The notes under the pieces: generated by a model | Database searches by the model: none | The model's input: only the letters and a program-made list of their open reading frames with translations | What the model was told of the DNA's origin: nothing | In this document: piece by piece, positions 1-64,000 of the stretch | Layout of the letters: every line of letters starts with the position of its first letter | Numbering within the stretch: the stretch's first letter is position 1 | Source of the DNA: Mesorhizobium sp. WSM4311 | GTDB lineage: Bacteria; Pseudomonadota; Alphaproteobacteria; Rhizobiales; Rhizobiaceae | Reading direction: 5' to 3' | Length of the DNA stretch: 64,000 nt | Assembly: GCF_002295115.1 (NCBI RefSeq) | Contig: NZ_NSFV01000004.1 | Coordinates: forward strand, 496,001 to 560,000 | Program-made: the position numbers and the translations under genes

Positions 1-759
1 CTGGCGGCGATCTTCGCGCCGTGGATCTCGCCGCACGACAATGCCGAGATCGTCGGCGACGTCTGGGAACCAATGTCGGCCGCGCATTGGCTGGGCACCG
101 ACAATCTCGGCCGCGATCTGCTATCGCGCATGATCTACGGCGCCCGCATCACCCTGTTCATCGCCGTGCTGGCCACCGCGCTGTCCTTCTCGCTCGGCGC
201 CATACTCGGTTTTTCGGCGGCGGTGTTTGGCGGCTGGTTCGACACGATCTTGTCGCGCCTCGTCGACCTGCTTATGTCGATCCCGACCCTGATCATGGGC
301 CTGGTCGTGCTCTCCGTGCTGCCGACAAACCTGGTGACGCTGATCCTGGTCATGGGCATTCTCGATTCGACCCGCGTCTACCGCCTGTCGCGCGCGGTGG
401 CCGTCGACATCAACGTCATGGACTATGTCGAGGCCGCCAAGCTGCGCGGTGAAGGCAGCGCCTGGATCATCTTCCGCGAGATCCTGCCCAACGCGCTGTC
501 GCCGCTCGTTTCGGAACTCGGCCTGCGCTTCATCTATGCGGTGCTGTTTCTGTCGACGCTGTCCTTCCTCGGCCTTGGCGTGCAACCGCCGGACGCCGAC
601 TGGGGAGGCATGGTCAAGGAGAACAAGGACGGCATCGTCTTCGGCATTGCCGCGGCACTCATTCCGGCGGGGGCGATCGCCGCGCTCGCCATCTCGGTCA
701 ACCTTGTCGCCGACTGGATCCTCAACCGCACGACAAGCCTGAAGGGAGGACGCGGGTGA
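1..759 (+). CDS. ABC transporter permease, DppC/OppC type (5' partial)
   Basis: Inner-membrane permease subunit of a peptide/nickel-type ABC importer; the reading frame is open from base 1, so the N-terminus lies outside the window. The visible 252 residues hold the DppC signature HWLGTDNLGRDLLSR near the start, five or so hydrophobic segments, and the EAA-type loop that contacts the ATPase (EAAKLRGEGSAWIIFREILPN). It ends by overlapping the next gene (TGATG), so the two are translationally coupled. The fold and family are clear; the substrate cannot be told from the permease. The solute-binding protein and partner permease are presumably upstream of the window. Confidence 0.93.
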   Translation: MAAIFAPWISPHDNAEIVGDVWEPMSAAHWLGTDNLGRDLLSRMIYGARITLFIAVLATALSFSLGAILGFSAAVFGGWFDTILSRLVDLLMSIPTLIMGLVVLSVLPTNLVTLILVMGILDSTRVYRLSRAVAVDINVMDYVEAAKLRGEGSAWIIFREILPNALSPLVSELGLRFIYAVLFLSTLSFLGLGVQPPDADWGGMVKENKDGIVFGIAAALIPAGAIAALAISVNLVADWILNRTTSLKGGRG

Positions 760-2429
760 TGGCTGATAGCAACGCGAAGCCCGGACAACCCAAGCCAGGC
801 GTGCTGCTCGATATCAGGAATCTGCGCATCGAGGCCACGGTCTATCCGCCCGGCGAAGCGCCAAAGAACATCGTGCTGGTGCACGATGTCTCGCTGACGC
901 TGGAAAAGGGCAAGGTGCTGGGCCTGATCGGCGAATCCGGCGCCGGCAAGTCGACCATCGGCCTGTCGTCGATGGGCTATGGCCGTGGCGGCGTGCGCAT
1001 CACCGGCGGCGAAGTGATCCTCAACGGCCGCGATATCCTGAAGGGCGGCAAGGAAGGTTTCCGCAAACTGCGCGGCCGCGAGGTCTGCTATGTCGCGCAG
1101 TCGGCGGCGGCCGCCTTCAACCCGGCGCACCGGCTGATGGACCAGGTGGTGGAAGCCACGCTGCTGCATGGCACGGCGACACGCGCCGAGGCCGAAAAGC
1201 GCGCCGTCGCGCTGTTCAGGAAGCTCAGCCTGCCGAACCCGGAAACCATCGGTGAACGCTTTCCGCACCAGGTCTCGGGCGGCCAGTTGCAGCGCGTGAT
1301 GACGGCAATGGCGCTGTGCTCGGAACCCGACCTGATCGTCTTCGACGAGCCGACAACGGCGCTCGACGTGACGACGCAGATCGACGTGCTGGCGGCGATC
1401 AAGGACGCCATCCGCGACACCCATGTGGCGGCGCTCTACATCACCCACGACCTTGCCGTCGTCGCCCAGGTCTCCGACGAGATCATGGTGCTGCGCCATG
1501 GCAGGCTGGTCGAATGGGGTGGTACCCGCCAGATCATCAAGGAGCCGCGCCAGGAATACACCAACGCGCTGGTCTCGGTGCATGAGATCGAGCACCAGGA
1601 GCAGAACCCCGGCGCCACGCCGTTCCTGTCGGTGAAGAACGTCACCGCCGCTTATGGCGGCGGCCACGTCAAGGTGCTGAAGAACGTGTCGGTCGACATC
1701 TACCCCGGCCAGACGCTGGCAGTGGTGGGCGAATCCGGCTCCGGCAAGTCGACGCTGGCGCGCGCCATCACCGGCCTTTTGCCGCCCGAGCAAGGCACTG
1801 TCACCTTCGATGGGCGGCCGCTCGCCAACCGGCTCGCCGGCCGGCCGAAGGAAGATCTGCGCCAGCTGCAGATGATCTACCAGATGGCCGACGTCGCGAT
1901 GAACCCGCGCCAGACCGTCGGCACCATCATCGGCCGGCCGCTCGAATTCTATTTCGGCATGCGCGGCAGGGAACGCGACAAGCGCGTCGCCGAACTGCTC
2001 GACGAGATCGAAATGGGTAAGGGCTTTGTCGACCGCTATCCGGCGGAACTTTCAGGCGGCCAGAAGCAACGCGTCTGCATCGCCCGCTCGCTCGCCGCCA
2101 AGCCGAAGCTGATCATCTGCGACGAGGTGACCTCGGCGCTCGATCCGCTGGTGGCCAACGGCATCCTCAAGCTGCTGCTCGACCTGCAGCAGCACGAGAA
2201 GGTCGCCTATCTCTTCATCACCCACGATCTGGCGACAGTGAAGTCGATCGCCGATTCGATCGCGGTGATGTATCGCGGCGAAGTGGTCCGCTACGGTTCG
2301 AAGAGCAAGGTTCTGACGCCGCCCTTCGACGCCTATACCGACCTTCTCCTGTCGTCGGTCCCTGAGATGGAGATCGGCTGGCTGGAAAAGGCGATCAAGG
2401 GGCGGCGCATGGCCAGCGCGGGGAACTAA
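759..2429 (+). CDS. ABC transporter ATP-binding protein with two fused nucleotide-binding domains (DppD-DppF type)
   Basis: Energises the importer whose permease lies immediately upstream. Two complete ATPase domains sit in one chain of about 556 residues: first Walker A GESGAGKST with signature VSGGQLQRV, second Walker A GESGSGKST with signature LSGGQKQRV; each has a DE-containing Walker B and an H-loop (THDLA). Fusion of the DppD- and DppF-like halves is common in rhizobia. Start: ATG at 759 overlaps the permease stop and has GGGAGGA 8 bases upstream; an in-frame GTG at 756 is the alternative. Substrate unknown; the phosphodiesterase-like gene downstream may hint at a phosphorylated ligand. 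Confidence 0.95.
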   Translation: MADSNAKPGQPKPGVLLDIRNLRIEATVYPPGEAPKNIVLVHDVSLTLEKGKVLGLIGESGAGKSTIGLSSMGYGRGGVRITGGEVILNGRDILKGGKEGFRKLRGREVCYVAQSAAAAFNPAHRLMDQVVEATLLHGTATRAEAEKRAVALFRKLSLPNPETIGERFPHQVSGGQLQRVMTAMALCSEPDLIVFDEPTTALDVTTQIDVLAAIKDAIRDTHVAALYITHDLAVVAQVSDEIMVLRHGRLVEWGGTRQIIKEPRQEYTNALVSVHEIEHQEQNPGATPFLSVKNVTAAYGGGHVKVLKNVSVDIYPGQTLAVVGESGSGKSTLARAITGLLPPEQGTVTFDGRPLANRLAGRPKEDLRQLQMIYQMADVAMNPRQTVGTIIGRPLEFYFGMRGRERDKRVAELLDEIEMGKGFVDRYPAELSGGQKQRVCIARSLAAKPKLIICDEVTSALDPLVANGILKLLLDLQQHEKVAYLFITHDLATVKSIADSIAVMYRGEVVRYGSKSKVLTPPFDAYTDLLLSSVPEMEIGWLEKAIKGRRMASAGN

Positions 2430-2494
2430 CGACCTGCTGGTCGGGCCCGGGACCCCATCCCTGCCCTCTATGACAAGACTGCATGGAGCAGCCC

Positions 2495-3334
2495 ATGGCG
2501 CTCAAATCCAAGCTTCTGCTGATCATCCTCGACGGCGTTCCCTATCGCAACTGGCGCCGGCTGATGGGCAATCTCGAAGGCTGGGTGCAATCGGGCGAGG
2601 CGCGGGTCTGGAAGATGCGCTCAGTGCTGCCGTCGACCTCGGCCTGCTGCTATGCCTCGATCCACACCGGCGTGTCGCCGCAGGTGCATGGCATCCTCTC
2701 CAACGAGAACCGGTTCCGCGTCGCGCAGCCCGACATCTTCTCGGAAGTCAGCAAGGCCGGAGGCAAGACCGGGGCGGTGACCCACTCCTACTGGTCGGAA
2801 TTCTTCCGCTCCTACCCGTTCGACCTGGTCGAGGACATGGAATATGACGAGCCGGGCGGGCCGATCACGCATGGCCGCTTCCACACCATGACCGGCTACA
2901 ACGCCCGCAACCAGATGACGCCGAGCGATGTCGATCTGCTCGCGACGCTGACCATGCTGACCAAACGCCACGGCATCGACTACGGCATCCTGCACACCTG
3001 CACACTGGACTCGATGGGCCATCGCTTCGGCCATGACTGCCACGAGATGGACCATGCGGTCTATGCGATGGATGGCATGCTGGCCGCCTTCCTGCCAGGC
3101 TGGATCGCGGCCGGCTACGAGGTCATGGTCACCGCCGATCACGGCCAGACCGACCGCGGCCACCATGGCGGCCATGATAACGAGATGCAGGATTTCGCGC
3201 TGTACTATTTCGGACAAGGCCAAGGGCCTGAGGCCGATACGCTGCTCGACCAATTGCAGCTGGCGCCGACGGTGCTGAGCCGGCTCGGCGTGCCGGTGCC
3301 CGCGACGATGAAGGCGAAGCCTTTCTTGGGGTGA
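2495..3334 (+). CDS. type I phosphodiesterase / alkaline phosphatase superfamily protein
   Basis: Predicted metal-dependent phosphohydrolase of the nucleotide pyrophosphatase/phosphodiesterase group. Seen: an N-terminal metal-binding strand LLIILDGVPYRN, a probable nucleophile in LPSTSACCYASIHTG, TLDSMGHRFGHD, and the C-terminal metal cluster TADHGQTDRGHHGGHD. No signal peptide, so probably cytoplasmic. At about 279 residues it is shorter than eukaryotic NPPs and closer to small bacterial members. ATG 2495 is preferred because GGAG lies 8 bases before it; ATG 2483 in frame would add four residues. The gene follows the ABC ATPase by about 65 bases in the same orientation, suggesting it processes the imported compound. 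Exact substrate unknown. Confidence 0.85.
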   Translation: MALKSKLLLIILDGVPYRNWRRLMGNLEGWVQSGEARVWKMRSVLPSTSACCYASIHTGVSPQVHGILSNENRFRVAQPDIFSEVSKAGGKTGAVTHSYWSEFFRSYPFDLVEDMEYDEPGGPITHGRFHTMTGYNARNQMTPSDVDLLATLTMLTKRHGIDYGILHTCTLDSMGHRFGHDCHEMDHAVYAMDGMLAAFLPGWIAAGYEVMVTADHGQTDRGHHGGHDNEMQDFALYYFGQGQGPEADTLLDQLQLAPTVLSRLGVPVPATMKAKPFLG

Positions 3335-3344
3335 GGGCGGCTTT

Positions 3345-3491
3345 CCCTTCTCCCCTTGTGGGAGAAGGTGTCGCCGAAGGCGATGGATGAGGGGTGTTCC
3401 AGGGAACGCCAACGTCTCACTCCGCTGGACCACCCCTCATCCGTCTCGGCGCTGCGCGCCGATCCACCTTCCCCCACAAGGGGGGAAGGAA
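3345..3491 (+). repeat. long composite palindromic intergenic repeat (RPE-like), copy 1
   Basis: The gap between the phosphodiesterase and the sigma factor is filled by a composite inverted repeat. Hairpin-forming ends (CCTTCTCCC/GGGAGAAGG at left, CCTTCCCCC/GGGGGGAAGG at right) enclose a second inverted pair, GGATGAGGGGTG and CACCCCTCATCC. The layout matches two further elements at 57891 and 60023. Such elements are widespread in rhizobial intergenic regions; I infer a non-autonomous palindromic element, possibly acting as a transcript end for the operon upstream. Confidence 0.8.
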
Positions 3492-3552
3492 GGCGTCCCT
3501 ACTGGCAACCGCCCCGCTCTTCGGTTAGCCTCCGCAAATTCCTTGGCGGAGG

Positions 3553-4179
3553 ATGAACCTTTTTGGACCGATCGGCGACAGAGCAGGCAGGAGCCAGGCG
3601 GCTCGACCGGCCATGACGGCGGCGACGGAGACCGATCGCGCGCTTGTCGACCGGGTCGCGAAGGGCGACCGTGCCGCCGTGCGGCTCCTGTTCATGCGTC
3701 ACCACGCGCGCGTCTACCGCTTCGTGGCGCGCCAGACGGGATCGGAAATGATGGCTGACGATATCGCGAACGAGGTGTTCCTTGAGCTGTGGCGCCAGGC
3801 GCCAGGCTTCGAAGGGCGCTCCGAAGTCTCGACCTGGCTGCTGGGCATCGCCCGGTTCAAGGCGCTGTCGCTGCTGCGCAAGAAGAAGGAAGACTGGATC
3901 GACGACGAGGCGGCCGCCGCGGTGCCGGACAGCGCCGACACGCCGGAGGTCGTCACCATGAAAGAGGACAAGGCCGCCGCCTTGCGCCGCTTCATCGACG
4001 CCTTGCCCGAAGAACACCGCACGGTGATCGATCTTGCCTATTATCACGGGCAGTCGGTGACAGAGATCGGCGAGGTGCTCGCCATCCCGGTCGCGACGGT
4101 CAAGACCCGGATGTTCTACGCCCGCAAGAAACTCGGCGAGGCCCTCAAGGCCGCCGGTTACGACAGGGAGTGGCCATGA
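3553..4179 (+). CDS. ECF-type RNA polymerase sigma factor
   Basis: Alternative sigma factor. Region 2 (core binding and -10 recognition) covers FMRHHARVYRFVARQ to FEGRSEVSTWLLGIARFKAL; region 4 (-35 recognition) covers LPEEHRTVIDLAYYHGQSV, EIGEVLAIPVATVKTRMF. No region 1.1 or 3, as expected for the ECF class. The stop overlaps the start of the anti-sigma gene (ATGA), which in turn overlaps a secreted subtilase, so the three form one operon. The start is uncertain: ATG 3553 directly abuts GGAGG with no spacer, while ATG 3613 (188 residues, closer to usual ECF length) has no good SD. ECF sigma factors usually activate their own operon; I could not fix a promoter motif. Confidence 0.92.
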   Translation: MNLFGPIGDRAGRSQAARPAMTAATETDRALVDRVAKGDRAAVRLLFMRHHARVYRFVARQTGSEMMADDIANEVFLELWRQAPGFEGRSEVSTWLLGIARFKALSLLRKKKEDWIDDEAAAAVPDSADTPEVVTMKEDKAAALRRFIDALPEEHRTVIDLAYYHGQSVTEIGEVLAIPVATVKTRMFYARKKLGEALKAAGYDREWP

Positions 4180-4844
4180 GCGCCGCTGAAAAAATGTCGC
4201 GTCGCGACGAAATGGAAACGCTGCTGCCGTTCTACCTGAACGGCTCGCTGGAAGGCTCCGACCTCGAAGCCGTAGAGGAGTGGCTGGCGACCGATCCGGC
4301 GGCGATGGCAGCCCTTGGCGAGGCCGAGGCCGAATTCTCCGGCACATCGGCCGCCAATGAAGCAATCCGTCCGCCAGCCGATGCGCTCAGCCGCTTCGCC
4401 AAGGCGCTCGATGCCGAGGCCGGACCTGCACGCAAGCCGGCTGGCTCGTCCTGGCTGGCGCAGGCCTGGAGCCGCTTCATGGCTGTGCCGGTCGGCGTCG
4501 CCTGGGCGACGGCCGCGGTCCTGCTGGCGCTGATCGCGGTGCAGTCCCTGGTGCAGCCCGGCGGCAAGGGCAAGGATTTCGAGATTGCCGGCGCGCAAGA
4601 CGATCTGGCAGAAATGCCGTTCGCCCTGGTCAAGTTCAAACCGGATGCGAAGATGTCGGACATTTCGGCATTTCTCGGCAGCAACGGGCTGAAGGTCATC
4701 GGTGGACCGACCGCGGACGGCGTGTTCCGGATCGGCATTCCCGCCGCCAACGCAGCCGACTATGCCAAGCAGCTTGGCCTTATTGCAGCCCAGCCATTCG
4801 CCGACACTGTGATCGAGGGAAGGAAAGCGGTTGATGGCGGCTGA
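4176..4844 (+). CDS. membrane-anchored anti-sigma factor with propeptide-like outer domain
   Basis: Predicted partner that holds the upstream sigma factor at the membrane. Of 222 residues, about 1-50 form the cytoplasmic anti-sigma part (METLLPFYLNGSLEG, EEWLATDP), about 104-122 a single transmembrane helix (GVAWATAAVLLALIAVQ), and about 145-215 a periplasmic domain. No CHCC zinc site is visible. The outer domain (FALVKFKPDAKMSDISAF through VFRIGIPAAN to QLGLIAAQPFADTVIEG) lines up with the propeptide-like segment of the subtilase encoded next (VLVTVDGDAGAVQQIA, LVRFGIPDG). ATG 4176 overlaps the sigma stop. Its 3' end overlaps the subtilase start by 11 bases. Confidence 0.88.
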   Translation: MSAAEKMSRRDEMETLLPFYLNGSLEGSDLEAVEEWLATDPAAMAALGEAEAEFSGTSAANEAIRPPADALSRFAKALDAEAGPARKPAGSSWLAQAWSRFMAVPVGVAWATAAVLLALIAVQSLVQPGGKGKDFEIAGAQDDLAEMPFALVKFKPDAKMSDISAFLGSNGLKVIGGPTADGVFRIGIPAANAADYAKQLGLIAAQPFADTVIEGRKAVDGG

Positions 4845-6279
4845 GGCGGCCCTTCGATTTGCGGCAATCGTGGCGGCGGCGATGACAATCACCGCCGTGC
4901 CTGCGTCGGCACAGACCAATGCCGCCAAGAGCGACCAGACGAAAATCGACTGCCGAAACGGCACCAACGCGGCCGGCGCAGATTGCGCCAAGGACGGCAG
5001 CGCCAGCGGCAATGCCGGCGGTGCGGGTCCTGCCCAGGCGGCGGCCGTCTTTCTTCCCGCCTTGATCGTCGACCTGTTTCCCAATCCGGTCGCGCCTCCG
5101 GCACCGGTGCCGACGCCGCCGCCGGAACCGGTCACGCCGCCCGGCAACAATCAGGCCGGCCCTCCGGCCGGCGGGCCGATCGTCTCGCCGACCGATCTCG
5201 TCGCCGTCCAGCCACCGCGCGCCGTGGCCGGCGATTTCGTGCCCGACGAGGTGCTGGTGACGGTCGACGGCGATGCCGGCGCCGTGCAGCAGATCGCCGC
5301 CTCCTTCGGCCTCCAGGTGCGCTCGCAGCGCCAGTCACGCCTGCTCGGCACCACTTTGGTACGCTTCGGTATTCCCGATGGTCGCCCCGTCGGCGTCGTG
5401 CTGGCGCAGCTTGCCGCCGACGGCCGGACGCAGCGGCGCGAGCCCAACCACATCTACTCGCTGCAGCAGGCCGCCGGCATCGTCAACTATGCCTTTGACC
5501 GTATCGCGCTCGATGCCAAACAGGCGAGCGGTCAAAACGTCCGCGTCGCCGTCATCGATACCGGCATCGATGACACCAATCCGGCACTGGCCGGTGTCAT
5601 CGCCGCGCAGTTCGACGCCATGCCCGACGTACCGGTCGAAAAGCGCGACCATGGCACCTCGATCGACGGGCTGATCGCCGGCGTCGGCGCGCTGGAAGGC
5701 ATGGCGCCGGGCGCCAGGATTTACCACGCCCGCGCCTTCGAAGGCGGCAAGTCGACCATGGACGTCATCCTGTCCGCGCTCGACTGGGCGGCCGAGCAGA
5801 ATGTCAGCATCATCAATATGAGCTTCGTCGGGCCGAAGAACGACCTGCTCGGCGCCGCCTGCCGCAATGCCCGCGCGCTCGGCATGGTGCTGGTCGCCGC
5901 CGCCGGCAACAACGGGCCGAAGGCGCCCTATGGCTATCCGGCCGCCTTCGACGGCGTCATCGCCGTGACCGCGACCGACGCCAAGGACGGACTGATGCCG
6001 CAGGCCAATCGCGGCGCCTATGTCTTCATCTCGGCGCCGGGCGTCGAAATGGTGGCGCCAAGCGGCGCCGGCTCGGATGTCGTCACCGGCACCTCTTTCG
6101 CCGCGGCGATCGTCAGCGGCGCCATCGCCAATCTCCTCCATGCTTCGCCCGCCCGCTCGGCCGATGACATCGAGAAAGCGCTGGCGGCAACGGCCAGGGA
6201 TCTCGGGCCCACGGGCAGAGACAATGATTTCGGCTACGGCTTGTTGGACATCAAGGCCGCCGGGGCGGCAAGCGACTAA
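4834..6279 (+). CDS. secreted S8 (subtilisin) family serine protease
   Basis: Exported serine protease of 481 residues. A signal peptide (residues 1 to about 26, ending VPASA) is followed by a low-complexity stretch, a Pro-rich linker near residues 85-110 (PAPVPTPPPEPVTPP), a fervidolysin/I9-like propeptide near 130-215, and the catalytic domain. The catalytic triad reads D242 (VAVIDTGIDD), H273 (RDHGTSIDG) and S421 (GTSFAAAIVSG), with the oxyanion Asn in AAAGNNGP. There is no C-terminal anchor. ATG 4834 has AGGGAAGGA upstream; TTG 4831 is the alternative. Co-transcription with the sigma/anti-sigma pair suggests that the protease is an effector or a signal-sensing element of that circuit. Confidence 0.94.
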   Translation: MAAEAALRFAAIVAAAMTITAVPASAQTNAAKSDQTKIDCRNGTNAAGADCAKDGSASGNAGGAGPAQAAAVFLPALIVDLFPNPVAPPAPVPTPPPEPVTPPGNNQAGPPAGGPIVSPTDLVAVQPPRAVAGDFVPDEVLVTVDGDAGAVQQIAASFGLQVRSQRQSRLLGTTLVRFGIPDGRPVGVVLAQLAADGRTQRREPNHIYSLQQAAGIVNYAFDRIALDAKQASGQNVRVAVIDTGIDDTNPALAGVIAAQFDAMPDVPVEKRDHGTSIDGLIAGVGALEGMAPGARIYHARAFEGGKSTMDVILSALDWAAEQNVSIINMSFVGPKNDLLGAACRNARALGMVLVAAAGNNGPKAPYGYPAAFDGVIAVTATDAKDGLMPQANRGAYVFISAPGVEMVAPSGAGSDVVTGTSFAAAIVSGAIANLLHASPARSADDIEKALAATARDLGPTGRDNDFGYGLLDIKAAGAASD

Positions 6280-6322
6280 GGTTAGCTTGGAGTTTAACGT
6301 GGCTGCGAACCAGTGAGATCAC

Positions 6323-6697
6323 TCAGTCAATGCGCTCAAAGGTGTCCAGGCTCGTCCCGAAGGCGCGCCATGCTCCAACCGTGGTCAGCTTTGCGGGCTC
6401 ACCTTCCGCCTCGGCTGAGAGCACTTGTCCGGCCACCGTGTGCCACAACATCTCGATCTTGCCATCTCGAACAATGCCGGTGTAGCTGACAGCCGCAGGC
6501 CCCGCCTTTCCCGACGCCGCAGACGTGAAGCCAATCACATCTCCATGAGCGGCGCCATAGAATGGCACCACCATCCCGGAGAAGCTGCTGTCCGGCAACG
6601 CTGTCCTGAAGACACCCCGGATCATGCCACCACTATCATCTTCGATAATCACAACCGAGCCGTATTGATTGCGCCAAGTGCCTTTCCACGAAACCAT
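6323..6697 (-). CDS. avidin/streptavidin family protein, cytoplasmic, altered biotin pocket
   Basis: Recognised from the avidin beta-barrel pattern along its whole 124 residues: GTWRNQYGS at the start (compare GTWYNQLGS of streptavidin), IRGVFRTAL, VIGFTSAA, SYTGIV, IEMLWHTV, and a closing GAWRAFGTSLDTFERI (compare AWKSTLVGHDTFTKV). Likely conserved ligand contacts are N10, S14, W85, W110 and D118. The Trp of the GxTVxW motif is replaced by Ala, the Trp before SG by Tyr72, and the Tyr of GTYESAV by Phe30, so biotin binding may be weak or lost. There is no signal peptide: GAGGAGG lies just upstream of ATG and an in-frame TGA sits 15 bases upstream. Third positions look less GC-rich than its neighbours. 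Convergent with the subtilase. Confidence 0.8.
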   Translation of the reverse strand: MVSWKGTWRNQYGSVVIIEDDSGGMIRGVFRTALPDSSFSGMVVPFYGAAHGDVIGFTSAASGKAGPAAVSYTGIVRDGKIEMLWHTVAGQVLSAEAEGEPAKLTTVGAWRAFGTSLDTFERID

Positions 6698-6803
6698 ATT
6701 TGCCTCCTCTCAGCCCGTCATGCGCTAACGTTGGGGGGCGGCTTACCGTTCCGCATGATTACCGTGCCGCCCCCCCTCGCTCAGAGTGATTGCGTTTCGA
6801 CCG

Positions 6804-7838
6804 CTAGGCCGGCGCTCCCGCAACCGATCCCCTGACCACCAGATCGACCGGCCAGACTTCGCCGCGGGCGCCTTCTTCCAGCCCCGAAATCCGCGCCGCC
6901 AGCCGCTCGGCGACGCGGGCGCCGGCAAGGCGGATGGATGAGCGCGTCGTCGACAGCGGCACAGAAAAATTCTCCGGCTTCAACCAGGGGAAGACGTCGT
7001 CATGAGCGATCAGCGAGACATCGCCGGGAATGGTGAGGCCGAGGTCGCGCACCGCGCGAACGACGCCCAGCGCCATGATCAGGCTGGAGCAGGCGATCGC
7101 CGTCGGCGCGTCGCCCTCCTCGAGCAGGCGCCTGGTGGCGCGATAACCGTTCTCTTCGGTCATGACCACGGAGCAGACATGGCGTTCGCCCAGGCTTAGC
7201 CCGCTTGCCGCGAGCGCGCGGCGCACGCCGCGCTCGCGATGGATGGCGAAGGTCTCGCGGTCGTCGCCATTGATCAGCGCAAGCCGCCGGTGGCCGAGCT
7301 GGACCAGCAGCCGCGCCGCTTCGTGGAAGGCGCCCTCATTATCGATGTCGAGATAGGGATAGTCGAAATCGAAGCCCTCGCTGCGGCCATGGACGAGGAA
7401 GGGAATGCCGAGCGTGCTGACCAGCGCCACCCGACTGTCCTGCGGCCGCGGCGAAGAGATATAGACGGCATCGACCTGCCGGTTGGCGACGATGCGCCGA
7501 TAGGTCGTCTCCTGGTCGTCGGCGTCGGCCGGGGACAGCACGAGGTCGAGCTCGTGCGAGCGGGCATAGTCGCCGAGGCCGGACAGAAACTCGACAAAAT
7601 GCGGATCGATGTCGACGGCCGCACCCGTCGGCAGGACATAGCCGATCATGCCGGATTTGCCGGTCGCCAGCCGCCGCGCGCTCGGATTGGGGCGATAACC
7701 ATGGCGCTTGGCGGCGTCCATGACGCGCCTGCGCGTCTCCTCGTTGACCTCCGGATAGCCATTCAGTGCCCGGCTTACCGTGGTCTGCGAAAGCGCCAGC
7801 ATATGCGCGAGCTGCTTGAGGTTCACAACGGCCTCCAT
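6804..7838 (-). CDS. aglR: LacI family transcriptional regulator (AglR-type)
   Basis: DNA-binding repressor of 344 residues. The N-terminal helix-turn-helix (LKQLAHMLALSQTTVSRALNG) and hinge (YRPNPSARRLATG) are followed by a periplasmic-binding-protein-like sensor domain (GMIGYVLP onward). It is divergent from aglEFGAK across a 349-base gap that contains two AAAGCGCTTT palindromes of the kind bound by LacI-family proteins, so it very probably controls that operon in response to alpha-glucosides and may also control itself. The symbol is inferred from position and family, by analogy to the rhizobial agl cluster. Confidence 0.9.
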   Translation of the reverse strand: MEAVVNLKQLAHMLALSQTTVSRALNGYPEVNEETRRRVMDAAKRHGYRPNPSARRLATGKSGMIGYVLPTGAAVDIDPHFVEFLSGLGDYARSHELDLVLSPADADDQETTYRRIVANRQVDAVYISSPRPQDSRVALVSTLGIPFLVHGRSEGFDFDYPYLDIDNEGAFHEAARLLVQLGHRRLALINGDDRETFAIHRERGVRRALAASGLSLGERHVCSVVMTEENGYRATRRLLEEGDAPTAIACSSLIMALGVVRAVRDLGLTIPGDVSLIAHDDVFPWLKPENFSVPLSTTRSSIRLAGARVAERLAARISGLEEGARGEVWPVDLVVRGSVAGAPA

Positions 7839-7842
7839 TCCC

Positions 7843-7856
7843 TCAAAGCGCTTTTA
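7843..7856. promoter_or_regulatory. LacI-type operator-like palindrome, regulator-proximal
   Basis: TCAAAGCGCTTTTA lies just before the regulator start. Its core AAAGCGCTTT is identical to the core of the second site at 8063, and the central CG is typical of LacI-family operators. Its position at the start of the regulator suggests autoregulation. Confidence 0.6.
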
Positions 7857-8062
7857 AATTGAATCGACCCAATCGCCACAAAGGCGCGACGGTATCGAGA
7901 TGACCATAGTCGGGGTTGGAGTCAGTTTGAAACGAAAATTGCTGTTGCGCTGCCAAAAAAGCATGCTGCGGTGCACTTTTCGGCGGCATAATCTGCAAAA
8001 TTAAATCGATTAGCTACCGAGCCTCTTGACTTTCAGATGATTCAATGGCGTGATCCAAAAAG

Positions 8063-8076
8063 CCAAAGCGCTTTGG
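8063..8076. promoter_or_regulatory. LacI-type operator-like palindrome in front of aglE
   Basis: CCAAAGCGCTTTGG is a perfect 14-base palindrome 111 bases upstream of the aglE start and 218 bases from the first site. Two copies of the same core in a divergent regulator/transport gap support an operator role, perhaps with looping between sites. Confidence 0.65.
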
Positions 8077-8187
8077 AAGGCTCTTCGAAAGGTTGCGGTT
8101 CCCTTGCGACTGAGTCACAGTCCTGCGGCGTCGGCGGGCGGAATGGAGGTTCCGTCCGGTGTGTGTGACCCACTGGGAGGAATACCG

Positions 8188-9543
8188 ATGAAGAAAATGC
8201 TTTTGCTGGGTGTTGCGTTTGGTGCGCTCGCCCTGAATACGCCCGCGCATGCCGAACTGAAGTTCAAGCCAGGCGAGGACAAGCGCTTCAACTGGGCAAA
8301 CTTTGAAGACCTCAAGAAGGTCGACCTCAAGGGCGAGACGCTGACCATCTTCGGGCCGTGGCGCGGCGAGGACGAGACGCTTGTCCGTTCGGTGCTCGAC
8401 TATTTCTCCGAGGCGACCGGCGCGGAGGTGAAATACTCCTCGTCCGAAAACTACGAGCAGCAGATCGTCATCGATACCCAGGCCGGCAGCCCGCCGAACA
8501 TCGCCGTCCTGCCGCAGCCGGGCCTGATCCAGGACCTCGCTTCCAAGGGCGTGCTGACCCCGCTGGGCGACGACGTCGCCGCCTGGATCAAGGAAAACTA
8601 CGCCGCCGGCGACTCCTGGGCCAAACTCGGCACCTATACCGGCAAGGACGGCAAGTCGGCCTTCTATGCCTTTCCCTACAAGATCGACGTGAAAGGGCTG
8701 GTCTGGTACTCGCCCGACAATTTCGAGGAAGCCGGCTACAAGGTGCCGAAGACGCAAGAGGAACTGGCCGAGCTCGAAAAGAAGATCATCGCCGATGGCG
8801 GCAAGCCCTGGTGCATCGGGCTTGGTTCCGGCGGTGCGACAGGATGGCCGGCGACCGACTGGGTCGAGGACATCATGCTCAGGACGCAGCCGCCGGAAGT
8901 CTACGACAAGTGGGTCAAGAACGAGATCCCGTTCACCGACCCGGCGGTGGTCAGCGCCATCGACATCTTCGGCAAGATCGCCACGGACGACAAGATGGTG
9001 GATGGCGGCGCCAAGGCAGTGGCGGCGACCGATTTCCGCGACAGCCCGAAGGGGCTCTTCACCGTGCCGCCGAAGTGCTACATGCACCATCAGGCATCGT
9101 TCATCCCGTCCTTCTTCCCGGAGGGCGTGAAGCTCGGCCAGGACGCAGACTTCTTCCCCTACCCGCCCTACGCCTCCAAGCCGGAACTCGGAACGCCGCT
9201 GGAGGTCGCCGGAACGCTGGTGATGATCACCAAGGATTCCAAGGCATCGCGCGAGTTCATCAAGTTCCTCGAAATGCCGCTCGCGCATGAATTGTGGATG
9301 GCACAGAAGAGCTTCGTCACCCCCTTCAAGAGCGCCAACAAGGATGCCTATGGCAGCGATGCGCTGAAGAAGCAGGGCGAGATCCTGGTCGGAGCGACGA
9401 CAGTCCGCTTCGACGGCTCCGACCTGATGCCCGGCAAGATCGGTGCCGGCTCATTCTGGACCGGCATGATCGATCTGGTCGGCGGCAAGTCCGCCCAGGA
9501 CGTGGCCGCCGACATCCAGAAGAGCTGGGACGCAATCAAGTAG
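8188..9543 (+). CDS. aglE: alpha-glucoside ABC transporter, periplasmic binding protein
   Basis: Extracellular solute-binding protein (family 1) of 451 residues that delivers alpha-glucosides such as sucrose, maltose or trehalose to AglFG. It has a signal peptide with cleavage after NTPAHA and the usual mixed alpha/beta binding-protein body. ATG 8188 is preceded by GGGAGGA at good spacing; the frame stays open upstream to 8050 but without supporting features. It is the first gene of aglEFGAK. A 177-base gap with a hairpin separates it from aglF, fitting the usual excess of binding protein over permease. Confidence 0.92.
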   Translation: MKKMLLLGVAFGALALNTPAHAELKFKPGEDKRFNWANFEDLKKVDLKGETLTIFGPWRGEDETLVRSVLDYFSEATGAEVKYSSSENYEQQIVIDTQAGSPPNIAVLPQPGLIQDLASKGVLTPLGDDVAAWIKENYAAGDSWAKLGTYTGKDGKSAFYAFPYKIDVKGLVWYSPDNFEEAGYKVPKTQEELAELEKKIIADGGKPWCIGLGSGGATGWPATDWVEDIMLRTQPPEVYDKWVKNEIPFTDPAVVSAIDIFGKIATDDKMVDGGAKAVAATDFRDSPKGLFTVPPKCYMHHQASFIPSFFPEGVKLGQDADFFPYPPYASKPELGTPLEVAGTLVMITKDSKASREFIKFLEMPLAHELWMAQKSFVTPFKSANKDAYGSDALKKQGEILVGATTVRFDGSDLMPGKIGAGSFWTGMIDLVGGKSAQDVAADIQKSWDAIK

Positions 9544-9584
9544 ATCGCAACAGGCAAGCTGGAACCTTACTGATCCTCCTGCAG

Positions 9585-9606
9585 GATCCGGGCCACGGCC
9601 CGGGTC
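9585..9606 (+). other. GC-rich hairpin in the aglE-aglF gap
   Basis: GATCCGGGCC and GGCCCGGGTC can pair (one mismatch) across two bases, giving a strong stem 41 bases after the aglE stop. There is no U-tract, so it is more likely an RNA-stabilising or partially terminating structure that raises binding-protein dosage than a full terminator. Confidence 0.45.
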
Positions 9607-9720
9607 CGACCGGCGGCATACGCCGGAAGCCTTCGCGTTTCGATTGTTCCGAATGACTCACAAAGTCGGTGCATCCGACCGCCAGCTTGCCTGGCTGGTC
9701 ATGCGCAGGGAGAGGGACCC

Positions 9721-10734
9721 ATGGCGGCTCAGATTTTCTCGGCCATTTTCGTCATCATCATCGGCGTCGGCGGCTGTGTCGCCTACTTCTGGGGCGCCAA
9801 CAAACTGCTGGACCTGACCTTCCCTTCGCGCGGGGTCACCGGCACGGCTGCCGTCAACAATCTGCGCCGGCAGGGCCTTGTGCGGCCATGGCTGTTCGTC
9901 GGCCCGGCGCTGATCATTCTCACCATCTACCTGATCTACCCGGTGATCGCGACGCTATGGCTCTCCTTCCTCGACCGCGGCGGCAGCAGTTTCGTCGGGC
10001 TCGCCAACTATGAGTGGGCTTTGCGCGATCCAGACCTCCGGCGCTCGATCCTGAACAACCTGCTGTGGCTGGCCGTGGTGCCGGCGGCCTGCACCTTCCT
10101 CGGCCTGATCATCGCCGTGCTCACCGACAAGATCTGGTGGGGCACGATCGCCAAGAGCCTGATCTTCCTGCCGCTGGCCATCTCCTTTGTCGGCGCCAGC
10201 GTGATCTGGAAGTTCATTTACGAATATCGCGGCGAGGGCCAGGTGCAGATCGGCCTGCTCAACGCCATCATCCAGCATTTCGGCGGCCAGCCGCAGGTGT
10301 GGATATCGCTGCCGTTCTGGAACAATTTCTTCCTGATGATCATCCTGATCTGGATCCAGACCGGCTTTGCCATGGTCATCCTGTCCTCGGCGTTGCGCGG
10401 CATTCCGGAAGAGACGCTGGAGGCCGCGGTCATCGACGGCGCCAACCCGTTCCAGATCTTCTGGAAGATCATGGTGCCGCAGATCTGGGGCACCATCGCC
10501 GTTGTCTGGACCACCATCACCATCCTGGTGCTCAAAGTTTTCGACATCGTGCTGACCATGACCAACGGCCAGTGGAACAGCCAGGTGCTGGCCAATCTGA
10601 TGTTCGATTGGATGTTCCGAGGCGGCGGCGATTTCGGCCGCGGCGCAACGATCGCCATCATCATCATGATAGCGGTCATCCCGATCATGGTCTGGAACAT
10701 CCGCCAGGCGAACAAAGAGACGGGAGGACATTGA
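9721..10734 (+). CDS. aglF: alpha-glucoside ABC transporter permease AglF
   Basis: Inner-membrane permease of the MalF/UgpA type, 337 residues. An extra N-terminal hydrophobic helix (IFSAIFVIIIGVGGCVAYF) precedes the usual six-helix core; the EAA loop appears as EETLEAAVIDGANPFQIFW. SD GGGAGAGGG lies just upstream of ATG 9721. The gene is separated by one base from the aglG start codon, with the SD for aglG inside its last codons. It pairs with AglG to form the channel. Confidence 0.92.
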   Translation: MAAQIFSAIFVIIIGVGGCVAYFWGANKLLDLTFPSRGVTGTAAVNNLRRQGLVRPWLFVGPALIILTIYLIYPVIATLWLSFLDRGGSSFVGLANYEWALRDPDLRRSILNNLLWLAVVPAACTFLGLIIAVLTDKIWWGTIAKSLIFLPLAISFVGASVIWKFIYEYRGEGQVQIGLLNAIIQHFGGQPQVWISLPFWNNFFLMIILIWIQTGFAMVILSSALRGIPEETLEAAVIDGANPFQIFWKIMVPQIWGTIAVVWTTITILVLKVFDIVLTMTNGQWNSQVLANLMFDWMFRGGGDFGRGATIAIIIMIAVIPIMVWNIRQANKETGGH

Positions 10735-10735
10735 G

Positions 10736-11890
10736 ATGGCCGTCGCGACCGGAAAATCCTTCGCCAGCCGTTTCGGCGTCCACATAGCGGTGCTGGTCTT
10801 CGTTGCCATCTGGACCATTCCGACACTCGGCATCCTGGTCTCGTCGCTGCGCGACAAGGACCAGATAGTCGCCTCGGGCTGGTGGAATTCATTCGCCAGC
10901 TCCAGCCAGACCGAGGCCGGGCGGCTGCCGCCCGCCACGGCGCAGACCCAGAAGGACGGCAAGTACGTTCTCGAGGGCAACATTTTCGGCGATGGCGCCA
11001 AGCGCAACATCAGCGCCTTCGGCGTCAAGGCGGCCGCTCCGACGCAATATCCGGCCGGCTCATCGGCCGACCTGGGTGAAGGCGTCACCCTGCAGGTCAA
11101 TGCCGACGGCAGCTTCGTCATGACCTCGCCCAAGGCGTTCGAAGGCGACCGCGGCCAGCGTCTCTACTATGCTTCGTCGGCGCCGCCGAAATTCACCCCA
11201 GACAACTACCAGACGGTGCTGTTCTCGGAAGGCATCGGCCGCTCGTTCATGAATTCGCTGACCGTCACCATACCGGCGACGGTCATCCCGATCCTGATCG
11301 CCGCCTTTGCCGCCTATGCGCTGGCCTGGATGCGGTTTCCCGGCCGTGCGCTGCTGATCGCGGTCATCATCGGCCTGCTGGTGGTGCCGCTGCAGATGTC
11401 GCTGATCCCGCTGCTCAAGCTCTATAACGGCGTCGGTACTTTCTTCGGCGTGCCGTCGAAGACTTATCTCGGCATCTGGCTGGCGCATACCGGCTTCGGC
11501 CTGCCTTTCGCCATCTACCTGCTGAGGAGCTATATCGCCGGCCTGCCGCGCGAGATCATGGAATCGGCCCGCATCGACGGCGCCAGCGATTTCGAGATCT
11601 TCGTCAAGATCGTGCTGCCGCTGTCCTTCCCGGTGCTGGCCTCCTTCGCCATCTTCCAATTCCTGTGGGTATGGAACGATCTCCTGGTGGCGATGGTTTT
11701 CCTTGGTACGGCACCCGACCAGATCGTGTTGACGGCCAAGCTCAACGCGCTGCTCGGCTCTCGCGGCGGCAACTGGGAGATCCTGACGACATCGGCCTTC
11801 ATCACCATCATCGTGCCGCTAATCGTCTTTTTCTCACTGCAGCGCTATTTCGTCCGCGGGCTGCTCGCCGGCTCGGTGAAAGGAGGCTGA
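10736..11890 (+). CDS. aglG: alpha-glucoside ABC transporter permease AglG
   Basis: Second permease, MalG/UgpE type, 384 residues. TM1 (residues about 12-34) is followed by a large periplasmic insert (about 50-150) and then the permease core. The EAA loop reads REIMESARIDGASDFEIFV. It is longer than MalG because of the insert, as known for AglG. GGGAGGA upstream of ATG 10736 lies within the end of aglF. Acts with AglF and the AglK ATPase. Confidence 0.92.
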   Translation: MAVATGKSFASRFGVHIAVLVFVAIWTIPTLGILVSSLRDKDQIVASGWWNSFASSSQTEAGRLPPATAQTQKDGKYVLEGNIFGDGAKRNISAFGVKAAAPTQYPAGSSADLGEGVTLQVNADGSFVMTSPKAFEGDRGQRLYYASSAPPKFTPDNYQTVLFSEGIGRSFMNSLTVTIPATVIPILIAAFAAYALAWMRFPGRALLIAVIIGLLVVPLQMSLIPLLKLYNGVGTFFGVPSKTYLGIWLAHTGFGLPFAIYLLRSYIAGLPREIMESARIDGASDFEIFVKIVLPLSFPVLASFAIFQFLWVWNDLLVAMVFLGTAPDQIVLTAKLNALLGSRGGNWEILTTSAFITIIVPLIVFFSLQRYFVRGLLAGSVKGG

Positions 11891-11894
11891 AACC

Positions 11895-13559
11895 ATGCAA
11901 TCCGCTTTGAAAGCCAGTTCGAACCCCGACCTCGCCATCGATCGCGACTGGTGGCGAGGCGCGGTGATCTACCAGATCTATCCGCGCAGCTACCAGGATT
12001 CGAACGGCGACGGCATCGGCGACCTCAAGGGCATCATCGGACGGCTGCCCTACATCGCCGCGCTCGGCGCGGACGCCATCTGGATCTCGCCCTTCTTCAA
12101 ATCGCCGATGAAGGATTTCGGCTATGACGTCTCGGACTATTGCGACGTCGACCCGATGTTCGGCACGCTGGCCGATTTCGACGCGCTGACGGCGGAGGCG
12201 CACCGGCTGGGTCTCAAGGTGATGATCGACGAAGTGCTGTCGCATACGGCCGACATCCATCCCTGGTTCAAGGAAAGCCGGTCGAGCCGTAGCAATTCCA
12301 AGGCCGACTGGTATGTCTGGGCGGACGCCAGGCCCGACGGGACGCCGCCCAACAACTGGCTGTCGATCTTCGGGGGGTCGGCCTGGCAGTGGGACACCAG
12401 CCGCCAGCAATATTACCTGCACAATTTCCTGGCCGAGCAGCCCGACCTCAATTTCCACAACCGCGAAGTCCAGGATGCGCTGCTCGACGTCACCCGCTTT
12501 TGGCTGGAACGCGGCGTCGACGGCTTTCGCCTCGACACGATCAATTTCTACTTCCACAGTCAGGGCCTGGAAAACAATCCGCCGCTGCCGCCGGAAGAAC
12601 GCAACGACCAGACCGCGCCGGCGGTCAATCCCTACAACTACCAGGACCATCTCTACGACAAGAGCCGCCCGGAAAATCTCGGCTTCCTCGAACGCTTCCG
12701 CGCTTTGCTCGACGAATATCCGGCAACCGCCGCCGTCGGCGAGGTCGGCGATTCGCAGCGCGGGCTGGAAGTCGTGGCCGCCTACACGGCCGGCGGCAAG
12801 CGCGTGCACATGTGCTATTCCTTCGACTTCCTGGCGCCGGAAAAGATCAGCGCCGCCAAGGTGCGCTCGGTGCTGGAAGCCTTTGGCAAGGTCGCCAGCG
12901 ACGGCTGGTCGTGCTGGGCGTTTTCCAACCATGACGTGATGCGCCCGGCCTCGCGCTGGGCCGCCGGCGAACCCGACCCTGTCGCCTATCTCAAGGTCAT
13001 CTCGGCGTTGCTGATGTCGCTGCGCGGCTCGGTCTGCATCTACCAGGGCGAGGAACTCGGGCTGGGCGAGGCCGAACTGCGCTTCGAGGACCTGCAGGAC
13101 CCCTATGGCATCCGCTTCTGGCCGGAGTTCAAGGGCCGCGACGGCTGCCGTACGCCCATGGTGTGGGATGGCGGCGCCAGGAATGGCGGCTTTTCCCAGG
13201 CCAAGCCCTGGCTGCCGGTGCCGGCCAAGCATCTGGCGCAGGCGGTCAATGTCCAGCAAGGCGACCAGGCTTCGCTGCTCGAGCACTATCGGCGCTTCCT
13301 GACCTTCCGCCGCGCCCATCCGGCTCTGGCCAAGGGCGACATCACCTTCATCGAAAGCGAGGGCGACACCGTCGCCTTCACGCGCCGCGCCGGCAACGAG
13401 CAGGTTGTCTGCGTCTTCAACCTGGGCGCCAAGCCGGCCAAGGTTGACCTTGGCAGCCGATCACTGCAACCTTTGCCGGGACACGGGTTTTCCGGGCAGG
13501 CGAGCACCGGTTCGATCGAGCTTGGCGGCTACGGCGCCTGGTTCGGGCGCATAGACTGA
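11895..13559 (+). CDS. aglA: alpha-glucosidase, glycoside hydrolase family 13
   Basis: Cytoplasmic enzyme that hydrolyses imported alpha-glucosides, 554 residues with no signal peptide. GH13 landmarks are present in order: WWRGAVIYQIYPRSYQDSNG at the N-terminus, catalytic nucleophile Asp in DGFRLDTINFY, acid/base Glu in AAVGEVGDSQ, and the transition-state Asp in FSNHDVMRP. A C-terminal beta domain closes the chain. SD AAAGGAGG precedes ATG 11895 four bases after aglG. Metabolic partner of the AglEFGK importer. Confidence 0.94.
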   Translation: MQSALKASSNPDLAIDRDWWRGAVIYQIYPRSYQDSNGDGIGDLKGIIGRLPYIAALGADAIWISPFFKSPMKDFGYDVSDYCDVDPMFGTLADFDALTAEAHRLGLKVMIDEVLSHTADIHPWFKESRSSRSNSKADWYVWADARPDGTPPNNWLSIFGGSAWQWDTSRQQYYLHNFLAEQPDLNFHNREVQDALLDVTRFWLERGVDGFRLDTINFYFHSQGLENNPPLPPEERNDQTAPAVNPYNYQDHLYDKSRPENLGFLERFRALLDEYPATAAVGEVGDSQRGLEVVAAYTAGGKRVHMCYSFDFLAPEKISAAKVRSVLEAFGKVASDGWSCWAFSNHDVMRPASRWAAGEPDPVAYLKVISALLMSLRGSVCIYQGEELGLGEAELRFEDLQDPYGIRFWPEFKGRDGCRTPMVWDGGARNGGFSQAKPWLPVPAKHLAQAVNVQQGDQASLLEHYRRFLTFRRAHPALAKGDITFIESEGDTVAFTRRAGNEQVVCVFNLGAKPAKVDLGSRSLQPLPGHGFSGQASTGSIELGGYGAWFGRID

Positions 13560-13590
13560 AATCTTTGAGGAAATCACTGGGAGGACACCA

Positions 13591-14703
13591 ATGGCCGATG
13601 TCAATCTGAGACAAGTGAAGAAGTCCTACGGCAATCTCAACATTCTCCACGGCATCGACCTCGATATCAAATCGGGCGAGTTCATCGTCTTCGTCGGTCC
13701 ATCGGGCTGCGGCAAGTCGACCTTGCTGCGCTCGATCGCCGGGCTCGAGGAAATCACGTCGGGCGAACTCAAGATCGATGGCGACGTTGTCAACGACGTG
13801 CCGCCGTCCAAGCGCGGCATCGCCATGGTGTTCCAGTCCTACGCGCTCTATCCGCATATGACGGTCTACGACAACATGGCGTTCTCGATGAAGATCGGCA
13901 AGGAGAACAAGGCCGAGATCGACCGCCGCGTGCGCCAGGCGGCGGAAATCCTGCAATTGACCAAGTATCTCGACCGGCTGCCCAAGGCGATGTCGGGCGG
14001 CCAGCGCCAGCGTGTCGCCATCGGCCGCGCCATCGTGCGCAATCCGAAAGTGTTCCTGTTCGACGAGCCGCTGTCGAACCTTGACGCCGCGCTACGCGTC
14101 GCCACGCGCATCGAGATCGCCAAGCTCAAGGAATCGATGCCCAACACGACGATGATCTATGTCACCCACGACCAGGTCGAGGCGATGACGCTGGCCGACC
14201 GCATCGTGGTGCTGAAGGACGGCCATGTCGAACAGGTCGGCACGCCGATGGACCTTTACAAGAAACCCGGCAATCTGTTCGTCGCCCAGTTCATCGGCTC
14301 ACCGGCCATGAACATCCTGCCGGCAACCATCGACAAGACCGGCAACCCGACCGTCGTCAGCCATGTCGGCGGCCGCAAGGCGGCGGTGCCGATCACCACG
14401 CCGGCCTCGGCCAAGGGCGCGGCGGTCAGTTTCGGCGTGCGGCCGGAAGACCTGATGATCGCCAGCGGCGCGGACTATCTGTTCGAGGGAACGGTCGACT
14501 ATGTCGAGCAGCTCGGCGAGGTCCAGCTGGTCTATGTCGATATCGGCCGCGCCGACCTGCCGCTGGTGACCAAACTGCCGGGCAATGTCGAGGTCAAGCG
14601 CGGTTCGACATTGCGGCTGAGCGCCAATGCCGAGGACCTGCATATCTTCGATGCGGACGGACATTCCTTCGCGCTGCAAAAGCCGGAAGCAAAAGCGGCT
14701 TGA
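13591..14703 (+). CDS. aglK: alpha-glucoside ABC transporter ATP-binding protein AglK
   Basis: MalK/UgpC-type ATPase, 370 residues. Walker A GPSGCGKST, signature MSGGQRQRVAIGRA, Walker B LFDEPLSNLDA and the H-loop THDQVEAM are intact, followed by the C-terminal OB-fold regulatory domain. GGGAGGA precedes ATG 13591. Last gene of the agl operon; a strong terminator follows within 30 bases. Confidence 0.95.
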   Translation: MADVNLRQVKKSYGNLNILHGIDLDIKSGEFIVFVGPSGCGKSTLLRSIAGLEEITSGELKIDGDVVNDVPPSKRGIAMVFQSYALYPHMTVYDNMAFSMKIGKENKAEIDRRVRQAAEILQLTKYLDRLPKAMSGGQRQRVAIGRAIVRNPKVFLFDEPLSNLDAALRVATRIEIAKLKESMPNTTMIYVTHDQVEAMTLADRIVVLKDGHVEQVGTPMDLYKKPGNLFVAQFIGSPAMNILPATIDKTGNPTVVSHVGGRKAAVPITTPASAKGAAVSFGVRPEDLMIASGADYLFEGTVDYVEQLGEVQLVYVDIGRADLPLVTKLPGNVEVKRGSTLRLSANAEDLHIFDADGHSFALQKPEAKAA

Positions 14704-14731
14704 GGCCGCCGGTCCTGCTGGGTCAAGGCAA

Positions 14732-14769
14732 CAAAAAAGAGCGGCGAGCCAGGCCCGCCGCTCTTTTTT
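14732..14769 (+). terminator. rho-independent terminator of the agl operon
   Basis: AAAAAAGAGCGGCG and CGCCGCTCTTTTTT form a long GC-rich stem flanked by A- and T-runs, 29 bases after the aglK stop. Because of the symmetric A/T flanks it can work in both directions and may also end the minus-strand DUF680-like gene. Confidence 0.9.
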
Positions 14770-14787
14770 GGAAATCAGCTACGGCTG

Positions 14788-15039
14788 TTAACGGCCGAAG
14801 AGGTTGCGGTCGCTGCCCTGAGGAGCGGACTTCTGCGCGTCGCCCGACGAATTGAGCAGCTTGTAGACAGGCGAGCCGCTCTCGCGGATCGAAGCCGTAC
14901 GCGAGTTGTCAATCGAAGTTGCGGCGGGCGAAGTCACGGCGGGCTGGTTGGCGCCATTGGAACCAAAATTGTCGCTGCCCGCGAAAGCGCTGCCGGAGAT
15001 GGCCAGAACGGCGGCGGCAGCAAGGATGATCTTGTTCAT
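14788..15039 (-). CDS. small secreted DUF680-like protein, copy 3 (83 aa)
   Basis: Predicted periplasmic or secreted peptide of unknown function. A signal peptide (KIILAAAAVLAISGSAFA) is followed by GSDNFGSNGANQ, a polar linker and the C-terminal motif DRNLFGR. It is the longest and most divergent of three tandem paralogues; the extra residues lie in the middle (SGSPVYKLLNSSGDAQ). It has SD AGGAGA and the same AGGAGACTAACATG start context as copy 2, so the two are recent duplicates. I recall this family as DUF680, described from Mesorhizobium; that name is from memory. Confidence 0.82.
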   Translation of the reverse strand: MNKIILAAAAVLAISGSAFAGSDNFGSNGANQPAVTSPAATSIDNSRTASIRESGSPVYKLLNSSGDAQKSAPQGSDRNLFGR

Positions 15040-15106
15040 GTTAGTCTCCTGAATTTCTGGATTTCACGGGAATGGCCGGCATCGCCGCCATTCCCGTAAA
15101 CCGGCA

Positions 15107-15310
15107 TTACTTGCCGAAGAGGTTGCGGTCAGCGCCCTGCTGAGCAGGCAGCTGGGTGGCCGGAGCCGACTTGTCGACCGAAGCCGTGTAGGAATGGTCG
15201 GCCGCAGCGGCCGACTGGTCGGCACCGTTGGAACCGTAGTTGTCGCTGCCAGCGAAGGCGCTGCCGGAAATGGCCAGAACGGCGGCGGCAGCAAGGATGA
15301 TCTTGCTCAT
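15107..15310 (-). CDS. small secreted DUF680-like protein, copy 2 (67 aa)
   Basis: Middle copy of the tandem set. The signal peptide differs from copy 3 by one residue, then GSDNYGSNGADQ, an Ala/Ser-rich linker with YTASVDKS, and a C-terminal GADRNLFGK. The mature chain is only about 45 residues, too short for an enzyme. The start context AGGAGACTAACATG is shared with copy 3. About 67 bases separate it from copy 3 and 72 from copy 1. Confidence 0.83.
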   Translation of the reverse strand: MSKIILAAAAVLAISGSAFAGSDNYGSNGADQSAAAADHSYTASVDKSAPATQLPAQQGADRNLFGK

Positions 15311-15382
15311 GTTAGTCTCCTGAATTTCTCAAGGTCGGCCAGAGCGGCGGGCGAAAAGCCCGCTGTCGGCCGGGATCTGTTG

Positions 15383-15580
15383 TTAGTTGTTGCCGAAGAG
15401 GTTGCGATCGGCGCCCTGGGCAGGCGTCTGAGCAGCCGGCTCCGACTTGTTGGTCGAAGCGGTGTACGAGCTGTCGACAGCCGTGGCTGCGGCGGCATTC
15501 GAACCATAGTGGTCGCTACCAGCAAAGGCGCTGCCGGAAATAGCCAGAAGGGCGGCGGCAGTGAGAACAATCTTTTTCAT
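15383..15580 (-). CDS. small secreted DUF680-like protein, copy 1 (65 aa)
   Basis: First copy in transcription order. Signal peptide KKIVLTAAALLAISGSAFA, then GSDHYGSNAAAA, YTASTNKSEPA and GADRNLFGNN. The start context differs from the other two (GGAGTACCAAAAATG). The gap upstream holds no convincing gene and probably carries the promoter for the cluster. Shared invariant parts are the signal peptide, GSDxYGSN and DRNLFG. Confidence 0.83.
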   Translation of the reverse strand: MKKIVLTAAALLAISGSAFAGSDHYGSNAAAATAVDSSYTASTNKSEPAAQTPAQGADRNLFGNN

Positions 15581-16088
15581 TTTTGGTACTCCAGTATTTT
15601 TTCCGTCCGTCTAGCGGCGTGTCTTGGGATTGAAATCGCGTCGTTCGGACAGGCCCGATGTGGGAAAGCCAGTTCGCCGTTTCCAATCACGAAGTTGTTC
15701 CGTGTGGACCAAGAATCCACCACTTGAAATTGTGCCAGGGCTTCCGAGCCATGCATTTTTCTTGTTGATATCAACCACTTAGTAAACGCCAGCCGCAAGG
15801 TCACAGACTGTATCGGAGGGCCATCGTTCACACCGTCCTGCACGCACCGTCAACAGAAACGAACCGTTCGGTTCGATTTTAGAGTCTGCTAATAGTCACT
15901 TTTCGAAACCGTTAACCTCTTTTGCCCCAGTTCCGGGTCGATTTTGACAGCCGGCACAGCTATCGGCGGAGGCGATTTTCGTGACCGCTGCCCGTGACCT
16001 AATCGTTGCGCATGCGTGTCGCGCCGCATGGATACGATGTCGCTTTCATGCCGATGTCGCAAACGCTGTCGTGATTAGATCATGTCAT
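15581..16088. other. gene-poor gap between the DUF680 cluster and the riboswitch
   Basis: About 500 bases with no gene I can support. It is visibly more AT-rich than the surroundings and should hold the minus-strand promoter for the DUF680 cluster and the plus-strand promoter for the riboswitch transcript. A symmetric site, CGAACCG-TT-CGGTTCG (15860-15875), looks like a TetR-type operator but has no cognate regulator next to it. Confidence 0.5.
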
Positions 16089-16262
16089 CTCAGGTGCCGC
16101 TTCGTGACGACGGGGCGGAGAATTGGGAAGCCGGTCAAAATCCGGCGCTGCCCCCGCAACGGTGGTGGAGTTCAAGTCGCAACGGGAGACCACTGGGCAA
16201 AAGCCTGGGAAGGTGTCGCGACCGTCCGCAAGGACACTCCAGAGCCCGGAAACCAGCCCGAG
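16089..16262 (+). promoter_or_regulatory. cobalamin (B12) riboswitch
   Basis: Conserved blocks appear in the right order: AGGTGCCGC at the 5' end, GGGAAGCCGGTCAAAATCCG followed by GCGCTGCCCCCGCAACGGT in the core, a variable arm, GCCTGGGAAGGTG, and the B12 box AGCCCGGAAACCAGCCCG at the 3' end. It lies about 128 bases before gbcA on the same strand. These elements normally switch the downstream gene off when adenosylcobalamin is bound. Control of a betaine demethylase rather than a cobalamin gene is unusual. Confidence 0.9.
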
Positions 16263-16389
16263 ATTTTTGAACTCGACTGATCGCGGTGGGCGGTCAAGAG
16301 GCGGATCGCGCGTGCCCGGCTTTCGCCGAGCTGCGTCTCATCCTTCCTCAATCACCACCAGTTCAGTCCTTGAAGTATGAGGACAGGAC

Positions 16390-17637
16390 ATGGATGCGCG
16401 CAACGATATGCTGAGGCTGTTGAATGGCCGCAGAGAGGGCTTCTCGCTCGAGCAGCCCTTCTATACCGATCCCGATTTCTTCAAGCTCGACATGGAGCTG
16501 ATCTGGTATCGCGACTGGCTGTTCGTCGGCCATGATTGCGAACTGCCCAAGCCCGGCAGCTTCATCACCGTACAGATCGGCGACTACCCTGTCGTGCTGG
16601 TGCGCGATCAGCAGGGCAAGATCAACGCCTTCCACAATTCCTGCCGCCACCGCGGCAGCCGCGTCTGCAACACCGACAAGGGCATGGCCGCCAAGCTGGT
16701 CTGCCCCTATCACCAATGGACCTATGAGTTGGACGGAAGGCTGCTGTTTGCCCGCCAGATGGCAGACGGCTTCGACAAAAGCCAGTTCGGCCTGAAGCCG
16801 GTCGCCTGCGAAAGCGTGGCCGGCTATATCTTCATCTGCCTGGCCAAGGAACCCGCCGACTTCGCGCCGATGCGGGCGATGATCGAACCCTATCTCAAGC
16901 CGCACCGGCTCAGCGAAGCAAAGATCGCCTTCGAGAGCACGATCGTCGAGAAGGGCAACTGGAAGCTCGTCTGGGAAAACAACCGCGAGTGCTATCATTG
17001 CGCCGGCAATCACCCGGAACTGTGCAAGACCTTCCCGGAAGCCCCGACGGTGACCGGTGTGCAAGGCGCCGACAGCGATCCGGAAATGCTGGCACACTGG
17101 GCCAAATGCGAGGCGGCCGGGCTGCCTAGCAAGTTCCGCATCGATCCGGCCGGGCAATACCGCGCCACCCGCGCGCCGCTGCTGCGCGATGCGGTCAGCT
17201 ACACGATGACGGGCAAGCGGGCGGTGAAGAAGAACCTGTCCGACAGCGTCTCGGCCGACCGCATCGGCTCCTTGCTGCTCTATCACTATCCGACGACGTG
17301 GAACCACATCCTCGGCGACCATGCCGTCACCTTCCGCGTGCTGCCGATCAGCGCCACGGAAACCGCGGTGACGACCAAATGGCTGGTGCACAAGGACGCA
17401 GTCGAGGGCGTCGACTACGATCTTGCCGAACTCACCCATGTCTGGACCGAGACCAACGACCAGGATCGCCGCATCGTCGAGGAAAACGCCTTCGGCATTC
17501 TGTCGCCGGCCTATGAGCCCGGCCCCTATTCGGAGCTGCACGAGGGCGGCGTGATCCAGTTTGTCGAATGGTACGCGTCCTTCATCGGCCCACGGCTTGC
17601 CGAAGACGGCCGGCCGGCTTTGCGCAGTGTCGCCTGA
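16390..17637 (+). CDS. gbcA: glycine betaine demethylase oxygenase subunit (Rieske type)
   Basis: Rieske non-heme iron oxygenase, 415 residues, predicted to remove one methyl group from glycine betaine to give dimethylglycine and formaldehyde. The Rieske cluster ligands are in CRHRGSRVC and CPYHQWTYELDG; the mononuclear iron site is in NRECYHCAGNHPELC with a later NDQDRRIVEENAFG. TTKWLVHKDAVEGVDYDLAE matches my memory of Pseudomonas GbcA. Stachydrine or another quaternary amine remains possible. It is followed by its reductase and preceded by a B12 riboswitch. Confidence 0.85.
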   Translation: MDARNDMLRLLNGRREGFSLEQPFYTDPDFFKLDMELIWYRDWLFVGHDCELPKPGSFITVQIGDYPVVLVRDQQGKINAFHNSCRHRGSRVCNTDKGMAAKLVCPYHQWTYELDGRLLFARQMADGFDKSQFGLKPVACESVAGYIFICLAKEPADFAPMRAMIEPYLKPHRLSEAKIAFESTIVEKGNWKLVWENNRECYHCAGNHPELCKTFPEAPTVTGVQGADSDPEMLAHWAKCEAAGLPSKFRIDPAGQYRATRAPLLRDAVSYTMTGKRAVKKNLSDSVSADRIGSLLLYHYPTTWNHILGDHAVTFRVLPISATETAVTTKWLVHKDAVEGVDYDLAELTHVWTETNDQDRRIVEENAFGILSPAYEPGPYSELHEGGVIQFVEWYASFIGPRLAEDGRPALRSVA

Positions 17638-17648
17638 GAGGTCTGGGG

Positions 17649-18752
17649 ATGAACGCGATGACGGATCTTGGCCTCTATCGCCATCTCGATCAGATGGCGC
17701 CCTGGAACGACAGGCTGCAGGTGCTGGAAGTGATCGGCGTCAGCGACGAGGCGCCTGACGTCAAGACCTTCACCTTCCGCTCCGACAACCAGACCTGGTT
17801 CCGCTACAAGCCGGGCCAGTTCGTGACGCTGGAACTGCCGACGTCGGACGGACCGCTGATGCGCACCTATACGCTGTCGTCGTCGCCGTCACGGCCGTTC
17901 TCGATCGCGGTGACGGTGAAGGCGCAGGCCGGCAGCATCGGCACACGCTGGATGTTCGAACACCTGGTGCCCGGTTCGCACGTCAAGGCTTATGGGCCGA
18001 GCGGCGACTTTTCGCTGCACAGCCACCCGGCGGCCAAATATCTGTTCATCTCGGCCGGTTCCGGCGTGACGCCGATGATGTCGATGCTGCGCTGGCTGAA
18101 CGATTGCGCGCCATGGACCGATGTCGGCTTCGTCAACTGCGCGCGGCGCGCCGAAGAGATCATCTTCCGCAAGGAACTCGAACTGCTCGGCGGCCATATG
18201 CCGGGCCTGTCGCTCGGCTTCATGATCGAGGAGCGGTCGAGCCGCGAGGGCTGGTATGGCCATATGGGCCGCATCGACGCGATCCGGCTGCCGCTGCTGG
18301 CGCCCGATTTCCGCGAACGCGAGATCTTCTGCTGCGGTCCGGATCCTTTCATGCGCGCCGTGCGCGGCATGCTTGAAGCCGCCGGCTTCGACATGACGAA
18401 ATACCACCAGGAGAGCTTTGCCGCCCCCGCGGTTGAGGAAGTCCCGGCGCCGTTCGCATCGCCTGGGGAAGACGTTGCCGTTCCTATCGAGGCAACACCG
18501 ATCCGCTTCGCGCTTTCGGATGTCGATGCCGAGTGCATCGCCGGCCAGACCGTGCTGCAGACGGCGCGTTCCTCGGGTGTGCGGATCCCCGCGGCCTGCG
18601 AATTCGGCCTGTGCGGAACCTGCAAGGTGAAGAAAGTCTCCGGCGCCGTCGAGATGAGCCACAATGGCGGCATCCTCGATCACGAGATAGATGACGGCTT
18701 CATCCTCGCTTGCTGCTCGAAGCCGCTTTCGGCTCTCGAAATAGAGGCGTGA
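17649..18752 (+). CDS. gbcB: glycine betaine demethylase reductase subunit
   Basis: Supplies electrons from NAD(P)H to GbcA. The 367 residues comprise an FAD-binding domain (MRTYTLSSSPS), an NAD-binding domain (LFISAGSGVTPMMSML, EIFCCGPDPFMRAV) and a C-terminal plant-type 2Fe-2S ferredoxin whose ligands are seen in ACEFGLCGTCK and the final ILACCSKP. ATG 17649 has GTCTGGGG upstream, 11 bases after the gbcA stop. The frame is open further upstream inside gbcA but that part is not homologous to the family. Confidence 0.9.
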   Translation: MNAMTDLGLYRHLDQMAPWNDRLQVLEVIGVSDEAPDVKTFTFRSDNQTWFRYKPGQFVTLELPTSDGPLMRTYTLSSSPSRPFSIAVTVKAQAGSIGTRWMFEHLVPGSHVKAYGPSGDFSLHSHPAAKYLFISAGSGVTPMMSMLRWLNDCAPWTDVGFVNCARRAEEIIFRKELELLGGHMPGLSLGFMIEERSSREGWYGHMGRIDAIRLPLLAPDFREREIFCCGPDPFMRAVRGMLEAAGFDMTKYHQESFAAPAVEEVPAPFASPGEDVAVPIEATPIRFALSDVDAECIAGQTVLQTARSSGVRIPAACEFGLCGTCKVKKVSGAVEMSHNGGILDHEIDDGFILACCSKPLSALEIEA

Positions 18753-18847
18753 CAGCGTCGGGCGGCCCCGGCGCGGCAGCCTTGCCAAGCAGTTGCGGCT
18801 GTTTCCAGGACCCTGGCGACCTCGGTAGGGCGCGCGTCAGGATCGGC

Positions 18848-19477
18848 TTATAAGGCGTTCTCGTTCGGCTTCGTCACCCGCCGCAGCGTCAGATTGATCC
18901 TGCCGCCGTTCTTGAGCAGCGCCGAGGTCGAGGGATAGATGCGGTCGACGCCGTGGAAGGCGAGACGGCCCTCGCCGCCGAGCACGACGACGTCGCCGCT
19001 CTTCAGCCTGAACGATTTGGTGGCGCCGTCGCGCGTCGTCTGGCCGACCCTGAACAGGCAATCGTCGCCCAGCGAGACAGAGACGACAGGCGCCGAGAAA
19101 TCGGCCTCGTCGCGGTCCTGGTGCAGGCCCATCTTCGCGTCGGCCGTGTAGAAATTGATAAGACAGGCCTCCGGCGGATTCGGATAGCTCGACACCTGCC
19201 GCCAAAGATCGAGCAGGCCCTCTGGGATCGGCGGCCATGGCTCTCCTGTCAGCGGATGCGTCGGCTGGTAGCGATAGCCGCGCTCCTTGTCGGTGACCCA
19301 GCCGAGCAGGCCGCAATTGGTCATGCGCACGCTCATCTCCTTGCCGGTGCGCGGCATGGCAGGGACGAACAGCGGGGCCTGCTGGACGATGCCTCTCACC
19401 TCTTCGACCAGCGCCTCCTGAACAGCGCGGGAGAGATGGGCCGGCATGTGACGGACGCCTTTGGGCAAAACGAGCAT
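18848..19477 (-). CDS. alkB: AlkB-like 2-oxoglutarate/Fe(II) dioxygenase
   Basis: DNA/RNA alkylation repair enzyme that oxidatively removes methyl groups. Motifs: the iron-binding LHQDRDEADF, the distal His in LAFHGVDRIYP, and the 2-oxoglutarate-binding RINLTLRR near the C-terminus. NFYTADAKMG precedes the HxD as in E. coli AlkB. The chosen ATG gives 209 residues, close to family size; the frame stays open to a TTG at 19540. Convergent with gbcB. Confidence 0.88.
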   Translation of the reverse strand: MLVLPKGVRHMPAHLSRAVQEALVEEVRGIVQQAPLFVPAMPRTGKEMSVRMTNCGLLGWVTDKERGYRYQPTHPLTGEPWPPIPEGLLDLWRQVSSYPNPPEACLINFYTADAKMGLHQDRDEADFSAPVVSVSLGDDCLFRVGQTTRDGATKSFRLKSGDVVVLGGEGRLAFHGVDRIYPSTSALLKNGGRINLTLRRVTKPNENAL

Positions 19478-19567
19478 GAGGTCGGTGATAATCCGGTTGC
19501 TGCTTTGACCTTGAAGAATGCCACACGGAGGCGCTGACAACGACCCGAAAACGTTCTGGCAGACGGA

Positions 19568-20005
19568 TCAGTCGTCGCCGACGCGGCCGCGCAGCTTCTT
19601 GATCGTGCCGCGTCCAGCCTTGCTCTTCAGCCGCCGCTCCACCGCGCCTTTCGAAGGGCGCGTCTTCTTGCGGGGTGGCGGCGGCGGTTCGGCTGCCTTG
19701 GCGACAAGCGCCGTGAGCCTCGCCCGGGCGTCCGCCCGGTTCTGCTCCTGGGTGCGGAAGCGCCCGGCCTCGATGACGATGACGCCGTCCTTGGTGGCGC
19801 GCTGGCCGGCAAGCTTGATCGTGCGGGCACGCACGCGTTCCGACAGGCCGGCCGCGCCGGCCGCGTCGAAGCGCAGTTGCACGGCGGTTGCCACCTTGTT
19901 GACGTTCTGGCCACCCGGCCCCGACGAGCGGATGAAATCCTCGTGCAGGTCACCGGGATGGATCACGGCTTCGCCCGATATGATGATGTCGTCGTCGATC
20001 GGCAT
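19568..20005 (-). CDS. arfB: alternative ribosome rescue factor, peptidyl-tRNA hydrolase ArfB
   Basis: Releases ribosomes stalled at the end of truncated mRNAs. The release-factor GGQ motif occurs in SSGPGGQNVNKV, and the basic C-terminal tail (PRKKTRPSKGAVERRLKSK) that threads into the empty mRNA channel is intact. The ATG at 20005 (MPIDDDIIISGEA) gives 145 residues, the usual length; the longer open frame to 20065 runs into the pckA terminator. Important where tmRNA is overloaded. Confidence 0.9.
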   Translation of the reverse strand: MPIDDDIIISGEAVIHPGDLHEDFIRSSGPGGQNVNKVATAVQLRFDAAGAAGLSERVRARTIKLAGQRATKDGVIVIEAGRFRTQEQNRADARARLTALVAKAAEPPPPPRKKTRPSKGAVERRLKSKAGRGTIKKLRGRVGDD

Positions 20006-20030
20006 GCCGCAGTCATGGCGCGGCGGCGGA

Positions 20031-20062
20031 CAAAAGAAAAGGCCCGATCGAAATCGGGCCTT
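20031..20062 (-). terminator. rho-independent terminator of pckA
   Basis: Read on the minus strand, GGCCCGAT and ATCGGGCC pair across four bases and are followed by a T-rich run (TTTTCTTTTG). It lies 25 bases beyond the pckA stop. Confidence 0.85.
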
Positions 20063-20086
20063 CAATGGTGCTGAGCGACGTGACGA

Positions 20087-21697
20087 TTACTCCGCCGCTT
20101 CCTGCATGCGTGGCGCCGCACCCATGACGGTTGCATCGACATGCGGCTCGAATTTCTCGAAGTTGACGGCGAACATGCCGACCAGTCTTGCCGCCTGGCG
20201 GTCATAGGCGGGCTTGTCGGCCCAGGTCGAGCGCGGATCGAGAATGGCGCTATCGACGCCAGGCACCGCCACCGGCACCTCGAAGCCGAAATTGGCATCG
20301 GTGCGGAATTCGGCTGTCTTCAGCGAGCCGTCGAGCGCGGCGGCCAGCAGAGCGCGTGTCGCCTTGATCGGCATGCGCTTGCCGGTGCCGTAGGCGCCGC
20401 CGGTCCAGCCGGTGTTGACCAGCCAGCAATCGGCGCCGTGGCTGGCGATGAGCTCGCGCAGCAGATTGCCGTATTCCGAGGGGTGGCGCGGCATGAACGG
20501 AGCGCCGAAGCAGGTCGAAAACGTCGCTTCGGGTTCGGTGACGCCCTTTTCGGTTCCGGCCACCTTGGCCGTATAGCCGGAGAGGAAATGATACATCGCC
20601 TGCGCCGGGGTCAGCCGCGCGATCGGCGGCATCACGCCGAAGGCGTCGGCGGTCAGCATGATGATGTTTTTGGGATGACTGGCGCGCCCGGTCTTCGAGG
20701 CGTTAGGGATGAAGTCGAGCGGATAGGCGCAGCGTGTGTTTTCGGTAAGGCGGCCATCGTTGAAGTCCGGCACGCCGTCGGCGTCGAGCACGACATTTTC
20801 CAGCACCGTGCCGAAGCGCTGCGTGGTGGCGAATATCTCCGGCTCGGCTTCAGCCGACAGCTTGATCGTCTTGGCGTAGCAGCCGCCTTCGAAATTGAAG
20901 ATGCCGTGCGGGCCCCAGCCATGCTCGTCGTCGCCTATCAGCGTGCGCGACGGATCGGCCGACAGTGTCGTCTTGCCGGTGCCGGAAAGCCCGAAGAAGA
21001 CGGCCGCTTCGCCGGCCGGCCCCTCATTGGCCGAACAATGCATCGGCATCACGCCCTTCTGCGGCAGCAGATAGTTGAGCATGGTGAACACCGACTTCTT
21101 CATCTCGCCGGCATAGGAGGTGCCGCCGATCAGCACGATCTTGCGGGTAAGGTCGACGGCAATCACCGTTTCCGCGCGGCTGCCGTGGCGGGCGGGGTCG
21201 GCGCGGAAGGACGGCAGGTCGATGATCGTCATCTCCGACACGAACTGTTCGAGCTCGGCCTTGTCCGGACGGATGAGAAGATTGCGGATGAACAGCGAGT
21301 GCCAGGCAAACTCGGTGATGACGCGCGTCGGCAGTTTCAGCTCGGCATCGGCGCCGCCGACGAGGTCCTGAACATAGAGATCCTTGTCCGCGGCGTGAGC
21401 AAGGAAATCGGCGAACAGCGTTTCGAACTGGGCCGGCGAGATCGCCTTGTTGTTGTCCCACCAGACATGCGCCTCGGTGTTGGCGTCGCGGACGACGAAC
21501 TTGTCCTTTGGCGAACGGCCTGTGTGCTGTCCGGTCTCGGCGACCAGCGCGCCATGCGCGGTCAGCCGGGCCTCGCCGCGCCGGATCGCCTCCTCGTAAA
21601 GGGCGGCCGCGCCAAAATTATAGCGCACCATACCGGTGGTTTTCAGGCCGATACGATCGATCGGGCAAGCAGGATTGCGTTTGCCGACTTCCGACAT
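20087..21697 (-). CDS. pckA: phosphoenolpyruvate carboxykinase (ATP)
   Basis: Converts oxaloacetate and ATP to phosphoenolpyruvate, the first step of gluconeogenesis from C4-dicarboxylates. The 536-residue chain has the kinase-1a loop [16 protein letters not shown], the PEPCK-specific region [13 protein letters not shown] and the substrate site [10 protein letters not shown]. The ATG at 21697 (MSEVGKRNP) has AAGGGAC upstream; the frame is open 102 bases further but without family similarity. Divergent from chvI, as in other rhizobia. Confidence 0.96.
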
Positions 21698-21780
21698 TGG
21701 TGTCCCTTCTACGATTTGCCGCATCTTTGCCGGCGCATTTCCGGCACGCCCGCCGAGCGGGCTGAGATGGTCAAAACCAG

Positions 21781-21850
21781 AAAAGCCAAATGATATCAAA
21801 TCATTAATCGATTTAAAAATTTTGAAAGTTGTTTAAATCGTTTATATATG
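21781..21850. promoter_or_regulatory. AT-rich divergent promoter region, pckA / chvI
   Basis: The gap between pckA and chvI holds an AT-rich block unlike the surrounding sequence. Within it CGATTTAAA (21809-21817) and TTTAAATCG (21832-21840) form a 9-base inverted repeat with 14 bases between, a plausible regulator site for one or both promoters. No certain -35/-10 pair was assigned. Confidence 0.5.
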
Positions 21851-22040
21851 CGAAAAGTTTCACGGTTGCCCAAAGGATTGGCGATGTTCGTTCGTCCAAT
21901 CCATGTCGAGGTAGGATTGTGGCCTGCGGCACCCCGCGCGTGACAGCGGACAAGGCCTATGCCACATTTTGTACCTAATTTGTCCTGCAAAAGCCCCTTC
22001 TCTACGAAAGAAGGGACAGCTCATGAGGGAGCCGCTTGAA

Positions 22041-22742
22041 ATGGCAACAATCGCGCTTGTCGATGACGACCGCAACATTCTGACGTCGGTGTCGATCGCC
22101 CTCGAATCCGAGGGATATCGCGTCGAGACCTACACGGATGGTGCGTCCGCGCTGGAAGGCCTGGCAGCGCGTCCGCCAAATCTTGCCATCCTCGACATCA
22201 AGATGCCGCGCATGGACGGCATGGAGCTCTTGCGCCGGATGCGCCAGAAGTCCGACCTGCCGGTGATCTTCCTGACCTCCAAGGACGACGAGATCGATGA
22301 ATTGTTCGGCCTCAAGATGGGCGCCGACGATTTCATCCGCAAACCGTTCTCGCAGCGCCTGCTGGTCGAGCGGGTGCGCGCCGTGCTGCGCCGTGCCAGC
22401 GCCCGCGAGGCTGCGGCAAAGGCGCCCAGCCAGCAGGCCCGCTCGCTCGAGCGCGGCCAGCTCGTCATGGACCAGGAGCGCCACACCTGCACCTGGAAGG
22501 GCGAACCGGTGACGCTCACCGTCACCGAATTCCTGATACTGCATTCGCTGGCGCAGCGCCCCGGTGTCGTAAAAAGCCGTGATGCGCTGATGGATTCGGC
22601 CTATGATGAGCAGGTCTATGTCGACGACCGTACCATCGACAGCCACATCAAGCGGCTGCGCAAGAAGTTCAAGGCTGTCGACGACGACTTCGAGATGATC
22701 GAAACCCTTTACGGAGTCGGATACCGGTTCCGCGAAGCGTGA
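22041..22742 (+). CDS. chvI: two-component response regulator ChvI
   Basis: OmpR-type regulator partnered with ChvG; controls envelope, exopolysaccharide, acid response and symbiosis genes in rhizobia. The receiver domain begins [19 protein letters not shown]; the phospho-acceptor is D52 ([12 protein letters not shown]), matching Sinorhizobium numbering. The winged-helix DNA-binding domain ends [16 protein letters not shown] 22041 ([10 protein letters not shown]) corresponds to the start of known ChvI and has GAGGGAG 9 bases upstream; ATG 22023 with AAGGGAC upstream would add six residues. Confidence 0.95.
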
Positions 22743-22745
22743 AAT

Positions 22746-22835
22746 AGGCAGTAGGGAATAGTCAGTAGTCCGTTTTGAATGGTGCGAGCGGCCACATTAC
22801 CGCGATCTCAGCCACTTCTCTATTCCCTACTGCCT
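22746..22835. repeat. inverted repeat in the chvI-chvG gap
   Basis: AGGCAGTAGGGAATAG (22746-22761) and CTATTCCCTACTGCCT (22820-22835) are perfect 16-base complements with 58 bases between. Around them run TAG-rich direct repeats (GTAGGGAATAGTCAGTAG). In RNA this would form a stem between the two coding regions. There is no U-tract, so it is not an obvious terminator. Confidence 0.75.
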
Positions 22836-22872
22836 ACTCGCTACTCACTAATTAGGCAGGGCCTGCTATTCG

Positions 22873-24657
22873 ATGGCAGTGGAAGCACAGCGAACAAGAC
22901 CGACGGGCGCCGCCAGGCGGCCGTCGCGCATCATGCCGTCCTTCGTCTCGAAGATCACGGTGCCGATGCGCCGCTTCCTCGGCCACCACATCTTTTCCAG
23001 CCTGACCCGGCGCATCCTGTTTCTCAACCTTGCCGGCCTGGCTGTCCTGGTCACCGGCATCCTCTACCTCAACACCTTCCGCGACGGGCTGATCGATGCC
23101 CGCGTCGAAAGCCTGATGACGCAGGGCGAGATCATCGCCGGCGCGATCGCGGCGTCGGCGACGGTCGAAACCGATTCGATCAGCATCGACCCGGAAAAGC
23201 TGCTTGAGCTGCAGGCCGGCGAAAGCCTGGGGCCGGGCTCGGATCAACTCGACAATCTCGACTTCCCGATCAATCCCGAGCGTGTCGCGCCAGTGCTGCG
23301 GCGGCTGATCTCGCCGACCCGCACGCGGGCCCGCATCTATGACCGCGACGCCAATCTGCTGCTCGATTCGCGCCACCTCTATTCGCGCGGCCAGATCCTG
23401 CGCTACGATCTGCCGCCGGTCGAGGAGGAAGAGCCCGACCTTGTCGAACGCGTCCAGAAGTTCATCTTCGACTTCTTCCGCAACACCGACCTGCCGGTCT
23501 ATCGCGAGCAGCCGGGCGGCAATGGCGCCGCCTTCCCGGAAGTGGTCAAGGCGCTGACCGGCAGCCCGTCGACCATCGTGCGCGTCTCCGAGCAGGGCGA
23601 GCAGATCGTTTCGGTGGCGGTACCAATCCAGCGCTTCCGCGCCGTCCTCGGCGTGCTGATGCTGTCGACCGAAGGCGGCGACATCGACAAGATCGTCGCG
23701 GCAGAGCGCAAGGCGATCCTGCGCGTCTTCGGCATCGCGGCACTGGTCACCGCCATCCTGTCGATGCTTTTGGCCTCGACCATCGCCAATCCGCTGCGCC
23801 GGCTGTCTGCCGCGGCGGTGCGGGTCCGGCGCGGCGTCAAGAGCCGTGAGGAAATCCCCGACTTTTCCGACCGGCAGGACGAGATCGGCAATCTTTCGGT
23901 CGCCGTGCGCGACATGACCAACGCGCTCTATGCTCGCATCGAGGCGATCGAAAGCTTCGCCGCCGATGTGTCGCACGAATTGAAGAACCCGCTGACCTCG
24001 CTGCGCAGCGCCGTGGAAACCTTGCCCCTGGCCAAGAACGACAATTCGCGCAGCCGGCTGATGGACATCATCCAGCATGACGTGCGCCGGCTGGACCGAC
24101 TGATCACCGACATTTCCGACGCTTCCCGTCTCGATGCCGAACTGGCGCGAGAAGATGCGGGAACGGTCGACCTGAAGAAATTCATCACCGACCTCGTCGC
24201 CGTGTCGCGCGAGACCACGCGCAACAAGAAGGCGGTCGAGATCGAACTCAAGGTCGCCAAGCTGCCGCAGGGCGTGAAAGGCTATTTCGTCGCCGGCCAC
24301 GACCTGCGCATCGGCCAGGTCGTCACCAATCTGATCGAGAATGCGCGCTCCTTCGTTCCCGAGGCCCATGGCCACATCAGCCTGTCGCTGGCGCGCGCCG
24401 GCAAGTTCAACATCCTGACCGTCGACGACAATGGTCCCGGCATCCGCGCCGACAATATCGACCGCATCTTCGAACGCTTCTACACCGACCGGCCGGCGGG
24501 CGAGGCGTTCGGCCAGAATTCGGGCCTTGGCCTGTCGATCTCCAGGCAGATCGTCGAAGCCCATGGCGGCACGCTGACCGCCGAGAACATTCCCGGCACC
24601 AAGCCCGGCGAGATCAAGGGCGCGCGCTTCGTCGTGACGCTGCCGGCCGAAGGCTGA
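22873..24657 (+). CDS. chvG: sensor histidine kinase ChvG (ExoS)
   Basis: Membrane sensor kinase for ChvI, 594 residues. TM1 is at about 47-66 (ILFLNLAGLAVLVTGILYL), followed by a periplasmic sensor of about 200 residues with an acidic stretch (VEEEEPDLVERV), TM2 at about 283-305, HAMP, then the H-box with H368 (FAADVSHELKNPLTSL), N-box, and G-boxes DDNGPGI and NSGLGLSIS. In other rhizobia the periplasmic inhibitor ExoR controls this kinase; exoR is not in the window. Confidence 0.95.
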   Translation: MAVEAQRTRPTGAARRPSRIMPSFVSKITVPMRRFLGHHIFSSLTRRILFLNLAGLAVLVTGILYLNTFRDGLIDARVESLMTQGEIIAGAIAASATVETDSISIDPEKLLELQAGESLGPGSDQLDNLDFPINPERVAPVLRRLISPTRTRARIYDRDANLLLDSRHLYSRGQILRYDLPPVEEEEPDLVERVQKFIFDFFRNTDLPVYREQPGGNGAAFPEVVKALTGSPSTIVRVSEQGEQIVSVAVPIQRFRAVLGVLMLSTEGGDIDKIVAAERKAILRVFGIAALVTAILSMLLASTIANPLRRLSAAAVRVRRGVKSREEIPDFSDRQDEIGNLSVAVRDMTNALYARIEAIESFAADVSHELKNPLTSLRSAVETLPLAKNDNSRSRLMDIIQHDVRRLDRLITDISDASRLDAELAREDAGTVDLKKFITDLVAVSRETTRNKKAVEIELKVAKLPQGVKGYFVAGHDLRIGQVVTNLIENARSFVPEAHGHISLSLARAGKFNILTVDDNGPGIRADNIDRIFERFYTDRPAGEAFGQNSGLGLSISRQIVEAHGGTLTAENIPGTKPGEIKGARFVVTLPAEG

Positions 24658-24677
24658 CCTCTAGCTCGAACATAACC

Positions 24678-25139
24678 ATGCCCGAACCCGCCGCGCAGCC
24701 TGAAAACATTCACGGAACCGCGATCCTGATCGGCGACCGCGGCGTCCTTATCACCGGGCCGTCCGGCGCCGGCAAGACGACGCTGGCGCTGACACTCCTG
24801 GACCATTGCCGCGCGCGAGGCCTGTTCTCACGGCTGATCGGCGACGACAGGCTGCTTGCCGCGGCCCGCGCCGGGCGGCTGGTCTGTCGCGTGCCGCCGA
24901 CTATCGCCGGTCTCGCCGAAGTCCCTGGGTTCATGCCGCGCCCGCTGCCGTTCGAACCGGGCGGAGTGATCGACCTGCATGTGAGGCTGGTGCCAAAGGC
25001 AGAGATGGCCCGTTTCCAGGAGGAAATCAGCGAGCCGGTCGCAGGCTGCCCGGTACCGCGTATCGACCTTGCCGAGCGTAACGCCGCCACGGCCCTGCCC
25101 GCCGTGATGGCGCGGCTGTCCATCATGCCTTTTCTATGA
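24678..25139 (+). CDS. hprK: HPr kinase/phosphorylase, short alphaproteobacterial form
   Basis: Phosphorylates HPr on its regulatory serine. The 153 residues contain only the catalytic domain: Walker A TGPSGAGKTT, the IGDDRLL strand and a C-terminal HPrK-type segment. The N-terminal domain of Gram-positive HprK is absent, as usual in alphaproteobacteria. It sits between chvG and the EIIA(Man)/HPr pair, a conserved regulatory PTS locus with no sugar permease, implying signalling rather than transport. Confidence 0.9.
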   Translation: MPEPAAQPENIHGTAILIGDRGVLITGPSGAGKTTLALTLLDHCRARGLFSRLIGDDRLLAAARAGRLVCRVPPTIAGLAEVPGFMPRPLPFEPGGVIDLHVRLVPKAEMARFQEEISEPVAGCPVPRIDLAERNAATALPAVMARLSIMPFL

Positions 25140-25303
25140 TCCGCCCTGGGTTTTTTGCTGCAATGCGTCAAAATGGCATGGGCCGGCGCAATTTTGGGCT
25201 TGTCAACGGGCCGCGCGTCGACAAGATAGCGCTCCCGCCGCCTGGAATGGCTGGCGAACATAAAATGCGCCTGTGAAGCGGCGATGACGGGAGCCACCAA
25301 AGA

Positions 25304-25705
25304 ATGATCGGACTCGTGCTTGTAACGCACGGTCAACTGGCCACCGAGTTCCGACATGCCGTCGAACATGTCGTCGGGCCACAAGACAATTTCGAAACCG
25401 TGGCGATCGGTGCCGACGACGATATGGAACAGCGTCGCCGCGACATCGTCGACGCCGTGGCCCGTGTCGATACCGGGGCTGGTGTTATCGTGCTGACCGA
25501 CATGTTCGGCGGCACGCCGTCGAACCTCGCCATTTCGGTGATGGAGTCCGGCCGCACCGAGGTGATCGCCGGCATGAACCTGCCGATGCTGATCAAGCTG
25601 TCCTCGATCCGCAAGGGCGACAATATGGCCGCCGCGCTCGACGAGGCGCAGGCCGCCGGGCGCAAATACATCAATGTCGCCAGCCAGCTTCTGAGCAGCA
25701 AATGA
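25304..25705 (+). CDS. PTS EIIA component, mannose (Man) family
   Basis: 133-residue phosphotransfer protein. The probable phosphorylated residue is H9 in GLVLVTHGQLA, with the Asp of VLTDMFGGTPSN nearby as in EIIA-Man. No EIIB, EIIC or EIID follows, so it is a regulatory EIIA that receives phosphate from HPr. A 164-base gap without recognisable features separates it from hprK. It overlaps the HPr gene by ATGA. Often named manX or ptsM-like EIIA; I leave the symbol empty. Confidence 0.92.
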   Translation: MIGLVLVTHGQLATEFRHAVEHVVGPQDNFETVAIGADDDMEQRRRDIVDAVARVDTGAGVIVLTDMFGGTPSNLAISVMESGRTEVIAGMNLPMLIKLSSIRKGDNMAAALDEAQAAGRKYINVASQLLSSK

Positions 25706-25998
25706 ACGCGATATCCCCGGAAAAGGACCACATCGTCCGGGAGTTTCCGATCGTCAACCAACGCGGCCTGCATGCGCGCGCCTCGGCGAAATTCGTCCAG
25801 CTCGCCAGCGGTTTCGACGCAGCGGTCCATGTCGAGAAGGACGGCGTCAAGGTCGGCGGCACGTCGATCATGGGCCTGATGATGCTGGCCGCCAGCCCAG
25901 GCTACTCGATCCGCGTCACCGCCAGCGGGCCGGAAGCGCTCGAGGTCATGGACGCGCTTGAACAGCTTGTCGCCTCCCGCTTCGGCGAGGAATGCTGA
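25702..25998 (+). CDS. ptsH: HPr family phosphocarrier protein
   Basis: 98 residues. The active-site H24 is in NQRGLHARASAKF, and the serine that HprK would phosphorylate is S55 in VGGTSIMGLMMLAA. With EI(Ntr), EIIA(Man) and HprK it forms the rhizobial nitrogen/carbon PTS relay. Starts four bases before the EIIA stop, so the two are translationally coupled. Confidence 0.93.
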   Translation: MNAISPEKDHIVREFPIVNQRGLHARASAKFVQLASGFDAAVHVEKDGVKVGGTSIMGLMMLAASPGYSIRVTASGPEALEVMDALEQLVASRFGEEC

Positions 25999-26179
25999 TC
26001 CCGGACGCTGCCCAAGCATGCTCGCAGGACATGCAGGGATAAAGATTTCTTTATATCCCATTGTCGACTTGAGCCTGATCTGCTAGTCAGGCCGGCAATT
26101 CGCGTCCTTCGACGCGCCGACCGGGCGCGGGCGCACCCGCAACCAATTCGCAGCACAACAATTCGCAGGGAGTACTACC

Positions 26180-27580
26180 ATGACGGGTAGCAAGGATTAT
26201 GTGGTCGCCGACATCTCGCTTGCCGGCTGGGGCCGCAAGGAACTCGATATCGCCGAAACCGAAATGCCGGGCCTGATGGCCTGCCGCGAGGAATTCGGCG
26301 CCAAGAAGCCGCTGAAGGGCGCGCGCATCACCGGCTCGCTGCACATGACCATCCAGACCGCGGTGCTGATCGAGACGCTGAAGGCGCTCGGTGCCGACAT
26401 CCGCTGGGCCTCCTGCAACATCTTCTCGACCCAGGACCACGCCGCCGCGGCCATCGCCGAGGCCGGCATTCCGGTCTTCGCCGTCAAGGGAGAGAGCCTC
26501 GAACAGTACTGGGACTACACCGACCGGATCTTCCAGTGGGCCGACGGCGGCCTCTCCAACATGATCCTCGACGATGGCGGCGACGCCACCATGTACATCC
26601 TGATCGGCGCCCGCGCCGAGGCCGGCGAGGACGTGCTGTCCAACCCGCAGAGCGAGGAAGAGGAATATTTCTACGCCCAGGTCAAAAAGCGCCTGAAGGC
26701 TTCGCCCGGCTTCTTCACCAAGCAGAAGGCTGCGATCCGCGGCGTCACCGAAGAGACGACCACCGGCGTCAACCGGCTCTACCAGCTGCAGAAGAAGGGC
26801 CTGCTGCCCTTCCCCGCCATCAACGTCAACGATTCCGTCACCAAGTCGAAGTTCGACAACAAGTATGGCTGCAAGGAATCGCTGGTCGACGGCATCCGTC
26901 GCGGCACCGACACGATGATGGCCGGCAAGGTCGCGGTCGTCTGCGGCTATGGCGACGTCGGCAAGGGCTCGTCGGCCTCGCTCAAGGGCGCCGGCGCCCG
27001 CGTCAAGGTCACCGAGGTCGATCCGATCTGCGCGCTGCAGGCGGCGATGGACGGCTTTGAAGTGGTGACGCTGGAAGACGCGGCTCCGACCGCCGACATC
27101 GTCATCACCACCACCGGCAACAAGGATGTCGTCACCCTCGACCATATGCGGTCGATGAAGGACATGGTGATCGTCGGCAATATCGGCCACTTCGACAACG
27201 AGATCCAGGTCGCCTCGCTGCGCAACCTGAAATGGACCAACGTCAAGCCGCAGGTCGACATGATCACCTTCCCGGACGGCAAGCGGATGATCCTTCTGTC
27301 GGAAGGCCGCCTGCTCAATCTCGGCAACGCCACCGGCCATCCGAGCTTCGTCATGTCGGCGTCTTTCACCAACCAGGTGCTGGCCCAGATCGAGCTGTTC
27401 ACCAAGGGCGAACAGTACCAGAACCAGGTCTATGTCCTGCCCAAGCATCTCGACGAGAAGGTCGCGCGCCTGCACCTCGACAAGCTCGGCGCACGCCTGA
27501 CCGAACTGTCGGGTGAGCAGGCCGCCTATATCGGCGTCACGCCGCAGGGCCCGTTCAAGCCGGAACACTACCGCTATTAA
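26180..27580 (+). CDS. ahcY: adenosylhomocysteinase
   Basis: Splits S-adenosylhomocysteine into adenosine and homocysteine, removing the inhibitory product of methylation. 466 residues, with the bacterial insert present. Seen: [15 protein letters not shown], the catalytic region [15 protein letters not shown], the NAD site [15 protein letters not shown], and the C-terminal KPEHYRY that closes the neighbouring NAD pocket. GCAGGGAG precedes ATG 26180. Single-gene transcript judged from the strong terminator downstream. Confidence 0.97.
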
Positions 27581-27610
27581 CCAAAGCTAAATTTGCTACC
27601 ATATATTGAG

Positions 27611-27645
27611 GCCGGGCGATTGACTTTTCGCCCGGCTTTATTTTT
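27611..27645 (+). terminator. rho-independent terminator of ahcY
   Basis: GCCGGGCG and CGCCCGGC pair across ten bases and are followed by TTTATTTTT, 30 bases after the ahcY stop. Confidence 0.9.
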
Positions 27646-27778
27646 GCGCGCGATCAGCCTTCACGCCGATTCGGCGAGGGTTTATTGTCGGGTGATTCGC
27701 GACGCTTCCGGCCCGAGAGGATCAAGAGAAGCGCGTATCAGGGCGGTCTTGCATTCAGGCGGCGGAGAGGACCAAGAC

Positions 27779-30334
27779 ATGCCGGGGCAAAACCCGCACG
27801 GAGCGGGATCGGCCGTTTCCGGCGGCCATGACGATTCGGGGACCACAGGCTCGACCATTCAGGGCGGGCGCCTTTCATGGCGTGTCCGCGCCGGGCTGTT
27901 CCTGACCAGTTCCGCGCTGGCCGGCCCCCTGGCCAGCGCGGTGGCGCATGCCGAGAGCGCCGCCGTGGCCACCGCCGGCCTGTCGATCAACACGGTCGAA
28001 GTCATGCAGCTTGCCGTGTTCGTCGGCGTGACCGGCGCGGCATTCCTGTCGGCCATCGTTCTCATCCGCGAACGGGCCCGCACCTCGGCGGAGAATGTCG
28101 AACTGAGAAGCCGTGTCGCCGACATCAATGCGGCACTGCGCCGTTCGGAAGCGCTGCTCAATCTGCGCGACCAGCGCGTGGTGGTCTGGGCCTCGGAGAA
28201 CAAGAAACCCGAACTCATCGGCACATTGCCGGTCGAAAGCGGCGCGCCGGAGGAGCGGGCGGCTTTCCTCGCCTTTGGCCGCTGGCTGATGCCGCGCTCG
28301 GCGGCGGCGCTCGAGCACGCCATCGCGGGCTTGCGCGAAAAGGCCAGGCCCTTCGACCTGGTCATCGAATCGCAGGCCGGCGCCCCGCTCGAAGTGCATG
28401 GCCGCAAGAGCGCCGCGCACATACTGGTGCGGTTTGTGTCGCTTTCCGAGACCCAGCGCAGCCAGGCCCGGCTGAAGATCGACAACCAGCGGCTGGCCGC
28501 CGACCACGACACCATGATCGGCCTGCTCGAAGCGCTGAAGATGCCGGCATGGCTGCGCGACGAGCATGGACGCCTGAAATGGGTCAACCGGGCCTATGCC
28601 GACGCGGTCGAAGCCGAAAGCGCGGAAGCCGCCGTCCGTGACGCCAAGGAATTCCTCGGGGGCCAGGCACGCGAGGCAATCGACGCCCAGCACAAGACGC
28701 ATCCGGTCTTCGAGCAGTCGCTCTCCACCGTGATCGAAGGCGACCGGCGCGTCTTCGCGGTGACCGACTTCGCCGGCGCCGACGGTTCGGCCGGCCTTGC
28801 CGCCGACACCAGCGCCATCGAGACCATTCGCGGCGAATATGAGCGGACGGTGCGCAGCCACGCCGACACGCTCGACCAGCTCAACACCGCCGTCGCCATC
28901 TTCGACACTGACGAGAAGCTGCGCTTCTTCAACCAGGCGTTCCAGAAACTGTGGGGCCTGGACAGCGGCTTCCTGCACAGCGCGCCCGACAATGCGCTTT
29001 TGCTCGACCGGCTGCGCAGCGAAGGCAAGATTGCCGAGCAGCCCGAATGGCGCCGCTGGAAGGAAGGCCTGCTCGGCGCCTATCGCGCGGTCGAATCGCA
29101 GGAACATTGGTGGCATCTGCCCGACGGCAAAACCATCCGCGTCGTCGCCAACCCGCAGCCCAAGGGCGGGGTCACCTGGGTGTTCGAGAACCTGACCGAA
29201 AAGATGGACCTGGAAAGCCGCTACCGCACCGCGGTGCGCGTCCAGGGCGAAACGCTCGACAATCTCGCCGAAGGCGTGGCGGTGTTCGGCCCCGATGGGC
29301 GGCTGCGCCTGTCGAACCCGGCCTTTGCGACGCTCTGGGGATTGAGCGGCGAAGCCGCCAAGCCCAATGTGCACGTCTCTACCATACGCGACCTTTGCGA
29401 CCGCCAGGCGGTCGACAGCCCCTGGCCGGGCTTCGTCGCCGCCATCACCGGTTTCGACGACGAACGCCGCGACCGGCACGGCCAGAGCGAGCTCAACAAC
29501 GGCACGGTGCTGCGCTACGCCGTGATCCCGCTGCCCAACGGGCAAGTGATGATGACCTTCGTCGACGTCACCGACAGCGTGCATGTCGAACGTGCGCTGA
29601 AGGACAAGAACGAGGCGTTGGAGAAGTCGGACCAGCTCAAGAACGACTTCGTCCAGCACGTGTCCTACGAACTGCGTTCGCCGCTGACCAACATCATCGG
29701 CTTCACCGAACTGCTTTCACTGCCGACGACCGGGCCGCTGAACCAAAAGCAGCGCGAATATGTCGAGCATGTCAGTTCGTCCTCCTCGGTGCTGCTGACC
29801 ATCGTCAACGACATACTCGACCTTGCGACCGTCGATGCCGGCATCATGCAGCTCGACATTTCCGAGGTGCATGTCGACCGCACCATCGCAGCGGCCGCGG
29901 AACTGGTCGCCGACCGGCTGCAGGAGCATTCGATCCGGCTCGAGGTCGATGCCGCTGCCGCGCCGAAGACGTTCCATGGCGACGAGACCCGCATCCGCCA
30001 GATCCTCTACAATCTGCTCAGCAACGCCGCCAACTACGCGCCGGAAGCCAGCACCATCCGGCTTGCCTGCCGCCATCTGGCGGACGGGGTGGAATTTTCC
30101 GTTCACGACGATGGACCCGGCATGCCGCCGGACGTTCTGGACTCGGTGTTCCGCCGCTTCGAACCGCGCACCAATGGCGGCCGCCGCCGGGGCGCCGGCC
30201 TCGGCCTGTCGATCGTCAAGAGCTTTGTCGAACTGCATGGCGGCAATGTTCGCATTGAAACCGGCAAGGACAAGGGCACCACCGTCATCTGCACCTTCCC
30301 CGACATGCCGGGCATCCGCGCCGCGGCCGAGTAG
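27779..30334 (+). CDS. divL: DivL-type PAS histidine-kinase-like protein (Tyr at the phospho-acceptor site)
   Basis: 851-residue membrane-associated regulator. After an N-terminal signal/TM (LFLTSSALAGPLASAVAHA) and a second TM (VMQLAVFVGVTGAAFLSAIV) come several PAS-like domains and a kinase core. In the H-box, HVSYELRSPLTNIIGF, the usual His is Y630, the hallmark of Caulobacter DivL, which controls CckA and the cell cycle. The N-box (IRQILYNLLSNAANYAPE) and G-boxes (DDGPGMPP, GAGLGLSIVKSF) are intact. Start ATG 27779 has GAGAGGA upstream; the open frame back to 27593 overlaps the ahcY terminator. Confidence 0.85.
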   Translation: MPGQNPHGAGSAVSGGHDDSGTTGSTIQGGRLSWRVRAGLFLTSSALAGPLASAVAHAESAAVATAGLSINTVEVMQLAVFVGVTGAAFLSAIVLIRERARTSAENVELRSRVADINAALRRSEALLNLRDQRVVVWASENKKPELIGTLPVESGAPEERAAFLAFGRWLMPRSAAALEHAIAGLREKARPFDLVIESQAGAPLEVHGRKSAAHILVRFVSLSETQRSQARLKIDNQRLAADHDTMIGLLEALKMPAWLRDEHGRLKWVNRAYADAVEAESAEAAVRDAKEFLGGQAREAIDAQHKTHPVFEQSLSTVIEGDRRVFAVTDFAGADGSAGLAADTSAIETIRGEYERTVRSHADTLDQLNTAVAIFDTDEKLRFFNQAFQKLWGLDSGFLHSAPDNALLLDRLRSEGKIAEQPEWRRWKEGLLGAYRAVESQEHWWHLPDGKTIRVVANPQPKGGVTWVFENLTEKMDLESRYRTAVRVQGETLDNLAEGVAVFGPDGRLRLSNPAFATLWGLSGEAAKPNVHVSTIRDLCDRQAVDSPWPGFVAAITGFDDERRDRHGQSELNNGTVLRYAVIPLPNGQVMMTFVDVTDSVHVERALKDKNEALEKSDQLKNDFVQHVSYELRSPLTNIIGFTELLSLPTTGPLNQKQREYVEHVSSSSSVLLTIVNDILDLATVDAGIMQLDISEVHVDRTIAAAAELVADRLQEHSIRLEVDAAAAPKTFHGDETRIRQILYNLLSNAANYAPEASTIRLACRHLADGVEFSVHDDGPGMPPDVLDSVFRRFEPRTNGGRRRGAGLGLSIVKSFVELHGGNVRIETGKDKGTTVICTFPDMPGIRAAAE

Positions 30335-30342
30335 CGCGCTCG

Positions 30343-31854
30343 ATGACGGGACCTGTGCTGGAGCGTTTGCTCGCGGATGAGACACAGACAGCGCGGCTGG
30401 GCGAGGATCTGGCGCTGTCCCTGCGCGCCGGCGACGTGCTGGCGCTCAAGGGCGATCTCGGCGCCGGCAAGTCGACATTGGCGCGGGCACTGATCAGGAC
30501 GCTGGCCGATGATGCCAGCCTCGACGTGCCGAGCCCGACCTTCACCCTGGTGCAGAGCTACGACACGCGCATTCCGGTGCACCATTTCGACCTCTACCGC
30601 CTGGCCTCGGCTGCCGAGCTCGACGAACTCGGCTTCGACGAAGCGCTGACGCAAGGGGCTGCCCTGGTCGAATGGCCCGAGCGGGCGGAGGACTATCTGC
30701 CGAAGACGACACTCTCGATCGAACTCGTCCAGCATGGCGAGGGCCGGCTGGCGCGGCTGTCGGGGCAAGGCGCTGCCTTCGACCGCGCGGCGCGGTCGCT
30801 GGCCATGCGCGGTTTTCTCGAAAATGCCGGCTGGGGCGAAGCGCGGCGGTGCCATTTCATCGGCGACGCCTCCGCCCGTTCCTACGAGATCGTGACGCTC
30901 GCCGGCCACGAGCCGCGCGTGCTGATGAACTCGCCGCGGCTGGTGCTCGGACCGCCCGTGCGCGACGGCAAACCCTATGCCGTGATTGCCCACACCGCCC
31001 AGTCGGTCACCGCCTTCGTCGCCATCGACCGCGCCTTGAAGGCCGGTGGCGTCAGCGTTCCGCAAATCCATGCCGAGGACCAGGACCAGGGCTTTTTGCT
31101 GCTCGAACATCTCGGTTCCGAGGGGTTTCTCGGCAAGGACGGCGAGCCGGTGGCCGAGCGCTATGCGGCGGCGGCCGAGCTGTTGGCCATGATGCATGGC
31201 AGGAGCTGGCCGCAGCGCCTGCAAGCCGGACCCGGCAGCTTCCATGAGGTGCCGCCCTTCGACCGCGACGCGATGATGATCGAAGCCGATCTGCTGGTCG
31301 ACTGGTATGTGCCGGCGATATCGGGCGGCCCGCCAAGCGACGACCTGCGCTCGGGCTACGCCAGGGAATGGAACGCGCTTTTCGACCGGCTGCAAGGCAG
31401 CGAATACGCGCTGATGCTGCGCGACTTCCATTCGCCCAACATCATCTGGCGCGACGACCGCGCCGGCCACGACCGGCTGGGCGTCGTCGACTTCCAGGAT
31501 GCGCTGATCGGGCCTTCAGCCTATGACGTCGCCTCGCTGGCCATGGACGCCCGTGTCACCATCTCGCCTGAGATCGAGAAGAAAACGCTCGATGCCTATG
31601 TCGCGGCGCGCCATGCGGCAGGCGCTTTCGACGAAGCAAGCTTCCTGGAAGCCTATGCAATCATGGCCGCGCAGCGCAATTCCAAGATACTCGGCATTTT
31701 CGTGCGTCTCGAAAAGCGCGACGGCAAACCTTATTATTTGAAGCACCTGCCGCGCATCCGCGACTATCTGCGGCGGGCGCTGTCCCACCCGGCACTTGCC
31801 AGCCTGCGGGAATTCTACAATACGCACGGGCTGCTCGAGGAACGAACGCTGTGA
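30343..31854 (+). CDS. TsaE-AmgK fusion: tRNA t6A ATPase plus anomeric sugar kinase
   Basis: 503 residues with two domains. About 1-150 is TsaE, the ATPase needed for t6A37 tRNA modification (P-loop LKGDLGAGKSTLARAL, VPSPTFTLVQ, VHHFDLYRL). About 155-500 is an aminoglycoside-phosphotransferase-fold kinase like AmgK, which phosphorylates MurNAc/GlcNAc at C1 (LMLRDFHSPNIIW, GVVDFQDALIGPSAYDVAS). The next gene is a MurU-like nucleotidyltransferase, the following step in the MurU recycling route, supporting the kinase assignment. No frame interruption is present between the domains. Confidence 0.88.
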   Translation: MTGPVLERLLADETQTARLGEDLALSLRAGDVLALKGDLGAGKSTLARALIRTLADDASLDVPSPTFTLVQSYDTRIPVHHFDLYRLASAAELDELGFDEALTQGAALVEWPERAEDYLPKTTLSIELVQHGEGRLARLSGQGAAFDRAARSLAMRGFLENAGWGEARRCHFIGDASARSYEIVTLAGHEPRVLMNSPRLVLGPPVRDGKPYAVIAHTAQSVTAFVAIDRALKAGGVSVPQIHAEDQDQGFLLLEHLGSEGFLGKDGEPVAERYAAAAELLAMMHGRSWPQRLQAGPGSFHEVPPFDRDAMMIEADLLVDWYVPAISGGPPSDDLRSGYAREWNALFDRLQGSEYALMLRDFHSPNIIWRDDRAGHDRLGVVDFQDALIGPSAYDVASLAMDARVTISPEIEKKTLDAYVAARHAAGAFDEASFLEAYAIMAAQRNSKILGIFVRLEKRDGKPYYLKHLPRIRDYLRRALSHPALASLREFYNTHGLLEERTL

Positions 31855-32576
31855 CGAGACCGAACACTGCCATCGTCCTTGCCGCCGGGCTCGGCAAGCG
31901 CATGCGGCCGATCACCGATACGATCCCCAAGCCGCTGGTCAGGATCGCCGGCAAGACCTTGCTCGACTGGGGGCTCGACAGCCTCGCCGCCGCCGGCGTC
32001 GCCAAGGCGGTGGTCAACGTCCACTATCTTCCCGAGCAGATCGTCGCCCATGTCGCGGCGCGTAGCGCTCCGCAGATCATCATTTCCAATGAGAGCGACC
32101 GGTTGCTCGATTCGGCCGGCGGCATCGTCAAGGCGCTGCCGGAACTCGGCCAACAACCCTTCTACATCCTCAATGCCGACACGTTCTGGATCGACCACGG
32201 TCCGCTCAATCTCGGCCGGCTTGCCCTTGCGTGGGACGCCGCGAAAATGGATATTCTGCTGATGCTGGCGGATCTCCATCAGGCGACAGGTCACTGTGGC
32301 AGCACCGATTTCCTGGTGGCGCCGGACGGAGCCTTGCGGCGCTCGAAAGGCGATCCGGCCGGCCTGATTTATGCCGGTGCCGCGATCGTTCATCCACGCC
32401 TGTTCAAGGATGCAACGGCCGAACCGCATTCGCTCAACGCCTATTTCGACAAAGCCATCGCCGCCGGCCGGCTGTTCGGCATGCCGATGCACGGCCACTG
32501 GATTACCGTCGGCACGCCCGATGCCATCCCGCAGGCGGAAGAAGCCGTCGCCGGCGCGCTAGCCGAGATGCAATGA
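31851..32576 (+). CDS. murU: MurU-like N-acetylmuramate alpha-1-phosphate uridylyltransferase
   Basis: Sugar-1-phosphate nucleotidyltransferase of 241 residues. The nucleotide loop is AIVLAAGLGKRMRPITDT and the catalytic KPL in IPKPLVRIAGKT; NADTFWID is the metal-binding motif. It is expected to convert MurNAc-alpha-1-P to UDP-MurNAc, bypassing de novo synthesis and fosfomycin-sensitive MurA. GTG start overlaps the preceding stop (GTGA). Closest alternative is a general mannose-1-P/glucose-1-P transferase. Confidence 0.85.
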   Translation: MTRPNTAIVLAAGLGKRMRPITDTIPKPLVRIAGKTLLDWGLDSLAAAGVAKAVVNVHYLPEQIVAHVAARSAPQIIISNESDRLLDSAGGIVKALPELGQQPFYILNADTFWIDHGPLNLGRLALAWDAAKMDILLMLADLHQATGHCGSTDFLVAPDGALRRSKGDPAGLIYAGAAIVHPRLFKDATAEPHSLNAYFDKAIAAGRLFGMPMHGHWITVGTPDAIPQAEEAVAGALAEMQ

Positions 32577-35500
32577 GCGGCTCAAGCCGCGTTTTCTCTA
32601 TTCCCCCCGGAGCGCCGTTCCTGCCGACGCTGGCCGAGGCGCTGCTTGCCGGTCGCCTGGTCCCGGGATTTCGTTTCGACGGCGATCCGCTCGCGCTGGC
32701 CGATGTCACCATCTATGTGCCGACGCGTCGTGCCGCGCGCGCCTTGCGCGGTGTCTTCGTCGACAGCTTGAGGGCACGCGGCGGCGGCGGTTCGGCGATC
32801 CTGCCGATCATCCGCCCGCTCGGCGAATTCGACGAGGACGAAGCCCTGTTCGAGGCCGAGCCAGCGGCGGCGATCGATCTCGCGCCGCCGATCTCGGCGA
32901 CCGAACGCCTGTTGCTGCTGACGCCGCTGGTGCGTGCCTGGAAACGCCGGTTGCCGGAGCATGTGGCCAAGCTTTTCGCCGAGGAAATCGTCATCCCGGC
33001 CTCCACCGCCGACGCAATCTGGCTGGCGCGCGATCTCGCAGGGCTGATGGACGAGATCGAGACGGAAGGCACCGACTGGACCAAGCTCGCAGATCTGGTC
33101 ACCGGCAACCTTGCCGGCTGGTGGCAGGTGACGCTCGAATTCCTCGGCATCGTCACCGATGCCTGGCCGAAATTCCTCAGGGAAAGCGACCGCTCCAATC
33201 CGGCCGCGCATCGCAGCGCGCTGATCCGCTCCGAGGCGGCGCGGCTGCGGCGCAATCCGCCAGCCGGGCCGGTCATCGCCGCGGGGTCGACCGGCTCCAT
33301 CCCGGCGACGGCGGAGCTGCTTGCAGCGATCGCCCGCCTGCCCAGCGGCGCCATCGTGCTGCCCGGGCTCGACCGGACGCTGGACGAAGCGTCCTTCCAG
33401 GCGCTTGTCGCCCCCGGCGCGCGGCCGGCCGTGCTTGGCCACCCGCAATATGGCCTGGCCAGGCTGATCGGCAAGATCGGCGTGCTGCGCGCCGATGTCG
33501 AAGAACTCGGCACGGCCGAACCGCGGCTGGCGCTTCGCGCCGCGCTTGTCGGCGAGGCGCTGCGGCCGGCCGAGACCACCGAATTGTGGGCCGAAACACG
33601 CAGCGGGTTTTCGGCGTCCGATATTGCCGGCGCCTTTGCCGAGGTGACGCTGCTGGAAGCTGCCAGCGAGCGCGACGAAGCCGTCGCCATCGCCGTCGCG
33701 CTGAAGCAGGCCGTCGAACAGCCCGGCCAGCGGGCCGCGCTCGTCACCGGCGACCGCGCGCTGGCGCGGCGCGTCGCGGTGGAACTCAGGCGCTTCGGCG
33801 TGGTCGCCGACGATTCCGGCGGCACGCCGCTCGCCAACAGCCCGGCGGCCAGCCTGCTCCGGCTTGCGCTCGAAGCAGTGTTCCGGCCGGGCGATCCGGT
33901 CGGCCTTTTGTCGCTGCTCAAGCATCCGCTGCTCGGCCTCGGCCTCGAACGCGCCGATGTGCGCCACGCGGCGGAACTGGTCGAACTGGTGGCGCTGCGC
34001 GGCGGCACCGGTCGCCCCGACATCGTTTCGCTGCCGGACTTGTTCGAGGCCCGACTGACGAGCCTCGGCGATGACAGCCGGCCGCCCTTCTGGTTTTCCC
34101 GTCTCACCGTGCGCTCCATCGAGGATGCTCGAACCCTCCTCGTACGACTGACGGAAGCGCTGGCTCCGCTTTCGGCGTTTCGCGACCAAGCGGAAGCCGA
34201 TCTTGCCGCGCTGGTCAAAGCCAGCGTGGTGGCCCTGGAAAGCCTCGGGCGCGCCGCCGATGGCGGCCTGGGCGACCTCTATGCCGGCGATGCCGGTGAA
34301 AAGCTCGCCGAGCTGCTGCGCGGGTTGGTCGCCGCTTCGGCATCGCTGTCGTTCGCTACCAGCGAGTGGCCCGATGTGATGAACGCGCTGATCGCGCCCG
34401 AGACGGTCAAGCCGGCGCAAGGCACCGACAGGAACATCGCCATCTGGGGGGCGCTGGAAGCGCGCTTGCAGGATGTCGACACGCTGGTCATTGGCGGGCT
34501 CAACGAAGGCGTGTGGCCGCGCAAGCCGGAGAGCGACCGCTTCATGTCGCGGCTGATGAAGACCGGCATCGATCTCGAACCGCCGGAGCGGCGCATCGGC
34601 CTTGCCGCGCATGATTTCCAGATGGCGATGGGCGCGATGCACGTCGTTCTGGCCCGCTCGGCGCGTTCCGGCGACGCGCCCGCCGTGCCGTCGCGCTGGC
34701 TGCAGCGGCTACTTACCTTCACCGGCAACGACCAGGCGGCAACCCTGCGCCGGCGTGGCGACGAACTGCTCGCCTGGGCACGCGCACTCGACACCGGCCC
34801 AAAGCAGGATTTCGCGCCGCGGCCGCAACCGAAGCCGCCATTGGCGGTGCGCCCAACGCATTTCTCGGTCACCGAGATCGAGACGTTGCGCCGGGATCCC
34901 TATGCCGTCTATGCCAGACGTATCCTCGGCCTGATGCCGCTCGATGCGCTCATCCGTGATCCCGGCGCGGCCGAGCGCGGTACGCTGTTCCACGCCATCC
35001 TGCATTTGTTCTCGTCGCGCGTTGCCGATCCGCGCGCACCCGACGCGCTGGCCGGTCTCATTGCCGCCGGCCGCGCCTGCTTTGCCGAAGCCGTTCTTCC
35101 GGCCGATGTCGAGGCGGTGTGGTGGCCGCGCTTCGAAAAGCTCGCCGCCAACATCGTCGAATGGGAGCGCACGCGTGCCGATGCGGTGGTCCGGCGCCAT
35201 GCCGAGGAGCGTGCCGGCAAGACCCTCGTCGGCCAGTCCGGCGTGACGCTGTCCGGCTATGCCGACCGCGTCGATCTGCTGGCCGGCGGCATGGCCGATA
35301 TTCTGGACTACAAGACGGGCTCCTCGCCCTCCAAGGCGCAGGCGCACACGCTGCTGGCGCCGCAGCTGGCGCTGGAAGGCGCGCTGCTGCGGCGCGGCGC
35401 GTTCAAGGATCTGGGCGCGCGCGAGCCGTCGCAGCTGGCCTTCATCAGGCTGAAGCCGAATGGCGAGGTGTTCGAGGAGTCCATTCTCGAGCACAACCGC

Positions 35501-35707
35501 CAGCCACGGACCGCCGCAGATCTTGCCGAAGAGGCTTGGGCGCGGCTGGAAAAGCTGCTGATCCACTATGCCGACCCGCAGACCGGCTATCTGTCGCGCG
35601 CGCTGCCGTTTCGCGAGGGCGAGACAGATGGCGATTACGACCATCTCGCCCGTGTGCTCGAATGGTCGGCCGGTGGCGATGCCGGCGACGAGGGAGGGGA
35701 GGCATGA
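32573..35707 (+). CDS. addB: double-strand break repair protein AddB
   Basis: Subunit of the AddAB helicase-nuclease that resects double-strand breaks for RecA. 1044 residues with UvrD-like inactive helicase domains and a C-terminal RecB-type nuclease domain (MADILDYKTGSSPSKAQ). Typical alphaproteobacterial landmarks include VYVPTRRAARALRGVF at the N-terminus and LVIGGLNEGVWPRKPESDRFMS. ATG 32573 overlaps the murU stop (ATGA); the longer open frame upstream is a shadow of murU. Confidence 0.93.
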   Translation: MSGSSRVFSIPPGAPFLPTLAEALLAGRLVPGFRFDGDPLALADVTIYVPTRRAARALRGVFVDSLRARGGGGSAILPIIRPLGEFDEDEALFEAEPAAAIDLAPPISATERLLLLTPLVRAWKRRLPEHVAKLFAEEIVIPASTADAIWLARDLAGLMDEIETEGTDWTKLADLVTGNLAGWWQVTLEFLGIVTDAWPKFLRESDRSNPAAHRSALIRSEAARLRRNPPAGPVIAAGSTGSIPATAELLAAIARLPSGAIVLPGLDRTLDEASFQALVAPGARPAVLGHPQYGLARLIGKIGVLRADVEELGTAEPRLALRAALVGEALRPAETTELWAETRSGFSASDIAGAFAEVTLLEAASERDEAVAIAVALKQAVEQPGQRAALVTGDRALARRVAVELRRFGVVADDSGGTPLANSPAASLLRLALEAVFRPGDPVGLLSLLKHPLLGLGLERADVRHAAELVELVALRGGTGRPDIVSLPDLFEARLTSLGDDSRPPFWFSRLTVRSIEDARTLLVRLTEALAPLSAFRDQAEADLAALVKASVVALESLGRAADGGLGDLYAGDAGEKLAELLRGLVAASASLSFATSEWPDVMNALIAPETVKPAQGTDRNIAIWGALEARLQDVDTLVIGGLNEGVWPRKPESDRFMSRLMKTGIDLEPPERRIGLAAHDFQMAMGAMHVVLARSARSGDAPAVPSRWLQRLLTFTGNDQAATLRRRGDELLAWARALDTGPKQDFAPRPQPKPPLAVRPTHFSVTEIETLRRDPYAVYARRILGLMPLDALIRDPGAAERGTLFHAILHLFSSRVADPRAPDALAGLIAAGRACFAEAVLPADVEAVWWPRFEKLAANIVEWERTRADAVVRRHAEERAGKTLVGQSGVTLSGYADRVDLLAGGMADILDYKTGSSPSKAQAHTLLAPQLALEGALLRRGAFKDLGAREPSQLAFIRLKPNGEVFEESILEHNRQPRTAADLAEEAWARLEKLLIHYADPQTGYLSRALPFREGETDGDYDHLARVLEWSAGGDAGDEGGEA

Positions 35708-38700
35708 AGAAGGCCTATCCCATCCCGAGCGATACCGCCAACAGCCAGGCCAGCGCCGCCGATCCGCAGAATTCGGCCTGGGTGTCGGCGAATGCCGGCT
35801 CCGGCAAGACCCATGTGCTGGCCCAGCGCGTCATCCGGCTGCTGCTCAACGGCACCGACCCGTCGAAGATCCTGTGCCTGACCTATACGCGCGCCGCCGC
35901 CGCCAACATGTCGAACCGGGTCTTTTCCACGCTGTCGGACTGGACGGTGCTCGGCGATACCGAGCTGGCCGCGAAGATCGAGGCGCTTGAAGGGCGGCGG
36001 CCCGACCGCGACACCATGCGCCGGGCCCGGCGCCTGTTCGCCGAGGCGCTGGAGACGCCGGGCGGACTGAAGATCCAGACCATCCACGCCTTCTGCGAAT
36101 CGGTGCTCCACCAGTTCCCGCTGGAAGCCAATATTCCGGCCCATTTCGAGATGCTCGACGGCCAGATGGAGGCATCGCTTTTCGCCGCCGCGCGGCGCGA
36201 GATGATCTCCGGCACGGCTGCCGGCAACCCGGACTTGGCCGACGCCTTCGCCACCGTGCTGGAACGCGGCGGCGAGGCCGGTCTCGATGCCTTGCTCGGC
36301 GAGATTGTGCGCAAGCGCGACGGATTGCGGCAGTTCCTCGACGCGGTCGGGCGTGACGGCTTCCAGCCTTTGTTCGATGAATTCCATTTCCGCCCTGGCC
36401 AGACCACCGAAGGGATTGCAGCATCGGCCTGGCCGCTGCCCGGCTTCCTGCCCGACTATTTCGCGGGCTTCGCCCAGGCCGCCGAATCCACCGACGCCAG
36501 ATCGGTGCTGAACAACATCCTGCCCTATGCGCGCCAGGCTTTCGCCGAGAGCGATCCCGTTCGCCGCCTGCAATTGCTGGCCAGAGCCTTCCTCAAGACC
36601 GATGGCGATCCCTACGACCCGGCAAAGGCCTTCAAGAAAGCCCTGAGCGACCGGCTGCCGGACCTGGCCGAGCGCTATGTCTCGGCGGCAAGCACCATCG
36701 TCGAAACCGTCGACCGGCTGGCGCTGTTCCGCATGTTGGAAGGCACACGCGCGGCACTGACCATCGCCGACTGGCTGATCGCCCGCTACGACGTGCTGAA
36801 GCGCAGCCGCGGCTTCCTCGACTTCAACGATTTGATTACCCGCACGGTCAACCTCCTGGCGCGGCCCGACGCCGGCCCCTGGGTGCAATATAAGCTCGAC
36901 CAGGGCATCGACCACATCCTGCTCGACGAGGCACAGGACACCAGCCCGGATCAATGGGAGGTGGTGAAGCGGCTGGCGGAGGAATTTTTCGCCGGCTTCG
37001 GCGCGCGCGACAGGGTCCACCGCACGGTCTTCGCCGTCGGCGACGAGAAGCAGTCGATCTATTCCTTCCAGGGAGCCGCGCCGCATTCCTTCGCCGACAG
37101 CCGGCTGCTGTTCGCCGGCCGGGTGCGCGATGCCAAGGCGTCCTTCGCCGACCTCAAGCTGACCTGGTCGTTCCGCTCGACCGACGACGTCCTGGCCGCC
37201 GTCGACCGCGTCTTTGCCGATCCTATCGTGCGGCGCGGCATCAGCCATGATCCCGATCCGCTGAGCCACAAGGCCATCCGCACCGATGCACCGGGCTATG
37301 TCGAGGTCTGGCCATCGATCGGCGCCGACGTCGTCGACGAACCTGACGACTGGACGCAAGCCATCGACCACGCCCATGCGCCGGCGGTGCGCGTTGCCGA
37401 GAATGTCGCGGCGACCATTGCCGGCTGGATCGGCAGAAGCGAGATCGTCGAAGGCCGCGGCAAGCGGCTTCGCCCGGGCGACGTGCTGGTGCTGGTGCGC
37501 AAGCGCGACAGTTTTGTTCACGCGCTGACCCGCGCCTTGAAACGCCGCGACATTCCGGTCGCCGGTGCCGACCGGCTGAGCCTGCCGGGCCACATCGCGG
37601 TCAAGGACCTGATCGCGCTCGGCCATCTCCTGCTCCAGCCGCAGGACGATCTGTCGATCGCGGCAGTGCTGCGCAGCCCGATCTTCGACCTGCCGGAGGA
37701 GACGCTGTTCACGCTCGCCGCGCAGAGGCTGCCGGGCGTGTCTCTGGCCACGTCGCTGCGCCAGCATGCCGAAGAAAACGAGCGCCTGGCGAAGATTGTC
37801 GCGCAACTCGACGTCTGGGCTGGCGAGGCCGCCTTCAAGCCTGTGTTCGAATTCTATGCCGGCCTGCTGGCGCGCGACGGCGTGCGCCGAAAAATGATCG
37901 CCCGGCTTGGGCCCGAAGCCGGCGATGTTCTCGATGAATTCCTGAGCTTCTGCCTTGCCGAGGAACGGACCGGGCTGCCCGGACTGGAAGCCTTCCTGTC
38001 GACGCTGGAAAATGCCGGACCCGAGATCAAGCGCGAGATGGACCAGACCCGCGACGAGGTCCGCGTCATGACCGTGCACGCCGCCAAGGGCCTGGAGGCG
38101 CCGGTGGTGTTCCTGGTCGATGGCGGCTCCGCCCCGTTCAGCGACCAGCATCTGCCGCGGCTGATGCCGTTCGACGGCTCGGGCACCTTCTGGGACGGCA
38201 AGGGCTATCTCTGGCGTTCGGCCAGCGAGGTCGCCAACGGCTTCTCGAAGGCGGCAGCCGCCCGCGCCCGCGAACTCGCCGACGACGAATACCGCCGGCT
38301 GCTCTATGTCGGCATGACCCGCGCCGAGGACCGGCTGATCGTCTGCGGCTATCACGGCAAGCGGGCACCAAGCACCGGCACCTGGCATTCGATCGTCAGT
38401 CGCGCGCTCACCGGCGCGCCGGAAAGCGAACAGCGCGCGCATCCCGCCGGCGGCGAGCCGGTGCACCGTTTCCACGTCACCAAGCTGCCGCCCGTCGCGG
38501 CGAGCGCCGATGAACAGGCGCGGCGGGCCGATGCTTTCGGTCCGCTGCCGGGGACGCTGTTCCGCCCCTTGCCGCCCTTCGAGGACCTGCCGCGGCCGCT
38601 GTCGCCATCCGGCGCCTCGGCGCTGATCGATGAAGGCAAGGAAGCGGTCATCGACAAGGCTTCGCCGGTGCTGGACGCCGACGCCGAACCGGGCTTTGCC

Positions 38701-39216
38701 GTGCTGCGCGGGCTGGCTTTGCACAAGCTGCTGCAGATGCTGCCCGGCATTGCCGAGGGTGAACGCCAAGGTGCCGCCGAGCGTTATCTCGCGCGAACGG
38801 GTGCCGCATGGCCGCCGTCGGAGCGGGACAAGGCCCTGGCATCGGTCATCGCCATCCTCGACGACCCGCGCCTCGGCCAATTGTTCGCGCCCTCCTCGCG
38901 CGCCGAGGTGGCTATCATGGGCAGCCTGGAGGTGAGGGGCAAAACGCGCTCGATTTCCGGCAAGATCGACCGGCTGGCGGTGACAGCGGACACGATTTCG
39001 ATCGTCGACTACAAGACCAACCGGCCGGCGCCCCCCTCACTGGCCGAGGTTCCTCCGGCCTATCTTTTGCAGTTGGCGCTTTATCGCGCCCTGCTGCAGC
39101 CGCTTTATCCCGGGCGCGAGGTGAAAGCCGCCCTTTTATTCACCGAAACGCCAAGGCTGATCGAACTGCCGGCCCGGGCCATGGATGACGCCCTTGCCCG
39201 ACTCACGGGAGCGTGA
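35704..39216 (+). CDS. addA: double-strand break repair helicase AddA
   Basis: 1170-residue UvrD/RecB-like helicase with nuclease domain. Walker A is [15 protein letters not shown], Walker [16 protein letters not shown], further helicase motifs [28 protein letters not shown] and [13 protein letters not shown]; the nuclease motif is [12 protein letters not shown]. Overlaps addB by ATGA. The very long open frame on the opposite strand (35635-38880) is a codon-bias shadow. Confidence 0.95.
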
Positions 39217-39293
39217 CACAAGACCTGCTTGAAGAAGGGCTAGATAACCACCACATTTGGTGCGACAAAGAACTCTCGAAAGGAATTTTCCGC

Positions 39294-39617
39294 ATGGGTG
39301 CAACCGTCAAGGTCGACAAGAACAATTTTCAGGCTGACGTGCTCAACGCCAACGTACCGGTGGTGGTCGATTTCTGGGCGGAATGGTGCGGCCCCTGCAA
39401 GCAGATCGCGCCGTCGCTTGAGGACATCGCTCTCGAACTCGGCAGCAAGATCAAGATCGCCAAGCTCAACATCGACGAGAATCCCGAGTTGGCCGCGCAG
39501 TTCGGCGTGCGCTCGATCCCGACGCTGATGATCTTCAAGGGCGGTGAAGTGGCCGACATGAAGGTTGGCGCCGCGCCGAAGACCGCGCTGTCGCACTGGA
39601 TCAATGGCAGCCTCTGA
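39294..39617 (+). CDS. trxA: thioredoxin
   Basis: 107-residue disulfide reductase with the active site [13 protein letters not shown] and the cis-Pro in [12 protein letters not shown]. No signal peptide, so cytoplasmic. GAAAGGAA precedes ATG 39294. The gap of 77 bases after addA may carry its own promoter. Followed by a good terminator. Confidence 0.96.
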
Positions 39618-39637
39618 TCCGACTGAATTTCCCGATA

Positions 39638-39669
39638 TCAAAAGCCCGGCCATCGCGCCGGGCTTTTTG
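39638..39669 (+). terminator. rho-independent terminator of trxA
   Basis: AAAAGCCCGGC and GCCGGGCTTTTT form a compact stem with a T-run, 22 bases after the trxA stop. Confidence 0.9.
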
Positions 39670-39751
39670 TTGGCGCCATCGGCTAGTCCGCTCTGGCCCT
39701 CACATCGGGGCACGCCATGTCTTCTGCTGGCAGCAGAAGCAGGAGAGCGAC

Positions 39752-40033
39752 ATGACCGGATCCGCCAAGGCCACCATCTTCATCGACAATGAGCGCGTCA
39801 TCGTCACCGAATACCGCTTCCAGCCCGGCGACAACACCGGCTGGCATCGCCATGGCCACGACTATGTCGTGGTGCCGCTGATGGACGGCAAGCTGAAGTT
39901 GGTGACCAAGGACGGCGAGACCTTCGCCGAGATGAAGAAAGGCGCGCCCTATTTCCGCAAGGTGGGTGTGGAACACGACGTCATCAGCGCCAACGACGGC
40001 GAATATGCCTTTATCGAGATCGAGCTGAAGTGA
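39752..40033 (+). CDS. small cupin-domain protein
   Basis: 93-residue single-domain cupin. Metal-binding motif 1 is seen as PGDNTGWHRHGHDYVVVPL; motif 2 region FRKVGVEHDVISANDGEY keeps one His. Function unknown; similar small cupins are sugar- or organic-acid-binding or dioxygenase-like. AGGAGAGCGAC precedes ATG 39752. Stands alone between the trxA terminator and the toxin-antitoxin pair. Confidence 0.82.
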   Translation: MTGSAKATIFIDNERVIVTEYRFQPGDNTGWHRHGHDYVVVPLMDGKLKLVTKDGETFAEMKKGAPYFRKVGVEHDVISANDGEYAFIEIELK

Positions 40034-40053
40034 AAGGGCTCACCGCGCATGAG

Positions 40054-40084
40054 ATGGCACGCCATCAAGTGCCATCTTGATGGC
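40054..40084. promoter_or_regulatory. nested inverted repeats upstream of vapBC, probable operator
   Basis: GCCATCAAG (40061-40069) and CTTGATGGC (40076-40084) form a perfect inverted repeat with six bases between; overlapping it, ATGGCAC (40054-40060) and GTGCCAT (40069-40075) form another. The block starts 75 bases before the antitoxin gene, where VapBC complexes usually bind to repress their own operon. Confidence 0.65.
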
Positions 40085-40128
40085 AGAGGCGAGTCGGCTT
40101 ATATTTCTCTTCCAAAGGGAGTTTTGAA

Positions 40129-40377
40129 ATGGCCGAACCACAGCTCTCAGTCCGCAGCGCGAAAGCACGTGACCTGGCTCATAGGCTTGCTCGTCGCGAG
40201 AACCGCTCGATAGCCGACGTGGTCGAACGCGCGCTTGAATCCTACGAGATTCGTGAAGCTGGCCGCGAACCCGCCTCCACCTTCTATGCGAGCCTGACCG
40301 CAAGCAGTGGCGTTGACATCGATCTGGAGAAAGTTATTCGCGGGGGTCGCGAGCCTCATTCCGGGATTGAGCTTTGA
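40129..40377 (+). CDS. antitoxin of a VapBC-like toxin-antitoxin pair
   Basis: 82 residues. The N-terminal half (LSVRSAKARDLAHRLARREN, RSIADVVERALESYEI) looks like a ribbon-helix-helix/VapB-type DNA-binding domain; the C-terminal tail would wrap the toxin. Overlaps the toxin gene by four bases (TTGA). Base composition is less GC-rich than neighbours, fitting a mobile module. Confidence 0.83.
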   Translation: MAEPQLSVRSAKARDLAHRLARRENRSIADVVERALESYEIREAGREPASTFYASLTASSGVDIDLEKVIRGGREPHSGIEL

Positions 40378-40787
40378 TTTTCGTCGATACCAACGTGATT
40401 TCGGAGTCTCTGAAGAAGACGCCGGATCCAGCCGTGCTGGCGTGGCTTGTCCGCAATGACGCCGAACTGGCCCTTCCCACGGTGACGATTGCTGAAATCG
40501 CCTTCGGTATTCAAAAGATACGACCTGACGAGCGTGCGGATCGGCTGGAACAGGGACTTTCCCGATGGCGGCATCGATTTGCCGACCGGATTTTTGGACT
40601 GACGGAAGAGGCTGCCCTGGCTTACGGCGAGATCATGGGGGCCGCGACGCGCCAAGGTCGCGGCATGTCGGCTCCCGACGGCATGATCGCGGCGATAGCG
40701 CGCGTGAATGGAGGCCGGCTGGCAACGCGCAATCTCAACGACTTCGCTCCGGCCAAGCTTGAGCTGGTCTCGCCTTGGGATTTCTAG
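40374..40787 (+). CDS. VapC/FitB-like PIN-domain toxin
   Basis: 137-residue predicted endoribonuclease. PIN acidic residues are visible: the first Asp in MIFVDTNVISE, Glu in TIAEIAFGIQ, Asp in MSAPDGMIAAIA and the closing LATRNLNDFAPAKLE. TTG start inside the antitoxin stop gives translational coupling, typical for keeping toxin below antitoxin. All catalytic positions are present, so the toxin is probably active. Confidence 0.88.
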   Translation: MIFVDTNVISESLKKTPDPAVLAWLVRNDAELALPTVTIAEIAFGIQKIRPDERADRLEQGLSRWRHRFADRIFGLTEEAALAYGEIMGAATRQGRGMSAPDGMIAAIARVNGGRLATRNLNDFAPAKLELVSPWDF

Positions 40788-40797
40788 AGCATGTCTG

Positions 40798-41220
40798 TCA
40801 CCAGTCGGCGATGCGGTCGCCGCCGATGAACTGCGCGCTTTTGTCGGTGTATTCGAACAGCTCGATCTTCACGCCGTTGGGATCGCGGATCCAGGCCTGA
40901 AAGGTGTCGTCGCAGGCGTGCTTCTTCGCGGTCACGTCGATGCCCTTCGACTTGATATGGGCGATCGCGGCGTCGATGTCTTCGACTTCCAGGCAGAAAT
41001 GGTTGATCTGGTTGAGTTCGCTGTAGGTGGCGGCATCCTTCTGGAACACCTCGACATGGCTGCGGCCGCCGCAGTCGAGGTAGAAGCCGAAAATCTCGCC
41101 GTCACGCAGGAAATTGAACCGCGTGTCCATGCCGAGCACGTCGCGGTAGAAACTGCGCGTCGCTTCCAGGTCATGGGCGAAAATGCAGACATGGGCGAGC
41201 TGCTTTATCTTGATCATCAC
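40798..41220 (-). CDS. VOC family (glyoxalase/dioxygenase-fold) protein
   Basis: 140 residues with paired beta-alpha-beta-beta-beta units: KIKQLAHVCIFAHDLEATRSF in the first and NQINHFCLEVEDIDAAIAHI, DPNGVKIELFEY in the second. Possible metal ligands are the His of LAHVC, the His of NHFCLE and the Glu of IELFEY. Substrate unknown; lactoylglutathione lyase-like or extradiol dioxygenase-like proteins share the fold. ATG 41217 three bases in is an equal start candidate. Confidence 0.82.
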   Translation of the reverse strand: MMIKIKQLAHVCIFAHDLEATRSFYRDVLGMDTRFNFLRDGEIFGFYLDCGGRSHVEVFQKDAATYSELNQINHFCLEVEDIDAAIAHIKSKGIDVTAKKHACDDTFQAWIRDPNGVKIELFEYTDKSAQFIGGDRIADW

Positions 41221-41247
41221 GGGCTCCCTGCGCCGGTCATCAAGCGC

Positions 41248-42573
41248 TCACGTCGGCGGCGTGCCATTCTCGGCCAGCACCGCGCCGGCCAGATAAAGTG
41301 ACCCGCCGATCAGGATGCGCGGCGGCGGGCCATCCCAGGTGTCGCGCAGCAGCATCAGCGCGTTGGCGACGGAACTCACCGGCTCGGCCGTCAGCCCGGC
41401 TTCCGTGGCGCGGACCGCCAGTTCGTCGTTCGGCACGCCCGCATCGCTCAGGCTCACCGGCACGGTGTAGACATGCCGGACGAGACCCTTGAAGGCGCGG
41501 AAATAGCCGCTCTGGTCCTTGGTGTTGATCATTCCCGAAATGATGAAGAGCGGGCGCGGGTTCTTTTCCTCCTGCTCGGCCAGCGCCTCGGCGACGACCA
41601 CGCCGGCGCCCGGATTGTGGCCGCCGTCGAGCCAGATGTCGGCGCCCTTCGGCGCCAGATCCGTCAGCCGGCCCTGCATCAGTTTCTGCATGCGACCGGG
41701 CCAGGCGACGTGGGTCATCGCCTTTTCGGCGGCGCGGTGGCTGATCTCGAAGCCGGCCGCCTTGACCGCGGCGATCGCGGCGGCGGCATTGGCGAACTGG
41801 TGGCGCCCGGGCAGACGCGGCGGCGGCAAATCCATCAACCCATCCTCGTCCTGATAGACCATGCGGCCGTTTTCCTCGAAGGCGAGGAAATCCTGGCCGT
41901 AGACGAAGGTCGGGCACTCCAGCCGCTCGGCGGTCTCGATCAGCACCTGCAGCGCCGTCTCGCTTTCCTGCGCGCCGATCACCACCGGGCAACCGCGCTT
42001 CACGATGCCGGCCTTTTCGGCGGCGATCAGTTCGACACGGTCGCCAAGATAGGCTTCGTGGTCCATCGACACCGGCATGATCACCGAGACGGCGGGCCTG
42101 GCGACGACATTGGTGGCGTCGAAGCGGCCACCGAGGCCCACCTCGATGATGGCGGCTTCGGCCGGATGTTCGGAAAACAGGATGAAGGTGACGGCGGTGA
42201 GTATCTCGAAGACGGTGATTTTCTGACCGTCATTGGCCTTGGCGACGCGGGCAATGGCTTCGGCGAAGACATCGTCATCGACCAGCCTGCCGCCGCCTTC
42301 GGCGGCCAGCCGGTAGCGCTCGGCCCAGTTCACCAGATGCGGCGACGTGTGGACATGGACAAGGTGGCCAGCGGCTTCGAGCAGCGCACGCGAAAAGGCG
42401 GCGCAGGAACCCTTGCCGTTGGTGCCGGCGATGTGGATGACCGGCGGCAGCAGATCCTGCGGATTGCCAAGCCGCTCCAGGAGCCGCGTGATGCGGTCGA
42501 GCGAAAGGTCGAAACCTTTCGGATGAAGCGCCATCAGGGCTTCGATTTCGCGGTCGGCGGCAAGCGTTGTCAT
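41248..42573 (-). CDS. folC: bifunctional folylpolyglutamate synthase / dihydrofolate synthase
   Basis: Adds glutamate to dihydropteroate and folates. ATP loop VIHIAGTNGKGSCAAFS and the Mur-ligase-like segments EVGLGGRFDATN, DGGHNPGAGVVVAEAL are intact. ATG 42573 (MTTLAADREIEALMALHPKG) agrees with rhizobial FolC as I remember it; ATG 42591 would add six residues. Downstream of accD in the trpFBA-accD-folC order conserved in rhizobia. Confidence 0.93.
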   Translation of the reverse strand: MTTLAADREIEALMALHPKGFDLSLDRITRLLERLGNPQDLLPPVIHIAGTNGKGSCAAFSRALLEAAGHLVHVHTSPHLVNWAERYRLAAEGGGRLVDDDVFAEAIARVAKANDGQKITVFEILTAVTFILFSEHPAEAAIIEVGLGGRFDATNVVARPAVSVIMPVSMDHEAYLGDRVELIAAEKAGIVKRGCPVVIGAQESETALQVLIETAERLECPTFVYGQDFLAFEENGRMVYQDEDGLMDLPPPRLPGRHQFANAAAAIAAVKAAGFEISHRAAEKAMTHVAWPGRMQKLMQGRLTDLAPKGADIWLDGGHNPGAGVVVAEALAEQEEKNPRPLFIISGMINTKDQSGYFRAFKGLVRHVYTVPVSLSDAGVPNDELAVRATEAGLTAEPVSSVANALMLLRDTWDGPPPRILIGGSLYLAGAVLAENGTPPT

Positions 42574-42696
42574 CGCAGAATCCCGGCGCATGGCCCGAGC
42601 ACCAGAATCAATCCCGGAATGGCCATGGCAATCAAAAGGCTACAGCGCGCCATGGACATGGCGCAATCGCTGTTCGCGGCGGCCAACGCCGCGTTA

Positions 42697-42742
42697 TGCA
42701 TGTCGTTTTCCCAAAACCGAGGTCATTTTTGGGCGACATGCA
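42697..42742. repeat. short palindrome, TGCATGTCG family, copy 1
   Basis: TGCATGTCG and CGACATGCA form the ends, with CCCAAAA and TTTTGGG as inner arms. A second copy of the same family lies at 51543. Sits in the accD-folC gap. Confidence 0.8.
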
Positions 42743-42752
42743 CAGTGTCGCG

Positions 42753-43679
42753 TCAGGCTTGCGGCCTGGTTTCGGCGGCAACGACCGCGGGCGGCAGAAT
42801 TTCCGGCTCCAGCGGCTTTTGCTCGCCCGGCATCTTGAGCAGCATCTTCAACAGCCGCGCGATCGTTTGGCGCATCTCCAGCCGCGACACCACCATGTCG
42901 ACCATGCCGTGCTCCATCAGGTATTCGGAGCGCTGGAAGCCGTCCGGCAGTTTCTCGCGGATGGTCTGTTCAATGACGCGCGGCCCGGCAAAGCCGATCA
43001 GCGCGCCGGGTTCGGCGATGTGCACGTCGCCCAGCATGGCGTAGGAGGCGGTGACGCCGCCAGTGGTCGGGTTGGTCAGCACAACGATATAGGGAAGGCC
43101 GGCTTCCTTCAGCCGGTCGACACCGACCGTGGTACGCGGCAGCTGCATCAGGGACAAAATACCTTCCTGCATGCGGGCGCCGCCGGAAGCGGCGAACAGG
43201 ATCAGCGGCCGCTTGCGCTGCAGGGCGACTTCGAAACCGTGCACGATGGCGTCACCCGCGGCCATGCCGAGCGAGCCGCCCATGAAGGCGAAGTCCTGCA
43301 CGGTCACCACCACCGGCAGGCCTTCGACGGTTCCCAGCGCATTGATGATCGCGTCTTCCAGGCCTGTCTTGGCCTTGGCGTCCTTCAGCCGGTCGGTATA
43401 GCGCTTCTCGTCGCGGAATTTCAGCGGATCCTGCGTGACCTTGGGGTTGTCCAGGGCCTCGTATTTGCCGTCGTCGAAAAAGAACTTCAGCCGCTCCTTG
43501 GCCGAAATCTTCATGTGATGGCCGGAAGACGGGATGACGAACTGATTGGATTCCAGATCCTTGTGGAACACCATTTCGCCGGTCTCGGGATCCTTGATCC
43601 AGAGATTCTCGGGCATGTCGGTGCGCCGGCCGAGCATCGAATTGATCTTCGGGCGAACGTAATTGGTGATCCAGTTCAT
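42753..43679 (-). CDS. accD: acetyl-CoA carboxylase carboxyltransferase beta subunit
   Basis: 308 residues; with AccA transfers the carboxyl group from biotin to acetyl-CoA, first step of fatty acid synthesis. Core motifs: [60 protein letters not shown]. The N-terminal zinc ribbon of E. coli AccD (two CxxC) is replaced by KDPETGEM and VIPSSGHHM, with no Cys left. Lies 36 bases after trpA. Confidence 0.95.
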
Positions 43680-43715
43680 CGCTTCGGCTCCTGTCCTGAC
43701 GAAGACGTAGGAAAA

Positions 43716-44555
43716 CTATTCGGCGGCAGCAAGGCGGGCCGAACGCACGCCTTGCGCCAGGCCGCTGACCAGCGTGGCGACGGCCTCGGCCGGGTCGGCG
43801 GTCTTTTCGCCCTTCGGTCCCAGCACATTGGCGACCGCATTGACGATGGCCGTGCCGACGACGACGCCATCGGCATTGGCGCCGATGACACGCGCCTGCT
43901 CGGCGGTCTTGACGCCGAAGCCGACGCAGACCGGCAGATCGGTATGGCCCTTGATACGGTTGACGGCGGCGGCCACCTTGCCGGTGTCGGCCAGCGCCGA
44001 GCCGGTAATGCCGGTCATCGAGACATAGTAGACGAAGCCCGACGTGTTCTGCAGCACCTTGGGTAGGCGCTTGTCGTCGGTGGTCGGCGTCGCCAGGCGG
44101 ATGAAGTTGATGCCGGCCTTCAGCGCCGGAATGCAAAGCTCCTCGTCCATTTCCGGCGGCAGGTCGACGACGATCAGCCCGTCGATGCCGCTGGCCAGAG
44201 CGTCTTTCAGGAAGCGGTCGACGCCGTAGATATAGATCGGGTTGTAGTAGCCCATCAGCACGATCGGCGTTTCATTGTCGCCGGCGCGGAACTCGGACGC
44301 CATCTTCAGCGTCTTGACCAGCGTCTGGCCGCCTTTCAGCGCCCGCAGGCCCGCCGCCTGGATCGCCGGGCCGTCGGCCATCGGATCGGAAAACGGCATG
44401 CCGAGTTCGATGATGTCGGAGCCGGCGCCGGGCAGCGCCTTCATGATCGACAGCGAGGTGTCGTAGTCGGGGTCGCCGCCCATGAAATAGGTGACGAGCG
44501 CCGGGCGGCCCTCGGTCTTCAGCTTCGCCATGCGGCGGTCGATGCGGGTCGTCAT
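43716..44555 (-). CDS. trpA: tryptophan synthase alpha chain
   Basis: Cleaves indole-3-glycerol phosphate to indole, which passes to TrpB. 279 residues from ATG 44555 (MTTRIDRRM); catalytic Glu in [17 protein letters not shown] and Asp in IVVDLPPEM; phosphate site [10 protein letters not shown]. The longer open frame to 44612 would run through the trpB-trpA inverted repeat. Confidence 0.96.
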
Positions 44556-44559
44556 GACT

Positions 44560-44617
44560 GGCCCTTTGGACGAATTTTGCTCATAGTCAACTCCCAAATC
44601 GAAACTGTCCAAAGGGC

Positions 44618-44618
<1 letters not shown>
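44560..44618 (-). repeat. 12-base inverted repeat between trpB and trpA
   Basis: GGCCCTTTGGAC (44560-44571) and GTCCAAAGGGCC (44607-44618) are perfect complements with 35 bases between. The hairpin would start at the trpB stop codon and end just before the trpA start, covering the likely ribosome site. Confidence 0.75.
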
Positions 44619-45838
<1,220 letters not shown>

Positions 45839-45865
45839 CGCCGATCTCCTAAATCTTATGTTTTG

Positions 45866-45912
45866 AGCATGTCCTTATCGGAAAACCGGATTCCACTTTT
45901 CCGGGACATGCT
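45866..45912. repeat. short palindrome, AGCATGTCC family, tandem copy A
   Basis: Ends AGCATGTCC and GGACATGCT, inner arms GGAAAACCGG and CCACTTTTCC. It lies in the trpF-trpB gap and is duplicated 63 bases further on with an identical core. Confidence 0.85.
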
Positions 45913-45926
45913 GCCTATCAAGTTCT

Positions 45927-45977
45927 AGAGCATGTCCTTATCGGAAAACCGGATTCCACTTTTCCGGGACATGCTCT
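45927..45977. repeat. short palindrome, AGCATGTCC family, tandem copy B
   Basis: AGAGCATGTCC and GGACATGCTCT ends, with the same inner arms and centre as copy A. The two copies are direct repeats of the same palindrome, so the trpF-trpB gap contains two identical stem-loops in a row. Confidence 0.85.
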
Positions 45978-45991
45978 GGTTGGAACCACGC

Positions 45992-46651
45992 TCAGGCGGC
46001 GCGGTCGTCGCGTGCTGCCCGGACGGCCCGGAAAAATTGTTCGATCAACGCCGGATCCTTGACGCCCGGCGCGCTTTCCACACCGGAGGAAATGTCTATT
46101 CCGGGCGGGTTCGCAAGCCGAAGGGCATCGCCGATATTGGCGGCGTTGAGCCCACCGGAAAGCATGTAATCGACGCCGGCGTCAAGGCCGGCAAGGATGC
46201 GCCAGTCGAAGGCGACGCCATTGCCACCCGGCAGTTCGGAGCCTTTCGGCGGCTTGGCATCGAACAGGAAGCGGTCGGCGACGCCGATGAACGGCTTGAT
46301 CCGGTCGAGATCGGCTGTCTCGCTGAGCGGCAGCGCTTTCATCACCGGCAAGCCATAACGGGCTTTCAGTTCGGCCACCCGTTCGGGCTGTTCCGAGCCG
46401 TGCAGCTGCAACATGTCGGGCTGCATGGCCGTGACGATCGCGTCCAGGAAGGCGTCGCTGGCGTCGACTGTGACAGCAACCGCCAAGGCCTTGCCGCGCG
46501 CCGCTTCGCGCAGCCGCCCGGCTTCCGCCGGCTCGACATAACGCGGGCTTTTCGCAAAGAAGATAAAGCCGACATGACTGGCGCCGCCGGCGAGCGCCGC
46601 GGCCATTGCCTGGTCGGTCTTCAAGCCGCAGATTTTGATGTCGAGCGCCAT
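45992..46651 (-). CDS. trpF: phosphoribosylanthranilate isomerase
   Basis: Third step of tryptophan synthesis, 219 residues, TIM barrel. Catalytic Cys in IKICGLKTDQAM and Asp in FLFDAKPPKGSELPGG; phosphate site MLSGGLNAANIGDAL and GIDISSGVESAPG. First gene of the trpFBA-accD-folC group; whether transcription passes through the two palindromes into trpB is not known. Confidence 0.95.
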   Translation of the reverse strand: MALDIKICGLKTDQAMAAALAGGASHVGFIFFAKSPRYVEPAEAGRLREAARGKALAVAVTVDASDAFLDAIVTAMQPDMLQLHGSEQPERVAELKARYGLPVMKALPLSETADLDRIKPFIGVADRFLFDAKPPKGSELPGGNGVAFDWRILAGLDAGVDYMLSGGLNAANIGDALRLANPPGIDISSGVESAPGVKDPALIEQFFRAVRAARDDRAA

Positions 46652-46776
46652 GGCGCGGGAATTGGCATGAAATCGAGACAGAGTCGAGAAAAAGCATACC
46701 GTTTGCCGCCAAGCCCAAAGGCGCTACCTAATGATGGACGGGATTAATTGGCAGGATGCAGGGCGGGAGAACGATC

Positions 46777-46995
46777 ATGGCCGACAGAACGGTTACGGAA
46801 CTGAAGCAGAAGATCGCGCAGGCGCGCGAAGTCATCGCCCATCTGATGGACAAGGCCGCCTTCAACGGCGCCGAGGCGCATCGGGCGCTCGATTATTTCG
46901 GCAGCGATGAATTCGATCGGAATTTCCTGCCCTGGCCGCATCATGGCGATGAAGGGCTGCGGCCGGAGGAACTGAATGCAGCCAATGACGATTGA
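46777..46995 (+). CDS. small hypothetical protein (72 aa)
   Basis: Not recognised. The N-terminal half is helical and heptad-like (VTELKQKIAQAREVIAHLMD); the C-terminal half is polar and aromatic (LDYFGSDEFDRNFLPWPHH). No signal peptide or membrane segment. ATG 46777 is preceded by GGGAGAACG; ATG 46756 would add seven residues. Divergent from trpF. Confidence 0.65.
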   Translation: MADRTVTELKQKIAQAREVIAHLMDKAAFNGAEAHRALDYFGSDEFDRNFLPWPHHGDEGLRPEELNAANDD

Positions 46996-47014
46996 GTAGA
47001 GCGCCCCTGATTTC

Positions 47015-47070
47015 CGTCATCCTAGCTAGAGCGGAGCGACGCGAAGCGCGGCGCAGATCTTAGGATGACG
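47015..47070. repeat. CGTCATCCTA inverted repeat
   Basis: CGTCATCCTA (47015-47024) and TAGGATGACG (47061-47070) enclose a GCGAAGCG-rich centre. A different family from the AGCATGTCC, TGCATGTCG and CCCTCCCC repeats. Only this copy was seen in the window. Confidence 0.7.
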
Positions 47071-47146
47071 AATCGGAGGTGGCCCCGCCAGTCTCCCGCA
47101 CCTATACCAGCGGCGGCGGCCTTCTTCGCACTGCCAACATCCGCGC

Positions 47147-47905
47147 CTATTCAAACATGATCGCCTGCAGCGCGCCGCCATTGCGCTTCAGCCAGTCCTT
47201 GCAGCGGTCGGTGTCGGGGCAGAGTTTTTCGCACAGCTTCCAGAATTTCGGGCCGTGGTTCATCTCCTTGAGATGCGCGACCTCGTGCGCGACGAGGTAA
47301 TTTATAACAGGCTGCGGCGCCATCATGATGCGCCAGGAGAAGGAGAGATTGCCCTCCGAGGTGCACGAGCCCCAGCGGCTGGACGTGTCCTTGTAGCGGA
47401 TCGCCTTGGCCCGCTTGCCGAGCGCCTCGGTGTGTTTGATCACCAGCTTCTCGATCTCCTTCTTGGCCTCACGCTTCAAGAAGTCGGCGATGCGGCGCGG
47501 CAGATGCACACGGTCACCATGAACGATCAGCAGCGGGCCGCGCTCGTCACGCGATACCGTCACGGTGCCGCGCTTCGACGGTTCATGGACGATACGGTGC
47601 GGCACGCCGCGGATCGGGATCTTGATGCCCGGCCGCACTTGCGGGCGCGTCGGCACCTTGGCCAGCCGCTGCTCCAGCCAGTCCTGATGGCGGTCCAGGA
47701 ACCTGTCCACCTCGCCGCGGCGCAGGCCGGGCGGCACGGTGATGCGCAGGCCCTGGCCGCCGGAATCGATGCGCAGCGTCAGGCGCCGTGCGCGGGCGCT
47801 CTCGACGATCTTGAGCGGCAGCGTGCGACCGGCGACGCAATGTTCGCGCTCCACGACTGGCGTGGCCTTGGGCTTCGTCAGATTGCGGAAGAATCCGATG
47901 GTCAT
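47147..47905 (-). CDS. YgjP-type (M48-like, DUF45) zinc metallopeptidase
   Basis: 252 residues. The zinc site is VAHEVAHLKEMNHGPKFW (HExxH plus a downstream His), preceded by SSRWGSCTSEGNLSFSWR, the hallmark of the YgjP/DUF45 group. Cytoplasmic: no signal peptide or membrane helix. Physiological substrate unknown. Confidence 0.88.
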   Translation of the reverse strand: MTIGFFRNLTKPKATPVVEREHCVAGRTLPLKIVESARARRLTLRIDSGGQGLRITVPPGLRRGEVDRFLDRHQDWLEQRLAKVPTRPQVRPGIKIPIRGVPHRIVHEPSKRGTVTVSRDERGPLLIVHGDRVHLPRRIADFLKREAKKEIEKLVIKHTEALGKRAKAIRYKDTSSRWGSCTSEGNLSFSWRIMMAPQPVINYLVAHEVAHLKEMNHGPKFWKLCEKLCPDTDRCKDWLKRNGGALQAIMFE

Positions 47906-47942
47906 GGCGGGACGATACGCGATTCGAGAAAAACGACTAGAA

Positions 47943-47981
47943 CAAAAAAGAAACGGCGCCGCTCGCGCGACGCCGTTTTTT
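47943..47981 (-). terminator. bidirectional rho-independent terminator
   Basis: AAACGGCG and CGCCGTTT pair across twelve bases, with a T-run on both strands (TTTTTT plus strand, TTCTTTTTT minus strand). On the minus strand it follows the DUF2852 gene. Confidence 0.75.
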
Positions 47982-48053
47982 CACGATCGGGCCTGCCCTA
48001 CAGCGCCGCGCGTTCTCCGGGACGCACAGAGGACGCTGTAGCACTTCAAGTCG

Positions 48054-48101
48054 GCGCATGACCTTTTCCGAAAACCGGTTCCGGTTTTCGGGGCCATGCG
48101 C
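48054..48101. repeat. short palindrome, GCGCATGACC variant
   Basis: GCGCATG and CATGCGC ends with inner CCGAAAACCGG and CCGGTTTTCGG arms. Same general plan as the trpF-trpB pair but with changed ends. It almost touches the 3' end of the DUF2852 gene. Confidence 0.75.
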
Positions 48102-48107
48102 TCGGCC

Positions 48108-48590
48108 TCAGTCGTCAAGCAGGTTCGAGCCCTTGCCACGCTTGGTGGGGGTCGTGCCGGTGCTCGGATCGGTCTTCGCCGGAGCGGTCGACTTGTTACG
48201 CTTCGCCATGAAGCGGTCGAACTCGTCCTGATCCTTGGCGCGACGCAGTTCGCGGGCATAGTCGTCGAACTCGGTCAGCATGTCGTCGAGCTTGCGGCGT
48301 TCCTCGGCGAGCCGCTCAAGCTCCTTTTCGCGCCAGTCGTCGAAAGCGACGTTGCCGGTGCGGGCGGAGCCATTGCCCCAGCGCGCGGCCTTGTCGGAAC
48401 CGCGGCGGCAGCCGGCGAAGATGCCGTCGGTCGCACGGTTGACGTCACGCTTGAAGCCGTCGAGCCGGTCACCCCAGATGATGTAGGCGAGCATGGCGAA
48501 GCCGAGCGGCCAGAACACCATGAAGCCGATCACCATCAACGCGATGGTTGCCGGCGTCCAGGCCGGGCGGATCAATGCAGATGTGTTCAT
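48108..48590 (-). CDS. DUF2852 family membrane protein
   Basis: 160 residues. One or two transmembrane segments at about 15-40 (IALMVIGFMVFWPLGFAMLAY) are followed by GDRLDGFKRDVNR, a Gly/Arg-rich patch and a charged coiled coil at about 85-130 (DWREKELERLAEERRKLDDM). A low-complexity Thr/Lys tail ends the protein. The family name is from memory; function unknown. Confidence 0.75.
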   Translation of the reverse strand: MNTSALIRPAWTPATIALMVIGFMVFWPLGFAMLAYIIWGDRLDGFKRDVNRATDGIFAGCRRGSDKAARWGNGSARTGNVAFDDWREKELERLAEERRKLDDMLTEFDDYARELRRAKDQDEFDRFMAKRNKSTAPAKTDPSTGTTPTKRGKGSNLLDD

Positions 48591-48707
48591 TTTCTCCCAT
48601 TCCTTCGGTTGGAGACAGCCAAGACCGGCTGCGTGGAATCGAAATGGGAAGGCAAAAACGGCGATTCAAGAGAATATCCGCCAAAACCGGACAAGGGCCT
48701 GAAATGA

Positions 48708-49850
48708 TTATCGCTTTTTGAGACTGTCGAGGAAAAGCACGACCAGCCCGGTGATGAGGCCCCAAAATGCAGCGCCGACGCCGAACAGCGTCAACCCCGA
48801 AGCGGTGACGACGAAGGTGACGGTGGCGGCCATGCGATCGCCCTCGTGCTTCAGTGCGATCGCCAGCGCATTGGCGAGCGAGGCCATCAGCGCCAGACCC
48901 GCCACCAGCACGATCAGGCTTTGCGGCAGGACGGCGAATATCGCCACCAGCGAGGCGCCGAAAATCGCGAAGATGAGATAGGCGAGCGCATAAAAGGGGC
49001 CGGTCTTCCAGCGCTCGGCGGGGTCGGGATGGACGTCTGGCCCGGTGCAGATCGCCGCCGAAATCGCCGCCAAATTGGTCGTCGAGCCACCGAATGACGC
49101 CGACAACAGGGAAAACAGTCCGGTGACGCCGATCAGCGGCCCGGGTTCGGGATGGTAGCCGGCGGCGCGCAGCACGGCCAGCCCGGAGAGGTTCTGAGAG
49201 GCCATGGTGACGAGATAAAGCGGCAGCGCCAGGCCGATCATCGCCTTGGCGGTGAAATCAGGCGCGATCAGCGTCAGCGTCGACAGTTCCGGTGTCGGCA
49301 GGCCGCCGACACGGCCGGTGAGAAATGCGGCGAGACCGCCGCCGACCAGCACCGATAGCACCGACAGCGCCGGGTGGAACACGCGGATCAAGAAGAAGGC
49401 CGCGATCAGCGGCAGGATCAGCCAGGGGTCGACGGGAACGGTCTTGACCGCATTGAGGGCGAAGGTGACGACGATGCCGCCCAGCATGCCGGAAGCGACC
49501 GAGGGCGGTATCCTGGAGATCAATTGCGTCAGGGGCCGGAACAGGCCGGTCGCGATCAGCAGGATGGCGGTGGCGATGAAGGCGGCGACGGCCTCGCCGA
49601 TTGAAAAGCCGGTCGACGCCGCCATCAGCGCCAGGCCTGGTGTCGACCAGGCGGTGATGACAGGCATTTTCGTGCGCCACGACAGCCACAGGCTCTCGAT
49701 CGCCATGGCCAGGCAAATGGCCGTCACCCAGCTTGCCGTCTGAATTTGCGACGCGCCGACCGCGTGGGCGGCGGCGATGACGATGGCCAGCGTGCCGCCG
49801 AAGCCGACGATTGCCGCGACGAAGGCCGAGATCGGAATGGAAAGGCGCAT
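48708..49850 (-). CDS. benE: BenE family benzoate/H+ symporter-like transporter
   Basis: 380 residues with about 11-12 hydrophobic segments. The BenE pattern is seen in ASWVTAICLAMAIESLWLS, KMPVITAWSTPGLALM and FGGSTTNLAAISAAICTGPD. ATG 49850 (MRLSIPISAFVAAIVG) is chosen because it is two bases from the hydrolase stop; the longer open frame is a shadow of that gene. Substrate may be benzoate or another aromatic acid; no benzoate catabolic genes are nearby. Confidence 0.85.
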   Translation of the reverse strand: MRLSIPISAFVAAIVGFGGTLAIVIAAAHAVGASQIQTASWVTAICLAMAIESLWLSWRTKMPVITAWSTPGLALMAASTGFSIGEAVAAFIATAILLIATGLFRPLTQLISRIPPSVASGMLGGIVVTFALNAVKTVPVDPWLILPLIAAFFLIRVFHPALSVLSVLVGGGLAAFLTGRVGGLPTPELSTLTLIAPDFTAKAMIGLALPLYLVTMASQNLSGLAVLRAAGYHPEPGPLIGVTGLFSLLSASFGGSTTNLAAISAAICTGPDVHPDPAERWKTGPFYALAYLIFAIFGASLVAIFAVLPQSLIVLVAGLALMASLANALAIALKHEGDRMAATVTFVVTASGLTLFGVGAAFWGLITGLVVLFLDSLKKR

Positions 49851-49852
49851 CG

Positions 49853-50638
49853 TCACTTGCCCCGCCCGGCCATGTCGCCGACCGCCCGCACCAGCATGTC
49901 GAGATCCTGCGGCCGCGACAGGCGGTGATCGCCGTCCGGAATGAGCGACAGCGTGACATCGTCGGCCGGCAGCAGGCTGACCAGTTTCAGCGCGTGGCTC
50001 GACGGTACGTCCGGATCGGCCAGTCCCTGCAGAATGTGGACCGGGCAATGCGTGTCGATCGGACCGGTCATTACCCGGTTGGCGCGCCCGTCCTCGATCA
50101 AAGCGCGTGTATAGATGTAGGGCTCGGCTGAATAATCGGAGGGCTCGGCGAAGAAACCCTTCTCGGCGAGGTCACGCTTTTGCGCCTCGGTCAGCGCCGG
50201 TTCGACCAGATCAGAAGTAAAATCCGGCGCCGGCGCCAGCAGCACCAGGCCGACGACGCTTGCGTCGCCCGCCTTGCGCAATTCCTGCACCATGCGCAGC
50301 GCGATCCAGGCGCCCATCGACGAGCCGACCAGGATCTGATTGCCCTTGGCAAACTTCCGGAACACAACAAGGCTTTGCGAAAGCCATGTCGAAATCGTAC
50401 CGTCGGCAAAGGCGCCGCCGGATTCGCCGTGGCCGGAATAGTCATGGCGCAGGAAGGCGCGGCCCTCTTTCGCCGCCCAGTCAGACAGCGTCTGCGCTTT
50501 CGTGCCCAGCATGTCCGACTTGTAGCCGCCGAGCCAGACGATGCCGGGCACGGCGCCTGTCGTATGGCGCACCGCTATGCGCGATCCATCGACGTTGAGA
50601 AAGGTCGGGGGGAGAAAGGTTGGGGGCGTGACGGTCAT
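49853..50638 (-). CDS. alpha/beta hydrolase
   Basis: 261 residues. The nucleophile elbow is ILVGSSMGAWIALR; the acid is probably Asp in GLADPDVPSSHALK and the His in PDGDHRLSRPQDL. HDYSGHGESGG provides the oxyanion region. Likely an esterase or small-molecule hydrolase; co-directional and tightly spaced with benE, so possibly an aromatic ester hydrolase (inference). The ATG at 50638 has GAGGAAAAAG upstream. Confidence 0.83.
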   Translation of the reverse strand: MTVTPPTFLPPTFLNVDGSRIAVRHTTGAVPGIVWLGGYKSDMLGTKAQTLSDWAAKEGRAFLRHDYSGHGESGGAFADGTISTWLSQSLVVFRKFAKGNQILVGSSMGAWIALRMVQELRKAGDASVVGLVLLAPAPDFTSDLVEPALTEAQKRDLAEKGFFAEPSDYSAEPYIYTRALIEDGRANRVMTGPIDTHCPVHILQGLADPDVPSSHALKLVSLLPADDVTLSLIPDGDHRLSRPQDLDMLVRAVGDMAGRGK

Positions 50639-50858
50639 GGCTTTTTCCTCAGGCCCCTCTTCTGGCTCGGGCTCTTGTGGCACAGCCAATGGCGTGGCGA
50701 AAAGTGCTCGCGCTGCTTCTTTGTTTGGTGCAGGCGGTGATCAGGGTGATTTTCTGTCAACGCTGTGCTATTGACTCCGCCCGCGCGCTCACCACATTGG
50801 CGCGTCCACGCATCAAGACTGACAAATCCTGAACGAAACGGCCAAGGAGACCACGACC

Positions 50859-51395
50859 ATTCGCAGACCTTTCAAAGCAGCGGCGCCAACCAAGGATGGG
50901 CCGCGCTCCAACCGTGACATCCGGGTTCCCCGGGTCCAGCTTATCGACGCCGAAGGCCAGAACCGCGGCGATGTTTCCATCAACGACGCATTGCTGCTCG
51001 CCGAAGAGGCCGGGCTCGATCTCGTTGAGATATCGCCCAATGCGGTGCCGCCCGTCGTAAAGATCCTCGATCTCGGCAAGTTGAAGTACGCCAACCAGAA
51101 GAAGGCGGCCGAGGCGCGCAAGAATCAGAAGGTCATCGAGATCAAGGAGATCAAGATGCGCCCGAACATCGACAGCCATGACTACGAGACCAAGATGAAG
51201 GCGGTGCGCCGCTTCTTCGAGGAAGGCGACAAGGTCAAGCTGACGCTGCGTTTCCGCGGCCGCGAGATGGCGCATATGGAACTCGGCATGCAGCTTCTGA
51301 ACAAGGTGCGCGAGGAAGTGGCGACCATCGCCAAGGTCGAGGCGGAGCCGAAGCTCGAAGGCCGCCAGATGATGATGGTGCTGGCGCCGCGCTAA
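50859..51395 (+). CDS. infC: translation initiation factor IF-3 (AUU start)
   Basis: 178 residues. The N-terminal domain runs from [20 protein letters not shown], the linker is [11 protein letters not shown], and the C-terminal domain ends [19 protein letters not shown]. No ATG, GTG or TTG in frame gives the full N-terminal domain: the first ATG-type start is at 50991, far inside. ATT at 50859 has AAGGAG nine bases upstream and gives [15 protein letters not shown], the usual rhizobial N-terminus. AUU starts let IF-3 repress its own translation. Confidence 0.93.
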
Positions 51396-51482
51396 GGTGT
51401 GCTGAATATCAACACCTGAGATCACGATAAAGTCAGGCGCGACCAGCGCTCCAAATCCGCCTGAATTGTCTTGCAGAGCCTC

Positions 51483-51541
51483 CCGGCGATCGGCGGGACG
51501 CCTGTTTCTCGGCTAAAGCTGCGATCGCCGGCTTTGTTTTT
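51483..51541 (+). terminator. probable rho-independent terminator downstream of infC
   Basis: CCGGCGATCG (51483-51492) and CGATCGCCGG (51522-51531) are perfect complements and are followed by CTTTGTTTTT. The loop is long (29 bases), so confidence is moderate. It implies that infC and rpmI-rplT are not strictly one transcript. Confidence 0.65.
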
Positions 51542-51542
51542 A

Positions 51543-51588
51543 TGCATGTCGTCCTCCCAAAACCGAACCCACTTTTGGGCGACATGCA
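51543..51588. repeat. short palindrome, TGCATGTCG family, copy 2
   Basis: TGCATGTCG and CGACATGCA ends with inner CCCAAAA and TTTTGGG arms, matching the copy at 42697. It lies directly after the infC terminator and before the methyltransferase gene. Confidence 0.8.
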
Positions 51589-51614
51589 ATAGCTCCTCGA
51601 CGATCGGATATCCC

Positions 51615-52241
51615 TTGGACAACGAACTCAAATACGGGCTGGGCAATTACCAGCAGATGCGTCGGCTGGTGCTTGCCGTGCTCGTGGCGGTGCTGTTTCT
51701 GGCGCTGCTGTTCGGTCAATCGACCTTCCCACCCGACACGCCTGTGCATGAAACAGTCGAGATGTTCGGCGTGCTGCTGATTTTCCTCGGCATCGTCGGC
51801 CGCCTTTGGGCCACGCTCTATATTGGCGGGCGCAAGTCCTCCGAGGTGGTGACGGGCGGGCCGTACTCGATCACCCGCAACCCGCTTTATGTGTTCTCGA
51901 CCGTGGCCGCGGCCGGCGTCGGCGCGCAGATTGGTTCGTTCTCGGGCATTATCCTGTTCGCACTGCTATGCGCGGGGGCTTTCCACATCGTCATCCTGCG
52001 CGAAGAGAAATTCCTCAAGGAGGCACTTGGGGCGCCCTATCAGGCCTATCTGGAGAAGGTGCCGCGCTTCTTTCCGAAACTTTCCCTCTATCAGGAGGGC
52101 GACACCGGCAGCTTCAAGCCGCGCCTGCTGCTGACCACGCTGCTCGACGGCCTGGTGTTCCTGATCGCGCTGCCGGCCTTCGAACTGATCGACGGCGCGC
52201 AGCAGTCGGGCGTGCTGCCTGTGTGGTTTACGCTGCCTTGA
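51615..52241 (+). CDS. isoprenylcysteine carboxyl methyltransferase (ICMT/PEMT-like) family membrane protein
   Basis: About 208 residues with four or more membrane helices. The family signature is GGPYSITRNPLYVFST and, near the C-terminal side, REEKFLKEALGAPYQAYLEKVPRFFP, which bind S-adenosylmethionine. Bacterial members methylate lipids or small molecules; the substrate here is unknown. The start is uncertain: TTG 51615 gives DNELKYGLGNYQQMRRLV; ATG 51657 would begin at MRRLV. Neither has a strong SD. Confidence 0.83.
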   Translation: MDNELKYGLGNYQQMRRLVLAVLVAVLFLALLFGQSTFPPDTPVHETVEMFGVLLIFLGIVGRLWATLYIGGRKSSEVVTGGPYSITRNPLYVFSTVAAAGVGAQIGSFSGIILFALLCAGAFHIVILREEKFLKEALGAPYQAYLEKVPRFFPKLSLYQEGDTGSFKPRLLLTTLLDGLVFLIALPAFELIDGAQQSGVLPVWFTLP

Positions 52242-52422
52242 TCGGGACAGAGCGCCGCACGGCTTCAGGTGTTGCGTACAGGCCGGCTTTGACGTATAGG
52301 ACCGCCGTTCAAGAAAACCGCCCGGCAGGGCATGCCGTGGCGGTTTCATTTGCTTTTCGGGCTTTGGTCGGCCCGGAGCGAACAAGAAGCGCGATAGTGC
52401 GCCAACAAGACGGAGTAGCAAA

Positions 52423-52626
52423 ATGCCCAAGATGAAGACCAAGTCGGCCGCCAAGAAGCGGTTCAAGATCACAGGTACGGGTAAAGTCCTGTCGGCTGCG
52501 GCCGGCAAGCGTCACGGCATGATCAAGCGTTCCAACAAGTTCATTCGAAATGCCCGCGGCACGATGGTTCTGGCTGAACCGGATGGCAAGAAGGTCATCA
52601 AGAATTTTCTGCCGAACGGCCTCTGA
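52423..52626 (+). CDS. rpmI: 50S ribosomal protein L35
   Basis: 67 residues, highly basic: [20 protein letters not shown] and [15 protein letters not shown] are typical. Starts an rpmI-rplT pair, but a palindrome separates the two genes. The usual infC-rpmI-rplT order is interrupted by the ICMT-like gene. Confidence 0.97.
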
Positions 52627-52656
52627 GCATTCGGTCTGGACACGCATTAGTTTTAC

Positions 52657-52700
52657 GCAATTCCGAACGGAAAACCGCAAGACACTTTTCCAGGAATTGC
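52657..52700. repeat. short palindrome, GCAATTCC family, copy 1
   Basis: GCAATTCC and GGAATTGC ends with inner GGAAAACCGC and ACTTTTCC arms. It lies between rpmI and rplT. A copy in the opposite orientation sits after pheT at 57191. Confidence 0.85.
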
Positions 52701-52718
52701 TTTTAAGGAGATCATGAC

Positions 52719-53120
52719 ATGGCACGCGTAAAAAGAGGCGTCACCTCGCACGCCAAGCACAAGAAGGTCCTGAAAGCCGCCAAGGGCTTCTACGGCCGTC
52801 GCAAGAACACCATCCGCATCGCCAAGCAGGCGGTGGAAAAGTCGCTGCAGTACGCCTACCGCGACCGCAAGAACCGCAAGCGCTCGTTCCGCGCGCTGTG
52901 GATCCAGCGCATCAACGCCGCGACCCACGAGCATGGCCTGACCTATGGCCGCTTCATCGACGGCCTCAACAAGGCCGGCATCGAGATCGATCGCAAGATC
53001 CTGTCCGACATGGCCATCCATGAGCCGCAGGCTTTCGCCGCGCTCGTGGCCAAGGCCAAGGTCGCGCTCGAATATCTGAAGAACACCACGCCGAACGCTT
53101 TTGAAAGCGCTGTCGCCTAA
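52719..53120 (+). CDS. rplT: 50S ribosomal protein L20
   Basis: 133 residues; [20 protein letters not shown] and [18 protein letters not shown] are invariant L20 features. Binds 23S rRNA early in assembly and often represses its own operon. AAGGAG precedes ATG 52719 directly after the palindrome. Followed by a clear terminator. Confidence 0.97.
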
Positions 53121-53157
53121 GACCAGCGCTTCCCAAGCATTCGCAATTCTGATTATG

Positions 53158-53197
53158 GGGAACCCGCGCTGGCACGGCTGGCGCGGGTTCTTTTTTG
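53158..53197 (+). terminator. rho-independent terminator of rplT
   Basis: GAACCCGCGC and GCGCGGGTTC pair across a short loop and are followed by TTTTTT, about 40 bases after the rplT stop. Confidence 0.9.
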
Positions 53198-53267
53198 ACC
53201 CTGATGTAACCAAAATGGTGACGACGAACCAAAATGGTGTCGGTCACCCTATCGAGAGAGCTTCACT

Positions 53268-54365
53268 GTGAACGCCACCGCTGGAAATCTTGAAGCCCTG
53301 GAAGATTCACTGCTGGCCGATATCGCATCTGCCGCCGATGAGCCGGCCATCGAGGCCGTGCGCATCGCCGCCTTCGGCAAGAAGGGCACCGTGTCCGAGA
53401 TGCTGAAAACGCTTGGCGCCATGACCGCCGAGGAGCGCCAGCTCAAGGGGCCCGTCATCAACGGCCTCAAGAACCGCGTCACCGAGGCGCTGACGGCCCG
53501 CAAGGCCGAACTCAGGGATGTGGCGATCGCAGCACGTCTCGCCGCCGAGAAGGTCGACGTGACGCTGCCGGTGCGGCAGTCGCCGGCCGAGCGCGGCCGC
53601 ATCCATCCGATCAGCCAGGTCATCGACGAGATCGCCGCAATCTTCGGCGATCTCGGCTTCGCCATCGCCGAAGGTCCCGATGTCGAGACCGACTACTACA
53701 ATTTCACCGCGCTGAATTTCCCGGAAGGACATCCGGCGCGCGAGATGCACGACACCTTCTTCTTCCAGCCGGACGGGAAGGGTGAGCGCAAGCTGTTGCG
53801 CACGCACACCTCGCCCGTGCAGATCCGTACCATGGAGAAGCAGAAGCCGCCGATCCGCATCGTCATTCCGGGCAAGACCTACCGCCAGGATTCCGACGCC
53901 ACGCACTCGCCGATGTTCCATCAGGTCGAGGGTCTGGTGATCGACAGATCAGCCAACGTCGCCAATATGAAGTGGGTGCTGGAGGAATTCTGCAAGGCGT
54001 TCTTCGAGGTGCCGTCGGTCAAGATGCGCTTCCGGCCGTCCTTCTTCCCGTTCACCGAGCCAAGCCTCGAGGTCGACATCCAATGCGACCGCTCACGGCC
54101 CGGCGAAGTGCGCTTCGGCGAAGGCTCCGACTGGATGGAGATCCTCGGCTGCGGCATGGTGCACCCCAATGTGCTGCGCGCCGGCGGGCTCGATCCCGAC
54201 GAGTATCAGGGCTTTGCCTGGGGCATGGGCATCGACCGCATCGCCATGCTCAAATACGGCATGCCGGACCTGCGCGCCTTCTTCGACGCGGATGTGCGCT
54301 GGCTGTCGCATTACGGGTTCCGGCCCCTCGACATGCCGACGCTGTTCGGCGGCTTGAGCGCATGA
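53268..54365 (+). CDS. pheS: phenylalanine-tRNA ligase alpha subunit
   Basis: 365 residues. Coiled-coil N-terminus then the class II catalytic core: motif 2 [14 protein letters not shown] and [19 protein letters not shown], motif 3 [20 protein letters not shown] start at 53268 with GAGAGAG upstream. Its stop overlaps the start of a GFA-family gene (ATGA), not pheT. Confidence 0.96.
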
Positions 54366-54784
54366 CAGCGCTCCCCATCGGCGGCTGCCGCTGCGGCGCC
54401 GTGCGGTTCGAGGCCTCGGCCGAGCCGCATCACGTCGGCTATTGCCATTGCGGCGATTGCCGGCGGGCCAGCGGCGCGCCGGTCTCGGCCTTTGTCGGCT
54501 TCCCGGCCGATAAAGTGGCGTTCACCGGCAAGGCGCTGATGATGTACGAGAACGGCCCGGTGACGCGCTCGTTTTGCGGCGTCTGCGGCTCGCCCATCGC
54601 CTATCTCGACGAGCGGCTGGCAGACGACATCTACTTCATGCTCGGCGCCATGGACGCGCCGGCCGATTTCAAGCCGACGCTGCATGCCTATGTCAGCGAG
54701 CAGCTTCCCTTCCTGCATATGTCCGACGATCTGCCGAGACATCTGAAATCAAGCGTCAAAAGACCAGACGGAACAGCCCCATGA
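54362..54784 (+). CDS. GFA (glutathione-dependent formaldehyde-activating enzyme-like) family protein
   Basis: 140 residues; zinc-binding Cys in [25 protein letters not shown] and [12 protein letters not shown]. The family binds zinc and is often linked to formaldehyde or redox chemistry, but many members have unknown function. It is wedged between pheS and pheT with ATGA overlaps on both sides, so it is translated with both synthetase subunits. Confidence 0.9.
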
Positions 54785-57189
54785 AATTCACCCTCTCCTG
54801 GCTCAAGGATCATCTCGAGACCGACGCCACGCTCAACGTGATCGTTGAGCGGCTGACGTCGATCGGCCTCGAAGTCGAGCATGTCGACGACAAGTCGGGC
54901 CTGAAACCCTTCGTCATCGCCAAGGTGCTGACGGCGGTGCAGCACCCCGATGCCGACCGCCTGCGGGTGCTGACCGTCGATACCGGCGACGGCAAGCCCC
55001 CCGTCCAGGTCGTCTGCGGCGCGCCGAATGCCCGCGCCGGCCTGATCGGTGCTTTCGCCGCGCCCGGCACCTATGTGCCCGGCATCGACGTGACGCTGAC
55101 GGTCGGCAAGATCCGCGGCGTCGAGAGCCATGGCATGATGTGTTCCGAGCGCGAGCTGGAACTGTCCGATGAGCACAACGGCATCATCGACCTGCCCGAG
55201 AACGCGCCGGTCGGCGCCAGCTTCGCGTCCTACGCCCATCTCGACGATCCGGTCATCGAGATCAACCTGACGCCGAACCGGCCGGATGCCACCAGCGTTT
55301 ACGGCATTGCCAGGGATCTGGCGGCAAGCGGGCTCGGCACGCTGAAAAGCGCTGCGGTCGAAAAGATTGCCGGCAAGGGCCAGACGCCGGTCAAAGTGGT
55401 GATCGAGGCGCCGGAGCTTTGCCCGGGCTTCGCCTTGCGGCTGGTGCGCGGCGTCAAGAACGGCCCCTCGCCGAAATGGCTGCAGCAAAGGCTGATCGCC
55501 ATTGGTCTCAGGCCGATCAGCGCGCTGGTCGACATGACCAACTACGTCACCTTCGATCGCGGCCGGCCGCTGCATGTGTTCGACGCCAGGAAGGTCGCCG
55601 GCAATCTCGTCGTGCGCCGCGCCAGGGACGGCGAGAAGGTGATGGCGCTGGACGGTCGCGAATACACGCTGACGCCCGACATGTGCGCCATCGCGGATGA
55701 CAATGGCGTCGAATCCATCGCCGGCGTGATGGGCGGCGAGCATTCCGGCTGCGACGAGAACACGACGGACGTGCTGATCGAATCGGCGCTTTGGGATCCG
55801 ATCACCACCGCCCGCACCGGCCGCACGCTCGGCCTCATCACCGATGCGCGCTACCGTTTCGAGCGCGGCGTCGACCCTGAATTCATGGTCCCCGGCATCG
55901 AGCTGGCGACGAGGCTGGTGCTCGATCTCTGCGGCGGTGAGCCGGCCGAGACCGAAGTCGTCGGTTATGCCGGCCACAAGCCCAAGATCGTCTCCTTCCC
56001 GCTGTCGGAAGTGACGCGGCTGACCGGCATCGAGGTGCCTGAGGCGGAAAGCCTCGACATCCTGTCGCGCCTCGGCTTCAAGCCGCAGGGTTCGGGCGAT
56101 GTCGTCGATGTGGCGGTGCCGTCCTGGCGTCCCGATGTCGACGGCAAGGCCGACCTGGTCGAGGAGGTGATGCGCATCCACGGCGTCGACAACATCGCGC
56201 CGCAGCCGCTCGGCGCGCATGACGCGGTCAATTCGAAGATCCTGACCACGCTGCAGGTCCGCACCCGCACCGCCAAGCGCGCGCTTGCCGTGCGCGGCAT
56301 GATGGAGGCCGTCACCTGGTCGTTCATCCCGGCTAAGCATGCCGAGCTGTTCGGCGGCGGCCAGAAGGCGCTGAAGCTTGCCAACCCGATCGCCGCCGAC
56401 ATGTCCGACATGCGGCCGTCGCTGCTGCCGGGGCTGATCGCCGCCGCGCAGCGCAATGCCGACAAGGGCATTGGCGATGTCGCGCTGTTCGAGGTGTCGG
56501 GCACCTATGAGGGCGACGGCGCCGACCAGCAGCGGCGCGTCGCCGCCGGCGTGCGCCGCGGCACCGCCAAGCTCGACGGCTCGGGCCGCAGCTGGGCCGG
56601 CAATTCCGGCCCCGTCGGCGTGTTCGACGCCAAGGCCGATGCGATCGCGGCGCTCGAAGCCTGCGGCGCGCCGGTCGAGCGGCTGCAGATCGAGGCGGGC
56701 GGTCCAGCCTGGTACCATCCCGGCCGGTCCGGCACGATCAAGCTCGGGCCGAAGACCGTGCTCGGCACGTTCGGCGAATTCCATCCCAAGACGATGGAAG
56801 GGCTCGACGTTTCCGGCCCGCTCTGCGGCTTCGAAGTGTTCGTCGACGCCGTGCCGGAGCCGAAAGCCAAGCCGACGAAGACCAAGCCGAAGCTGGAACT
56901 CTCCGCCTTCCAGGCGGTGAAGCGCGACTTCGCCTTCGTCGTCGACAAAGCGATCGAGGCCGGCGCGCTGGTGCGCGCAGCACTTGCCGCCGACAAGAAG
57001 CTGATCACAGCCGTCACGGTCTTCGACATTTTCGAAGGAGCGTCGCTCGGCGCCGACAAAAAATCGATCGCCATCGAAGTGTCGATCCAGCCGGTCGAGA
57101 AGACGCTGACCGACGAGGATTTCGAGGCGCTGGCCAAGCGCATCGTCGAGAATGTCGGCAAGCAGACGGGTGGCGTGCTGCGCGGCTGA
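54781..57189 (+). CDS. pheT: phenylalanine-tRNA ligase beta subunit
   Basis: 802 residues. Domain order: N-terminal B1 with OB-fold/tRNA-binding part ([20 protein letters not shown]), B3/B4 editing region ([20 protein letters not shown]), B5 DNA-binding-like part, synthetase-like core and a C-terminal anticodon-binding domain ([19 protein letters not shown]). Proofreads mischarged Tyr-tRNA. Starts inside the stop of the GFA gene; the stop is followed by a palindrome. Confidence 0.96.
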
Positions 57190-57190
57190 A

Positions 57191-57234
57191 GCAATTCCAG
57201 GAAAAGTGCTTGGCGGTTTTCCGTCCGGAATTGC
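57191..57234. repeat. short palindrome, GCAATTCC family, copy 2 (inverted relative to copy 1)
   Basis: GCAATTCC and GGAATTGC ends; the inner arms run GGAAAAGTG then GCGGTTTTCC, the reverse complement of the order in the copy at 52657. It directly follows the pheT stop codon. Confidence 0.85.
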
Positions 57235-57283
57235 GCAGAAACCACGGCTTGCGGGCAGATGGCGAATCGTCCTCCAAAGGGCG

Positions 57284-57886
57284 ATGGGCCATCTGCGCTA
57301 TTCCGGGCTGCCGTTCGAAGCACAGCGCGCGGCGTTCCTCGACATCATCTTGGGGGACCCGCTCGTCCATGAGGCGCTGGCGCGGGCCCGCACGCTTGAG
57401 CTGCCGGACTGGCTGGTGGTTTCTGGGGCGCTCTACAATACAGTCTGGAACCATCTGACCGGCAAGCCGTCGGGTTACGGCATCAAGGATGTCGACCTGT
57501 TCTATTTCGACGACAGCGACCTGTCCTATGAGGCCGAGGATGCTGTCATCCGCCGGGCGGCGCGGCATTTCGAGAGGCTGGCGCTGCCGGTCGAGGTGCG
57601 CAACCAGGCGCGGGTGCATCTGTGGTATCCGCAGAAATTCGGGCAGCCCTGCCCGCGCTATACGAGTTCCAGCGAACCCATCAGCTATTTTGCCTCGAAG
57701 ACGCATGGGGTCGGGGTGCGCTACGATGCCGGCGGGCAGATGGAGCTGGTGGCGCCGTTCGGGCTTGATGACGTCTTCTCGTTTCGCATCACGCCGAACC
57801 GGGTGACGGACAACCAGCGAACGCATGAGGCGAAGGGCAAGCGGGCAAAGGAAAACTGGCCTGAGATTATTGTGGTGCCTTGGTGA
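57284..57886 (+). CDS. nucleotidyltransferase family protein (COG3575-like)
   Basis: 200 residues. The catalytic region resembles a nucleotidyltransferase: WLVVSGALYNTVWNHLTGKP and GIKDVDLFYFDDSDLSYE, with the two acidic residues DVD. A conserved end KAKENWPEI-like segment (KGKRAKENWPEIIVV) is present. Function unknown in the family. ATG 57284 chosen because the upstream open frame runs through the palindrome after pheT. Confidence 0.8.
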   Translation: MGHLRYSGLPFEAQRAAFLDIILGDPLVHEALARARTLELPDWLVVSGALYNTVWNHLTGKPSGYGIKDVDLFYFDDSDLSYEAEDAVIRRAARHFERLALPVEVRNQARVHLWYPQKFGQPCPRYTSSSEPISYFASKTHGVGVRYDAGGQMELVAPFGLDDVFSFRITPNRVTDNQRTHEAKGKRAKENWPEIIVVPW

Positions 57887-57890
57887 CTTA

Positions 57891-58024
57891 ACCCTCCCCC
57901 TTGTGAGGAGGGTCGATCCGCGCAGCGGATCGGGGCGGGGTACTCGTAGGGCGCTCCCCCACCCCGTCTCGCTGCCTCCGCTTCGCTGCGGCCGCGAGCC
58001 GACCCTCCCCACAAGGGGGAGGGT
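57891..58024. repeat. long composite palindromic repeat (RPE-like), copy 2
   Basis: CCCTCCCCCTTGTGAGGAGGG at left and CCCTCCCCACAAGGGGGAGGG at right form end hairpins; between them lie GATCCGCGCAGCGGATC and a CCCCACCCCG/CGGGGCGGGG pair. It lies between convergent genes and may act as a bidirectional transcript end. Confidence 0.8.
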
Positions 58025-58030
58025 GAAGGC

Positions 58031-59026
<996 letters not shown>

Positions 59027-59122
59027 CACGCGTCTCCTTGTTGTGATGCAGCAGAAATAGCGCCTTGCAGTCTGTTCGATAATCGGCTCTCATTTGTACG
59101 GGCTGTTCCAAGAAATAGATCA

Positions 59123-60013
59123 ATGAACCGAGCACATCTTTCCCAACTTGCCGTGCTGGCAACCGTTGCCCAATGCGGCAGTTTTCGCGGCGCGGCCAGG
59201 GAATTGGCCATCGCGCCGTCGGCGGTCAGCCATGCGGTGTCCAGCCTGGAGGCACGGCTCGGCGTGCGGCTGCTGGCGCGCAGCACCCGCAGCGTCGCGC
59301 CGACGGAAGAGGGTGCGCAATTGCTGGAGCGGTTACGTCCTGCCCTTTCCGAAATCGACCTGGCGCTGGAGACGGCACTCGAGGCGCGCGACCGGCCGGC
59401 CGGGAATCTCCGGCTCAGCGTGCCGCGCACGGCGGCGCATCTGGTGCTGACGCCACGGCTCGGCGCCTTTGCCAAGGCCTATCCCGACATCGTGCTGGAG
59501 ATCCTCATCGAGGATCGTTTCACCGATGTGGTGGAAGGCGGTTTCGACGCCGGCGTGCGGCTTGGCGAGAGCCTGCAGCGCGACATGATCGCGGTGCGTA
59601 TCGGGCCGGACATTCGCGGCGCTGTGGTCGGCGCGCCATCCTATTTCGCGGCCATGCCGAGACCGCATCATCCGCGCGACCTTGCCGATCATCGCTGCAT
59701 CCGCTTCCGCTTCTCCAGCGGCGTTCTCTATCGCTGGGAATTCGCGAAGGGCGGCGAGGAAATCGAGATCGCCGCGCAAGGGCCGCTGATCCTCGACGAG
59801 GATCATCTGATCGCGCAAGCAGCAATCGACGGCACCGGCCTCGCCTTCGTCTTCGAAGACTATGTCCGCGCGCCGCTGGCCGACGGCAGGCTGATCCGCG
59901 TGCTCGAGGACTGGTGCCCGCCCTTCGACGGGTTCTTCGTCTATTACCCCAGCCGCCGGCAGATGCGCCCGGCGCTCAGGGCATTTGTGGATTTCTTCAA
60001 GGTGAGCGGTTAG
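59123..60013 (+). CDS. LysR family transcriptional regulator
   Basis: 296 residues. The winged helix-turn-helix (LAVLATVAQCGSFRGAARE, LAIAPSAVSHAVSSLEARLG) is followed by a LysR substrate-binding domain of the DNA-binding/effector type. ATG 59123 (MNRAHLSQL) gives the family length. The 96-base divergent gap to the aldo/keto reductase is where it should bind; I see no clear T-N11-A site. Confidence 0.9.
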   Translation: MNRAHLSQLAVLATVAQCGSFRGAARELAIAPSAVSHAVSSLEARLGVRLLARSTRSVAPTEEGAQLLERLRPALSEIDLALETALEARDRPAGNLRLSVPRTAAHLVLTPRLGAFAKAYPDIVLEILIEDRFTDVVEGGFDAGVRLGESLQRDMIAVRIGPDIRGAVVGAPSYFAAMPRPHHPRDLADHRCIRFRFSSGVLYRWEFAKGGEEIEIAAQGPLILDEDHLIAQAAIDGTGLAFVFEDYVRAPLADGRLIRVLEDWCPPFDGFFVYYPSRRQMRPALRAFVDFFKVSG

Positions 60014-60022
60014 GCAACGTCC

Positions 60023-60163
60023 CTCACCCTCCCTCTCGGGGAGGGTCGGCTCGCAGTCGCAGCGAAGCGGCGAATGCGAGCGGGGTTGGGGGGTAGCGCC
60101 TACGAGGACCCCCACCCCGATCCGCTTTGCGGATCGACCCTCCCCACAAGGGGAGGGTGAGGA
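60023..60163. repeat. long composite palindromic repeat (RPE-like), copy 3
   Basis: CCCTCACCCTCCCTCTCGGGG at left and CCCTCCCCACAAGGGGAGGGTG at right, with GATCCGCTTTGCGGATC and CCCCCACCCCG in the middle. The right part is nearly identical to the right half of copy 2, in the same orientation. Fills the LysR-cytochrome gap. Confidence 0.8.
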
Positions 60164-60202
60164 ACGCCGGAAGAAAGCCGACCCGGCATTCGTTCACACG
60201 CC

Positions 60203-60775
60203 ATGCAGACTTCAATCACAAACACGCCAACCCGCTACGGCTGGGCAACCATTCTCCTCCACTGGCTGATCGGCATCATCTTCATCGGGCAATTCGCCCT
60301 TGGCTTCGTCATGGTGCGGCTGACCAGCCAGCGCACCGCTTTCGAGCTGATTCAGCTGCACAAATCCCTGGGCTTTTTGCTGCTTGGCCTCATCATCCTG
60401 CGCATCGCCTGGCGGCTCGGCAATGCGACGCCGCCGCTGCCGGCTTCGGTCGGCGCGCTGGAGCGGCGAACGGCACCGCTGGCGCATCTGGCGCTCTATG
60501 CCTTCCAGATCGCCTTGCCCCTGTCCGGCTGGGCGCTGGTTTCGGTCTCGACGCTGGAAATCCCGACCATGCCGTTCAACCTGTTCGTGATGCCCAATCT
60601 GCCGCTCGCCGAATCCGATGCCGCCGAAAGCTTCTGGGCGGCCGCACACTGGTATCTCGCCTATGTGGGCATCGCACTGGTCGCGCTGCATATCGCGGCC
60701 GCACTGCGCCACCACTTCCTGCTTCACGACAGCGTGCTCACGCGCATGATCACGCCTTCGTCAGAAGGGGAATAG
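60203..60775 (+). CDS. cytochrome b561 family protein
   Basis: 190-residue membrane electron-transfer protein with four helices and axial His candidates in ILLHWLIGIIFIGQ, ELIQLHKSLGFLLL, APLAHLALY and VALHIAAALRHHFL. It is followed 68 bases later by a YceI-family periplasmic protein, a frequent pairing in which the cytochrome may exchange electrons with an isoprenoid quinone bound by YceI (inference). Confidence 0.88.
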   Translation: MQTSITNTPTRYGWATILLHWLIGIIFIGQFALGFVMVRLTSQRTAFELIQLHKSLGFLLLGLIILRIAWRLGNATPPLPASVGALERRTAPLAHLALYAFQIALPLSGWALVSVSTLEIPTMPFNLFVMPNLPLAESDAAESFWAAAHWYLAYVGIALVALHIAAALRHHFLLHDSVLTRMITPSSEGE

Positions 60776-60843
60776 AGCGGGGACCTCCCGCGTTTGTGAG
60801 GTGAGGACGCCAAACGCGTTGCCTCCGGGAAAGGAACAATCCC

Positions 60844-61419
60844 ATGCATGCGCGCATCCTTGGATTCGCGGCTTTTGTCGCATGCCTTGCCGTGCCCGCA
60901 GCCGCGGCGGTGGCGTTGAGCGACGCCGCCGGCAGCTACACGGTCAGCCCGGCAGGCTCCAGCATCCGTTTCACCATAGGCAAGGCCGGCGGCGGCGGCT
61001 TCGACGGCGCCTTCGCCCGCTTCAAGGGCACGATCCGCATCGACAATGGCGATGTCGGGCGCTCGAAGGTCGACCTTACCATCTATCCCGAAAGCGTCGG
61101 CACCGGCCAGAGCCGCATCGATGCCTTCCTGCGCTCCGACGCGGTGTTCGATGCGGCAAACAGCCCGGAGATCCAGTTCCGATCGACCAGCGTGACCCGC
61201 ACCGGCGATACGTCAGCGCTTGTCACCGGCAGGCTGACGGCGCGCGGCAAGACGTTTGCGGAAAAGTTCACCGCCGAACTCGACGGCTTGAAGGGCGGCA
61301 CAATCAAATTTCATGTCACCGGCAATGTGCTGCGGTCGCGCTACGGCATGGATGTCGGCACGCCGCTCTATTCCAACGTCGTCAACTTCGACATGACGCT
61401 GATGGGGAAGCGGGGCTGA
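60844..61419 (+). CDS. YceI family periplasmic lipid-binding protein
   Basis: 191 residues. Signal peptide (ILGFAAFVACLAVPAAAA) then the lipocalin-like YceI barrel: SYTVSPAGSSIRFTIGKAGG, VDLTIYPESVGTG, FDAANSPEIQFRSTS. Members bind polyisoprenoid or quinone-like ligands. SD GGAAAGGA precedes ATG 60844. A hairpin (CGGGGCTGA/TCAGCCCCG, 61411-61435) covers the stop but lacks a T-run. Confidence 0.9.
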   Translation: MHARILGFAAFVACLAVPAAAAVALSDAAGSYTVSPAGSSIRFTIGKAGGGGFDGAFARFKGTIRIDNGDVGRSKVDLTIYPESVGTGQSRIDAFLRSDAVFDAANSPEIQFRSTSVTRTGDTSALVTGRLTARGKTFAEKFTAELDGLKGGTIKFHVTGNVLRSRYGMDVGTPLYSNVVNFDMTLMGKRG

Positions 61420-61499
61420 GCTAGGGTCAGCCCCGGTCATTGGCTTTTCCGTCGATTTCGGGCAAACCTCGCCTGATGTAACCGACATGGAGAAGCGTG

Positions 61500-62486
61500 A
61501 TGTTCCGATGGGGTGTGTTGTCGACGGCCAAGATCGGCCGCGAGCAGTTGTTGCCGGCAATCGTCGAGGCGGAGAACGGCGTGCTGTCGGCGATCGCCAG
61601 CCGCGACCTGTCGAAAGCCAAGGCCTTGGCCGAGCGCTTCGGCGCCCGCCACGCCTTTGGCTCCTATGAGGAACTCCTGGCCTCCAAGGATATTGACGGC
61701 GTCTATATCCCGCTGCCGACCTCGCAGCATGTCGAATGGACGGCGAAGGCGATCGAGGCGGGAAAACATGTGCTGGTCGAGAAGCCGCTCGCGCTTGACG
61801 CCAAGGATATTCTCCCCCTGATCAAGCTGCGCGATGCCAAGAAGGTGCTGGTCTGCGAGGCCTTCATGGTCATCTACCATCCGCAATGGATCAAGGTGCA
61901 CGATCTCATCGCCAGCGGCGCCATCGGCCGGCTGCGCCATGTGCAAGGCGCGTTCTCCTACTACAATGTCGACCCCAACAACATGCGCAACCAGCTCGAC
62001 CTCGGCGGCGGCGCGCTGCCCGACATCGGCGTCTACCCGACCGTGTCGACGCGCTTCTCGACCGGCAAGGAGCCTAGCCGCGTGCAGGCGACGATCGAGC
62101 GCGACAAGAAATTCGGCACCGACATCTACTCCTCGATCCGCGCCGATTTCGGCGATTTCGAACTGTCCTTCTATTTGTCGACGCAGATGGCTGCGCGTCA
62201 GGTGATGGTGTTCCACGGCGAGAAGGGTTTCATCGAGGTCTTTTCGCCCTTCAATGCCGGGCTCTACGATCATCACCGCGTCGAACTGCACAACCAGAAC
62301 CACACCGAGGCGCAGGTGTTCCGCTTTCCCGGCACGCAGCAGTACCGGCTTGAGGTCGAGACTTTCGCGGGCGCGGCACAGGGCGGCAAGGAGCGTGTCT
62401 TCACGCTGGAGGAATCCGTGCTCAACCAGAAGGTCATCGACGCCATCTTCCGCGCCGGCGGCAAGGACGGCTGGGAGGCTGTCTAA
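61500..62486 (+). CDS. Gfo/Idh/MocA family oxidoreductase
   Basis: 328 residues. N-terminal Rossmann domain ([20 protein letters not shown]) and the catalytic [17 protein letters not shown] with the key Lys; C-terminal alpha/beta domain ([19 protein letters not shown]). NAD(P)-dependent sugar or polyol dehydrogenase; substrate unknown. ATG 61500 with GGAGAAG at seven bases is preferred over GTG 61497. Confidence 0.9.
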
Positions 62487-62526
62487 CTCTCCGCAATGAA
62501 GTGGCCGGCTGATTCTGGGAGGAAAA

Positions 62527-64000
62527 ATGGCTGACGAAGCGGACGTGATCATTGTCGGCGCCGGCCTTGCCGGGCTGGTTGCCGCCGCCGAGCTTGCCGA
62601 GGCCGGCAAGAGGACCATCATCGTCGACCAGGAGCCGGAGCAGTCGCTGGGTGGCCAGGCATTCTGGTCGTTCGGCGGGCTTTTCCTCGTCGATTCCCCC
62701 GAGCAGCGGCGCATGCGCATCCGCGATTCGCATGATCTGGCGCTCGAGGACTGGATGGGCACCGCCGCTTTCGACCGGCCGGAGGATTTCTGGCCGCGCA
62801 GATGGGCGGAAGCCTATGTCGGTTTCGCCGCCGGCGAGAAACGCTCCTGGCTGCTGCAGCGCGGCCTGAAATTCTTTCCCGTGGTCGGCTGGGCCGAGCG
62901 CGGCGGCGGCAATGCCATCGGCCATGGCAATTCGGTGCCGCGCTTCCACATCACCTGGGGCACCGGCCCCGGCGTGCTCGAGCCGTTCGTGCAGCGCGTG
63001 CGCGAGGCGCAAAAGCGCGGATTGATCAGCTTCAAGTTCCGTCACAGGGTCAACGAATTGACGCGGACGGGCGCCGTGGTGACCGGCGTGCGCGGCGATA
63101 TCCTCGAACCCAGCACCGTCGAGCGCGGCCACAAGAGCTCGCGTGACATATCGGGCGATTTCGAGCTGCATGCGCAAGCGGTGATCGTCGCCTCCGGCGG
63201 CATCGGCGGTAATCACCAGCTGGTGCGGGAAAACTGGCCGAAGCGCCTGGGCACGGCGCCGAAGCGCATGATCACCGGCGTGCCCGACCATGTCGACGGC
63301 CGCATGCTGGCGATCACGGAACAGGCCGGCGGCTCGATCATCAACCGTGACCGCATGTGGCACTATGTCGAGGGCATCAGGAACTGGGCGCCGATCTGGA
63401 CCGAACACGCGATCCGCATCCTGCCCGGCCCGTCGTCGCTCTGGCTCGATGCCAGGGGAAAACGCCTGCCGGTACCGCTCTATCCCGGCTTCGACACACT
63501 GGGCACGCTCAGCCACATCATTCGCACCGGCTTCGACTATTCCTGGTTCATCCTGACCAGGAAGATCATCCAGAAGGAGTTCGCGCTGTCGGGTTCCGAA
63601 CAGAACCCGGACCTGACCGGCAAGAGCTGGCGCCAGGTGCTCGGCCGCGCGACATCAGGCATTCCGGGTCCGGTGAAGGCCTTCATGGAGAAGGGCGAGG
63701 ATTTCATCGTCGAGGCCGACCTTTCGAAGCTGGTGGCGCGCATGAACGCGCTGGCCGGCGGCGAGCCGCTGCTCGAGCTCGCGCAGGTGGAACGCGAGAT
63801 CCGCGCCCGCGATCGCCAACTCGACAATCCGTTCTCCAAGGACATGCAGATCACCGCGCTGCGCGGCGCCCGGGTCTATCTCGGCGACAAGCTCATCCGC
63901 ACGGCCAAGCCGCACAAGATGCTCGATCCGGCAAACGGCCCGCTGATCGCGGTGCGCCTCAACATCCTGACCCGCAAGACGCTGGGCGGCCTGCAGACCG
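62527..64000 (+). CDS. FAD-binding dehydrogenase (3' partial)
   Basis: Open to the end of the window, 491 codons seen. The FAD motif VIIVGAGLAGLVAAAELAE and the second dinucleotide segment QAVIVASGGIGGNHQLV place it in the fumarate reductase/ketosteroid dehydrogenase-like flavoprotein group (usual length about 550). GGGAGGAAAA precedes ATG 62527, 40 bases after the oxidoreductase gene, so the two are probably co-transcribed. Substrate unknown. Confidence 0.88.
   Translation, partial: MADEADVIIVGAGLAGLVAAAELAEAGKRTIIVDQEPEQSLGGQAFWSFGGLFLVDSPEQRRMRIRDSHDLALEDWMGTAAFDRPEDFWPRRWAEAYVGFAAGEKRSWLLQRGLKFFPVVGWAERGGGNAIGHGNSVPRFHITWGTGPGVLEPFVQRVREAQKRGLISFKFRHRVNELTRTGAVVTGVRGDILEPSTVERGHKSSRDISGDFELHAQAVIVASGGIGGNHQLVRENWPKRLGTAPKRMITGVPDHVDGRMLAITEQAGGSIINRDRMWHYVEGIRNWAPIWTEHAIRILPGPSSLWLDARGKRLPVPLYPGFDTLGTLSHIIRTGFDYSWFILTRKIIQKEFALSGSEQNPDLTGKSWRQVLGRATSGIPGPVKAFMEKGEDFIVEADLSKLVARMNALAGGEPLLELAQVEREIRARDRQLDNPFSKDMQITALRGARVYLGDKLIRTAKPHKMLDPANGPLIAVRLNILTRKTLGGLQT

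Follow-up and report, generated by a model that had tools for sequence, protein, structure and literature searches.

The window, a stretch of 64 kb of DNA, carries on its plus strand a cobalamin riboswitch followed by two genes for a Rieske-type demethylase. The first gene (16390–17637, 415 aa) encodes a GbcA-like oxygenase subunit of a group Vb Rieske quaternary-amine N-demethylase, recognised by NF058607 and by its Pfam domains, Rieske and Ring_hydroxyl_A. The second (17649–18752, 367 aa) lies 11 nt after gbcA and encodes a GbcB-like FAD/NAD/2Fe-2S reductase subunit, recognised by NF058606 and the Pfam domains Fer2, NAD_binding_1, and FAD_binding_6. The riboswitch aptamer (16075–16275) is the single match above the gathering score found by cmscan in the whole window. 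It scores 102.5 bits against RF00174 (gathering score 31.5, E 1.6e-24), spans model positions 1–189 of 189, and retains the conserved core. The B12 riboswitch that a first-pass annotation placed upstream of the pair thus passes the covariance-model check. Its position upstream also stands, but the 128-base gap does not, as the end of the Rfam aptamer is 114 nt from the gbcA ATG at 16390 and the start originally given, 16089, falls 14 nt inside the aptamer.

Comparison of gbcA leaders was also proposed in the same annotation. A leader model built from the window and 23 other loci hits 57 of 80 related loci from named genomes, those 23 among them, immediately before gbcA, and Rfam recovers RF00174 in all ten riboswitch-bearing gbcA loci submitted to it; the leader riboswitch is therefore not a chance match. 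The core elements GCCGGU, CUGCCCCCGCAACGG, CCACUG, GGGAAGG, and the B12 box are invariant columns in 24 aligned leaders, which were picked by pattern for two of these motifs, and the core motifs are gone from three leaders of one clade. Riboswitches were called by covariance models throughout, a simple B12-box pattern search having missed the box of locus L070 and the whole riboswitch of L111. With its full RF00174 architecture the aptamer probably belongs to the adenosylcobalamin class, with B12 as the presumptive ligand.

Directly 3' of the aptamer lies a hairpin, TGATCGC-GGTGG-GCGGTCA (16278–16296, plus strand), whose seven pairs are present in 27 of 27 leaders; six never vary and the seventh does so on one side. 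This hairpin is probably P13. Its GCGGTGGGC is complementary, with one bulge, to GCCCCCGC of the aptamer and would pair with L5, which we take to be the L5-L13 kissing loop of cobalamin riboswitches. Further downstream, the minimum free energy structure contains a predicted sequestering hairpin (16358–16393, plus strand) that pairs the Shine-Dalgarno GAGGAC (16379–16384) and the AUG (16390–16392) with CCAGTTCAGTCCTT. Folded alone it reaches -14.6 kcal/mol (z -1.27), a stability equalled or exceeded by 28 of 200 shuffles. Across the 27 leaders 96.3% of its cells are paired, with no compensatory changes. A competing helix, GACUGA..GGUGG/CCACC..UCAGUC, was also considered and is a guess; the OFF and competing structures both pair in ~97% of cells in the 27 leaders. 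Neither expression-platform helix shows compensatory change in these leaders because their sequences hardly vary, and the OFF structure has a lower covariation score than its shuffles (0.044 vs 0.056). A search of 15800–18900 found no transcription terminator on the plus strand, one on the minus strand, and no sigma-70 consensus promoter. Sequestration of the Shine-Dalgarno would be the switch mechanism suggested by these folds.

Upstream of the riboswitch, at the promoter, is a direct repeat TGTCGC-N15-TGTCGC (16017–16043, plus strand, 21 bp start to start), which is likely a transcription-factor site. In 69 of the 80 named loci a TGTCGY pair with a spacer of N14-16 occurs in the 520 nt before gbcA, compared with nine occurrences in 1.96 million strand-nt of flanking DNA from the same loci. 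It is found in leaders of both types (47/57 with a riboswitch and 22/23 without). The repeat was rejected as a regulator common to gbcA and the MTTB genes discussed below, with no copies in 12 other stretches of the window's own genome, which include all six MTTB genes.

The gbcA-gbcB label of the first-pass annotation names the best family match, but both proteins fall below the curated equivalog cut-offs (526.9 bits against 670 for NF058607 and 349 against 500 for NF058606). Group Vb is marked by a Cys-X-X-Cys beside the iron site and an Asn replacing Tyr203 of CntA, as described in PMC7948474 and PMC10952381, and both features are present in the WENNRECYHC of the window protein and Stc2; ENNRECYHC is also present in ten GbcA proteins that score above the cut-off. 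The closest characterised relative is the stachydrine demethylase Stc2 (57% identity), the range being 57–58.5% to Stc2 and 3n0q and 45–50% to the ten GbcA. In trees the window protein falls outside the Stc2 clade, in a sister clade. Given the sub-cut-off scores and the proximity to Stc2, the glycine betaine substrate is less certain than first stated; it is most likely glycine betaine, with proline betaine possible. Of the 80 named loci, 65 also contain a gbcB relative. It is missing from the locus in 15 of the 23 riboswitch-negative ones, and the gbcA genes there may therefore differ in function.

The window's own genome contains five RF00174 riboswitches, including that of the gbcA leader. 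The other four precede cobW-cobN, a btuFCD-like operon (the genes of these two were recognised by eye), cbtA, and bluB. The same genome also holds the B12-dependent counterpart to be expected if the switch governs a substitute: six MTTB genes, falling into three or more score classes, together with mtgC-like and mtgE-like genes. One MTTB adjoins a B12-binding, mtgC-like corrinoid protein and a DUF1638 gene, and scores 424 bits against PDB 9yce, an entry named glycine betaine methyltransferase; a Bmt/MtgE-type homocysteine methyltransferase lies 5 kb from this group. Neither a MetH reactivation domain nor a MetE N-terminal domain was found in this genome.

The last result bears on the mechanism first offered for the switch, in which scarce B12 limits MetH and the cell channels betaine methyl groups into C1 metabolism. 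Oxidative demethylation does yield C1 units, and in one Labrys the riboswitch is followed by gbcA-gbcB-fdhA, where fdhA is a formaldehyde dehydrogenase (714.5 bits over a cut-off of 637). However, beyond the missing domain in the window's genome, MetH as a partner trait fails to separate genomes with the switch from those without. It is present in 47 of 50 genomes (23/26 with an intact switch, G000 included, and 24/24 others, among them G049 with a degenerate switch) and is therefore no predictor, which leaves this mechanism very improbable. MetE fares no better as a partner, its domain being found in 10 of 50 genomes (7/26 and 3/24, respectively).

The two kinds of genome are separated instead by the cobalamin-dependent MTTB family, a broad family whose substrate match with gbcAB is assumed. 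In the named set, 25 of 26 genomes with the riboswitch have MTTB compared with 1 of 23 without. Completeness is not stated for these genomes, so a missing MTTB counts for less among them than among the surveyed genomes, which are at least 90 or 95% complete. A class-level survey gave a match in only 17 of 289 genomes, and a family-level survey was added for this reason. Across the 80 genomes surveyed, MTTB is present in 46/48 with a riboswitch leader and 9/32 without (p 9e-11). Among orthologues of at least 65% identity the figures are 42/44 and 2/20, while below 65% the association is not significant and MTTB turns up in 7 of the 12 genomes without a riboswitch. Exceptions within the window's clade are G496, G429, and L103, which have MTTB and lack the riboswitch; G394 has MTTB with a weak aptamer (68.8 bits). 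In genomes of the family lacking such a gbcA, MTTB was found in 18 of 20 searched.

This association could be a by-product of lineage, with both traits lost together in a few clades for some other reason and the switch serving another end. The traits are clustered on the tree, and the named set alone (81 rows) provides only three supported contrasts and no significance. Against this, the 94-gene tree gives eight supported independent contrasts, of which about six agree and none oppose (median p 0.031). The three genomes with a riboswitch and no MTTB belong to one clade and have degenerate aptamers (Rfam 56–61 bits). Distant Rieske clades also combine switch and MTTB: three genes that fall with GbcA in the tree carry a riboswitch by Rfam and one in the Stc2/3n0q clade does so by model R1 only, each in a genome with MTTB. 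A pure lineage effect is hence considered highly unlikely. The ten GbcA above the cut-off have no riboswitch within a 1.5 kb flank, and MTTB is present in one of their ten genomes.

The pattern also bears on the second idea of the first-pass annotation, that betaine products feed cobalamin synthesis. Here gbcAB would supply glycine, methyl groups, or ALA precursors as a member of the B12-synthesis regulon. The other four riboswitches of the genome do precede synthesis or transport genes, and B12 production is reported to rise when betaine is fed (PMC8123684). Nevertheless, such a role does not predict that the switch depends on MTTB and is absent or decayed where MTTB is missing. Lineages lacking MTTB (Rhizobium, Agrobacterium) probably still make B12. 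A synthesis role thus appears quite unlikely.

The near-exclusive retention of the switch with the MTTB family suggests instead a B12-free route that is turned on at B12 shortage. It is proposed, with a probability of about 0.72, that gbcAB is a B12-free, O2-dependent stand-in for cobalamin-dependent betaine demethylation, expressed when B12 is low. When B12 is plentiful the riboswitch would repress translation of gbcAB, acting as a presumed OFF switch. When B12 is low the leader would open the ribosome site, and the Rieske demethylase, dependent on O2 and NAD(P)H, would strip betaine methyl groups without a corrinoid and release formaldehyde. It would thereby replace the route of the MTTB/MtgB methyltransferase and MtgC corrinoid protein, stalled without B12, on a presumably shared substrate and to the presumed benefit of the cell. 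The logic would be that of metE for metH, moved to betaine catabolism. In Ruegeria, demethylation of glycine betaine by a cobalamin-dependent MtgBCD has genetic and proteomic support (PMC12478193). Phaeobacter Bmt is reported to form methionine from betaine in vitro with no need for cobalamin (PMC12366255); if Bmt is also cobalamin-free here, gbcAB and Bmt would be competitors when B12 is short, which counts against the proposal.

Alternatively, the substrate may be proline betaine or some other quaternary amine, and the enzyme would then replace a different MTTB (e.g. MtpB-like) rather than a glycine betaine methyltransferase. The stand-in proposal leaves the substrate open and overlaps with this alternative. 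The closeness to Stc2, the missed GbcA cut-off, and the several MTTB score classes in the genome favour it. On the other hand, the best MTTB scores at least 761 bits in every genome with both switch and MTTB, in the named set and the survey, and the window genome's own member of this class matches the glycine betaine methyltransferase structure at 424 bits, against 309 bits for the one 666-bit gene compared with it. A different substrate is therefore judged unlikely, although less so than the alternatives above.

Within the stand-in proposal, a more specific and tentative version, held at somewhat less than even odds, is that gbcAB acts as a corrinoid-sparing valve. With MetH and MetE both missing from this genome, a single MtgC would supply methionine synthesis as well as betaine demethylation; at low B12 the O2 route would take over betaine, leaving the remaining MtgC-cobalamin for methionine. 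The rule would be that the gbcA switch is kept only with the corrinoid route and lost when that route goes, and the same B12 switch would have come to control Rieske demethylases from several clades.

If the stand-in proposal is true, a catabolic, O2-dependent betaine demethylase joins the B12-free stand-ins under B12 riboswitches, and soil and symbiotic bacteria link their betaine turnover to vitamin supply. It also bears on the recent MtgBCD link between betaine demethylation and methionine synthesis in aerobes, as both routes and the switch seem to be held together here. Presence or decay of the riboswitch could further serve as a cheap genomic marker of the route on which a cell depends.

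B12-independent substitutes are, as the first-pass annotation held, one usual target class of B12 riboswitches, and nrdAB is likewise an isozyme under such control. The main text of PMC3766115 names 'isozymes of B12-dependent enzymes', e.g. metE, as a target category and does not mention betaine. No report of a cobalamin riboswitch on gbcA or a Rieske demethylase was found in searches of open-licence full text. The gbcAB pair would be a new target, while the switch class and its logic are already known. The system shares with metE-type cobalamin riboswitches the aptamer family, leader position, and proposed B12-free-substitute logic, but what it controls is a catabolic Rieske demethylase that would take the place of a methyltransferase system. 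Like GbcAB from Pseudomonas and Chromohalobacter, the pair has two components and the signature residues of group Vb; it differs from the ten GbcA above the cut-off in its score and riboswitch. The closest solved relatives, Stc2 (PDB 3vca) and PDB 3n0q, share the ENNRECYHC motif and a conserved Trp353, whereas the sister-clade window protein has Thr where Ala223 stands. The Ruegeria MtgBCD(E) betaine demethylase and split methionine synthase is matched by the MTTB, B12-binding protein, DUF1638, and Bmt/MtgE-type genes near each other in the window's genome; it represents the presumed partner replaced by gbcAB rather than a system of gbcAB's own kind.

A cobalamin riboswitch (RF00174) lies at positions 16075-16275 of the plus strand (cmscan, 102.5 bits, E 1.6e-24) and is the sole RNA family to pass threshold in the window. 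It ends 114 nt before a gbcA-like ORF on the same strand (16390-17637, +) with Rieske and ring-hydroxylase domains, which is followed after a gap of 11 nt by a gbcB-like ORF (17649-18752, +) with FAD, NAD, and ferredoxin domains. The covariance match bears out the B12 riboswitch that the first-pass annotation had placed ahead of gbcA-gbcB; the observation is solid, and as a riboswitch it is not unusual. The naming of the pair holds in part, as GbcA and GbcB are the best NCBIfam matches but the scores of 526.9 and 349 fall under the curated cut-offs of 670 and 500, respectively. The closest named organisms are Mesorhizobium, with a gbcA identity of 96%.

The window GbcA-like protein contains WENNRECYHC, the group Vb signature, as does Stc2, and ENNRECYHC is present in ten GbcA proteins over the cut-off. 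As described in PMC7948474 and PMC10952381, this signature combines an Asn replacing the CntA aromatic residue with Cys-X-X-Cys. The window protein shares 57-58.5% identity with Stc2 and 3n0q and 45-50% with the same ten GbcA proteins; in trees it falls in a separate clade adjoining that of Stc2. Because of this signature, the identities, and the clade position, the enzyme is, on sequence, a predicted quaternary-amine N-demethylase, with glycine betaine, proline betaine, and others as candidate substrates. A Labrys locus (L069) has, in order, the riboswitch, gbcA, gbcB, and a gene for formaldehyde dehydrogenase of the glutathione-independent type (714.5 bits, cut-off 637), an arrangement that agrees with formaldehyde release by the enzyme; no second case was recognised among the genes directly 3' of gbcB in other loci. 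L069 also carries a second B12 riboswitch (5296-5493, -), divergent from that of gbcA and facing a BtuB-like receptor gene. In locus L108, RF00174 matches a second time in the interval between gbcB and metH (8760-8968, -), and no family was recognised for the small ORF behind it. Within the 13 kb locus, no gbcB relative was found in 15 of 80 loci (tblastn 1e-20; L077, L078, L080, L087, L088, L090, L091, L094, L098, L099, L100, L102, L104, L106, and L109). These are all Rhizobium-type and without riboswitch, and their partner reductase must lie outside the locus.

Directly 3' of the aptamer, positions 16278-16296 (+) hold the hairpin TGATCGC-GGTGG-GCGGTCA; on its loop side, GCGGTGGGC is complementary to the aptamer segment GCCCCCGC bar one bulged base. 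We take this hairpin to be P13 and its pairing to be the L5-L13 kissing loop. A further hairpin is predicted at 16358-16393 (+), in which the SD and AUG both pair with CCAGTTCAGTCCTT (-14.6 kcal/mol); with a z of -1.27 it is no better than many shuffles. Over 27 chosen leaders, P13 and the SD/AUG hairpin have 97.6% of cells paired versus 34-47% in slid versions, an advantage that is partly built in because the structure was derived from those leaders. No compensatory changes occur in the two hairpins across the 27 leaders, and the covariation score is beneath that of shuffles. As no plus-strand terminator was found and an SD/AUG hairpin is predicted, translational control is likelier.

A second input may act upstream of the aptamer, where a TGTCGY direct repeat with a 21-bp period (16017-16043) is strongly enriched. 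The pattern TGTCGY-N14-16-TGTCGY precedes gbcA in 69 of 80 named loci (47/57 with and 22/23 without riboswitch), and the flanks of the loci contain nine such pairs in 1.96 million strand-nt. In five of six riboswitch-free loci displayed, the repeat is closer to the gene. It is a putative transcription-factor site independent of the riboswitch, and its period suggests an activator bound two helical turns apart, perhaps of AraC type. With such an activator, expression of gbcAB would require its own promoter signal plus low B12.

The proposal that the riboswitch turns on a B12-free demethylase when B12 is low was compared with the distribution of MTTB, the cobalamin-dependent methyltransferase family of the corrinoid route. 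In the named set, the best 80 of 593 gbcA loci, a covariance model of the gbcA leader (R1) found a riboswitch before gbcA in 57 loci and none in 23, and Rfam concurs on all 33 loci put to it. The MTTB search covered 49 named genomes, from the 24 loci without a B12-box pattern match and 26 others, with L074 left out; all 30 named loci outside this comparison are riboswitch-positive. MTTB is present in 25/26 riboswitch-positive versus 1/23 riboswitch-negative genomes (completeness not stated). The exceptions are L111, which has a weak riboswitch (57.9 bits) and no MTTB, and L103, which has MTTB and no riboswitch.

A broader survey gave the same direction. Searches with P0001 matched 79 of 161 family genomes at 1e-100 and 17 of 289 class genomes, each including the window's own. 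From the 94 other matching genomes 80 were surveyed, reading the 600-nt leader of the best gene copy and searching the same genomes for MTTB; the 14 left out have copies 43-48% identical, and second copies were also outside the survey. MTTB occurs in 46/48 riboswitch-positive versus 9/32 riboswitch-negative genomes (Fisher p 8.8e-11), or 30/31 versus 1/12 with one entry per genus and state (p 2e-8). At identities of at least 65% the counts are 42/44 versus 2/20 (p 9e-12), and below 65% they are 4/4 versus 7/12, which is not significant. Three of the 49 named genomes (L064, L067, L091) recur in the survey. In a further comparison of 19 loci, the 16 from new genomes had MTTB in 4/4 riboswitch-positive versus 1/12 riboswitch-negative cases.

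The association is also seen when relatedness is considered, in a 94-row gbcA tree with several long branches (60 of the 80 genes surveyed, 33 of the 49 from named genomes, plus the window gene); on it, 13 changes of the riboswitch and 12 of MTTB are placed. Eight independent pairs on supported branches comprise about six concordant, none opposite, and about two without difference, with a median p of 0.031 whichever trait comes first (range 0.016-0.125). Scoring three degenerate riboswitches as absent gives medians of 0.016 and 0.031. The named-set tree (81 rows, 50 with both traits) yields three pairs and a median p of 0.5.

Several genomes depart from the pattern. G491, G422, and L111 form one clade, all without MTTB, with Rfam aptamer scores of 56.3, 61.3, and 57.9 bits, respectively; nine other gbcA leaders run with L111 score 79-110 bits. 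In their loci (L148, L149, and L111) the CCACUG and GGGAAGG blocks are missing, the L5 motif is not intact, and the B12 box is altered. Our reading is decay following loss of the corrinoid route, as a single event. Weak aptamers also occur outside MTTB-lacking genomes, since G394 has MTTB and an aptamer of 68.8 bits. Among the nine survey genomes with MTTB and no riboswitch, four (G418, G425, G140, G082) carry a Stc2-clade gene rather than an orthologue and three (G279, G198, G094) a gene of a still more distant clade. The true exceptions are G496 and G429, of the same genus, plus L103.

Other clades extend the comparison. G304, G228, and G263, from other families, have genes that fall on the side of GbcA in the tree, each preceded by an Rfam riboswitch (96-109 bits), and 3-7 MTTB genes per genome; G598 combines a Stc2/3n0q-clade gene, a riboswitch by R1 alone (118 bits), and two MTTB genes. 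Ten genomes having GbcA over the cut-off show no riboswitch in its 1.5 kb flank, and one has MTTB. Where such a gbcA is lacking, 18 of 20 genomes searched in the window's genus and family are MTTB-positive, 18 of the 20 coming from a family survey listing (two small listed genomes left out, 62 more outside it) and two from the further comparison set. From these three groups, the usual states seem to be the corrinoid route alone, the Rieske route alone without switch, and both with switch.

The window's own genome has five RF00174 riboswitches. Besides that of gbcAB, they precede cobW-cobN and a btuFCD-like operon (both recognised by eye), cbtA with cobU- and cobO-like genes (cbtA by Pfam, the others by eye), and bluB (259.9 bits). 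A second Rieske oxygenase (L014:4242-5417, -; 163 bits to GbcA) is the divergent neighbour of the cbtA-operon riboswitch, on the opposite strand. There are six MTTB-family genes. The one in locus L026 adjoins genes for a B12-binding protein (best NCBIfam match MtgC_2, 210 bits, under the cut-off of 370) and a DUF1638 protein, both on the opposite strand, with a betaine-homocysteine methyltransferase-type gene 5 kb further (568, cut-off 338). Against PDB entries, its product reaches 972 bits with 4yyc and 424 with 9yce, the latter bearing the name glycine betaine methyltransferase. Neither PF02965 (MetH) nor PF08267 (MetE) was found in the assembly, whose completeness is given as 100; MetH is present in 47/49 other genomes searched. 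PF02574 occurs in two genes only, with open frames of 427 and 346 aa. As neither synthase domain was found, methionine synthesis may be based on a split MtgC/MtgE type system.

As far as open-licence full text shows, gbcA is a new cobalamin riboswitch target, and co-distribution with a corrinoid-dependent family supplies a testable reason for it. According to PMC12478193, Ruegeria MtgBCDE is proposed from proteomics and mutants to carry out cobalamin-dependent glycine betaine demethylation and methionine formation. The L026 set of MTTB, MtgC_2-like, DUF1638, and betaine-homocysteine methyltransferase-type genes resembles this system. The novelty is not a new kind of system, but a new target inside a known regulatory logic.
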